A DNA stretch of 34,814 bases, from NCBI GenBank assembly GCA_016204605.1, contig JACQKK010000132.1, forward strand, positions 1 through 34,814. Direction: 5' to 3'. The translations under genes were made by a program, and so were the position numbers. This stretch comes from Candidatus Lambdaproteobacteria bacterium. GTDB taxonomy: Bacteria; SAR324; JACQKK01. Positions 1 through 34,814 of this stretch are shown here, piece by piece (within the stretch, counting starts at the first letter, position 1; each line of letters opens with the position of its first letter). Under the pieces are notes generated by a model. It saw only the letters and a list, made by a program, of their open reading frames with translations, was not told the DNA's origin and did not search any database.

Positions 1-671
1 GCCAGGGCCACCGCGTTGGCGAAGGTGCGGTTGACCAGGGTCAGCCGCCCGATGCCGGTCTTGACGAGGTGGGCCAGCGCGAGCTCGGCCATCTCCCCCG
101 CGCCCACCACCAGCACGGACTTGTCGCTCAGGGTATCGAAAATGCGCGAGCCCAGCTCCACGGCCGCGTAGCTGACCGAGACCGCGAAGCGCGAGATGCC
201 CGTCTCCGTGCGCACGCGCTTGGCCACCCGGAACACGCGCTGCATCGCGCCGTTGAGGACGGGGCCCGCGCAGCCCTGCTCGGCGGCGAGCCGGTAGGCG
301 TCCTTCACCTGGCCGAACACCTGCGGCTCGCCGAGCACCATCGATTCGAGCCCGCAGGCCACCCGGCACAGGTGGGCCAGGGCCGAGCGGTGGGTGAACC
401 GTATCCCCGCCTCGTCCAGCGAGGCCGTCGCCTCCGTGCCCAGGCGCTCTTCGAGCCACGTCATCAGCGCGGCGAATCCCCGGTCGGGCCGCGCCGCGAC
501 GAAGCAGAACTCGACGCGGTTGCAGGTCGAGATCACCATCGCCTCGGAGAAGCCGCAGGTCTGGCGCAGCTCGGCCAGCACGGCGGGCAGGTGATCCTCG
601 CCCAGGGCGAGCCGCTCGCGCAGCTCGACGGGAACGGTGCGGTAACCGAGGCTCAGCAGGCAGAGATTCAT
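1..671 (-). CDS. hemA: Glutamyl-tRNA reductase, N-terminal part (gene runs off the left edge)
   Basis: HemA reduces glutamyl-tRNA(Glu) to glutamate-1-semialdehyde with NADPH, the first step of C5-pathway tetrapyrrole synthesis in the cytosol. About 223 residues are present, starting MNLCLLSLGY. The catalytic cysteine is C50 in ISTCNRVE, followed by the substrate-domain stretch GLESMVLGEPQVFGQ and the start of the NADPH Rossmann domain (VLVVGAGEMAELA). The C-terminal dimerisation domain lies outside the window. The ATG at 671 gives the usual HemA N-terminus, although no good Shine-Dalgarno sequence precedes it. The gene diverges from pgsA. Family assignment is secure. Confidence 0.96.
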   Translation of the reverse strand, partial: MNLCLLSLGYRTVPVELRERLALGEDHLPAVLAELRQTCGFSEAMVISTCNRVEFCFVAARPDRGFAALMTWLEERLGTEATASLDEAGIRFTHRSALAHLCRVACGLESMVLGEPQVFGQVKDAYRLAAEQGCAGPVLNGAMQRVFRVAKRVRTETGISRFAVSVSYAAVELGSRIFDTLSDKSVLVVGAGEMAELALAHLVKTGIGRLTLVNRTFANAVAL

Positions 672-730
672 GGGAGGCGGCGCTGAAGGTCATGCGGGTA
701 CCGGGCTTTCGCCCGTCAAGCCCATACGTT

Positions 731-759
731 ATCATACGGCACGCGCCGGGTGCGCGCAA
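731..759 (-). promoter_or_regulatory. Putative sigma70 promoter of hemA
   Basis: On the minus strand TTGCGC (754-759) and TATGAT (731-736) are separated by exactly 17 bp. The -10 matches the consensus at 5 of 6 positions and the -35 at 3 of 6. Transcription would begin near 724, giving a leader of about 50 nt. That leader contains a small hairpin (CGGGC-TTTC-GCCCG). The assignment is by pattern only. Confidence 0.45.
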
Positions 760-870
760 ATCCTTGCGGCGCGCGCCCCCGCAGTCGGCAGGCTGGCCGC
801 GGGCGCGCTGCGCCCGGCCCGTCGCACCGGAGCCGAATGTCCCCCGGCGGGGGTTCACCGCGGATCGACC

Positions 871-1461
871 ATGCACGCCTGGCCCAAGTGGATCACGCCG
901 AACCGGCTGACGATCGGCCGGATTCTGGCCATTCCCCTGCTGATGGTGCTGATCTGGTGGGACGGCTGGCCCGCCAATACCGTGGCGGCGGTGGTCTTCA
1001 TCTTCGCCTGCCTGACCGACTACTGGGACGGCAACCTGGCCCGCGCGCGCAATGAGGTTTCCCAGCTCGGCAAGCTGCTCGACCCCATCGCGGACAAGAT
1101 GCTGATCTCCGCCAGCCTGGTGATGCTGGTCTGGATCGTGCCTGCGGGCGGCCACGCCCAGGGCTGGGTCATCGTGGTTCCCACCATCGTGATCATCCTG
1201 CGCGAGTTCGCGGTGTCCGGGCTGCGCCAGGTGGCCGCGGCCGAGGGCGTGGTGATCGCGGCCGTCACGGGCGCCAAGGTCAAGACCATCCTGCAGATGG
1301 TGGCCGTGGGCATGCTCATCATGCACCACGACCCGTTCCGCCTGCCCTTCGGCGCACTCGGCGAACTGGTGCTATGGGTGGCCACCGGCTGGACGCTGTG
1401 GACGGGCTACGGCTACTTCGCCGAGTACTACCAGGCCAAGGGTGGGCCGTCGCCCGTGTGA
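871..1461 (+). CDS. pgsA: CDP-diacylglycerol--glycerol-3-phosphate 3-phosphatidyltransferase
   Basis: PgsA makes phosphatidylglycerophosphate from CDP-diacylglycerol and glycerol-3-phosphate in the inner membrane, committing lipid to phosphatidylglycerol and cardiolipin. The 196-residue product shows the full CDP-alcohol phosphotransferase signature: D50-x2-D53-G54-x2-A57-R58-x8-G67-x3-D71-x3-D75. Several hydrophobic helices follow. The ATG at 871 is chosen because the product then begins directly with the family-typical KWITPNRLTIGR segment. The frame is open further upstream, but that stretch looks non-coding. A pterin dehydratase gene follows 49 bp later. Confidence 0.95.
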   Translation: MHAWPKWITPNRLTIGRILAIPLLMVLIWWDGWPANTVAAVVFIFACLTDYWDGNLARARNEVSQLGKLLDPIADKMLISASLVMLVWIVPAGGHAQGWVIVVPTIVIILREFAVSGLRQVAAAEGVVIAAVTGAKVKTILQMVAVGMLIMHHDPFRLPFGALGELVLWVATGWTLWTGYGYFAEYYQAKGGPSPV

Positions 1462-1510
1462 GCCGCACTGAACCCTTCTGAGCCGTGGCCCCTCGCCTAC
1501 CGGAGCGCCC

Positions 1511-1801
1511 ATGGAGCGCCGGCTTCTGAGCGGGAGCGAACTCGCCGCCGCCCTCGCGGAGCGGCCCCTCTGGCGCCTGCACGAGGGGAAGCTCCGGCGC
1601 GAGCTGCGCTTCGCCGGCTTCGGCGAGGCGTTCGCGTTCATGACCCGGGTGGCGCTCATCGCCGAGTCGCTCAACCATCACCCGGACTGGTGCAACGCCT
1701 ACAACACGGTCCGGATCGACCTGGTCACCCACGACCTGGCCGGCCTCTCGACCCTCGACCTTGAGCTGGCCCGCCAGATCGACCGCATCGCACCGGGGTG
1801 A
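1511..1801 (+). CDS. phhB: Pterin-4a-carbinolamine dehydratase
   Basis: This 96-residue protein belongs to the PCD/DCoH family. These enzymes dehydrate 4a-hydroxytetrahydrobiopterin (or its monapterin equivalent) to the quinonoid dihydropterin, recycling the cofactor of aromatic amino acid hydroxylases. The active-site motif is complete: HHPDW at residues 56-60, and the third histidine, H74, in LVTHDLAGLS. Length is normal. A GGAG lies just before the ATG. No phenylalanine hydroxylase gene is in view, so the partner is unknown. Many bacteria carry stand-alone copies. It ends convergently with the isocitrate lyase gene. Confidence 0.93.
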   Translation: MERRLLSGSELAAALAERPLWRLHEGKLRRELRFAGFGEAFAFMTRVALIAESLNHHPDWCNAYNTVRIDLVTHDLAGLSTLDLELARQIDRIAPG

Positions 1802-1848
1802 GGGGTGCCCGTTCGCCGGCCATCGGCCCCAAGGGGCGGCCCAAGGTC

Positions 1849-1875
1849 GGCGGGCGTCCTTTGACTGCGCCCGCC
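1849..1875. terminator. Hairpin between convergent genes
   Basis: A perfect 8-bp stem, GGCGGGCG (1849-1856) with CGCCCGCC (1868-1875) and an 11-nt loop, lies in the 97-bp gap between the converging PCD and isocitrate lyase genes. There is no U-tract on either side, so it could be a weak bidirectional terminator or an mRNA 3'-end stabiliser. Confidence 0.35.
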
Positions 1876-1898
1876 GGGCCAATCTCGGCGCGGCGTGC

Positions 1899-3134
1899 TC
1901 AGGCCGAGGTGCCGACCTTGGCGATCTCGGCATCGCTGGCGCGCATGTCGCCGGCCAGGAAGCTGCCCGAGCCGAACACCGTGCCGCCGGTGAAGTAGGT
2001 CTTGGTGCCGGCGAGCGTGTTGTGGCTCTGCGAGGGGGTGCCCGATTCCGCCTCGCGGCGCTGCAGGGCCGGGAAGGCCTGGATGCCCCGCTCCCGGATG
2101 TCCTTGAAGAACTCCCAGGCGCCGTTGCGGCCGGAGTGGCAATCGGCCAGCGTCATGAACAGGTACTTGAAGCCCTCGTCGGCCAGCATCTCGAAGGTAT
2201 AGAGCGGGAAGTGCGCCCGGTCCGTCCAGTCGAAGGACGAGGAGAGGTTGATGGCGAGCGGCAGGTCCGCGTGCTCGGCCCGCACCTTGCGCGCCCAATA
2301 GGTGATCGCCTCCCAGGACTGGTCCTTGAACTCGCACCAGGCCAGGTCGATGGCGCGCCGGTGGTGGATCTCCGCCCTGGCGTAACGCAGGGTGCGCTCG
2401 ACCGCGAGGTCGATGCTGCCCGCCACGCCCTCCGGGGTGTAGCGGGCGCCGGCGGCGTCGGTGCGGGCGATCAGCACGAAATCGTCATAGCCCATCTGGT
2501 CGGCCTCGCTGCGGGCGGCGAGCAGGCGCTCGATTTGCTTCTCGGCGGGGACGATCACCTTGCCGGGCAGGTGGCCGCAGCGCTTCTCCGTCTGGTCCTC
2601 GATGTGGCCCGCGGCCACGCCCGCCTGGAGCAGGGCGCGGGTGAGCGACTGCACGTGGCCGAAGCCGCCGTGGCCATCCTCCATATCCACCACCAGCGGC
2701 AGCGGGTCGCGCAGGTCGCCGTGCTCGACGTACTGCTCGCGCACCCAGTAGTCGCTGGCGCGCACCATGCGGGCGGCCTGCTCGGCCAGCTCCGCGCGGC
2801 TGAACACCCCCACGTCGGTGACGCCGTGCTCCTCGACGGCGTAGGAGAAGCCGCTCAGGTAGGCGGCCTTGAACCCGGCGTACGCCGCCAGCTTGACGCC
2901 CCCCGCGTTGTACAGGCCGGGCGCGAAGACGTACGGCTCCTTGTCCAGCAGGCGCCGCAAGACGGTGCTCGGGTGCACGGCGGCAAAGCGGAACTCGACG
3001 AACCGCCCTTCGGCGGTGGCGGCCGGTGCGACGCGCCCTTCCCGGACGGCCTGGAAGGCCAGCGCCCGCTGCTTGGCGCGGTCGGTCGATTGCACCCGTT
3101 CCGTGATGCTGTTCTCCCACATCCGAGCTTCCAT
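1899..3134 (-). CDS. aceA: Isocitrate lyase
   Basis: This enzyme cleaves isocitrate to glyoxylate and succinate, the first step of the glyoxylate shunt for growth on acetate or fatty acids. The 411-residue product has the ICL/PEP-mutase fold markers: a Mg-binding VVDMEDG (residues 148-154), the catalytic cysteine C186 in EKRCGH (183-188), ARTDA (223-227) and NLSSSFDW (296-303). The active-site loop reads K-R-C-G-H rather than the K-K-C-G-H of E. coli AceA. I recall the KR form from 2-methylisocitrate lyases (PrpB), but those are about 295 residues, and this one is ICL-length and sits 86 bp downstream of malate synthase. The ATG at 3134 follows a strong AAGGAGAAGG. It is probably co-transcribed with aceB. 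Confidence 0.9.
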   Translation of the reverse strand: MEARMWENSITERVQSTDRAKQRALAFQAVREGRVAPAATAEGRFVEFRFAAVHPSTVLRRLLDKEPYVFAPGLYNAGGVKLAAYAGFKAAYLSGFSYAVEEHGVTDVGVFSRAELAEQAARMVRASDYWVREQYVEHGDLRDPLPLVVDMEDGHGGFGHVQSLTRALLQAGVAAGHIEDQTEKRCGHLPGKVIVPAEKQIERLLAARSEADQMGYDDFVLIARTDAAGARYTPEGVAGSIDLAVERTLRYARAEIHHRRAIDLAWCEFKDQSWEAITYWARKVRAEHADLPLAINLSSSFDWTDRAHFPLYTFEMLADEGFKYLFMTLADCHSGRNGAWEFFKDIRERGIQAFPALQRREAESGTPSQSHNTLAGTKTYFTGGTVFGSGSFLAGDMRASDAEIAKVGTSA

Positions 3135-3178
3135 ACGGCACCTTCTCCTTTCGGGTACGGCGGGGTGTAGGCGGGAAC

Positions 3179-3214
3179 GCGGGCTGCCTGGGCGGCACGC
3201 TCCCCGGAGCCCGC
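3179..3214 (-). promoter_or_regulatory. Intercistronic hairpin between aceB and aceA
   Basis: GCGGGCT (3179-3185) pairs perfectly with AGCCCGC (3208-3214) across a GC-rich loop, 45-80 bp upstream of the aceA start and just after the aceB stop. It might stabilise or attenuate the dicistronic message between the two genes. No U-tract follows. Confidence 0.3.
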
Positions 3215-3220
3215 CCGGCG

Positions 3221-4885
3221 CTACGAGCCCTCGACGGGCTCCGAGGCCAGGCGGAAGAAGTCCTGCAATTCCGGCTGGATGAAGGCACGCTCCGCATCGG
3301 CGGCGGCCTTCCTGAAGCCATCGAGCACCTGCTGCACTTCGGCCGGCGGCGCGCCCTTCATCGCCGCGCGCACATCGGCGAGAATCTTCTCCAGCTCCTC
3401 GCCGAAGACCTGGCGCACGAGCGCCTCCGTGACCGGCGTGCCGTCGTCGAGGCGGACGCGGTTGTGGAGCCACTGCCAGGTCTGTGCGCGGGAGATTTCG
3501 AGCGTGGCCAGGTCTTCCATCAGGTTGTCCCAGGCCACGCAGCCGATATCCTGGTTCCAGCCGTTGGTGTAGCCGATGCCCACGCGCACGTTTGTGCGCA
3601 GACCGGCCATGGTCTTGGGGCCGATGGGCCGGGGCAGCAGGTCGGGGTACTTGTCCGAGTCCTCGTGCAGCACGTCGAGCTGGTTCCTGCGGGTGAAGGC
3701 CTCCATGGCCACCCCGATGAAGTAGGGATGGGAGACCCAGCAGCCGTCGTGGCCCCATTCGGCCTCGAGCTTCTTATCGGCCAGCACCTTCTCCGTCTGC
3801 TGCTTGCGGATCTCAGGCGTCTGGCCGGGCGTGAACGCCGCCATCCCGCCCATCCCGAACGCCCCCCGCGCATGGCAGATCTTCACGCAGCGCAACGCGT
3901 AGGCCTTCATCCAGGGCTGGCTCATGGTGATCGCGGCGCGGTCGGCCAGCACGCGATCCTTGTGCCGGCGCAGCGTCTTGATGTCGCTGAAGATCTTGTC
4001 CCAGCGCCCCACGTTCAGCCCCAGGGCATGGTCGCGCGTCTCGTAGAGGATCTCCTCCATCTGGAAGGCGGCGGGCAGCGTCTCGATCAGGAAGGTGGCG
4101 CGGAGCGTGCCCACGGGCAGCCCCAGCGTGCGTTCCATGTGGGTGAAGGCGTCGTTCCACCAGCGCGCCTCGAGGTGGTGCTCGCACTTGGGGATGTAGT
4201 ACGCGGGCGTCTTGCCCTGGCGCAGCAGCTCTTTCGCCGTGTGGAAGAACGAGAGGCCCAGGTCCACGAGCGCGCCCGCGGAGGGCTCGCCATCGACGAG
4301 CAGGTTCACCTCGGCGAGATGCAGGCCGCGCGGCCGCACCATCAGCACGGCCATGTCGGCCGGGTCCAGCCGGTACACCTTCTCCGGCCGGCCGGCCCGC
4401 GCGGGCTCGACGTGGGTGAGCGTGTTCGCCGCGGCCGCCCTCAGGTTGATCATCCCCTGCACGATGTTGCTCCAGGAAGGCTTGAGCGAGTCCTCGAAGT
4501 CCACCATCGCCGCATCGGCGCGGGCGCCATCCTCCGTGCGCGAGAGCATGTTGATGACCATCTTGGCGCTGTTGACCGGCCCAGTGATCTCGACCCGGCG
4601 GCAGAGCAGGTCCTGCGGGATGGGCGCCACCTTCCAGCTTCCCGTCGCCGCCTCGCTGCGCCGGTCCAGGTACTCGGGCGCTTGGCCCTGGTCGTAGGCG
4701 GCCTGGCGCTCCTGGCGCTGGGCCAGCAGCGCTTTGCGCCGGGCGCCGAAGGTACGCTGCAGGTCGGCCACCAACGCCACGGCTTCCGGGGTGAGCACCT
4801 GCTGGGACTGCGGCGTGTGGCCCGCCTTGGGAATCTGAACGCCGGAACCCAACTGCACCAGGTCGCGCGAGCGGGAATGGGCCAT
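3221..4885 (-). CDS. aceB: Malate synthase A
   Basis: Malate synthase condenses glyoxylate with acetyl-CoA to malate, the second step of the glyoxylate shunt. The 554-residue length suits the A isoform. Recognisable blocks are WKVAPIPQDLLCRRVEITGP (84-103), DFEDS (129-133), the metal-ligand region LIETLPAAF (266-274) and the malate synthase signature RDHALGLNVGRWDKIF (284-299). The usual Tyr after WD is Lys297 here. The C-terminal MEDLATLEISR block follows. The ATG at 4885 is preceded by GGAGG. It is transcribed ahead of aceA and divergently from a RamB/PrpR-type regulator gene. The distance to the probable promoter leaves an unusually long leader of about 300 nt. Confidence 0.96.
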   Translation of the reverse strand: MAHSRSRDLVQLGSGVQIPKAGHTPQSQQVLTPEAVALVADLQRTFGARRKALLAQRQERQAAYDQGQAPEYLDRRSEAATGSWKVAPIPQDLLCRRVEITGPVNSAKMVINMLSRTEDGARADAAMVDFEDSLKPSWSNIVQGMINLRAAAANTLTHVEPARAGRPEKVYRLDPADMAVLMVRPRGLHLAEVNLLVDGEPSAGALVDLGLSFFHTAKELLRQGKTPAYYIPKCEHHLEARWWNDAFTHMERTLGLPVGTLRATFLIETLPAAFQMEEILYETRDHALGLNVGRWDKIFSDIKTLRRHKDRVLADRAAITMSQPWMKAYALRCVKICHARGAFGMGGMAAFTPGQTPEIRKQQTEKVLADKKLEAEWGHDGCWVSHPYFIGVAMEAFTRRNQLDVLHEDSDKYPDLLPRPIGPKTMAGLRTNVRVGIGYTNGWNQDIGCVAWDNLMEDLATLEISRAQTWQWLHNRVRLDDGTPVTEALVRQVFGEELEKILADVRAAMKGAPPAEVQQVLDGFRKAAADAERAFIQPELQDFFRLASEPVEGS

Positions 4886-5192
4886 GGGTCGGTTCCTCCA
4901 GGGAAAGGTTGCCTTTTGCGCCGGCGCGGCATCCGGCCGGGACGCGCGACCCTCCCCCGAGGGAGCGGTCGCCATTCGTCCAGGATGCGTGGTTGCGCCG
5001 GTCACGGTCAAACCTTTTGGTAAGCCCCGGAGGGGGCGTCGGGTCAAATGTCGCGGGACAGGCCTACCCCCTGCCGCGGCGCCCCGCGGGTCTGTCGCCG
5101 GCCGGTGGCCCGGGGTCGCACCTCGGAGCGCCGCCGGCAGTCCTCTGGTCCGTATTCCCAAGGAACCCTGTCCAGCCTGCCAGGGAAGGAAC

Positions 5193-5218
5193 ATTATCGG
5201 TTGCGAATTCGAGAATCA
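5193..5218 (-). promoter_or_regulatory. Possible aceB promoter overlapping the operator
   Basis: On the minus strand GATAAT (5193-5198, 5 of 6 to the -10 consensus) lies 15 bp after TTGATT (5214-5219). The spacing is short for sigma70, which suggests a weak or activator-dependent promoter. The outer arm of the operator (5201-5210) falls between the two boxes, so bound regulator would block or reshape it. Confidence 0.3.
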
Positions 5219-5250
5219 AGCGAAAATTCGCTACTCGTCTGAATTCGCAA
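5201..5250. promoter_or_regulatory. Three-part symmetric operator between aceB and its divergent regulator
   Basis: Outer arms TTGCGAATTC (5201-5210) and GAATTCGCAA (5241-5250) form a perfect inverted repeat. A 14-bp palindrome AGCGAAAATTCGCT (5219-5232) sits between them. Both share the same centre (5225.5), so the whole 50 bp is symmetric and its GCGAA/TTCGC half-sites recur about every two helical turns. A further GCGAA half-site is at 5254-5258. RamB/PrpR-type regulators are known to bind TTTGCAAA-like palindromes near acetate and propionate genes. The adjacent regulator is therefore the natural ligand (inference). Confidence 0.75.
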
Positions 5251-5263
5251 ACAGCGAACGAGT

Positions 5264-5293
5264 TTGACCCCTCTTCCGTCGAAATGGTATGCT
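5264..5293 (+). promoter_or_regulatory. Putative promoter of the RamB/PrpR-type regulator gene
   Basis: TTGACC (5264-5269) and TATGCT (5288-5293) are spaced 18 bp apart on the plus strand, just downstream of the symmetric operator. Transcription would start near 5300, giving a leader of about 90 nt. Autoregulation through the operator's right-hand arm is plausible. Confidence 0.5.
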
Positions 5294-5388
5294 TCAAACT
5301 CGGGGAAAGGGGCCATCAGTCTACATTTGGAGTGTCCCGGGGCGCACGAGCGCGCGCCACATAGGCCGGTCGATCACGGGGGAAGCCG

Positions 5389-6915
5389 ATGCGGGAAGAC
5401 AACGTCCAGGTCGTATTCGGGCTCAAGCTGCGGCAGTTTCGTGAGGCGCGAAACCTGACGCAGAAGGTGTTCGCGGGGAAGGCGGGGCTCTCCGTCTCGT
5501 ACCTGAACGAGATCGAGAAAGGGAAGAAGTACCCCAAGGCCGATAAGATCGTGCAGCTCGCGCAGTCGCTGGGGGTGCCCTACGACGAGTTGGTCTCGCT
5601 CAAGCTGGGCCACGAGCTGAACCCGCTGGCCGCCTTCATCGATTCCCCGATGATCCGCGACCTGCCCCTGCAGCTCTTCGGGATCACGCCGCGGGAGCTG
5701 ATCGACCTGATCTCGCGCGCCCCGAACGAGGCCGGCGCGCTCATCCGCACGCTGGTGGATATCGCCCGCAGCTACGACATGCAGGTGGAGCACTTCTTCT
5801 ACGCGATGCTGCGCTCCTACCAGGAGGCGCACGACAACCACTTCGGCGAGATCGAGGAGGCCGCCCAGCGGGTGCTTGAGCGCGAAGGCTGGTCCGGCCG
5901 GACGCCGCTGCCCTGGGAGCGGCTGCGGGAGGTGCTGCAGGGCCGCTACGGCTACACCGTCGAGCTGGAGGCGCTGGAGGCCCACCCGGAGCTGACCACC
6001 TTCCGCTCGGTGTTCGTGCCCCAGCCGCCGCAGTTGCTGGTCAATCCCCGGCTCTCCCGCGCGCAGCAGGCGTTCCAGATGGCGCGCGAGATCGGCTACC
6101 GCGAGCTGCGCCTGCGCGAGCGGGGGCTCGCCTCCTCCCGCGCCGAGGTGAGCACCTTCGAGCAGGTGCTGAACGACTTCAAGGCCTCCTACTTCGCCGG
6201 GGCGCTGATGATCCAGCGTGACCTGCTGGTCGAGGATCTGGGCGCGTTCTTCAACCGCGAGCGCTGGGACGAGCAGGCATTCCTGGCCATGATGGGGCGC
6301 TACCAGGTGACGCCCGAGATGTTCCTCTACCGGCTGAGCCAGCTCATCCCCCACCACTTCGGGCTCAAGAAGCTGCACTTCCTGCGCTTCAGCAATCCGA
6401 TCGACCGGCAGGTGTTCCGGCTCTCCAAGCAGTTCAACATGTCGCGGGTGCTGATCCCGACGGGCATCGGGCTCAACGAGCACTACTGCCGGCGCTGGCT
6501 CTCGGTCGAGGTGCTGGAGGCGCTGCACCAGGTGCAGCGGCGCAAGTCGGGCGCCGTGCCGGTGATCGGCGTGCAGCGCTCGCAACTGATGGCCGACGGG
6601 CGGGAGTACTTCTGCATCGCCCTGGCGCGACCGCTTGCCCTCACCCCCGGCACCAACACCAGCGTCACGCTCGGCTTCCAGGTCAACGAGCTGTTCCGCC
6701 GGCGGGTGCGCTTCTGGAACGACCCCGCCGTGCCCGTGCGCCAGATCAACCAGACCTGCGAGCGCTGCGCCCTGGGCCCCGACGAGTGCCAGGAGCGCGT
6801 CGCGCCCCCCACCCTCTACGAGCAGCAGCAGGCGCTCGAACGCCGCAACGAGGTGCTGCACAAGCTGGTGACCGAGCGCGGCCAGCCCGCTGCCACCAGC
6901 ACGGGGCGGGGATAG
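5389..6915 (+). CDS. XRE-family short-chain acyl metabolism regulator (RamB/PrpR/ScfR type)
   Basis: This 508-residue protein has an N-terminal XRE helix-turn-helix (residues about 10-65, with GLSVSYLNEIEKGKKYP as the recognition region). A long middle region corresponds to the degenerate IrrE/ImmA-like domain. It shows no HExxH, as in this regulator family. The C-terminal DUF2083-type domain ends in a cysteine cluster, C457-x2-C460-x6-C467. The architecture matches actinobacterial RamB and PrpR, which control glyoxylate and methylcitrate genes in response to acyl-CoA status. The C-terminal cysteines may hold an iron-sulfur cluster, as I recall for mycobacterial PrpR (from memory). It is transcribed divergently from aceB-aceA with the symmetric operator between, so it very probably controls that pair. 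GGGGGAAG precedes the ATG. Confidence 0.88.
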   Translation: MREDNVQVVFGLKLRQFREARNLTQKVFAGKAGLSVSYLNEIEKGKKYPKADKIVQLAQSLGVPYDELVSLKLGHELNPLAAFIDSPMIRDLPLQLFGITPRELIDLISRAPNEAGALIRTLVDIARSYDMQVEHFFYAMLRSYQEAHDNHFGEIEEAAQRVLEREGWSGRTPLPWERLREVLQGRYGYTVELEALEAHPELTTFRSVFVPQPPQLLVNPRLSRAQQAFQMAREIGYRELRLRERGLASSRAEVSTFEQVLNDFKASYFAGALMIQRDLLVEDLGAFFNRERWDEQAFLAMMGRYQVTPEMFLYRLSQLIPHHFGLKKLHFLRFSNPIDRQVFRLSKQFNMSRVLIPTGIGLNEHYCRRWLSVEVLEALHQVQRRKSGAVPVIGVQRSQLMADGREYFCIALARPLALTPGTNTSVTLGFQVNELFRRRVRFWNDPAVPVRQINQTCERCALGPDECQERVAPPTLYEQQQALERRNEVLHKLVTERGQPAATSTGRG

Positions 6916-6936
6916 CGGCGAGCGAGACTGCTCAGC

Positions 6937-8379
6937 TCATGCCCCGCGCAGGATTTCCGCCAGCTCCCAGGCGCTCTGGAAGTTCTCCAGCCCCAGCAGG
7001 GCGTCGCGGATCTCGGCGGCGCGGCGGGGGGAGACGGCCAGCCCGGCGTTCTGCATGAACTTGTCGGCGATCTCGGCGTTGGCGAGCGGGCGCTCGGCCG
7101 CGCCGCGGTTGATGCGCTCCAGGTGGCGGTGCTCGCGCCCCGCGCGGGTGGTGACGATCACCCCGCCCGAGTACGCCTGCGGGAAGGCGTGGTCGGGGTA
7201 GACCTCGTACTCGACGCGGTCCGCGAGGCGCAGGATGTCGGGGTCGCTCAGCGCCTGCGGTTCCAGCTCGGCCAGCCCGAAGCGGCCCCGCACGAAGCTG
7301 GCCGCCACGATGAACTGCACGCTGAACTTGGCATCGTAGTCGCTGACGGGCCGACGCTTGTTGGCCACCGGCTCGCACACCACCGGGATCACCTGCTCGG
7401 GCACCAGCACCCGCACCTTGGCGATCTCCTCGGGCTTGAGCCCGTGGTCGCGCCGCAGGGCCAGGGCCGAATCGGCGTTGGCGTGGGTGAAGTGGCAGGC
7501 CGGGTACGGCTTGACGGCCACTTTATCCATCTCCCACTGTCGCCCCAGCCCCGCGGTCGCGAGGGCGTAGTCGCACTCGGCTTCGAGCGGCCCCAGGTGG
7601 CTGGCGAACAGCCCATAGCGGCCCTCGTAGGGCAGGCGCGGGGCGATGAAGCCCTGGCGCGCGAGGGCGGCGGCCGTGATCCCGCCCACCCCCGCCCAGC
7701 CCGGATGGATGCGCTTGGTCCACGCGCCGTCCTGGAGGAACTCCTGGCTGCCGGAAGCCGTGCTGAGGGCGATGCCCTGGGCCATGGCGAGCTGCTGCCG
7801 GTTGGCGCCCAGCAGCCTCCCCGCCACCAGCGCGCACAGGAAGTGGCCGATCAGCCCGGTCGGGTGGAAGCCCACGTGGTGGAAGCCGCCCCTGGCCGCG
7901 GCGGAGACGCGCGTCCCCGCCTCGATTCCCACCACGTAGGCGGCGAGCAGATCGCGCCCGCTGGCCCCCGTGTGCTCCGCCACCCCCAGCGCGCAGGGGA
8001 AGGCGCTGGCCGTGGCGTGGATCACGCCGGGCAGGTGCGTGTCGTCGTAATCCAGCCCGTGCACGAGCAGGGCGTTCATCAGCACCGCATCGCGCAGGGG
8101 CAGCCGGTCCGGCAGGCCGATCAGGCTGCACTCGCCCGAGCCGCCCAGGCCGCGCACGGCGGTCAGCGCCTTGTGGGCGAACTCCCAGCGCGTCGAGGCC
8201 AGCGCGATCCCGACCGCGTCGAGCATGAGGTGCTTGGCCCGCTCGCGCACCGGCTCGGGGATCGCGTCGCAGGTCAGCTCCACCGCGAAGCCGGCCAGCG
8301 TCTCGGCGATGGGGGTCTCGGGCCTGGCCGGCCTCGCGCCGGCGATGGCCTGGGCGGCCTGCTGCTGGGATGCGGTCAT
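6937..8379 (-). CDS. MmgE/PrpD family protein
   Basis: The 480-residue product belongs to the MmgE/PrpD fold family, which includes 2-methylcitrate dehydratase (PrpD) and cis-aconitate decarboxylase. Family features include an N-terminal helical domain with a MLDAVGIALAS stretch, HGLDYDDTH (residues about 107-115), the GxHxTG-like FHPTGLIGHF, and a second domain carrying KPYPACHFTH. The substrate cannot be read from the sequence: known members act on 2-methylcitrate, aconitate or other polycarboxylates. It converges with the RamB/PrpR-type regulator gene, 21 bp apart, and no methylcitrate synthase gene is present. GAGGAG precedes the ATG. It appears to be monocistronic with its own promoter. 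Confidence 0.88.
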   Translation of the reverse strand: MTASQQQAAQAIAGARPARPETPIAETLAGFAVELTCDAIPEPVRERAKHLMLDAVGIALASTRWEFAHKALTAVRGLGGSGECSLIGLPDRLPLRDAVLMNALLVHGLDYDDTHLPGVIHATASAFPCALGVAEHTGASGRDLLAAYVVGIEAGTRVSAAARGGFHHVGFHPTGLIGHFLCALVAGRLLGANRQQLAMAQGIALSTASGSQEFLQDGAWTKRIHPGWAGVGGITAAALARQGFIAPRLPYEGRYGLFASHLGPLEAECDYALATAGLGRQWEMDKVAVKPYPACHFTHANADSALALRRDHGLKPEEIAKVRVLVPEQVIPVVCEPVANKRRPVSDYDAKFSVQFIVAASFVRGRFGLAELEPQALSDPDILRLADRVEYEVYPDHAFPQAYSGGVIVTTRAGREHRHLERINRGAAERPLANAEIADKFMQNAGLAVSPRRAAEIRDALLGLENFQSAWELAEILRGA

Positions 8380-8471
8380 GGGACTCCTCGGGGTTCGGGC
8401 ACTGGCGGTTCAGCCACTGGCGCTGCGAGGGCGGGCGCAAGGGGAGACCGTGCGGGCCTTCCCGTTCCCGG

Positions 8472-8501
8472 ACCATAGCCGCAGCCGCGCCGGGGTGTCA
8501 A
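8472..8501 (-). promoter_or_regulatory. Putative promoter of the MmgE/PrpD-family gene
   Basis: A perfect -35 TTGACA (8496-8501, minus strand) is followed after 18 bp by TATGGT (8472-8477, 4 of 6). The start site would be near 8465, with a leader of about 86 nt. No copy of the TTGCGAA-type operator is visible here. Confidence 0.55.
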
Positions 8502-8528
8502 ACGCCCGCGCGGACGGAAAGCCGGGGC

Positions 8529-10346
8529 TCACGGCATGGCGGGCGCCGCCTGTTTTGGGGCGCCTGCGGGTGCATGCGCGGCAGCCTGCAGGCGCGGCGC
8601 GACCTTGCGGCGCCACTCGGCCGCCTCGGTGTTGGCGGGATCGAGCTCCAGCGCGCGCCGGAGGGATTCCTCGGCACCCTCCCATTGCTGGAGCTGCGCC
8701 CGGGCGATGCCCTGCCGCAGCAAGGCCTGCGCGTGGCGGGGGTCCTGGCGCAGCACCGCGGCGAAGCTCTCCAGCGCGTCCTGCCACTGCTTCTCCGCCA
8801 TGGCCGCGGTGCCGGCGTGAAACAGGGCGTCCAGGTGGTTGGGGTTCTCGATGGTGGCGCGCAGGAACGCCTGCCGGGCATCGCCGAACTGCTCCGTCCG
8901 TTCGAGCGCGATGCCGAGCCAGTAGTGCACATCGGCCTCCTGCGGAAACTCCGCCGCCAGGTTGCGCAGCACGGGCACGGCCAGGGCCGCGCGGTCGGTC
9001 TCGATCAGGATGCGGTAGAGATAGAGCAGCGGGACGTGGCTGTTCTCCTCGATCTGCAGGGCCTCGTTGAAGGCGGCCTCCGCCTGCTCCCACTCCTCGG
9101 CCTTGAAGCTGGCGCTGCCGCGACCAATAGCGTCCTCGAACGCCGGGCTGCGTGGGATGCCCGCCTTGGAGCCGAGGGCGCGCCAGCGCTGCCAGAGCGG
9201 CTCGAGCAGGCCGCCCTGCAGCGGCGGGCTGCCCGGCGGGCGGGCCTCCGCGGCGAGGAACGGGTCCACCCGGAAGGCCTGCCGCAGCAGCTCCTTGGCC
9301 TCGCCGGTGGAAAGCCCCGCGGCCAGCCCCGCCACGGCCAGCGCGAGCCCATCCTGCGGATTGCGTTGCCGGGCGGCCGTGGCCTCGACCTTGGCGTGGT
9401 CGAAGTCCTTGAGGAAATACAGCACTTCGGCCTTGAGCGTGCGGGGGTCGCCGCGCCACGGCTCCGCGGCCAGGGCGGACTCGACGAGCTGGAGCGCCGT
9501 GCGCAGCGCCTGCTGCCGGAGGGGCCCCGGCGCCTCGTGCAACTGGCCCCGCATCAGGTGCAGCAGCGCGAGGCTGGTCGCGATCCGGCTGCGCAGCGCC
9601 GGCTCGCCCAGCATCGGTTCGAGGGCGGCAACGCGCGCGTCGAGCGCCGGGCGGCTGCGGGCGTCCAGGGGCTGCGCGACTTCGCCGTAGTAACGCTGCA
9701 GGGGCGCCCAGCGCTCCGGCAGGGGCGGCGGCTCCGTCGCGTCGCCGACCCCCAGCGCCGGGGCCACCAGCGCCAGCAGGCGACGTGCGACCTCCGGCGG
9801 GGACTCGCGGTCGCGGTTGAACTCGATCCTGCCCTGGGGCGGCTCGAGCCGCGTGCCGCCGGCGCCCGTGACCCGCACCTGGAGCCGGGTCATGCTGAGC
9901 ACCGTCTGCGCGCTGCCCTGCACCACGGCATCCACGCCCATCGCAGCCCGCTCTTCGGCGGTCGGCGCCTCCTGGGCCGATCGGCGGAGCTTGGCCGCCC
10001 AGAGCCGCGCCGTGCGAGGATCCTGCACGGCCGCCTTCCCGCTGCGCAGCAGGGCATCGCTCAGCAGCTCCTGCCAGAAGAGGTCGCTCCAGGCCGTCCC
10101 CTCCGCCTGGCGGGGGTCCGGAAACGGCCACACGGCCACCCGCACGGGCTGGGCGGTCGCGGCGGCGGCGCCCACGATCAGGGCGACCCCCAGCGCGACG
10201 GCGTACGCGAATCGACGCAGCAGCGCCCGTGCCGCCCGGCGGAGGGCGACGGAGGGCTCTCGAAAAACGGAAGGGCGGGCGCGTCGAGGGGTCGGCACGG
10301 AGCGTGCGAGAGGAACGGGCAAGCGTGCGGCCGCGGAACGGCCCAT
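8529..10346 (-). CDS. Exported tetratricopeptide-repeat protein
   Basis: The 605-residue product has a basic N-terminus and a hydrophobic segment (residues about 47-67) ending in ATAQ, consistent with a signal peptide or membrane anchor. A first domain beginning PVRVAVWPF resembles CsgG/FlgT-like periplasmic domains in general feel only. It is followed by a helical region and several TPR units in the C-terminal 250 residues (for example EEWEQAEAAFNEALQIEENS and WEGAEESLRRALELDPANTE). The tail is rich in Ala, Pro and Gln. A periplasmic or envelope scaffold role is inferred. The ATG at 10346 is chosen; an in-frame GTG nine codons upstream sits close behind GGGGGAGG and could be the true start. 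It follows the zapB-like gene and may be co-transcribed with it. Confidence 0.82.
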   Translation of the reverse strand: MGRSAAARLPVPLARSVPTPRRARPSVFREPSVALRRAARALLRRFAYAVALGVALIVGAAAATAQPVRVAVWPFPDPRQAEGTAWSDLFWQELLSDALLRSGKAAVQDPRTARLWAAKLRRSAQEAPTAEERAAMGVDAVVQGSAQTVLSMTRLQVRVTGAGGTRLEPPQGRIEFNRDRESPPEVARRLLALVAPALGVGDATEPPPLPERWAPLQRYYGEVAQPLDARSRPALDARVAALEPMLGEPALRSRIATSLALLHLMRGQLHEAPGPLRQQALRTALQLVESALAAEPWRGDPRTLKAEVLYFLKDFDHAKVEATAARQRNPQDGLALAVAGLAAGLSTGEAKELLRQAFRVDPFLAAEARPPGSPPLQGGLLEPLWQRWRALGSKAGIPRSPAFEDAIGRGSASFKAEEWEQAEAAFNEALQIEENSHVPLLYLYRILIETDRAALAVPVLRNLAAEFPQEADVHYWLGIALERTEQFGDARQAFLRATIENPNHLDALFHAGTAAMAEKQWQDALESFAAVLRQDPRHAQALLRQGIARAQLQQWEGAEESLRRALELDPANTEAAEWRRKVAPRLQAAAHAPAGAPKQAAPAMP

Positions 10347-10501
10347 CGTGGCGGCGCCGATCCGGCACGGCACAGCCTCCCCCTGCGCACCGGCGCGAAT
10401 CCGGGGTTGCGCGCGATCCGGGACGAGCGGGGCAGCGGGCACACGCCACCCCGCGCCGCATGGGCGCATGGCACGGGCACCGGGGATGGGGGTGCTCCGG
10501 G

Positions 10502-10798
10502 CTAGAAGCCCGATCCCGAGGCTCCCGACCCTGGGGCCTGGGGAGCGGCCGAAGCGGCCTGCGGCACCGTAGCGCCCGCGGGGATCGCGGCGCCCGAGGA
10601 TGCCGCACCGCCCGAGGGCGCCGCCCCGTTGGACGAAGCCGCACCGATCCGCTCCATCTTCACGAGCAGCTCCCGCAGCTTGTCCTGCAGGATGCGCCGC
10701 TCCTCCTTGAGATCGTTGATTTCCGTGCGCATCACTTCTATCGTATCGACGACAGCGTGGACCTTGTTTTCCAGCGCGTCCATCAGGTCGTTGACCAT
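10502..10798 (-). CDS. ZapB-like coiled-coil protein
   Basis: This 98-residue protein has an N-terminal coiled coil (residues about 1-52: MVNDLMDALENKVHAVVDTI and onward, rich in Leu, Glu and Arg heptads) and a low-complexity tail of Ala, Gly, Ser and Pro. Length and the ALENKVHAVVDTIEVMRTEI pattern resemble the ZapB/DUF904 cell-division family, which stabilises the Z-ring through ZapA. The disordered tail is an extension. Assignment is by resemblance only. AAGGGAA precedes the ATG, and a promoter is visible upstream. Confidence 0.7.
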   Translation of the reverse strand: MVNDLMDALENKVHAVVDTIEVMRTEINDLKEERRILQDKLRELLVKMERIGAASSNGAAPSGGAASSGAAIPAGATVPQAASAAPQAPGSGASGSGF

Positions 10799-10950
10799 GG
10801 CAAATTCCCTTTTGACCGAGGTCCCAGCCGATCGCGCCCCCCGTTTCCAACGGGCACGGTGCGCGTGACGGGCGGAGGGCGCGGAGCGTCGCCGGCGACC
10901 GCCGGCACGGAATCATCCGCGCGTGGGGCACGCCTCTGAACCCGCAAGCA

Positions 10951-10979
10951 AATCTAGGGGCCGTGGGCGGGAATGTCAA
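10951..10979 (-). promoter_or_regulatory. Putative promoter of the zapB-like gene
   Basis: On the minus strand TTGACA (10974-10979, perfect) and TAGATT (10951-10956) are 17 bp apart. The predicted start is near 10944, leaving a leader of about 146 nt before the ATG at 10798. Confidence 0.55.
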
Positions 10980-11075
10980 CGTTTTCGCGCGTGGCGGGCG
11001 CAGGCGATGCCGCATCCGGCGCACCGAGGGGGTCGGGGCAGGGTTAATGCCGCGGCCGCGGCAGGAGGGCCAGGA

Positions 11076-11810
11076 ATGACCAGAGCCGGCGCCCGCACCG
11101 CCGTCCTCGCCCACCGGGGCAACTCCGGGGAGGCGCCGGAGAACACGCTGGCGGCCTTCCGCCCAGTGGCCGCCACGGGCGCCGACGGCGTCGAGTTCGA
11201 CGTGCAGGCCAGCGCCGATGGCGTGCCGGTCGTGATCCACGACCTCACCCTGCGCCGCACGGCAGGCGACGCGCGCCGCCTGGCCGATCTCACCTTGGCC
11301 GAGCTGCAGGCGCTCGATGCGGGCTCCTGGTTCGGCCCGGCTTTCCGCGGCGAGCGCATCCCCACCCTTGCGCAGGTGCTGGAGCTGTTCCGCCCCACGA
11401 ACCTCGTGCTGCACATCGAGCTGAAGACGCTGGAGGGCCCCTTCCAGGCGCTGGTCGAACGCGTCGCGGCCCAGGTGCGGGAGCGTGGGCTCGTGGCGCG
11501 CACCGTGTTCTCCTCGTTCAACCACCACACCCTGCTGGAGGTGGCACGGTACCTGCCCGAGGTGCCCCGCGCGGCGCTGCTCTCCGACGACCTGATCGAG
11601 CCCTGGGCCTATGCGCGCGCCCACGGCTTCGCCGCCCTGCACGTCGGCTCCTGGCTCTGCCGCGAGGAGCTGGTGCGCGGCAGCCACGCGGCCGGGCTCC
11701 CGGTGCGCGTCTACACCGTGGATGACCCGGCGGAGGCGCGCCGCCTGATGGCGATGGGCGTGGACGGCCTGTTCACCAACCATCCGCGCCGGCTGGTGGC
11801 GCTGCGGTGA
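11076..11810 (+). CDS. ugpQ: Glycerophosphodiester phosphodiesterase
   Basis: The 244-residue product is a cytosolic GDPD that hydrolyses deacylated phospholipid diesters to glycerol-3-phosphate and an alcohol. The TIM-barrel active site is visible: AHRGNSGEAPENTLAAF with H13, R14 and E22, then VEFDVQ with E40 and D42, and the second histidine H55 in VIHD. Later blocks LHIELKT and VYTVDD...GVDGLFTNHP complete the family pattern. No signal peptide is present, as in UgpQ rather than periplasmic GlpQ. The ATG at 11076 has GGAGG upstream. It converges with the cyclase gene 26 bp downstream. Confidence 0.93.
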   Translation: MTRAGARTAVLAHRGNSGEAPENTLAAFRPVAATGADGVEFDVQASADGVPVVIHDLTLRRTAGDARRLADLTLAELQALDAGSWFGPAFRGERIPTLAQVLELFRPTNLVLHIELKTLEGPFQALVERVAAQVRERGLVARTVFSSFNHHTLLEVARYLPEVPRAALLSDDLIEPWAYARAHGFAALHVGSWLCREELVRGSHAAGLPVRVYTVDDPAEARRLMAMGVDGLFTNHPRRLVALR

Positions 11811-11836
11811 TGATGAGTACGCGCTGACCCCCGCGC

Positions 11837-12640
11837 TCAGGCTCGGGCGACGGCGGCATGCGCCAGCCCCTCGACCCAGTAGGTGACGATGGGCTCGGGC
11901 TTGCCCTTCACCGCGATGGCGGGCATGGGGCGCAGGCGGAAGCTCGGCTCCAGGGCGGCCCGCACCTCGTCCGTGATCAGCAGGTCGACCCCGTGGACCT
12001 TGGTGAGCCCTTCCACGCGCGAAGCCACGTTGATCGGATCGCCGACCACGCCGAACTTGCTCAGCCCCTCGTTGCCCATCACCCCCGCCAGCACCTCGCC
12101 GCAATGAATGCCGATGCCGAAGCGCAGCTCCGGCAGAGACTGGGCGCGGAGCTGGCCGTTGTAGCGTGCCAGCGCCGCGCGCATGTCCAGCGCCGCCAGC
12201 ACGGCATCGCGGGCCTGCCAGGGGTTGGGCTCGAGGGCGCCGAACAGCGCCAGCAGTCCATCGCCGATCAGTTCCGTGACCCGGCCATGGTGGGCGGCGA
12301 TGGCCTCGGTCATGCACTCGAAGTAGCCGTTGAGCAGGGTCACCGTCTGCGCGGGGTCGAGCCCGTCGCACAGGGCGGTGAAGCCCCGCAGGTCGGCGAA
12401 CAGCACCGTGACCGCGCGCCGGTGGGGCGTGAATTCGTCGCCGGACTCGGTGAGGCGCTCGATCACGTCATCGGGGGTGAAGCGGCCGAAGGCGCGCTGG
12501 ATGCGCTCGAGCCGCAGGTGGGCGTGCTCCAGCAGCCGTTCCAGCTCGCGCGCGCGGCGGCGCGCAACCACCAGCGCCAGCGCGAGCAAGGCCAGCAGGG
12601 GCGCGGCCACCCCGAGCGCGGCGATCCATGCGAGCGTCAT
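11837..12640 (-). CDS. Membrane-anchored class III nucleotide cyclase
   Basis: The 267-residue protein has one N-terminal transmembrane helix (residues about 5-27), a short basic coiled-coil linker (28-60) and a class III cyclase catalytic domain (about 75-235). Metal aspartates are D83 (FADLRGFT) and D127 (LIGDG), and the transition-state pair is N204 and R208 (DPINVASR). The base-selecting lysine of adenylate cyclases is replaced by E123 (VTELIGDG), as in guanylate cyclases. The partner position (usually Asp/Thr, or Cys in guanylate cyclases) appears to be G197. Substrate is therefore uncertain between ATP and GTP. Its ATG overlaps the stop of the CMD-like gene (ATGA), so the two are translationally coupled. 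Confidence 0.9.
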   Translation of the reverse strand: MTLAWIAALGVAAPLLALLALALVVARRRARELERLLEHAHLRLERIQRAFGRFTPDDVIERLTESGDEFTPHRRAVTVLFADLRGFTALCDGLDPAQTVTLLNGYFECMTEAIAAHHGRVTELIGDGLLALFGALEPNPWQARDAVLAALDMRAALARYNGQLRAQSLPELRFGIGIHCGEVLAGVMGNEGLSKFGVVGDPINVASRVEGLTKVHGVDLLITDEVRAALEPSFRLRPMPAIAVKGKPEPIVTYWVEGLAHAAVARA

Positions 12641-13710
12641 TCGACCAGCATCGCCAAGCGGACGGTGGCGTTGGCCAGGGCGGCCACGCCCACCGCCTCG
12701 AGCAGCGCTTCGTCGCCGATCTGTCCCCGCAGGGCGCGCGTGAGCGGCTGGATGGTCGGAGGCTTGTAGTGCACGGTGTCCCGGGTCCAGGCGAGGATGG
12801 CCGCGTCGCTGGCGTCGAGCTTCGGCGAGGCGAGCGTGGCCAGCGCCGCATCGACCTCCGCCTCCCCGAAGCCCTCGGCCAGCAGGAGCCGCCGCGATTC
12901 CCCCTCGCAAAGCGTGCAGGCCAGCGAGCGGGCGACCACGGCGAACATCAGCGCCTTGGTGGCGCGCGGCAACACGGGCGAGTCGAACGCCGCATTCAAT
13001 GCCTCGTTGAGCACGGCGGCGGCGGGCAGCCCGGCCAGCGACCGGACGATCGGGCCGTACGCCCCGTTGCCCGAGGGCGCCGCGGCGCTCGGGGCTCCAT
13101 GGGACGCGCGCATCTTCCGGGCCACCAGCGGCCGGATCAGCCGACCCAGCAGGCTCCCCGCCAGGCGCTCGAACCCGAGCTCGGGCGGGCAGGCGATGAA
13201 CGTGGCCACCCGGTTGCCGAAGCAGTTGTTGACGATCACGAACGCCATCTCGGCCACCGCCAGCGGCGCGTAGCCCATCGCGATCAACGCCTCGCGCTCG
13301 GCCCGCGCCGGACGTGGCTTCGAGCGCGCCAGGTTGCGGCAGAACGCGATGAAGGCGCGCTCCTTCTCGTCGAGCTCCGCCACCTCCACCTCCCGCTCGA
13401 TGCGCCCGATCAGCCGGTCGGAGTACCCCAGCATCCGCATCGCCGCCTTGGCGGCGCCGTAGCAGTAGCGGCACTCGTTCTCCTGCGCCGTGACCAGGAA
13501 CCCGATATCGGCCTGCCGCGGCGTCAGCGCCGTGAGCGGCAGCTTCGCGGTGTTCACGTAGAAGCGGCGCAGCCATGGGCTGGGCGCGATCCGGCGCGAG
13601 ACTTCCGTCACCCCGCCGGTCTCCCGCTTGACCTCGGCCTCCCAGGCCGGGTCCGAGACCGGGGGCAGGATGGACTCGCCCCACACGATCTCGTTGAGCA
13701 ATGTGGCCAT
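12637..13710 (-). CDS. Double carboxymuconolactone-decarboxylase/AhpD-like protein
   Basis: The 357-residue product carries two copies of the all-helical CMD/AhpD-like fold, each with a CxxC redox-type motif: C80-R-Y-C83 after TAQENE, and C265-T-L-C268. The first motif lacks the histidine that completes the AhpD signature. A peroxidase-related or thiol-redox role is likely by family, but the substrate is unknown. The ATG at 13710 (MATLLNEI) is preferred because GAGGGA lies 6 nt ahead. An in-frame ATG at 13731 has no ribosome binding site. The stop overlaps the start of the membrane cyclase by 4 nt, pointing to a joint function such as redox-responsive cyclic nucleotide signalling (inference). 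Confidence 0.85.
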   Translation of the reverse strand: MATLLNEIVWGESILPPVSDPAWEAEVKRETGGVTEVSRRIAPSPWLRRFYVNTAKLPLTALTPRQADIGFLVTAQENECRYCYGAAKAAMRMLGYSDRLIGRIEREVEVAELDEKERAFIAFCRNLARSKPRPARAEREALIAMGYAPLAVAEMAFVIVNNCFGNRVATFIACPPELGFERLAGSLLGRLIRPLVARKMRASHGAPSAAAPSGNGAYGPIVRSLAGLPAAAVLNEALNAAFDSPVLPRATKALMFAVVARSLACTLCEGESRRLLLAEGFGEAEVDAALATLASPKLDASDAAILAWTRDTVHYKPPTIQPLTRALRGQIGDEALLEAVGVAALANATVRLAMLVE

Positions 13711-13861
13711 AGGATGTCCCTCGTCGAACATTGGCAGCGCTGCGCCACGATTCGCGGGGCCCCGGGCGCAGGCACCGCCCGGTCGCCCGACGCACTGCCC
13801 GCGGCTCGCGCCGGCCCTCGCCGAAGGCCCCGCGCCGCTCCCGCTGCTGTGGCGAATGACT

Positions 13862-13876
13862 CTCCCCTGTGGGGAG
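13862..13876. other. Short perfect hairpin upstream of the CMD-cyclase unit
   Basis: CTCCCC-TGT-GGGGAG (13862-13876) lies about 150 bp upstream of the CMD-like gene, in a gap between it and the AT-rich DUF3644 gene. It could be a terminator remnant for the DUF3644 transcript or an operator. No U-tract follows. Confidence 0.3.
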
Positions 13877-13980
13877 TGTAGCGCCGGGAGCGGCGGGGGG
13901 GCAAGGGCCGGGGGGAATATCAGGGGATAGAGTGCGGCACGTTCATGTCGCCTGCACAGGTCGGCACCCGAATACGCGAA

Positions 13981-15060
13981 TTATGTGACCGATTTTGGCG
14001 TTGGTGGTTCGCCAATCACCGTGCGAAATCCTTTTTCGTTGAATAACTGCTTTGCCAAGAAAACCACCCACGCATTCGTGTAGACATAATCTTTGTGAAG
14101 CTTGTCATAGACACAGAATTCATCCCTTGTGTGTTCCGGAGTTGTGGAGCCTTTCAGTGGGCGAACTTTGAAATGCTTCCAGGCAATCGCATGATGATGA
14201 AGTTTGAAAATGAACGGAATCTTCTTCATGACAGCATTTGTAGCTTGTTGCGGTTTCATTTTATCTAAGTTGACGACGGAAACCTGTTTTTCCTTAATGG
14301 CTATCAACTTGCTTTCAGAAATTCCAAGCCGTTCCAGATCTTGACTAGGTATGAATTGGACGGCCAATTCAGCGGCACTTTCTCGATTTACAGTTCTTGG
14401 AAACATATATATATTGAATGAGAACTTCTGGTCGCTAAGAATCGTCTGCGGTAACCCAGCGCGATAGCGGCTCACGTAGTCTTGAATAGAGCTGACTTCG
14501 CGTGACAACGCCTTCTTTATCGCCTTGTGTTTTTCTTGGGGGACAACAGACGATAGCTGGAGTGAAATAGAAAGGTTCTGCCCAAGTGCGAAATTATTTC
14601 CGAATTCCCCAGTAATCAATTCCTCGAAATTTAACAACGCAGACTGGCACTCTCCGTATAGGCGTCCATCAAGTTCAGGAAGGTCGCGATGTTCTATCTT
14701 GTTTCGTAGTCCGAGGAGAAACTCAAGATTGTATTTCTCAGCAGGATTTTTGTCTCCATACCACTGACGAAGGCATTCCTTCAACTCCCAGTACCGGTGC
14801 TCGCCGTCCACTCGCTCATATCGAATTCCTTTCCCTTTTCCATTACTGTATACTGGCCTAACTCGCCGCTTTACGAAAGAAGCATGCAACAAGGCAGTCC
14901 AAGCTATCACTATTAGCACAATATACAACGATGTGCGGAAGTGCGTGCCGGGTTTGTTGTAAGCCTCTATCGCTGCGATTGCAAAGTTCCGAGCTTTCTC
15001 GACGTGTTTCGTATACTTTGGCTTCACTTGGCGATGTACCGGTTTGAGAGTGCATGTCAT
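13981..15060 (-). CDS. DUF3644-family protein with HEPN-like R-x4-H motif
   Basis: The 359-residue product matches what I recall of DUF3644 proteins, whose N-terminus reads like KARNFAIAAIEAYNKPGTHF (residues 22-41) followed by a hydrophobic helix LYIVLIVIAWTALLHASF (45-62). At 119-124 the sequence is R-N-K-I-E-H in an LLGLRNKIEHRD context. This is the Rx4-6H pattern of HEPN-fold ribonucleases. The rest is mixed and ends with an aromatic-rich helix (TNAWVVFLAKQLF). The gene is AT-rich (one sampled 60-nt line is 40% G+C against about 70% around it), a clear sign of recent acquisition. It starts 29 bp after the remnant tgt fragment, on the same strand. A defence or toxin role is inference from the motif and context. 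No partner nuclease or antitoxin is adjacent except the nearby HicB-like gene. Confidence 0.8.
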   Translation of the reverse strand: MTCTLKPVHRQVKPKYTKHVEKARNFAIAAIEAYNKPGTHFRTSLYIVLIVIAWTALLHASFVKRRVRPVYSNGKGKGIRYERVDGEHRYWELKECLRQWYGDKNPAEKYNLEFLLGLRNKIEHRDLPELDGRLYGECQSALLNFEELITGEFGNNFALGQNLSISLQLSSVVPQEKHKAIKKALSREVSSIQDYVSRYRAGLPQTILSDQKFSFNIYMFPRTVNRESAAELAVQFIPSQDLERLGISESKLIAIKEKQVSVVNLDKMKPQQATNAVMKKIPFIFKLHHHAIAWKHFKVRPLKGSTTPEHTRDEFCVYDKLHKDYVYTNAWVVFLAKQLFNEKGFRTVIGEPPTPKSVT

Positions 15061-15089
15061 CCGCGAACGCTTACTGTCAATTTACTACA

Positions 15090-15338
<249 letters not shown>

Positions 15339-15551
15339 TTACCCCGCCGCCTCCAGGTACTCGCTACGGGATGTCAGGGGAGGAATGGACTCGCCACCCT
15401 GTCGCATCCCTTCGAGGTGGAGCGCGAGGGCATCGCGCATGAGTGCGCGCACTTCGTCCTCGGTCTCGCCGACCACGGCGCAGCCGGGCAGGTCCGGCAC
15501 ATAGGCGCCCCAACTCGTAGGGCCTTGTTCGTAGATGACGAGGTATTTCAT
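15339..15551 (-). CDS. HicB-like antitoxin family protein (orphan)
   Basis: The 70-residue product has the partial RNase-H-like HicB fold: MKYLVIYEQG, GAYVPDLPGCAVVGET (15-30), and the helix EVRALMRDALALHLEGMRQGG leading to SIPP. Full HicB proteins often add a DNA-binding ribbon-helix-helix or HTH domain, which is absent here; short UPF0150-type versions also exist. No HicA toxin gene lies on either side. It starts 33 bp after the tgt stop on the same strand, with GTGGAG ahead of the ATG, so it is probably read from the tgt transcript. It lies between the intact tgt and its second 3' end. Confidence 0.82.
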   Translation of the reverse strand: MKYLVIYEQGPTSWGAYVPDLPGCAVVGETEDEVRALMRDALALHLEGMRQGGESIPPLTSRSEYLEAAG

Positions 15552-15584
15552 CCATTCGCTCCACTGTGGGGGCGCGGGGGAGTC

Positions 15585-16772
<1,188 letters not shown>

Positions 16773-17879
16773 TCAGCCGGGCGGCTTGCGCAGGCTGGGG
16801 TGGACGCCCTTGATGAGCGACATGGCCCGGGTGTCATCGCCCGCCTCGCGCAGCACGGCGATCATCTCGGCCAGGATGCAGATGGCGATCTCGGCGGGGG
16901 TCTCGGCGCCGATATCGAGCCCGATGGGCGCGCGCACGTGGCCCAGCCGCTCGCGGGGGATGCCCTCGCGGGCGAGCAGCTCGAACACGGCCTTGACGCG
17001 GCGCACGCTGCCGATCATGCCCAGGTAGGCCAGCGGCACGCCGCGCTCCACCACCACGCGCAGGGCGTCCATATCGAGCGTGTGGCCGCGGGTGACCAGC
17101 ACCATGAACGTGCGCGGGGGCAACGGCATCCGCTGCAGCGTATGCAGGATCGGCCCGCACACCACCTCGCTGGCCCCGGGGAAGCGCTCGCGGTTGGCGA
17201 ACATGCGCCGGTCGTCGATCACCACCGTGCGGAAGCCGGCGATGCGCCCCATCGCTTCGAGCGGCTCCGCGATGTGGCCAGCCCCCACGATCACCAGCGT
17301 GGGCGTGGGCACCCAGTATTCCGTGTAGACCTGGTAGGGGCCGGCCTGGGCCAGGCCGAAGCGCGACGCGGGCGAGGGGCGGGGCAGCTCGAAGGCGGGC
17401 GCCTCCGCCGGGTGCAGCAGCGGCCCGGTCGAATCCTGCAGGAACCAGTGGCCGAGCTCGCCCTGCGCCCCCTCCGCCTTCACGACCTGATGGACGAGCA
17501 CCGAGCGCGTCGCGAGCGCCGCCTCGTGCAGGCGCGTCGCCAGGGCCACCTGGCCCGGCTCGGGCCGCCAGGGCTGGATGAACACCCGCAGCGTGCCGCC
17601 GCAGACGGCCTCCGACTCGGTCGAGATCTCCTCGGTCAGGTCGGCCAGCTCCTCGCGCATGCGCCCGTCGAGCAGGGAGAGGCGCGCCTTCTGGATCACG
17701 CCCGCCTCGCCGCAGCCTCCGCCGATGGTGCCCACCAGGCTGCCGTCGGCCTTGACCAGCATCGCCGAGCCGGGCTTGCGGGGCGTCGAGCCGTGGGTCT
17801 CGATCACGCGGGCCTGGGCCACGGGACGCCCGGCGCGCAGTTCCTCCTCCAGCACCCGGTACAGCTCTTCCTGGATCAT
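16773..17879 (-). CDS. XdhC/CoxI family molybdenum-enzyme accessory protein
   Basis: XdhC proteins bind molybdenum cofactor and help its sulfuration and insertion into xanthine-dehydrogenase-type enzymes. The 368-residue product has the N-terminal XdhC/CoxI domain (RVIETHGSTPRKPGSAMLV, then GTIGGGCGEAGVIQ) and a C-terminal Rossmann domain (LVIVGAGHIAEPL, residues about 211-223, and VVIDDRRMFANRERFP). No xdhA, xdhB or other large-subunit molybdoenzyme gene is in the window, so the client is unknown. It is the first gene of the minus-strand run xdhC-tgt-hicB and has a visible promoter. Confidence 0.9.
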   Translation of the reverse strand: MIQEELYRVLEEELRAGRPVAQARVIETHGSTPRKPGSAMLVKADGSLVGTIGGGCGEAGVIQKARLSLLDGRMREELADLTEEISTESEAVCGGTLRVFIQPWRPEPGQVALATRLHEAALATRSVLVHQVVKAEGAQGELGHWFLQDSTGPLLHPAEAPAFELPRPSPASRFGLAQAGPYQVYTEYWVPTPTLVIVGAGHIAEPLEAMGRIAGFRTVVIDDRRMFANRERFPGASEVVCGPILHTLQRMPLPPRTFMVLVTRGHTLDMDALRVVVERGVPLAYLGMIGSVRRVKAVFELLAREGIPRERLGHVRAPIGLDIGAETPAEIAICILAEMIAVLREAGDDTRAMSLIKGVHPSLRKPPG

Positions 17880-18022
17880 GGGCCTCCTCGCGACCGCAGG
17901 CCGCGCCCGCTGGCGGGTGAGCGCCCGGGCGGCTCCCGGAGCGGAACTTGGGTCGCGCGCGTCCCTGTGGCATCCTCCGGGAGGGGAGCGCGGGCGCGTG
18001 CTCTTCCCCCTTGCTGTAGCCT

Positions 18023-18052
18023 CTCATACTGTAGCAACGGGCGGCGGGTCAA
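18023..18052 (-). promoter_or_regulatory. Putative promoter of the xdhC-tgt run
   Basis: On the minus strand TTGACC (18047-18052) and TATGAG (18023-18028) are spaced 18 bp. Transcription would start near 18016 and give a leader of about 137 nt before the ATG at 17879. Confidence 0.45.
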
Positions 18053-18157
18053 ACAACGCCGGCGGACGGGGCGGCGCAAGGAATGAAGCCCGGTGCGGCC
18101 GGCGGCGGTGAGGTCGCGGACGCCCACCCTGCCACTGAAACCATAGGAGCAGCGCCG

Positions 18158-18634
18158 ATGGAGACACCTGCCGGCAAACCGGAGGCCCTGGCCGCACTCG
18201 ACGAGCGGGAGGTGCGCGCGCTCCATCGGGCCGTGCTCGCGGCCTGGAACGCGCGCGACGCCGGTGCGTTCGCCGCGCAGTTTCTCGGGGATGCCGACCT
18301 GGTCGGGTTCGACGGCAGCCAGATGACGGGTCGCGCCGAGATAGAGGCGACCCTCGCCCGCATCTTCGGCGACCACCCGACTGGCGCCTACGTGGGCAAG
18401 GTGCGCGGCGTGCGCCCGCTGGGGCGCGGGGCGGCGCTGCTGCGCGCCGTGGTGGGCATGGTGCCGGCCGGCGACGCGACGCTCAATCCTGCGCTGAACG
18501 CCGTGCAGGTGCTCGTCGCCGAGCAGCGCGAGGGCCGCTGGTGGATCGCGCTGTTCCAGAACACCCCGGCCCAGTTCCACGGCCGGCCGGAGCTGGCACA
18601 GGCCTTGACCGAAGAGCTGCGGAAGCTGCTATAG
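18158..18634 (+). CDS. NTF2-like fold protein (SgcJ/EcaC or DUF4440-like)
   Basis: The 158-residue product has the alpha-helix then curved-sheet pattern of small NTF2-like proteins: an N-terminal helix with ALHRAVLAAWNARDAGAFAA, then FLGDADLVGFDGSQMTGRAE, and a final sheet REGRWWIALFQNTPAQFHG. Members of this group include polyketide-type enzymes, detoxification proteins and many of unknown role. No catalytic residues can be assigned. AGGAG precedes the ATG. The stop lies 147 bp before the crotonase gene. TTGACC (18605-18610) and TATAGG (18630-18635), spaced 19 bp, could serve as a promoter for that next gene. Confidence 0.75.
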   Translation: METPAGKPEALAALDEREVRALHRAVLAAWNARDAGAFAAQFLGDADLVGFDGSQMTGRAEIEATLARIFGDHPTGAYVGKVRGVRPLGRGAALLRAVVGMVPAGDATLNPALNAVQVLVAEQREGRWWIALFQNTPAQFHGRPELAQALTEELRKLL

Positions 18635-18781
18635 GAGCATGCTATAGGATCGGTGCAACGGTACGGAGGGATCGACCCGCCCCGCGCGAGCGCGATCGGG
18701 GCGGCGACCCTCCAGGACAGGGCTGCGGCGCCGCCGATGCCCCTGGCCAGGAACATGAACTCGACACGAGCGGGAGGATTC

Positions 18782-19567
18782 ATGCCGGACAAGGTACACG
18801 CCGAGAAGCAGGGGACGATCGGCTGGGTGACGTTCGACCACCCCGAGCGGCTCAACGCCGTCACGCAGGACATGTGGGTCGCCCTGGGCGAACTGCTGGA
18901 AGTCTACGAACGCGACGATGCGGTGCGCGTGGTGGTGCTGAAAGGGGCGGGCGACCGGGCCTTCGTCTCCGGGGCCGATATCTCGAAGTTCGGCGCCACG
19001 CGCGCCTCGGCGGAACAGGTGGCCGAATCGAACCGCATCACGGGCGTGGCCCGCAAGCGGCTGCAGTACTACCCCAAGCCCACCATCGCCATGATCAACG
19101 GCTACTGCCTGGGCGGCGGGCTGTCCATCGCCACCCTGTGCGACATCCGCATCGCCTCCCACGGCAGCAAGTTCGGCATCCCGGCGGCCAAGCTCAACAT
19201 CGGCTATGCGCCGGAGGGGATCGGCATCCTGCAGGCGCTGGTCGGCCCCTCCTTCACCCGCGAGATCATGTTCACCGGGCGCCGGCTGGAGGCCGAGGAG
19301 GCGCTGCGGATCGGCCTGATCAACCACCTCGTCTCGAAGGAGCAGCTTCTGCCGTTCACCCGCGAGTTCGCCGAGACCATCGGCGGCAACGCCCCACTCT
19401 CCATCCGCGCCTCGAAGCTCTCGAGCCTCGAATGGCTGAAGGAGGAGGCGGAACGCGACCTGGAGCAGGCCAAAGCCGCGGCCGCGGCCTGCTTCGATAG
19501 CGAGGACTACCGCGAGGGTCGCACGGCGTTCATGGAGAAGCGGCCGCCCGTGTTCCGGGGGCGCTGA
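18782..19567 (+). CDS. Crotonase-fold protein (enoyl-CoA hydratase/isomerase family) lacking both usual glutamates
   Basis: The 261-residue product is clearly of the crotonase superfamily: FVSGADISKFG (61-71) and YCLGGGLSIATLCDIRIAS (108-126) supply the two oxyanion-hole peptides that bind the acyl-CoA thioester. In true hydratases the catalytic glutamates occur as GGGCE and QPE, 20 residues apart. Here these positions are S115 and A135. A hydratase reaction is therefore unlikely. Isomerase, thioesterase, decarboxylase or other crotonase chemistries remain possible, and E145 in APEGIG is another acidic candidate. GGAGG sits 3 nt before the ATG. Product naming as enoyl-CoA hydratase would be misleading. 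Confidence 0.88.
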   Translation: MPDKVHAEKQGTIGWVTFDHPERLNAVTQDMWVALGELLEVYERDDAVRVVVLKGAGDRAFVSGADISKFGATRASAEQVAESNRITGVARKRLQYYPKPTIAMINGYCLGGGLSIATLCDIRIASHGSKFGIPAAKLNIGYAPEGIGILQALVGPSFTREIMFTGRRLEAEEALRIGLINHLVSKEQLLPFTREFAETIGGNAPLSIRASKLSSLEWLKEEAERDLEQAKAAAAACFDSEDYREGRTAFMEKRPPVFRGR

Positions 19568-19593
19568 GGCTCTGCGCGGGCTGCGGGACCTGG

Positions 19594-19850
19594 GCCGGCG
19601 ACCTCACCCCCGCCGGCTGGCGCCGGCGCGACCCTCTCCCCAGGGAGAGGGGCTCCGATTTGCCACCGTAGCCCGTATTGGCGCCCCCTCCCTCTCCCCG
19701 GGGAGAGGGAGGGCCGGGGTGGGTGAGGTTCCGCCGGCGACCTCGCCCCCCGGCTCCTCTCCAAGAATTGGAGGAGGGAGACCATGGTGGCGGCGGGGGC
19801 AGCCCGTTCGATCGGCCGCGAACGAACGCCCGTCTCCATGTCAATGGAGA
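19594..19850. repeat. Cluster of intergenic hairpins
   Basis: Four inverted repeats lie between the crotonase and LpxH-like genes. They are CCCTCTCCC-CA-GGGAGAGGG (19632-19651), a perfect 28-bp palindrome of CCCTCCCTCTCCCC and its complement (19686-19713), CTCCAA-GAA-TTGGAG (19759-19773) and TCTCCAT-GTCA-ATGGAGA (19833-19850). The first two are bracketed by outer near-inverted arms, about 19594-19611 and 19718-19738 (GCCGGCGACCTCACCC and its imperfect complement). The CCCTCTCCC/GGGAGAGGG type resembles dispersed REP-like elements seen in many G+C-rich proteobacteria. The 353-bp gap (19568-19920) holds no gene. Confidence 0.7.
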
Positions 19851-19920
19851 AGGGACGTGGGTAAGCCGGCGCGCAGCGCCATTGCCCCAGCCGCCTTGAC
19901 CCACCAGCAACGAGAACCCC

Positions 19921-20736
19921 ATGCCCCGCTGGATGCCCGACTGGCGCGCGATGATGGCCGAGGCGCCCGAGCTGCGGGTGCCCGAGGGGCCGGGGTACGT
20001 GTACCTGGTGGCCGATAGCCACCTGGGCGATGCGCGGGCGCCCGCACCGGAGTTCCTGCGCATGCTGGACCGGCTGGCCGAGCCGCGGCTGGTGGTGATG
20101 CTGGGCGACCTGTTCAAGGTGTGGCTCGCCCACCCGAAGTACTGGGACCACCAGGTGCGCGCGGTGATCGGCGGCTTCGCGGCGCTGCGCGGGGAAGGCG
20201 TGCCGACCGTGTTCGTGGTCGGTAACCGCGACTACCTGCTGCCCCGCCGCTCGCCCCGGGCGCCCGCCGCGCCCGAGGGTGCGCTGCCCTTCGAGGCCGT
20301 GATCCACGGCGCCTGCACGTTGCGCTGGGGCGCGCGCCGCTATGGCTTCACCCATGGCGACGTGGTCAACCGCGGGGATACGCGGTACCTGCGCTGGCGC
20401 GCGCTTTCGCGCAGCGCGGCCTTCGAGGCGCCGTTCCGGGCCATGCCCGGCCCGGCCGCGCGCTGGATCGCCCAGCGGCTGGAGTCGGCGCTGGCCGGCA
20501 CCAACCGCGACCTCAAGATCAGCTACCCGACCGACGAGCTCGAGCGTTTCGCCGCGGACGTGCTGGGCGATCTCGACGGCTTCTTCCTCGGCCACTTCCA
20601 TCGCGATACGCTGCTCACGGCGCCCGGGCGGCGGGGCTTCCTGCGCCTGGTGCCCGACTGGTTCTCGCGGCGGCAGATCGTGCGGCTGGCCCCCGACGGC
20701 ACGCAGGAGACGCTCGCCGTTCCCGGCGGGCCGTGA
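19921..20736 (+). CDS. LpxH-like metallophosphoesterase (UDP-2,3-diacylglucosamine diphosphatase family)
   Basis: The 271-residue product has the calcineurin-like metal motifs in order: VADSHLGD (D-x-H), MLGDLFKVW, VVGNRDYLL, FTHGD and FLGHFHRD. The pattern GDLFxxW with GNRD is characteristic of LpxH, which makes lipid X in lipid A synthesis. Differences from E. coli LpxH are S for L in D-x-H and F for T in the final GHxH. The middle segment (ALSRSAAFEAPFRAM onward) corresponds to the LpxH lid region in position. It may be LpxH itself or a paralog. No other lipid A genes are adjacent. Confidence 0.82.
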   Translation: MPRWMPDWRAMMAEAPELRVPEGPGYVYLVADSHLGDARAPAPEFLRMLDRLAEPRLVVMLGDLFKVWLAHPKYWDHQVRAVIGGFAALRGEGVPTVFVVGNRDYLLPRRSPRAPAAPEGALPFEAVIHGACTLRWGARRYGFTHGDVVNRGDTRYLRWRALSRSAAFEAPFRAMPGPAARWIAQRLESALAGTNRDLKISYPTDELERFAADVLGDLDGFFLGHFHRDTLLTAPGRRGFLRLVPDWFSRRQIVRLAPDGTQETLAVPGGP

Positions 20737-20933
20737 CTCCGGTATGACAGGGGCGGGGCGGACGGGCAGCTCCACCCGCCCGCATCGGACGCAGACGCTC
20801 CAGCGCGCGGCCGCGCTTCAAGACCCGCCCCCGCGCGAACACCATCGGGTCTTTGGGCAGGCGTGCCCGCACCCCTGCGCGCACCCAGGCCGGCCGACCC
20901 ACCGGCGCGACCCCCAGCCACGGAGACTGAATC

Positions 20934-21797
20934 ATGGCAGAAACCCCCCGCCTGAACGGCGCCATCCGGGCGCTGGAGCAGGGCCAGCCCGCCTTCGTCA
21001 CGTTCACGCCGCCCGAGATCGGAGCGGCCCAGGCCATCAATGCCGCCCCGTACGACGCGGCGGTGTTCGAGATGGAGCACAACCCCTACGAGATCCGGCT
21101 GCTGCGCGACTGCATGCAGTACATGCTCGATCGGGCGCAGATCCTGAAGTCGGGTACGCTGGCCCCGGCGGTGACACCCATGGTGCGCATCCCCCCCAAC
21201 GGCGGCGAGCAGAGCCAGTGGATCGCCAAGCAGGTGCTGGATATCGGCGTGTACGGCATCGTCTGGCCCCACGTGAGCACGGTCGAGGACGCCCGCAACG
21301 CCGTCGCCGCCTGCCGCTACCCGCGCCCGCCCGGCGCGGCTTACTTCGAGCCGGCCGGCCAGCGCGGCGATGCCCCGCGCACCGCGGCCCGTTACTGGGG
21401 GCTCTCGCAGCAGGAGTATTACCGCCGCGCCGACGTGTGGCCGCTCAACCCGCAGGGCGAGGTGCTGGTCGTCATCATGTGCGAGGAGGTGCGGGCCATC
21501 CGGAACCTGCCGCGCATGCTCAAGGAGGTGCCCGGCATCGGCGTGGTGCTGATCGGCGAAGGCGACCTTTCGCAGGACATGGGCCATCCGCGCCAGTACG
21601 ACCATCCCACCGTCGCCGCCGCCATCGACGAGGCGCTCGACATCTGCAAGCAGCACAACGTGCCCTGCGGCCATCCCCATGTGGACAGCGGCAACGTCGA
21701 GGGGCTGCTCAAGAAGGGCTTCCGCTGGCTGATGCCGGCGCCCACCCAATCCTTCGGCGCCCTCGAGAAGGGCCGCAAGACCGCCGGCAGAGGTTGA
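20934..21797 (+). CDS. HpcH/HpaI aldolase/citrate lyase family protein
   Basis: The 287-residue product is a class II, metal-dependent pyruvate aldolase-type TIM barrel. Seen in order are AVFEMEHNPYE (general-base histidine region), MVRIP (carboxylate-binding arginine), GVYGIVWPHV, VVIMCEE (metal glutamate) and VVLIGEGDLSQDMG (metal aspartate), with a late CGHPHVDSGN block. Family members cleave 4-hydroxy-2-ketoacids to pyruvate plus an aldehyde. The substrate here is not indicated by any catabolic neighbours. GGAGA precedes the ATG. Confidence 0.85.
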   Translation: MAETPRLNGAIRALEQGQPAFVTFTPPEIGAAQAINAAPYDAAVFEMEHNPYEIRLLRDCMQYMLDRAQILKSGTLAPAVTPMVRIPPNGGEQSQWIAKQVLDIGVYGIVWPHVSTVEDARNAVAACRYPRPPGAAYFEPAGQRGDAPRTAARYWGLSQQEYYRRADVWPLNPQGEVLVVIMCEEVRAIRNLPRMLKEVPGIGVVLIGEGDLSQDMGHPRQYDHPTVAAAIDEALDICKQHNVPCGHPHVDSGNVEGLLKKGFRWLMPAPTQSFGALEKGRKTAGRG

Positions 21798-21894
21798 ATC
21801 CGTCTCCCGCCGGCCGGCTGCGGGCGGCGAGGGGCGGTACCGATCCCCGCCCCCGGCGTCATGTTCCGTCCCATCGCCCTTGAGGCTGCCCCAT

Positions 21895-21920
21895 CCCATG
21901 CGTCCCATGCGTCCCATGCG
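21895..21920 (+). repeat. 9-bp tandem repeat spanning the start codon
   Basis: CCCATGCGT is repeated nearly three times (21895-21920), encoding M-R-P units at the start of the binding protein. Each copy carries an in-frame ATG, so a change in copy number would shift the number of possible starts without breaking the frame. Confidence 0.85.
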
Positions 21921-23622
21921 CGGAAACTCCCCATCGCGACGGGCCCTGCTGCTGGGGCTGGCGCTCGCGCTGGCCTCGGCGCTGCCGGCATCCGGGGCCG
22001 AAACCGGAGGCCCGGGGCAGGGCACGGCGGCCATGCCGGCCGCGGTGCGCGGCAACCCCAAGGCGCCCAAGGAGGGGCTGCGACGCGAGCGGGCGCCCGT
22101 ACAGCCGGCCACCCTGCACCCGCTCAACGCCACCGACCTCTACGCCAACATCATCCTCGACGTGATCTACGAGACCCTGGCGACCCTGGACGTGGAGACG
22201 ATCGCGCACGTGCCGCTGCTGGCGCGCGCGTGGGAGACGGCGCCGGACCGCTCCAGCTACACGTTCCGGCTCGATCCGCGCGCCCGCTGGCAGGATGGCT
22301 CGCCCGTCACCGCCGGCGACGTCAAGGCCAGCTTCGACCTGCTGTTCGATCCCAAGCTGCGCACCCGCGCCAAGTGGATGTCGTACTACAGCAACATCGA
22401 GCGGGCCGAGCCGCTCGATGCGCACACCGTGCGCTTCACGGTCAAGCGCGATCACTTTCTCAACTTCGTCCATCTGGCCGGGTTGCGCATCGTCCCCCTG
22501 AGCGGCTTCGCGGGCGTCGAGCCCGACAAGGCTGCGCTGGCGCGCCGGCCGATGGGCAGCGGCCCGTACCGGTTCGTGAGCTGGCAGAAGGGGTCGGCGC
22601 TGCGCCTCGAACGCGATCCGCGGTACTGGGGGCGCGACCTGCCGCAGAACCTGGGCCGCTACAACGAGCGCATGCGCCTCACCAAGTTCATCAACGCGGA
22701 CAAGGTGGCGCTGGAAGCACTGAAGAAGGGCGATCTCGACGTGCTCACCCTCACCCCGGAGCAGTGGGTGCGCGAGACCGACGGTGCGGAGTTCGGCCCC
22801 CCCGGCTCCGACAGTCGCCTGATCAAGCTCGATGTGCGCAACGAGGCCCCGCGCACCTACCGCTACGTGGGCTGGAACCTGGAGTCGCCGCTGTTCAGCG
22901 ACCGGCGGGTGCGGCGGGCGCTGGCCCACCTGTTCGACCGCAAGACCTTCGCCGAGAAGTTCTACCACGGCATGCAGGAGCCCGCCGTGGGGCCGTTCGA
23001 GGTCAACTCGCGCTACAGCTCGCCGCGGGTCAGGCCCATCCCCTTCTCGATCCCCGACGCGCTCGAGCTGCTGGCCGAGGCCGGCTGGCGCGACCGGGAC
23101 GGCGACGGGGTGCTGGACAAGGACGGCCGGCCGTTCCGCTTCACGGTGATGACCGCCGATCCGGAAATCTCGGTGAAGATGCTCACCCTCACCAAGGAGA
23201 CCATGCGCAAGGCGGGCATCGTCCTCGACATCAAGGTGATGGACTGGACGAGCTTCCTCGCACTGATCGACGAGTTCAAGTTCGATGCGGTGATGCTGGG
23301 CTGGTCGCGCGACTTCTTCAGCGACCCCACGGCGCTCTGGCACTCCGCGAGCGCGGTCAGGGGCGGGCTGAACTTCGTGCACTACCGCAACCCGGCGGTG
23401 GACCGGCTGATCGAGCAGGGGGTGCGCAGCATCCCCGACGCCGAGCGTATACCGATCTTCCGCCGCATCCACGAGCTGATTTACGAGGATCAGCCCTACG
23501 CCTTCCTGCTCGAGCCGACGAGCACCCTGCTCGCCTACAACGCGCGCATCCACATGCTCAAGCCCTGGTACCGCTTCGACACCGGCATGGACTACTGGTG
23601 GAGCGAGCGCGTGGTGCCGTGA
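21898..23622 (+). CDS. ABC-type oligopeptide-family substrate-binding protein
   Basis: The 574-residue product is an SBP_bac_5 (family 5) extracytoplasmic solute receptor for peptides or similar ligands. It begins with a signal peptide (RRALLLGLALALASALPASGA), followed by the domain I pattern (NIILDVIYETLATLD, YTFRLDPRARWQDGSPVTAGDV) and family blocks such as MGSGPYRFVSWQKG and FSDRRVRRALAHLFDR. No permease or ATPase genes adjoin it, so it is an orphan receptor here. The start is ambiguous: three in-frame ATGs (21898, 21907, 21916) lie in a 9-bp tandem repeat, and a TTG is at 21880. Confidence 0.9.
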   Translation: MRPMRPMRGNSPSRRALLLGLALALASALPASGAETGGPGQGTAAMPAAVRGNPKAPKEGLRRERAPVQPATLHPLNATDLYANIILDVIYETLATLDVETIAHVPLLARAWETAPDRSSYTFRLDPRARWQDGSPVTAGDVKASFDLLFDPKLRTRAKWMSYYSNIERAEPLDAHTVRFTVKRDHFLNFVHLAGLRIVPLSGFAGVEPDKAALARRPMGSGPYRFVSWQKGSALRLERDPRYWGRDLPQNLGRYNERMRLTKFINADKVALEALKKGDLDVLTLTPEQWVRETDGAEFGPPGSDSRLIKLDVRNEAPRTYRYVGWNLESPLFSDRRVRRALAHLFDRKTFAEKFYHGMQEPAVGPFEVNSRYSSPRVRPIPFSIPDALELLAEAGWRDRDGDGVLDKDGRPFRFTVMTADPEISVKMLTLTKETMRKAGIVLDIKVMDWTSFLALIDEFKFDAVMLGWSRDFFSDPTALWHSASAVRGGLNFVHYRNPAVDRLIEQGVRSIPDAERIPIFRRIHELIYEDQPYAFLLEPTSTLLAYNARIHMLKPWYRFDTGMDYWWSERVVP

Positions 23623-23764
23623 CGGCTCGTCGGCGCCCGTCCCACGCCGCCGCGCGCGCTGCATCCCCCGCGGGCAGTGGCACGCTGCCGCCTTCCTTGT
23701 TAGACTGCCGAGCGTGCGCCAACGACCACCCCCGGTGGGCGCCCCGCTCGCCGCAGGCCTCCCG

Positions 23765-24496
23765 ATGCCCCGGATCGCCGTGCCACTCTTTCCCCCCAGC
23801 CGCCCGCCGCAGCGGGCTCTCGGCGCGCCGATCCGCACCGCATGGCCTCGCGTGGTGGCCGAGTCGCTGCTCGTGCTCGCGCTGGTCGCGCCGGCGCTCG
23901 TGCCCGCGCAGGAGGCGGGCTGCGATACGGCGCTGCTGGCCCGGGTGCAGAGCGCCTACCAGGCCATCGGCAGCTTCCAGGGCCGCTTCGATCAACTGGA
24001 CCGCCGCATCGACGGCACCGTGGCGGAAGGCAAGGGCCAGATCGCCTACCGGAAGCCGGGCCGGATGCGCTGGGCCTACGAGCCGCCCCAGGAGCAGCTT
24101 CTCGTCACCGACGGCGCCACGGTGTGGCTCTACGACCCCGTGCTGGAGAACGTCACCATCCAGCCGCTGGCCGATCTGACGCGGGGCACGCCGCTCGCGT
24201 TCCTGCTCGGCGCGGGCAACCTCGCCGCCGACTTCACCTGCCGCGCCTTGAGCCGCCCGCCCGCCGACCCGGCCCTGGCGACCCTCGAGCTGGTGCCGCG
24301 CCAGCCGATTCCGGCACTGGAGTATATCCAGCTCGGCGTGCAGCCCGACACGGCCCGCATCGCCGCGTTCTCGATGGTGGATACCCAGGGCAACGTGCGC
24401 GAGGTGCGCCTGCAAGGGCTGCGGTTCGGCGCCCCGCTCGCGCCCGACCTCTTCACGTTCGTCGTGGCGCCGGGGATGGAGGTCATCCAGAAGTAG
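23765..24496 (+). CDS. lolA: Outer-membrane lipoprotein carrier protein LolA
   Basis: LolA ferries lipoproteins across the periplasm from the LolCDE complex to LolB. The 243-residue product starts with an N-terminal signal region (VVAESLLVLALVAPALVPAQ). The LolA open beta-barrel pattern follows: SFQGRFDQ, GKGQIAYRKPGRMRWAYEPP, LVTDGATVWLYDPVLENVTI and a C-terminal VREVRLQGLRFGAPLAPDLFTF. The N-terminus is longer than usual, and a GTG at 23714 would lengthen it further. The ATG at 23765 is a compromise, and a start nearer the hydrophobic stretch cannot be excluded. ftsK and rarA, its frequent neighbours, are absent. Confidence 0.85.
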   Translation: MPRIAVPLFPPSRPPQRALGAPIRTAWPRVVAESLLVLALVAPALVPAQEAGCDTALLARVQSAYQAIGSFQGRFDQLDRRIDGTVAEGKGQIAYRKPGRMRWAYEPPQEQLLVTDGATVWLYDPVLENVTIQPLADLTRGTPLAFLLGAGNLAADFTCRALSRPPADPALATLELVPRQPIPALEYIQLGVQPDTARIAAFSMVDTQGNVREVRLQGLRFGAPLAPDLFTFVVAPGMEVIQK

Positions 24497-24988
24497 CGAC
24501 GCCAGGGCGCTCGGGGGGGAGCCCCTGGGCCGCAGCCCTTCACCGCCCGGTCCCGTCCCGTCCGTCCCGCGTCCGGGATGCACCTGGTGCCAGCGGCTGA
24601 GGATGAGCAGGCCGCGGTTGCGACGCCACGGCCCCGGCTCGGGGAGCAGCGGTGCGGCGGCAATCCACCTGGCATGGTGATCCGCGGCCGAGCACCGCCG
24701 CAGAGCCGCGCCGAGCCTTGCACGGATGCTTTCGCGACGGCGATCCCATTGCCATTGGCCGTCCTGGCCGATTCCATCGAAATGATTCCCCGCCCCGCCC
24801 GTTGTTGAGCGGCTGTCGGCCCGTTGACCCGCTTTCGGTGGCGCCCTGGGAGCCCCTCCGCTCGGAAATTACCTGCCGATGGGAATATCCGGGGGCCATC
24901 GGCGTGAAACCCACGGCTATTGCAGCTTTGGCGGATGTGGTATACAAGCGCGATGCAGTTCCTTCCGAACCACGCACATGAGGATACC
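24497..24988. other. Gene-free stretch before the Lys-rich exported protein
   Basis: These 492 bp show no convincing coding sequence on either strand. The visible structure is an 8-bp inverted repeat GCCGATGG (24875-24882)/CCATCGGC (24896-24903) just ahead of the promoter of the following gene. The right half is less G+C-rich than the neighbouring genes. Confidence 0.5.
24938..24946 (+). promoter_or_regulatory. Extended -10 promoter of the Lys-rich exported protein gene
   Basis: TGG-TATACA (24938-24946) fits the extended -10 form TGnTATAAT. TTGCAG (24920-24925) lies 15 bp upstream as a weak -35. The start would be near 24953, 36 nt before the ATG, and the GCCGATGG inverted repeat (24875-24903) lies just upstream as a possible operator. 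Confidence 0.5.
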
Positions 24989-25282
24989 ATGCACTGGATT
25001 CTTGCCGTTGCAGTAGCGGTTGCGCTTGCCGTCGTGGCCCAGAGCGAGCTGAAGGCCCAGGGCGCTCCGCCGCCGCCGGCCCAGCAGCAGGAAATGAAAC
25101 AGGAGCCCGCGCCGGCCAAAAAGGCCCCGGCCAAAAAGGCGGTGGCCAAGAAGGCCCCGGCCAAGAAAGCTGCGGCGAAGAAAGCCCCGGCCAAGAAAGC
25201 GCCCGCCAAGAAGGCTCCGGCTCAGAAACCTGCCGCTCCTGCGGAACAGGCCCCGGCCGCCCCTGGTCAGGCCCCCAAGTAG
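24989..25282 (+). CDS. Small exported Lys/Ala/Pro repeat protein
   Basis: The 97-residue product has an apparent signal peptide (MHWILAVAVAVALAVVAQSE, probable cleavage near AQG-A). A linker (APPPPAQQQEMKQEP) follows, then about eight units of the type A-P-A-K-K or A-A-A-K-K (residues about 41-79), then a Pro/Ala/Gln tail. The repeat looks like the C-terminal tail of histone H1 or of bacterial HU-like proteins, but the signal peptide directs it out of the cytosol. It may bind anionic surface polymers, DNA or peptidoglycan (inference). GAGGAT precedes the ATG. An in-frame ATG at 24953 is less likely, as the hydrophobic stretch would then start late. Confidence 0.72.
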   Translation: MHWILAVAVAVALAVVAQSELKAQGAPPPPAQQQEMKQEPAPAKKAPAKKAVAKKAPAKKAAAKKAPAKKAPAKKAPAQKPAAPAEQAPAAPGQAPK

Positions 25283-25633
25283 CCCGCCCTTTCTTTCGCC
25301 TTCTGGAGGCGCGGCCGGCCCTGAAGGGACGGTGATGCTCCGGGAGGCGACGCTTGACCGCATCAGATCACTCCACGCACCACGGCCGCCGGGTATGGCG
25401 CGCGTGGTGCTCTCGGCCGGTCGGGACTCCCCGGCCTCGATGGTCTTCTGCGCGCGCGGAGAATGGGAGCGCGGCTGCCCGCGTCCCGACACGCGGGGCG
25501 CTCTGTTCTCCCGGGCGGGCATCGGGTAGCCTGCGAGCGAATGTCGGCGCCCGGGCCGCAGGCGCTCCGGTGCCGCCTTATCCGATGCCGCCGCCGGAGC
25601 GACCGGGCATCATGTACCGATCCGGGGTTTCCC
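25283..25633. other. Gene-free stretch before the acyl-CoA ligase gene
   Basis: This 351-bp gap shows no supported gene. A weak hairpin (GCCT-TCTGG-AGGC) shortly after the Lys-rich gene may act as its terminator. No clear promoter for the ligase gene is visible. Confidence 0.4.
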
Positions 25634-27229
25634 ATGCTGATCGGCGATCTGCTGCGCCGCCGCGCCGCCCTTTCGCCCCACGTCGTGTTCTGGGAGGCCG
25701 AGGACGGGCGGCACACCTACGCCGAGCTCGATGCCGCGGCCAACCGCGTCGCGCACGCGCTGCGCGCCGAAGGGCTGCGGCCGGGGGATCGGGCGGCCGT
25801 GGCGGACGCGGGGGGGTTCGCCTACGCGGCCGTGCACTTCGGCGCCGCCAAGGCCGGCGTGCTGCTGGCCCACCTGAACGCGCGCTCCAGCGCGCCGGAG
25901 CTGGCGGCGCTGCTGGCGCGGCTCGGCCCGGCCATCGTGCTGTATGGGAGCGTGCTCGCTCCCGCCATCGCCGCCGCGCGCGCCGCGCTGGCGGGCGGCG
26001 GCCGCGCGCCGGCGCGGTGGATCCTGCTGCCCGGCGCGCCGGTCGGCGAGGCGGCCCGAGAGCCGGCGTCGCCGCCTTGGGCCGCGCCGTTCGGGGGCTG
26101 GCTGGAGCCCCATTCCGCCGCCGAGCCCGAGGCGCTGGCGTGCCCGCCGGAGACGCCCTTCCAACTGCTCTACACCAGCGGCACCACGGGCGTCCCCAAG
26201 GGCGTGCTGATCGGCCACCGCGCCAAATTGCGCCAGGGCATGACCCATGCCCTCAACCTGGGGCTGGCGGCCGGCGACCGCGTGCTGAGCAGCCTGCCGC
26301 TCTATCACCAGTATGGGCAATGGCTGGCGCTGGTGGCTGTTCCGCTCACGGGCGCGACCCTGGTGGCGCGCCGGCGGTTCGATCCCGCGGAGGCCTGGGC
26401 CGATCTGCGCGGCGGCGCCATCACCCACCTGCCCGCCGTGCCGACGACGCTCCAGCGGCTGATGGACGCCCCGGCCGCCGCGGGCGCCGCCCCGCCGGCC
26501 CTGCGCCAGATCACCTACGGCGGCGCGCCCATCGCGGCCGAGCGCGTGCGCGAGCTCAGGCGGCGCTTCCCGGCGGCGCGGCTGTTCCAGGGCTTCGGGC
26601 AGACGGAGACCGGCTACTGCCTGGGGCTGCACGATGGCGACCACGACCGCCGTCCCGATGCGCTGGGCAAGCCGGATGTGTTTTCCGAAGTGCGCCTGCT
26701 CGACGAGCAGGGACGCGAGGTGCCCGAAGGCGCCGTGGGGGAGATCGTCGCGCGCACGCCCTACCTGATGGCGGGCTACCTGGACGACCCCGAGGCCAGC
26801 GCTGCCTATTTCGCGTTCGGCCGCGCCTGGGGCCGCACCGGGGACCTCGCCCGGCGCGATGCGGAGGGCTACTTCACGATGGCCGGCCGCAAGCGGGAGC
26901 TGGTGATCAGTGGCGGTGAGAACATCTACCCGGCCGAGATCGAGCAGGCCCTGCACGGCCACCCCGCCGTGGCCGAGGCCGCGGCGTTCGGCGTTCCGCA
27001 CGCCGACTGGGGCGAGACCGTCGTCGCCGCCGTCCTGCTCCGGCCCGGTGCCCGGGCCACCGAGCCCGACCTGATCGCCCACTGCCGCGCGCGGCTGGCC
27101 GCGTTCAAGTGCCCGCGCCGGCTCGCGATTCTGGCCGACCTTCCGCGCACCGCCAGCGGCAAGGTGCGCAAGCCCGATCTGCGGGCAGCCTGGCTGGCGG
27201 GTCGCATCGGGCAGGACGACCCGCCCTGA
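25634..27229 (+). CDS. Acyl-CoA synthetase (AMP-forming), medium/short-chain type
   Basis: The 531-residue product is an ANL-superfamily adenylating enzyme that activates a carboxylic acid to acyl-AMP and then acyl-CoA. Motifs run in order: the P-loop LLYTSGTTGVPKG, the A4-type PLYHQYGQW, A5 GFGQTETG, A7 GRTGDL, the hinge A8 GRKRELVISGGENIYPAEIE and the catalytic lysine region RTASGKVRKPDL near the C-terminus. Absence of peptidyl-carrier or condensation domains makes a stand-alone ligase likely. The acid substrate is unknown. It might feed the crotonase-type and glyoxylate-shunt enzymes nearby, but it is not in an operon with them. Confidence 0.9.
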   Translation: MLIGDLLRRRAALSPHVVFWEAEDGRHTYAELDAAANRVAHALRAEGLRPGDRAAVADAGGFAYAAVHFGAAKAGVLLAHLNARSSAPELAALLARLGPAIVLYGSVLAPAIAAARAALAGGGRAPARWILLPGAPVGEAAREPASPPWAAPFGGWLEPHSAAEPEALACPPETPFQLLYTSGTTGVPKGVLIGHRAKLRQGMTHALNLGLAAGDRVLSSLPLYHQYGQWLALVAVPLTGATLVARRRFDPAEAWADLRGGAITHLPAVPTTLQRLMDAPAAAGAAPPALRQITYGGAPIAAERVRELRRRFPAARLFQGFGQTETGYCLGLHDGDHDRRPDALGKPDVFSEVRLLDEQGREVPEGAVGEIVARTPYLMAGYLDDPEASAAYFAFGRAWGRTGDLARRDAEGYFTMAGRKRELVISGGENIYPAEIEQALHGHPAVAEAAAFGVPHADWGETVVAAVLLRPGARATEPDLIAHCRARLAAFKCPRRLAILADLPRTASGKVRKPDLRAAWLAGRIGQDDPP

Positions 27230-27283
27230 GCGCAGTTCCTGTCGCCGAGATCGGCTCCGGGCGCGGCCGGAGGCACCTCACCG

Positions 27284-27670
27284 TCAGATAGGCGGGGGCT
27301 CGCGCCGTCGCCGCTCGCGCTCGCGCTCCCGGTCGGCCTCGCGTTCCTGCTCGATCTCGCGCAGCCAGTCGCGCGGCGTGCCGACCGCGCCCAGGTACGC
27401 CTCGTACGCGGCCCGGGCCATTTCCAGCAAGCGCTCCGAGGCCACCGTGCCCGCGGCGAGCTGGATATCCACCTGATAGCGCGCCAGCGGGAAATCGGTA
27501 TTCAGCACCGTATCGGGATGGAGCCGATGGCGCTTGAGTGTGGCGAACAGGTCGGCGGGGGTGCAGTTGAGCCGGCGCGCCATCTTGTTGGCGTTGGTGA
27601 ACCGGAACTCCCCTTCCGGCGTGAGCCCGAGGTAGTACTCGCAGAACAGCAGAAACGTCTCGTCGGCCAT
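27284..27670 (-). CDS. Conserved-looking protein of unknown function with an Arg/Glu-rich tail
   Basis: I do not recognise this 128-residue protein. The first 75 residues look folded (FLLFCEYYLGL, then NANKMARRLNCTPADLFATLKRH, which has the look of a helix-turn-helix-like segment). The last 25 residues are almost all Glu, Arg and Pro, a probable charged disordered tail. It lies 38 bp downstream of the second doxX gene on the same strand and is likely the last gene of that operon. The ATG at 27670 is preferred over 27748 because the extension overlaps doxX. Confidence 0.65.
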   Translation of the reverse strand: MADETFLLFCEYYLGLTPEGEFRFTNANKMARRLNCTPADLFATLKRHRLHPDTVLNTDFPLARYQVDIQLAAGTVASERLLEMARAAYEAYLGAVGTPRDWLREIEQEREADRERERERRRREPPPI

Positions 27671-27708
27671 GTTCGCCCCAATGGATCGGGATGGGCTCGC
27701 GCACCGGA

Positions 27709-28125
27709 TCACCAGCGGCCGCGCGAGAGCAGGCGGTCCAGCGTCCACGCGCCACCGCCGCTGGTGGCTATCACCAGCCCCGCCACCACCAGCATCATGG
27801 GCAGGCGGCTGGGCTGGAACCCGCGCGCCATGTTAACGGTCAGGATCGCGACCACGAATTGGATCGTCACCAGCACGCCGATGTAGCGGGAGAACAGGCC
27901 GGCGAACAGCGCCAGCCCGCCGACCAGCTCGAACAGGCCGATGGCTGGCCCGATCACCTGCGGCAGCGGGTAGCCCCATTCGCGAAACTGGCTGGTGACG
28001 CCCGCGAGCCCCGCCAGGAACAGCTTCCGGTATCCCGCATCGACCAGCACAGCGCCCGTCGCCAGCCGCACCAGCAGCAGGGCGATGGCCTCCTGCCGGG
28101 AGAGCCACTCCATCAATCGCCTCAT
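27709..28125 (-). CDS. DoxX-family membrane protein (second copy)
   Basis: The 138-residue product has four hydrophobic helices and the DoxX/DUF417-like pattern (LLLVRLATGAVLVDAGYRKL, GPAIGLFELVGGLALFAGLF, MLVVAGLVIAT). DoxX proteins are inner-membrane proteins. Some are linked to terminal oxidases and others to thiol or oxidative stress, but most are uncharacterised. It is exactly the same length as the upstream copy and about half identical by eye, down to the shared LDRxLxRGRW end, so the pair is a tandem duplication. GAGGAGGGG stands before the ATG. Confidence 0.85.
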   Translation of the reverse strand: MRRLMEWLSRQEAIALLLVRLATGAVLVDAGYRKLFLAGLAGVTSQFREWGYPLPQVIGPAIGLFELVGGLALFAGLFSRYIGVLVTIQFVVAILTVNMARGFQPSRLPMMLVVAGLVIATSGGGAWTLDRLLSRGRW

Positions 28126-28239
28126 GGCACCCCTCCTCTGCACGGGTTGCGTCGGGGCGGTTCCCCAATGAACCTTCCCCGCCAGGGCGGCCCCGCAGCG
28201 CCCGTTTCGGCCCGGCGCGTCCAGGAAGCCGGCACCGCC

Positions 28240-28656
28240 TCACCAGCGGCCGCGGGCGAGCGCCCTGTCGAGCTGCAGCAGTCCGCCGCCCCGGGTCGCC
28301 AGCAGTAGACCGGCCACGATCAGCATGGCATCGATGCGACCCGCCGGAAATACCTGGTCGAGCTTGACCACCAGCAGCGCCACGCTGAACTGGATCGTGA
28401 TCAGCACGGCCAGGTAGCGCGTGAACAGCCCGACGCTCAGGGCAAGCCCGCCCAGCAGCTCGAACAGGGCGCTGGCCGGCCCCACCACCTGCGGCAACGG
28501 GAAGCCCCAGCCGCGGAATGCGGTGACCGCGCTCTCCATGCCGGTGTCGAACACCACCGCGTAGCCGGCCTCGAACAGGATGCTCCCCACCGCCAGGCGC
28601 ATCAGCAGCAGGGCCGTGGCCTGCTGCCGGCCGAGCCAGCTCATCCATCCCCCCAT
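28240..28656 (-). CDS. DoxX-family membrane protein (first copy)
   Basis: This is the upstream member of the tandem pair, also 138 residues with four membrane helices. Shared landmarks are GRQQATALLLMRLAVGS, FRGWGFPLPQVVGPASALFE, VGLFTRYLAVLITIQFSVAL and the end LDRALARGRW. It differs most in the loop after the first helix and in the third loop (KLDQVFPAGRIDA). The ATG at 28656 follows GGAGG; an ATG at 28674 in the same frame has no binding site. It is 114 bp upstream of the second copy, probably in one operon with it and the 128-residue protein. Confidence 0.85.
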   Translation of the reverse strand: MGGWMSWLGRQQATALLLMRLAVGSILFEAGYAVVFDTGMESAVTAFRGWGFPLPQVVGPASALFELLGGLALSVGLFTRYLAVLITIQFSVALLVVKLDQVFPAGRIDAMLIVAGLLLATRGGGLLQLDRALARGRW

Positions 28657-28861
28657 GGCACGCCTCCGCGACACGGATCGCCGGGGCGGGGATGCGGCAG
28701 CCCCCCCGTGCGCCCCGGGCTGGATGGTGCCCCGTCGGGCGCTATGCCATCATTACGGCTATTCGTCGCCGTTGGGCAACCGCGTTGTGGGAGGCCGGGA
28801 TGCGCACGGTTCGCCGCGGGTAACGCGGCTGGGGGCGCCCTTCCCTGTCGGGAGCGACCGC

Positions 28862-29251
28862 ATGCGCAAGCTGCTGCTGGCGATCATCGCGATCCTGGGC
28901 GCGTCGGGCGTCGCGCTGGTGATGCTGCCCGCGCGAAGCACGGAGCCGGGCTGGGCCAAGTCGCTCTCCTTGCTGCATATCTGGGGCGGCTACTTCTTCA
29001 TCGTGGCGTTCCCCCTCTACGCCTGGGATCACGTCGCGCGCAACCGGGCCTGGCTGCGGGTGGCGGCGCTCGTCACCTTCACCGGCACGGTGCAGCTGCT
29101 GAGCGGGGCCGTGCTGATCCTCACCGGCATCGTGCTGCTGCTCTATGGCAATGCGAGCTGGCCGGCGCTCCGCTCCGCCCACCACCTGCTGACCTACCTG
29201 CTGCTGGTCTCGGTGGCGCTGCACTTCCTCAGCCCGAAGCAGCGCGGGTAG
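28862..29251 (+). CDS. Small four-helix cytochrome-b-like membrane protein
   Basis: The 129-residue product has four transmembrane helices. Histidines within or at the ends of helices (H39 in LLHIWGGYF, H57 in WDHVARN, H107/H108 in RSAHHLL, H121 in VALHFLS) are spaced as in small b-type cytochromes (cytochrome b561/DUF4405-like), which carry electrons across the inner membrane. Heme binding is inferred from these positions only. GGGAG stands ahead of the ATG. It is transcribed divergently from the doxX pair, which would suit a shared redox theme (weak inference). Confidence 0.7.
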   Translation: MRKLLLAIIAILGASGVALVMLPARSTEPGWAKSLSLLHIWGGYFFIVAFPLYAWDHVARNRAWLRVAALVTFTGTVQLLSGAVLILTGIVLLLYGNASWPALRSAHHLLTYLLLVSVALHFLSPKQRG

Positions 29252-29283
29252 GAGCGGCTCCGCGGCGAGCGGAATCGGGCGCG

Positions 29284-29844
29284 CTACGGCCGGGTGGGCG
29301 GATGGGCCTCGCGGGCCTGGGCCGCCCGTTCCGCGAACAGCCGTTCGAGGGCGGGATGGACGCCGCGCATGGCCCGCACCACGCGCTCCGCCCAGGCGAT
29401 GTAATGCAGGGTGCGCTCCCGGCTCCAGTGGGGCGGGTGGGCCACGATGTCGGTGACGTTCGCGATCAGGTCCGAAAGCTTGACCAGTCGCGCGGCCTCG
29501 CTCTTCCCGCCGATGGTCTCCTCGACTAGCCGCTTGCGCTGGCGCTCCATCAGGTCGGGATCGTCGGTGACCTCGGCCACGATGGCCGCGACGCGCCCAC
29601 CGAACTGGCGTTCCAGCTCCGCCTGCGAGACCTCGGCATCCTCGATCACGTCGTGCAGCACGGCCGCGGCGAGCATCTCCGCATCGCCCGCCAGCCCGGC
29701 CGCGGCGAGCTGTTCGGCCACGGCGATGGGGTGGTTGATGTAGGGCGCGGCGATATCGCCCTTGCGGCGGTGGTCGCGGTGGCGCTCGGCGGCGAAGCGG
29801 AGCGCCTGGAGTACCAGCTCCGTGCCCTGGGCGTGCCGTGGCAT
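29284..29844 (-). CDS. MESH1-like HD-domain hydrolase ((p)ppGpp 3'-pyrophosphohydrolase family)
   Basis: The 186-residue product is a single HD domain with the small-alarmone-hydrolase layout: AAERHRDHRRKG, YINHPIAVA, AAVLHDVIEDAEVS (the HD pair), VAEVTDD, then RLVKLSDLIANV, and a C-terminal WAERVVRAMRG. This matches animal MESH1 and bacterial SpoT hydrolase domains, which remove the 3'-pyrophosphate of ppGpp. MESH1 can also act on NADPH. No synthetase domain is present. The ATG overlaps the stop of the upstream glycosyltransferase by one base (TGATG). It ends the operon. Confidence 0.85.
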   Translation of the reverse strand: MPRHAQGTELVLQALRFAAERHRDHRRKGDIAAPYINHPIAVAEQLAAAGLAGDAEMLAAAVLHDVIEDAEVSQAELERQFGGRVAAIVAEVTDDPDLMERQRKRLVEETIGGKSEAARLVKLSDLIANVTDIVAHPPHWSRERTLHYIAWAERVVRAMRGVHPALERLFAERAAQAREAHPPTRP

Positions 29845-30653
29845 CAGCGCGTCTCCCCCGGCGGTGGCGGAGGCAGCGGCGGCAGTTCCTCGCGATGGCG
29901 CGCCCAGTGCCAGAGCTTGATGAAGCGCACTTGGAAATCGATGCTGGAGACGGCCGCCTGGATGAATCCCGGCCAGCCGTCGAGGAAGCCGCCCTTGAAG
30001 ACGTACCGGCGGATGAACCGGCTCCAGGGCCTGAAGGCCATGTACTGCAACGCGAGCCCCAGCGTGGGTTCGACGCCCTGCCGCGCCAGGGCCTGCGCGT
30101 TGAAGGTGGAGAAGAAGTCCATCTTCTGGAGCGCGGTCAGCGCCGTATCGATGGTGTGGTGCTCCATGGCTTCGCGCAGGCGCCCGATCCGACCCTCGAC
30201 GACGAGCGTCTCGTGGACGTGCTTGCAGGGGAAGTACGCCTTGCCGCGCCGGAACAGCCGGAGCTGCCGGTCGGGGTACTGCCCGCCATGGGCGAGCCAG
30301 CGGCCGAAGAAGAGGTTGCGCCGGGGCAGGGTGAAGGCGTTCTCGACCGGGTCGGATTCGATCAGCCGCCGGATCTCCTCGGCCAGCGCGGGCGGGATCA
30401 CCTCGTCCGGGTCCAGGTAGAACACCCAGTCCGCGGTGGCCTGGGCGATTCCGTACGACTTGTTCACGTTGAAGTTGGTGGTGTTGGGGCGGGCAAACAC
30501 GTTGGGCGTATACTTCCGCGCCACCTCCAGGGATTCGTCCCGGCTCTCGCAGTCGACGTAGATGATCTCGTCGGCCCAGGCGATGCTCGCGAACGCGCGC
30601 GGCAGGACGTGCGCCTCGTTGTGGCCGATCAGCGAGAAGGCGATGCTGGCCAT
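29844..30653 (-). CDS. Glycosyltransferase family 2 (WaaE/KdtX-like)
   Basis: The 269-residue cytosolic, membrane-associated enzyme has the GT-A fold start (ASIAFSLIGHNEAHVLP) and ADEIIYVDCESRDES for nucleotide binding. DPDEVIPP serves as the DxD-type metal site, and KHVHETLVVEGRIG is typical of the WaaE/KdtX family. That family adds a sugar to lipopolysaccharide inner-core heptose. A polyproline tail closes the protein (PPLPPPPPGETR). It lies between a family-4 glycosyltransferase and the MESH1-like gene. The ATG at 30653 puts the GT start motif at the N-terminus. Confidence 0.85.
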   Translation of the reverse strand: MASIAFSLIGHNEAHVLPRAFASIAWADEIIYVDCESRDESLEVARKYTPNVFARPNTTNFNVNKSYGIAQATADWVFYLDPDEVIPPALAEEIRRLIESDPVENAFTLPRRNLFFGRWLAHGGQYPDRQLRLFRRGKAYFPCKHVHETLVVEGRIGRLREAMEHHTIDTALTALQKMDFFSTFNAQALARQGVEPTLGLALQYMAFRPWSRFIRRYVFKGGFLDGWPGFIQAAVSSIDFQVRFIKLWHWARHREELPPLPPPPPGETR

Positions 30654-30768
30654 GGCGTTCCGGATGGCGTGCGAGCACGAGTGCGGCGGGGCGCCGCCGG
30701 CGCGACACCAATGGCGGCGTCCCCACGCGGGCCGGTATCGCCGCCGTGGCCGCGCATCCCGGCACCCA

Positions 30769-31878
30769 TCATACCCCCGGCAGCAGGCCGCGGTACACCT
30801 GCAAGGTGGCCTCCGCGGTAGCGCGGGCCGAGAAGCGCTCCGCATCCTCGCGGTTGGCGGCCCCGCAGCGGCGGCGCAGCTCCGCAGCTTCGGCCATGCG
30901 GCAGAGGGCCTCGGCCAGCGCCTCGGGGTGCTCGGGCGGCACGACCAGCCCGTTGCGCTCGTGCTGCACCAGCTCCGGCAGCCCGCCCGCGGCGGTGACG
31001 ACGACCGGGAGCCCGACAGCCATGGCGTCGATCACGCTGGTGCCCAGCCCCTCCATGCGTGAAGGCATCGCGAACAGGTCCAGCACGGGATAGAGTTCGC
31101 CCAGGGCGCCGTGGTGGCCGAGCAGCTTCACCCGCCCCCCCAGGCCGAGCCGGGCGATCAGGCGCTCGAGCTCGAGGCGCAGCGGCCCCTCGCCTGCGAT
31201 GACCACGCGCAGGTTCGGCACGCGCCCGCTGGCCAGGGCGGCCGCCCGGATCAGGGTGGCCTGATCCTTGTGCTCGACCAGCGCCCCCACGGTGCCCACC
31301 AGGAACGCCTCGGGCTCGATGCCCAGCGTGCGCCGGGTGCGGGCGGCCGCGGCGGGATCGGGCGGGCGGCGATAGCGCTCCGTATCCACGCCCGAGTATA
31401 CCAGCGCGGTGCGCTCCGGCGCCACGCCGTCCTCGATCAGCACGTCGCGCACCCGCTCGCTGATGGCGATCCAGCGATCCACCAGCGCGGTGCTGTACTT
31501 CCAGCGGCTGAGCAGCCCCGGGCTGCGGTGGAAATCCACCCGCCGCGCGACGACCAGCCGGACGCGCGGAGCGAGCAGGCGCACCAGCAGCCCCAGGTTC
31601 TGCGCACGGGCCGAATGGGCATGCACGATGGCGATGGACTCGCGGCGCGCCAGGCCGGCCAGCCGCACCGCCGACCAGAGCGACCGCACCCCGACGACGG
31701 GCCAGCCCCGCTCCCGCGCGAGCCGGGCCAGCGGCTCGCCGGCACGCACGGCCAAGCGGTTCTCGACGCCCAGCGCGGCCAGCTGCTCGACCAGATACGC
31801 CACCTGCTGCTGGCCGCCGCGCCAGCCCCGCTCCAGATCGACGTGCAGCACGGCGAGGGGTCGCGCTTGGGTGCTCAT
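30769..31878 (-). CDS. Glycosyltransferase family 4-like
   Basis: The 369-residue product is a GT-B glycosyltransferase using nucleotide sugars. Visible are the N-terminal domain (LAVLHVDLERGWRGGQQQVA, IVHAHSARAQNLGLLVRL), the linker ALVYSGVDTERYR and the donor-binding domain LVGTVGALVEHKDQATLI. The E-x7-acidic motif reads EGLGTSVID, with Asp instead of the second Glu. Lipopolysaccharide or other surface glycan assembly is inferred from the WaaE-like neighbour. Its ATG overlaps the stop of the alpha/beta hydrolase by 4 nt. Confidence 0.88.
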   Translation of the reverse strand: MSTQARPLAVLHVDLERGWRGGQQQVAYLVEQLAALGVENRLAVRAGEPLARLARERGWPVVGVRSLWSAVRLAGLARRESIAIVHAHSARAQNLGLLVRLLAPRVRLVVARRVDFHRSPGLLSRWKYSTALVDRWIAISERVRDVLIEDGVAPERTALVYSGVDTERYRRPPDPAAAARTRRTLGIEPEAFLVGTVGALVEHKDQATLIRAAALASGRVPNLRVVIAGEGPLRLELERLIARLGLGGRVKLLGHHGALGELYPVLDLFAMPSRMEGLGTSVIDAMAVGLPVVVTAAGGLPELVQHERNGLVVPPEHPEALAEALCRMAEAAELRRRCGAANREDAERFSARATAEATLQVYRGLLPGV

Positions 31879-32816
31879 GGTCTCCCCGGCGTGGACCGCG
31901 GGTCGAAGCGCCGGCGCAGCCAGCCCAGCACGTCGCCCAGCACGTCGCGCCAGGCGACTTCGTTGAACATCTCGTGGTGCAGGCCCGGATAGTGGCGGCG
32001 CTCCTTGTCGGACGAGGGCACGCGCCGGAACCACTCCTCCATCGCCTGCTGGCTCACGATGTGCTCCCGCCCGTCGGTCAGCAGCAGCAGGGGGAGCCCG
32101 CGGCAGCCGGGCTCGGCGCGCTCCGCGGCGGCGGCGGCGAGCATCGCCCAGAAATAGCGGGCGGTGATGCCGCGGCCCCGCAAGGGATCGCGCAGGTAAT
32201 CGCCCCAGATCGCCCGGTTGCCCGTCACGCGCCAGGGCAGCGGGTGCAGCGGGAACCGCAGCGCGGGGTCGACGCGCTCCATCAGCCAGGCCACGAGCCG
32301 GCCGAAGACGCTCGTCACCCGCGGCAGCCCCAGCAGCGGCGCGGAGAGCACCAGCGCCTGCACCCATTCGCGCGCCGGGCCCGGCGGCAGCGCGCGCAGC
32401 GCGCGCAGCGCGATCAGCCCGCCGTTGCTATGGCCCAGCACGGCCAGCGGTCCGCCGCTGCGCCGCCGGGGCAGCAGCCCCTGCTCGAGGGCGAGCCGGA
32501 AGCCCCGCACGAACGCGTCGTAGCCGGGGGGATCGCCGGGGCGCCCCGTGGACTGGCCGTGGTGGAAATGGTCGAACGTGAGCACCGAGACGCCCTCGCC
32601 GCGCAGCGCGCGGGCGACGTGATCCCACCAGCCCCGGTGCTCGGCGAAGCCGTGCGAGACCAGCAGGTGCAGCCAGGGCCGTTCGGCGTCGTAGGGCGTG
32701 CAGGCCAGTCTGCCGCCGCGGCCATCCTCGAGCCAGACGATCGGCTGCGGCGCGGCCACCCACCCCGGCGCCAGCGCAGGCTCCCCGGGGGGGGCCGCCT
32801 CAGGTGAGAAGTTCAT
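31875..32816 (-). CDS. Alpha/beta hydrolase (monoacylglycerol-lipase or serine-aminopeptidase type)
   Basis: The 313-residue product has the S33-type hydrolase pattern: oxyanion region LVSHGFAEHRGWW (53-65), FDHFHHGQSTG, nucleophile S130 in GHSNGG (128-133), an acid candidate in LLLTDGREHIVS and the catalytic histidine in YPGLHHEMFNE. Lysophospholipase or monoacylglycerol lipase activity is most likely by family. The start at 32816 lies 17 nt inside the preceding 141-codon gene and lacks a Shine-Dalgarno sequence, so translation probably depends on coupling. Confidence 0.85.
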   Translation of the reverse strand: MNFSPEAAPPGEPALAPGWVAAPQPIVWLEDGRGGRLACTPYDAERPWLHLLVSHGFAEHRGWWDHVARALRGEGVSVLTFDHFHHGQSTGRPGDPPGYDAFVRGFRLALEQGLLPRRRSGGPLAVLGHSNGGLIALRALRALPPGPAREWVQALVLSAPLLGLPRVTSVFGRLVAWLMERVDPALRFPLHPLPWRVTGNRAIWGDYLRDPLRGRGITARYFWAMLAAAAAERAEPGCRGLPLLLLTDGREHIVSQQAMEEWFRRVPSSDKERRHYPGLHHEMFNEVAWRDVLGDVLGWLRRRFDPRSTPGRP

Positions 32817-33225
32817 AGGGCGAAGAGAACTCTGGCTCTGCCTCGGCATCCGCCTCCCCATCGCCCCCGGGTGCTACCTCCGTCAGCAGGATCTGATCGT
32901 AGGGAATCTGCAGGGTGCAGGAGAGCCAGACCTGCTTGGTGCCCGGCCGCAGCCCCATCACGTGTACCAGCACGCGCTCATCGTGAAAGGAAAGCGCCAC
33001 CTGCATGGCGGGCTGGCCCACATCGAGCACGATCTCGTCGTATGCGGTGGCGCACGCATCGATCTGGTCGACGCCGCCCAGCCGACCTTCCACCCGCGCC
33101 GCCGTGCCCCGCTGGCGGAGGCGGATCGTCCGGTGGGCGTGAGCCCGGCACCACTCGAGCGTGCGTTTGCGCGTCCGGGGTTCCGAAGCGGCCGTCCGCG
33201 CAGGGGAGAGGGGTTGAGGTGGCAT
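32800..33225 (-). CDS. Unknown protein, N-terminally basic and C-terminally acidic
   Basis: I do not recognise this 141-residue protein. Residues 1-40 are rich in Arg/Ser/Ala and may be disordered. The middle (RTIRLRQRGTAARVEGRLGG, then EIVLDVGQPAMQVALSF and LHVMGLR-like strands) suggests a small beta-rich domain, and the last 22 residues are acidic. No signal peptide or membrane segment is seen. Its end overlaps the hydrolase gene by 17 nt. It is 188 bp downstream of the FecR-domain gene. Only coding context and coupling support it. Confidence 0.6.
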   Translation of the reverse strand: MPPQPLSPARTAASEPRTRKRTLEWCRAHAHRTIRLRQRGTAARVEGRLGGVDQIDACATAYDEIVLDVGQPAMQVALSFHDERVLVHVMGLRPGTKQVWLSCTLQIPYDQILLTEVAPGGDGEADAEAEPEFSSPYELLT

Positions 33226-33413
33226 GCGGCAGCTTAGGCCCAAGGGGGGGGGAATGTCCATGGCGAGCCAGGGGCCGGGCACAGCGGATACCCAAGGTCG
33301 GCCGCTGTCGCGGCCCGCCGGATCGCGCGCCAAACCCCTCCCCCGGCGCCCCTCGTCATGGCGGGAGGGGGTGCCCGCGGGACGAGGTTGCAGGCGCGCC
33401 CTGCAGCCGACGG

Positions 33414-34184
33414 TCAGAGCTTGAGCCAGCGCAGGTCGTGCTTGGGACCATCCTGGAAATTGACGACGAGGTCGCGGATCTCCGGATCGAAGTGGTTGAC
33501 CATGGGCGCCTGCTGGATCAGCCCCGGCTGGCTGGGGTCCATGAAGTACGCGTCGTGGTGGGTGGCGCGCGAGGTGAAGAACGGCTCGCTCGCCTTGGGC
33601 TTCATGTACTCCGTCTCGCCGAAGCAGGTGCAGAAGTAATCCTTGGTGCCGAGGGGCACGTTGATCGTGCCGTCCATGGTCCTGGCCGTGCGATCCTCTT
33701 CCCCGAACACCTGCCGGTAGAATACCGTGCCCTTGACGCCGATGGTCGCCAGCGGCCCCATCACCAGCATGCGGTCGCCGCCGGCCGGCACCGCCGCCAG
33801 CAGCGAGCCCGAGATCAGCCGCAGGATGCTCTGCTTCATGTGCTCGAAGACGAGATCGAGGATACTGCCGCCGCTCAGCGTGAACACGGTGTTGTCCGGG
33901 AGCGAGATGACGGCCCGCCCCCGGCGGCTCACGCGCACGGTTTCGCCGCTGCCCACGGCATCGCCCACGGCCAACCGGCGCCCGCCGGCGTGGACCTCGC
34001 CTTCGGCCAGCTTCACGCGGCCGGGCGCGCCCGGCTCGCGCCTGCGCCCGAACAGGCTTCCCCAGTCGATGGCGAGGCTGTCGCGCGGGCGGAGCGTGGC
34101 CCCGAGGGTAGCGCCCAGGGCGGCGGCGGTGAGGGCCTGCCCGCCCAGGGTGAGGATGCGGCGCCGCGAGATGGGGTCGGTCAT
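33414..34184 (-). CDS. Tat-exported FecR-domain protein
   Basis: The 256-residue product starts with a twin-arginine signal (SRRRILTLGG, residues 6-15, then a hydrophobic stretch to about 30). A FecR domain follows (about 55-155): VKLAEGEVHAGGRRLAVGD, RGRAVISLPDNTVFTLSG and LATIGVKGTVFYRQVF. FecR domains outside the siderophore regulators are common in periplasmic proteins of unknown role. The C-terminal part carries a CxC (C185, C187 in YFCTCFGE) and several histidines (H209, H210, H231), suggesting metal or cofactor binding that would explain Tat export (inference). GGAGACC precedes the ATG. It may head the downstream glycan operon. Confidence 0.82.
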   Translation of the reverse strand: MTDPISRRRILTLGGQALTAAALGATLGATLRPRDSLAIDWGSLFGRRREPGAPGRVKLAEGEVHAGGRRLAVGDAVGSGETVRVSRRGRAVISLPDNTVFTLSGGSILDLVFEHMKQSILRLISGSLLAAVPAGGDRMLVMGPLATIGVKGTVFYRQVFGEEDRTARTMDGTINVPLGTKDYFCTCFGETEYMKPKASEPFFTSRATHHDAYFMDPSQPGLIQQAPMVNHFDPEIRDLVVNFQDGPKHDLRWLKL

Positions 34185-34361
34185 ACCGAGGTCTCCTGTC
34201 TTGGTGGCAACGTGGAGCAGCAAGGCGCAGCAAAACGCCTGCGCCGAGCGAGGTTACCTGCCGGGCCTGCGCCGCATGCCGATGGCCGATGCGGGCCGGT
34301 AGTTCCAGCAGGCGATGCCGCATGATGCCCGCTCGGGCGCACCCTGGTCGGTAATCCGGTT

Positions 34362-34367
34362 TATAAT
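34362..34367 (+). promoter_or_regulatory. Candidate -10 box of mutY
   Basis: A perfect TATAAT lies 70 bp upstream of the mutY start, in a locally A/T-richer patch. No matching -35 hexamer is found at 16-18 bp, so the promoter call is tentative. Confidence 0.35.
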
Positions 34368-34436
34368 GCTTCCGCCGCACCCTGTGCACGCGGATTCCGC
34401 GCCCCCGTTGCGCTCACCCTGGCCCGACCCGACCCG

Positions 34437-34814
34437 ATGACCCGATCCGGCTCGCGCAGACCCGCGCCGCGGCCCGCCGCCAAGGGGGGACGCCGGGCGC
34501 AGCAGCGCCCCGCGGGCGGGCGGGGCGAGGCTGGCGCGCTGGCGGCGGCGCTGCTGGCCTGGTTCGAGACGGCCCAGCGCCCCCTGCCCTGGCGGCGCGG
34601 GTACGATCCCTACGCGGTGTGGGTCTCGGAGACGATGCTCCAGCAGACGCAGGTCGATACCGTGCTGCCCTACTTCGCCCGCTGGATGGCGCGCTTCCCC
34701 ACCATCGAGGCCGTCGCCGCCGCCCCGGAGGAGGACGTGCTCAAGCTGTGGGAGGGGCTCGGCTACTACGCCCGCGCCCGCAACCTGCACCGGGCGGCGC
34801 GCCAGGTGGTTTCC
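34437..34814 (+). CDS. mutY: A/G-specific adenine glycosylase, N-terminal part (runs off the right edge)
   Basis: MutY removes adenine mispaired with 8-oxoguanine, starting base-excision repair. The first 126 codons are present. A basic, low-complexity extension of about 35 residues ([18 protein letters not shown] and so on) precedes the family start. [31 protein letters not shown] and [15 protein letters not shown] then match the helix-hairpin-helix glycosylase core. The catalytic Asp, the iron-sulfur cluster and the C-terminal NUDIX-like domain lie beyond the window. The basic extension is unusual in length, and a later start is possible but lacks a clear codon. Confidence 0.95.

Follow-up and report, generated by a model that had tools for sequence, protein, structure and literature searches.

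In the 34,814-nt stretch of DNA analysed here (the window), the genes of the glyoxylate shunt lie divergent to a regulator gene. On the minus strand, aceB (3221-4885), with a GGAGG upstream of its start, encodes a 554-aa malate synthase of the A type (PF01274; TIGR01344 551 bits, cut-off 594.5). Downstream of it on the same strand, aceA (1899-3134) encodes a 411-aa protein of the isocitrate lyase family (PF00463, 110.9 bits). The aceA product is divergent, with ~30% identity to Bacteroidota isocitrate lyases and scores far under the NCBIfam isocitrate lyase cut-offs, and it is 75% identical to that of a genome of the same family (L011). The regulator gene, on the plus strand (5389-6915), encodes a 508-aa protein with an XRE-type helix-turn-helix (HTH), a PrpR/IrrE-like body and a four-cysteine cluster site (C367, C457, C460 and C467). 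Convergent to it is an MmgE/PrpD-family gene (6937-8379), which scores far under the cut-off of the 2-methylcitrate dehydratase models.

Between the starts of aceB (4885) and the regulator gene (5389) there is a symmetric site in an AT-rich island (45% GC compared to 71% for the window). Its left arm, TTGCGAATTC (5201-5210), is the exact reverse complement of its right arm, GAATTCGCAA (5241-5250), with the starts 40 bp apart and a gap of 30 bp, and both arms share the centre 5225.5 with the core AGCGAA-AA-TTCGCT (O1, 5219-5232). The core itself is palindromic at only 12 of 14 positions because the middle AA is unpaired. Half-sites (GCGAA or TTCGC) start at 5203, 5220, 5227, 5244 and 5254, giving spacings of 17, 7, 17 and 10 bp; the left arm carries GCGAA on the plus strand (5203-5207) and the right arm, assigned to the minus strand, covers the half-site TTCGC (5244-5248). 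The first-pass annotation had described a 10-bp inverted repeat and a 14-bp palindrome around one centre, which the sequence confirms, and had called the 50 bp fully symmetric. The perfect arms and the shared centre stand, but full symmetry does not, as 32 of the 50 positions pair and both 5211-5218 and 5233-5240 are asymmetric. The repeated half-site that it listed at 5254 is present, not as a stray repeat, since it is paired with the one at 5244 in the recurrent arrangement TTCGC-N5-GCGAA, an everted pair that forms a second element (O2, 5244-5258). Inverted repeats of 10 bp are ordinary in the window (17 matches at spacings of up to 60 bp), with a chance of ~0.08 for 400 bp of similar composition; for such a repeat together with a co-centred 5+2+5 core the expectation is ~8.5e-5 per 400 bp.

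Homologues of the regulator were gathered from 98 relatives and from named genomes, and linked loci were found by tblastn with the aceB and aceA of the window. The divergent layout was found at 36 loci besides the window, and the core (GCGAANNTTCGC; GCGAA-N2-TTCGC) is present in 37/37 of the intergenic regions, which include close relatives (several Pontibacter, Arcicella and Hymenobacter) and so are not 37 independent events; order-1 simulations give an expectation of 0.00095 per region. The linked core is spread over SAR324-related bacteria, Bacteroidota-type groups, Acidobacteriota and Chloroflexota. Its middle two bases are A or T in 58 of 61 cores, and of 65 inverted pairs, 61 have their half-sites 2 bp apart. 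Of 22 everted pairs, 16 have a spacer of exactly 5 bp, and all other spacers together account for 6.

The outer half-sites are conserved to different degrees. Of 41 linked cores, 27 are preceded by GCGAA at a distance of 17 or 18 bp, compared to no more than 1/41 at the control offsets, and 11 are followed by TTCGC at the same distances, where the controls reach up to 4, which themselves represent another rung of the ladder. Every linked region has the core, usually together with the half-site on the promoter side. Conservation of the far-side half-site is largely limited to the family of the window and to some Bacteroidota-type genomes, and most Bacteroidota lack it. All six core-bearing regions of the window's family have the right outer half-site and a nearly complete ladder. 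O2 shares the half-site at 5244 in the window, and relatives L008 and L009 have TTCGC-N5-GCGAA as a separate copy, 17 bp farther along. Perfect 10-bp arms are confined to the window, and the layout with four half-sites is not universal.

The position of the core relative to the predicted aceB promoter is also shared. On the minus strand, the predicted -35 hexamer TTGATT (5214-5219; TTGACA in relatives) directly adjoins the core in the promoter alignment, and the predicted -10 TAATGT (5191-5196) follows after 17 bp, at an offset of 35, as for TAnnTTTG in Bacteroidota. The left arm falls within the spacer between -35 and -10, and the right arm is on the upstream side for aceB. In the direction of aceB, TTGACA (or TTG) usually comes directly after the core, at a constant distance, and in most regions TAnnTTTG (many Bacteroidota) or TANNNT (elsewhere) lies 34-35 bp from the first base of the core, so that the geometry is alike across phyla that have different promoter sequences. 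This is a strong trend in the sequences with exceptions, as a few linked regions (for example Pontibacter) have no TTG beside the core. With the start of the -10 element set at -12, the core would extend from about -47 to -36, with its centre at -41.5, and the half-site on the promoter side would take up about -23 to -19. With promoters that are predicted, the core, which abuts the -35/-33 element, would thus be near the -41.5 position of a class II activator, next to a half-site that could occlude the promoter. On the plus strand, a predicted regulator promoter lies beyond O2, which it adjoins (-35 TTGACC, 5264-5269; -10 TATGCT, 5288-5293; 18-bp spacer), and L006 and L007 likewise have TTGACC, 13-14 bp past the centre of O2. 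It had been proposed earlier that an operator lies between aceB-aceA and a PrpR/RamB-like regulator, that it overlaps the likely aceB promoter and abuts that of the regulator, and that a lack of conservation of the palindromes in orthologous intergenic regions would count against it. The comparison was made, and the core in 37/37 linked regions supports the operator; the predicted promoters agree with its placement.

For the regulator protein, Pfam recognises HTH_3 and a Peptidase_M78/IrrE-like domain. An AlphaFold2 model built on 48 homologues (mean pLDDT 87; residues 71-130 near 60) has its best solved match in PrpR of Mycobacterium tuberculosis (MtPrpR; PDB 6CZ6, 6CYJ and 6CYY), with Z 25.4-25.7 over ~300 residues and an rmsd of 4.6-4.8; when the single protein sequence was searched against solved structures, HTH domains alone came up, and PrpR was found by the profile and fold search. 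By this model, an N-terminal XRE-type HTH is joined to a PrpR body (IrrE-like plus GAF-like), the architecture of the PrpR/ScfR-type superfamily. The four cysteines C367, C457, C460 and C467, the number expected for a 4Fe-4S cluster, are invariant in 96 proteins and match the MtPrpR cluster ligands by order, with a different last spacing, and could hold a putative cluster. ScfR in the strict sense of Pfam PF09856 was not matched by the regulator (2 of 48 homologues matched, best E 0.005), and this C-terminal model had no match in the window's genome either. With 46 bits, the regulator stays well under the cut-off of 700 for the NCBIfam RamB model NF038139. In its setting it does resemble RamB, with divergent adjacent glyoxylate shunt genes and a conserved intergenic element that looks like a binding site. 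The site does not have the pair of near-identical boxes, 18 bp apart, that makes up the operator of class 2 RamB; it has inverted pairs with a 2-bp gap and a 17-bp ladder. On sequence and model, the regulator belongs to the PrpR fold group as a divergent member and is not RamB in the curated sense.

The closest functional parallel is RamB of Paracoccus denitrificans (class 2, ScfR family), which both activates and represses aceB-icl and changes from a tetramer to a dimer with CoA and CoA esters (PMC10370305). As in the window, its gene is divergent from aceB-icl with boxes upstream of aceB, and it is likewise an HTH protein with a CoA-binding body and a 4Fe-4S signal (PMC10370305). Unlike the window, its site consists of two similar boxes with an 18-bp spacer (oligonucleotide TGACAAACCTTACA...TGACAATACTGACTG) without the GCGAAWWTTCGC core, and the window regulator differs from it in having no significant match to the Pfam ScfRs C-terminal model. 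No crotonyl-CoA reductase was found above the cut-off in the window's genome (80% complete), so it is doubtful that methylmalyl-CoA, the ligand in Paracoccus, acts here, and the ligand probably differs. MtPrpR, the best fold match (PDB 6CYY/6CZ6; Z ~25, 21-22% identity), is a D2 tetramer (PMC6765138). It likewise has three C-terminal cysteines and one in the GAF-like part, spaced C-X2-C-X4-C compared to C-X2-C-X6-C in the window regulator, but its site is TTTGCAAA-N-TTTGCgAA and it controls prpDC. Class 1 RamB of Corynebacterium and Mycobacterium also controls acetate metabolism genes, and its box TTTGC(A/G)AA shares TTGCGAA with the outer arms in the window; the window regulator differs from it by its low score on the RamB model. 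The C.Esp1396I-like controller proteins (PDB 3CLC, a tetramer on a 35-bp operator) also place four subunits with XRE-type HTHs on a compound operator, but are small stand-alone HTH proteins of restriction-modification systems with an unrelated function. A literature search on the core sequences returned no paper on a regulator, nor one with this operator layout, although an earlier motif prediction within the ScfR classification is possible. The kind of regulator (RamB/PrpR) is known, and the motif, the layout and the probable regulon differ from the published descriptions found.

Taken together, conservation, the fixed position at the promoter, the half-site spacing, the co-occurrence with the regulator, its fold and its cysteines argue that the divergent PrpR/ScfR-fold regulator has its operator here, with a role at the aceB-aceA promoter, to which we give a probability of about 0.8. 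Very probably, a regulator of the CoA- and iron-sulfur type binds at this site, and the core O1 is the probable site of one dimer. In the scheme that we infer, which covers protein binding, activation versus repression, a tetramer-dimer switch, its ligand and autoregulation, a dimer on AGCGAAWWTTCGCT, the 14-bp core with its centre close to -41.5, would contact RNA polymerase and activate aceB as a class II activator. Using the outer half-sites 17-18 bp to either side, a tetramer (or a second dimer) could grip four half-sites over 50 bp, and full occupancy would block RNA polymerase through the half-site between -35 and -10. Binding of a CoA metabolite would then convert the tetramer to a dimer, and repression to activation, so that a tetramer whose flexibly tethered HTH domains sit on four half-sites would be replaced by a dimer on the core, and O2 may serve the regulator's own promoter. 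One tetramer would fit as well as, or better than, the several dimers suggested in the first-pass annotation, because both MtPrpR and Paracoccus RamB are tetramers. The change from tetramer to dimer would explain the 50-bp layout, the core at -41.5 and the half-site in the promoter spacer; taken by itself, we regard this switch as a tentative proposal that may well be wrong.

The half-site evidence can also be read, with less likelihood, as an operator for activation only, in which the outer half-sites are extra or autoregulatory and no tetramer represses. Many Bacteroidota have the core and one outer half-site only, and the right outer half-site of the window doubles as part of O2, as this reading would expect. 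However, the half-site that is better conserved (27/41 compared to 11/41) is the one in the -35/-10 spacer, which suits occlusion, and Paracoccus RamB represses too. The geometry makes the idea from Paracoccus RamB, that a tetramer represses and a dimer activates, directly testable, as the half-sites can be changed separately.

It is improbable that another regulator binds the core and that the adjacent PrpR-like protein is incidental. The core is present at 19 of 63 regulator loci without adjacent aceB or aceA, and at 40 regulator loci without linked aceB there is no core nearby and the recognition helix is unchanged, which could favour another protein. Covariation of the recognition helix with the presence of the core was looked for and there was no difference, so altered DNA specificity does not explain the loci without a core. 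Against another regulator, the linkage in the 37 regions is strictly divergent and core and regulator genes co-occur strongly: among the 98 relatives, AGCGAAWWTTCGCT is found in 15 of 19 regulator-bearing and 5 of 79 other genomes (Fisher p = 2.6e-10), and 4 of the 5 sites in regulator-less genomes are inside reading frames. Furthermore, SAR324 genomes in which the regulator is not beside aceB have the core upstream of aceA elsewhere (L182, L183, L184, L188, L189 and L190). An RNA hairpin (attenuator, riboregulator or terminator) is still less probable. The strand has a mild folding advantage over shuffled sequences (z -2.5), but the element is upstream of both predicted transcripts, and what is conserved is spacing rather than base-pairing of the arms, with the core alone persisting across phyla; this reading was rejected on position and conservation pattern. 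A chance arrangement, for which the commonness of 10-bp inverted repeats in the window could speak, is contradicted by the core in all linked regions at the same promoter position across phyla and can be dismissed.

If the PrpR-fold regulator does use this site as its operator, the site would provide a concrete DNA code for glyoxylate shunt control that is shared across phyla, in SAR324 relatives and Bacteroidota, where no described regulator of the pathway was found. In regulator-bearing genomes of other phyla, the core is also upstream of ilvD (six Cytophagales genomes: L170, L171, L172, L161, L167 and L155), pckA (two), gap, gltB and a 2-oxoacid oxidoreductase gene, and in a genome of the window's family (G009) it precedes a pyruvate/2-oxoacid:ferredoxin oxidoreductase-like gene; except for ilvD, these wider targets come from few genomes each. 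At pckA (L174) and gap (L168) the geometry of core and promoter is the same as at aceB, and at ilvD the core is in most cases 32-36 bp downstream of a TAnnTTTG or similar box, therefore opposite signs of control are predicted. The position at ilvD, mostly downstream of the putative promoter box, suggests that the same regulator represses branched-chain amino acid synthesis. There is a possibility, which we hold with less than even confidence, that a clade of PrpR-fold regulators found in several phyla, SAR324 and Bacteroidota among them, works through AGCGAAWWTTCGCT as a general carbon switch, activating aceBA, pckA and gap from -41.5 and repressing ilvD from downstream, with a change between tetramer and dimer that is read by the operator of four half-sites.

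Within the window's own genome, the exact 14-mer AGCGAAWWTTCGCT occurs once, and there are three exact cores, the other two with non-A/T centres in GC-rich DNA. A scan of the genome for cores with one mismatch gave 153 matches compared to 100 for the reversed control, which is mostly noise. The full-length stringent pattern TGCGAANNTTCGCA, used as a probe for the regulon, gave only chance-like matches with one mismatch because the core of the window is AGCGAA and not TGCGAA. An Acanthopleuribacter genome (G110; L156-L159) has four copies of AGCGAAWWTTCGCT with common longer flanks (TTCGCAGATGTCTGTTT..GCACCTTT); these seem to be a dispersed repeat with a core inside it, not genuine members of the regulon. 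In Saccharospirillum (L173), the sole exact core is between aceE and pyk, genes around pyruvate, and not beside the regulator. In a genome of the SAR324 genus g11 (L181), a core is 81 bp upstream of a gene that, by eye from its sequence, probably encodes an acyl-CoA synthetase.
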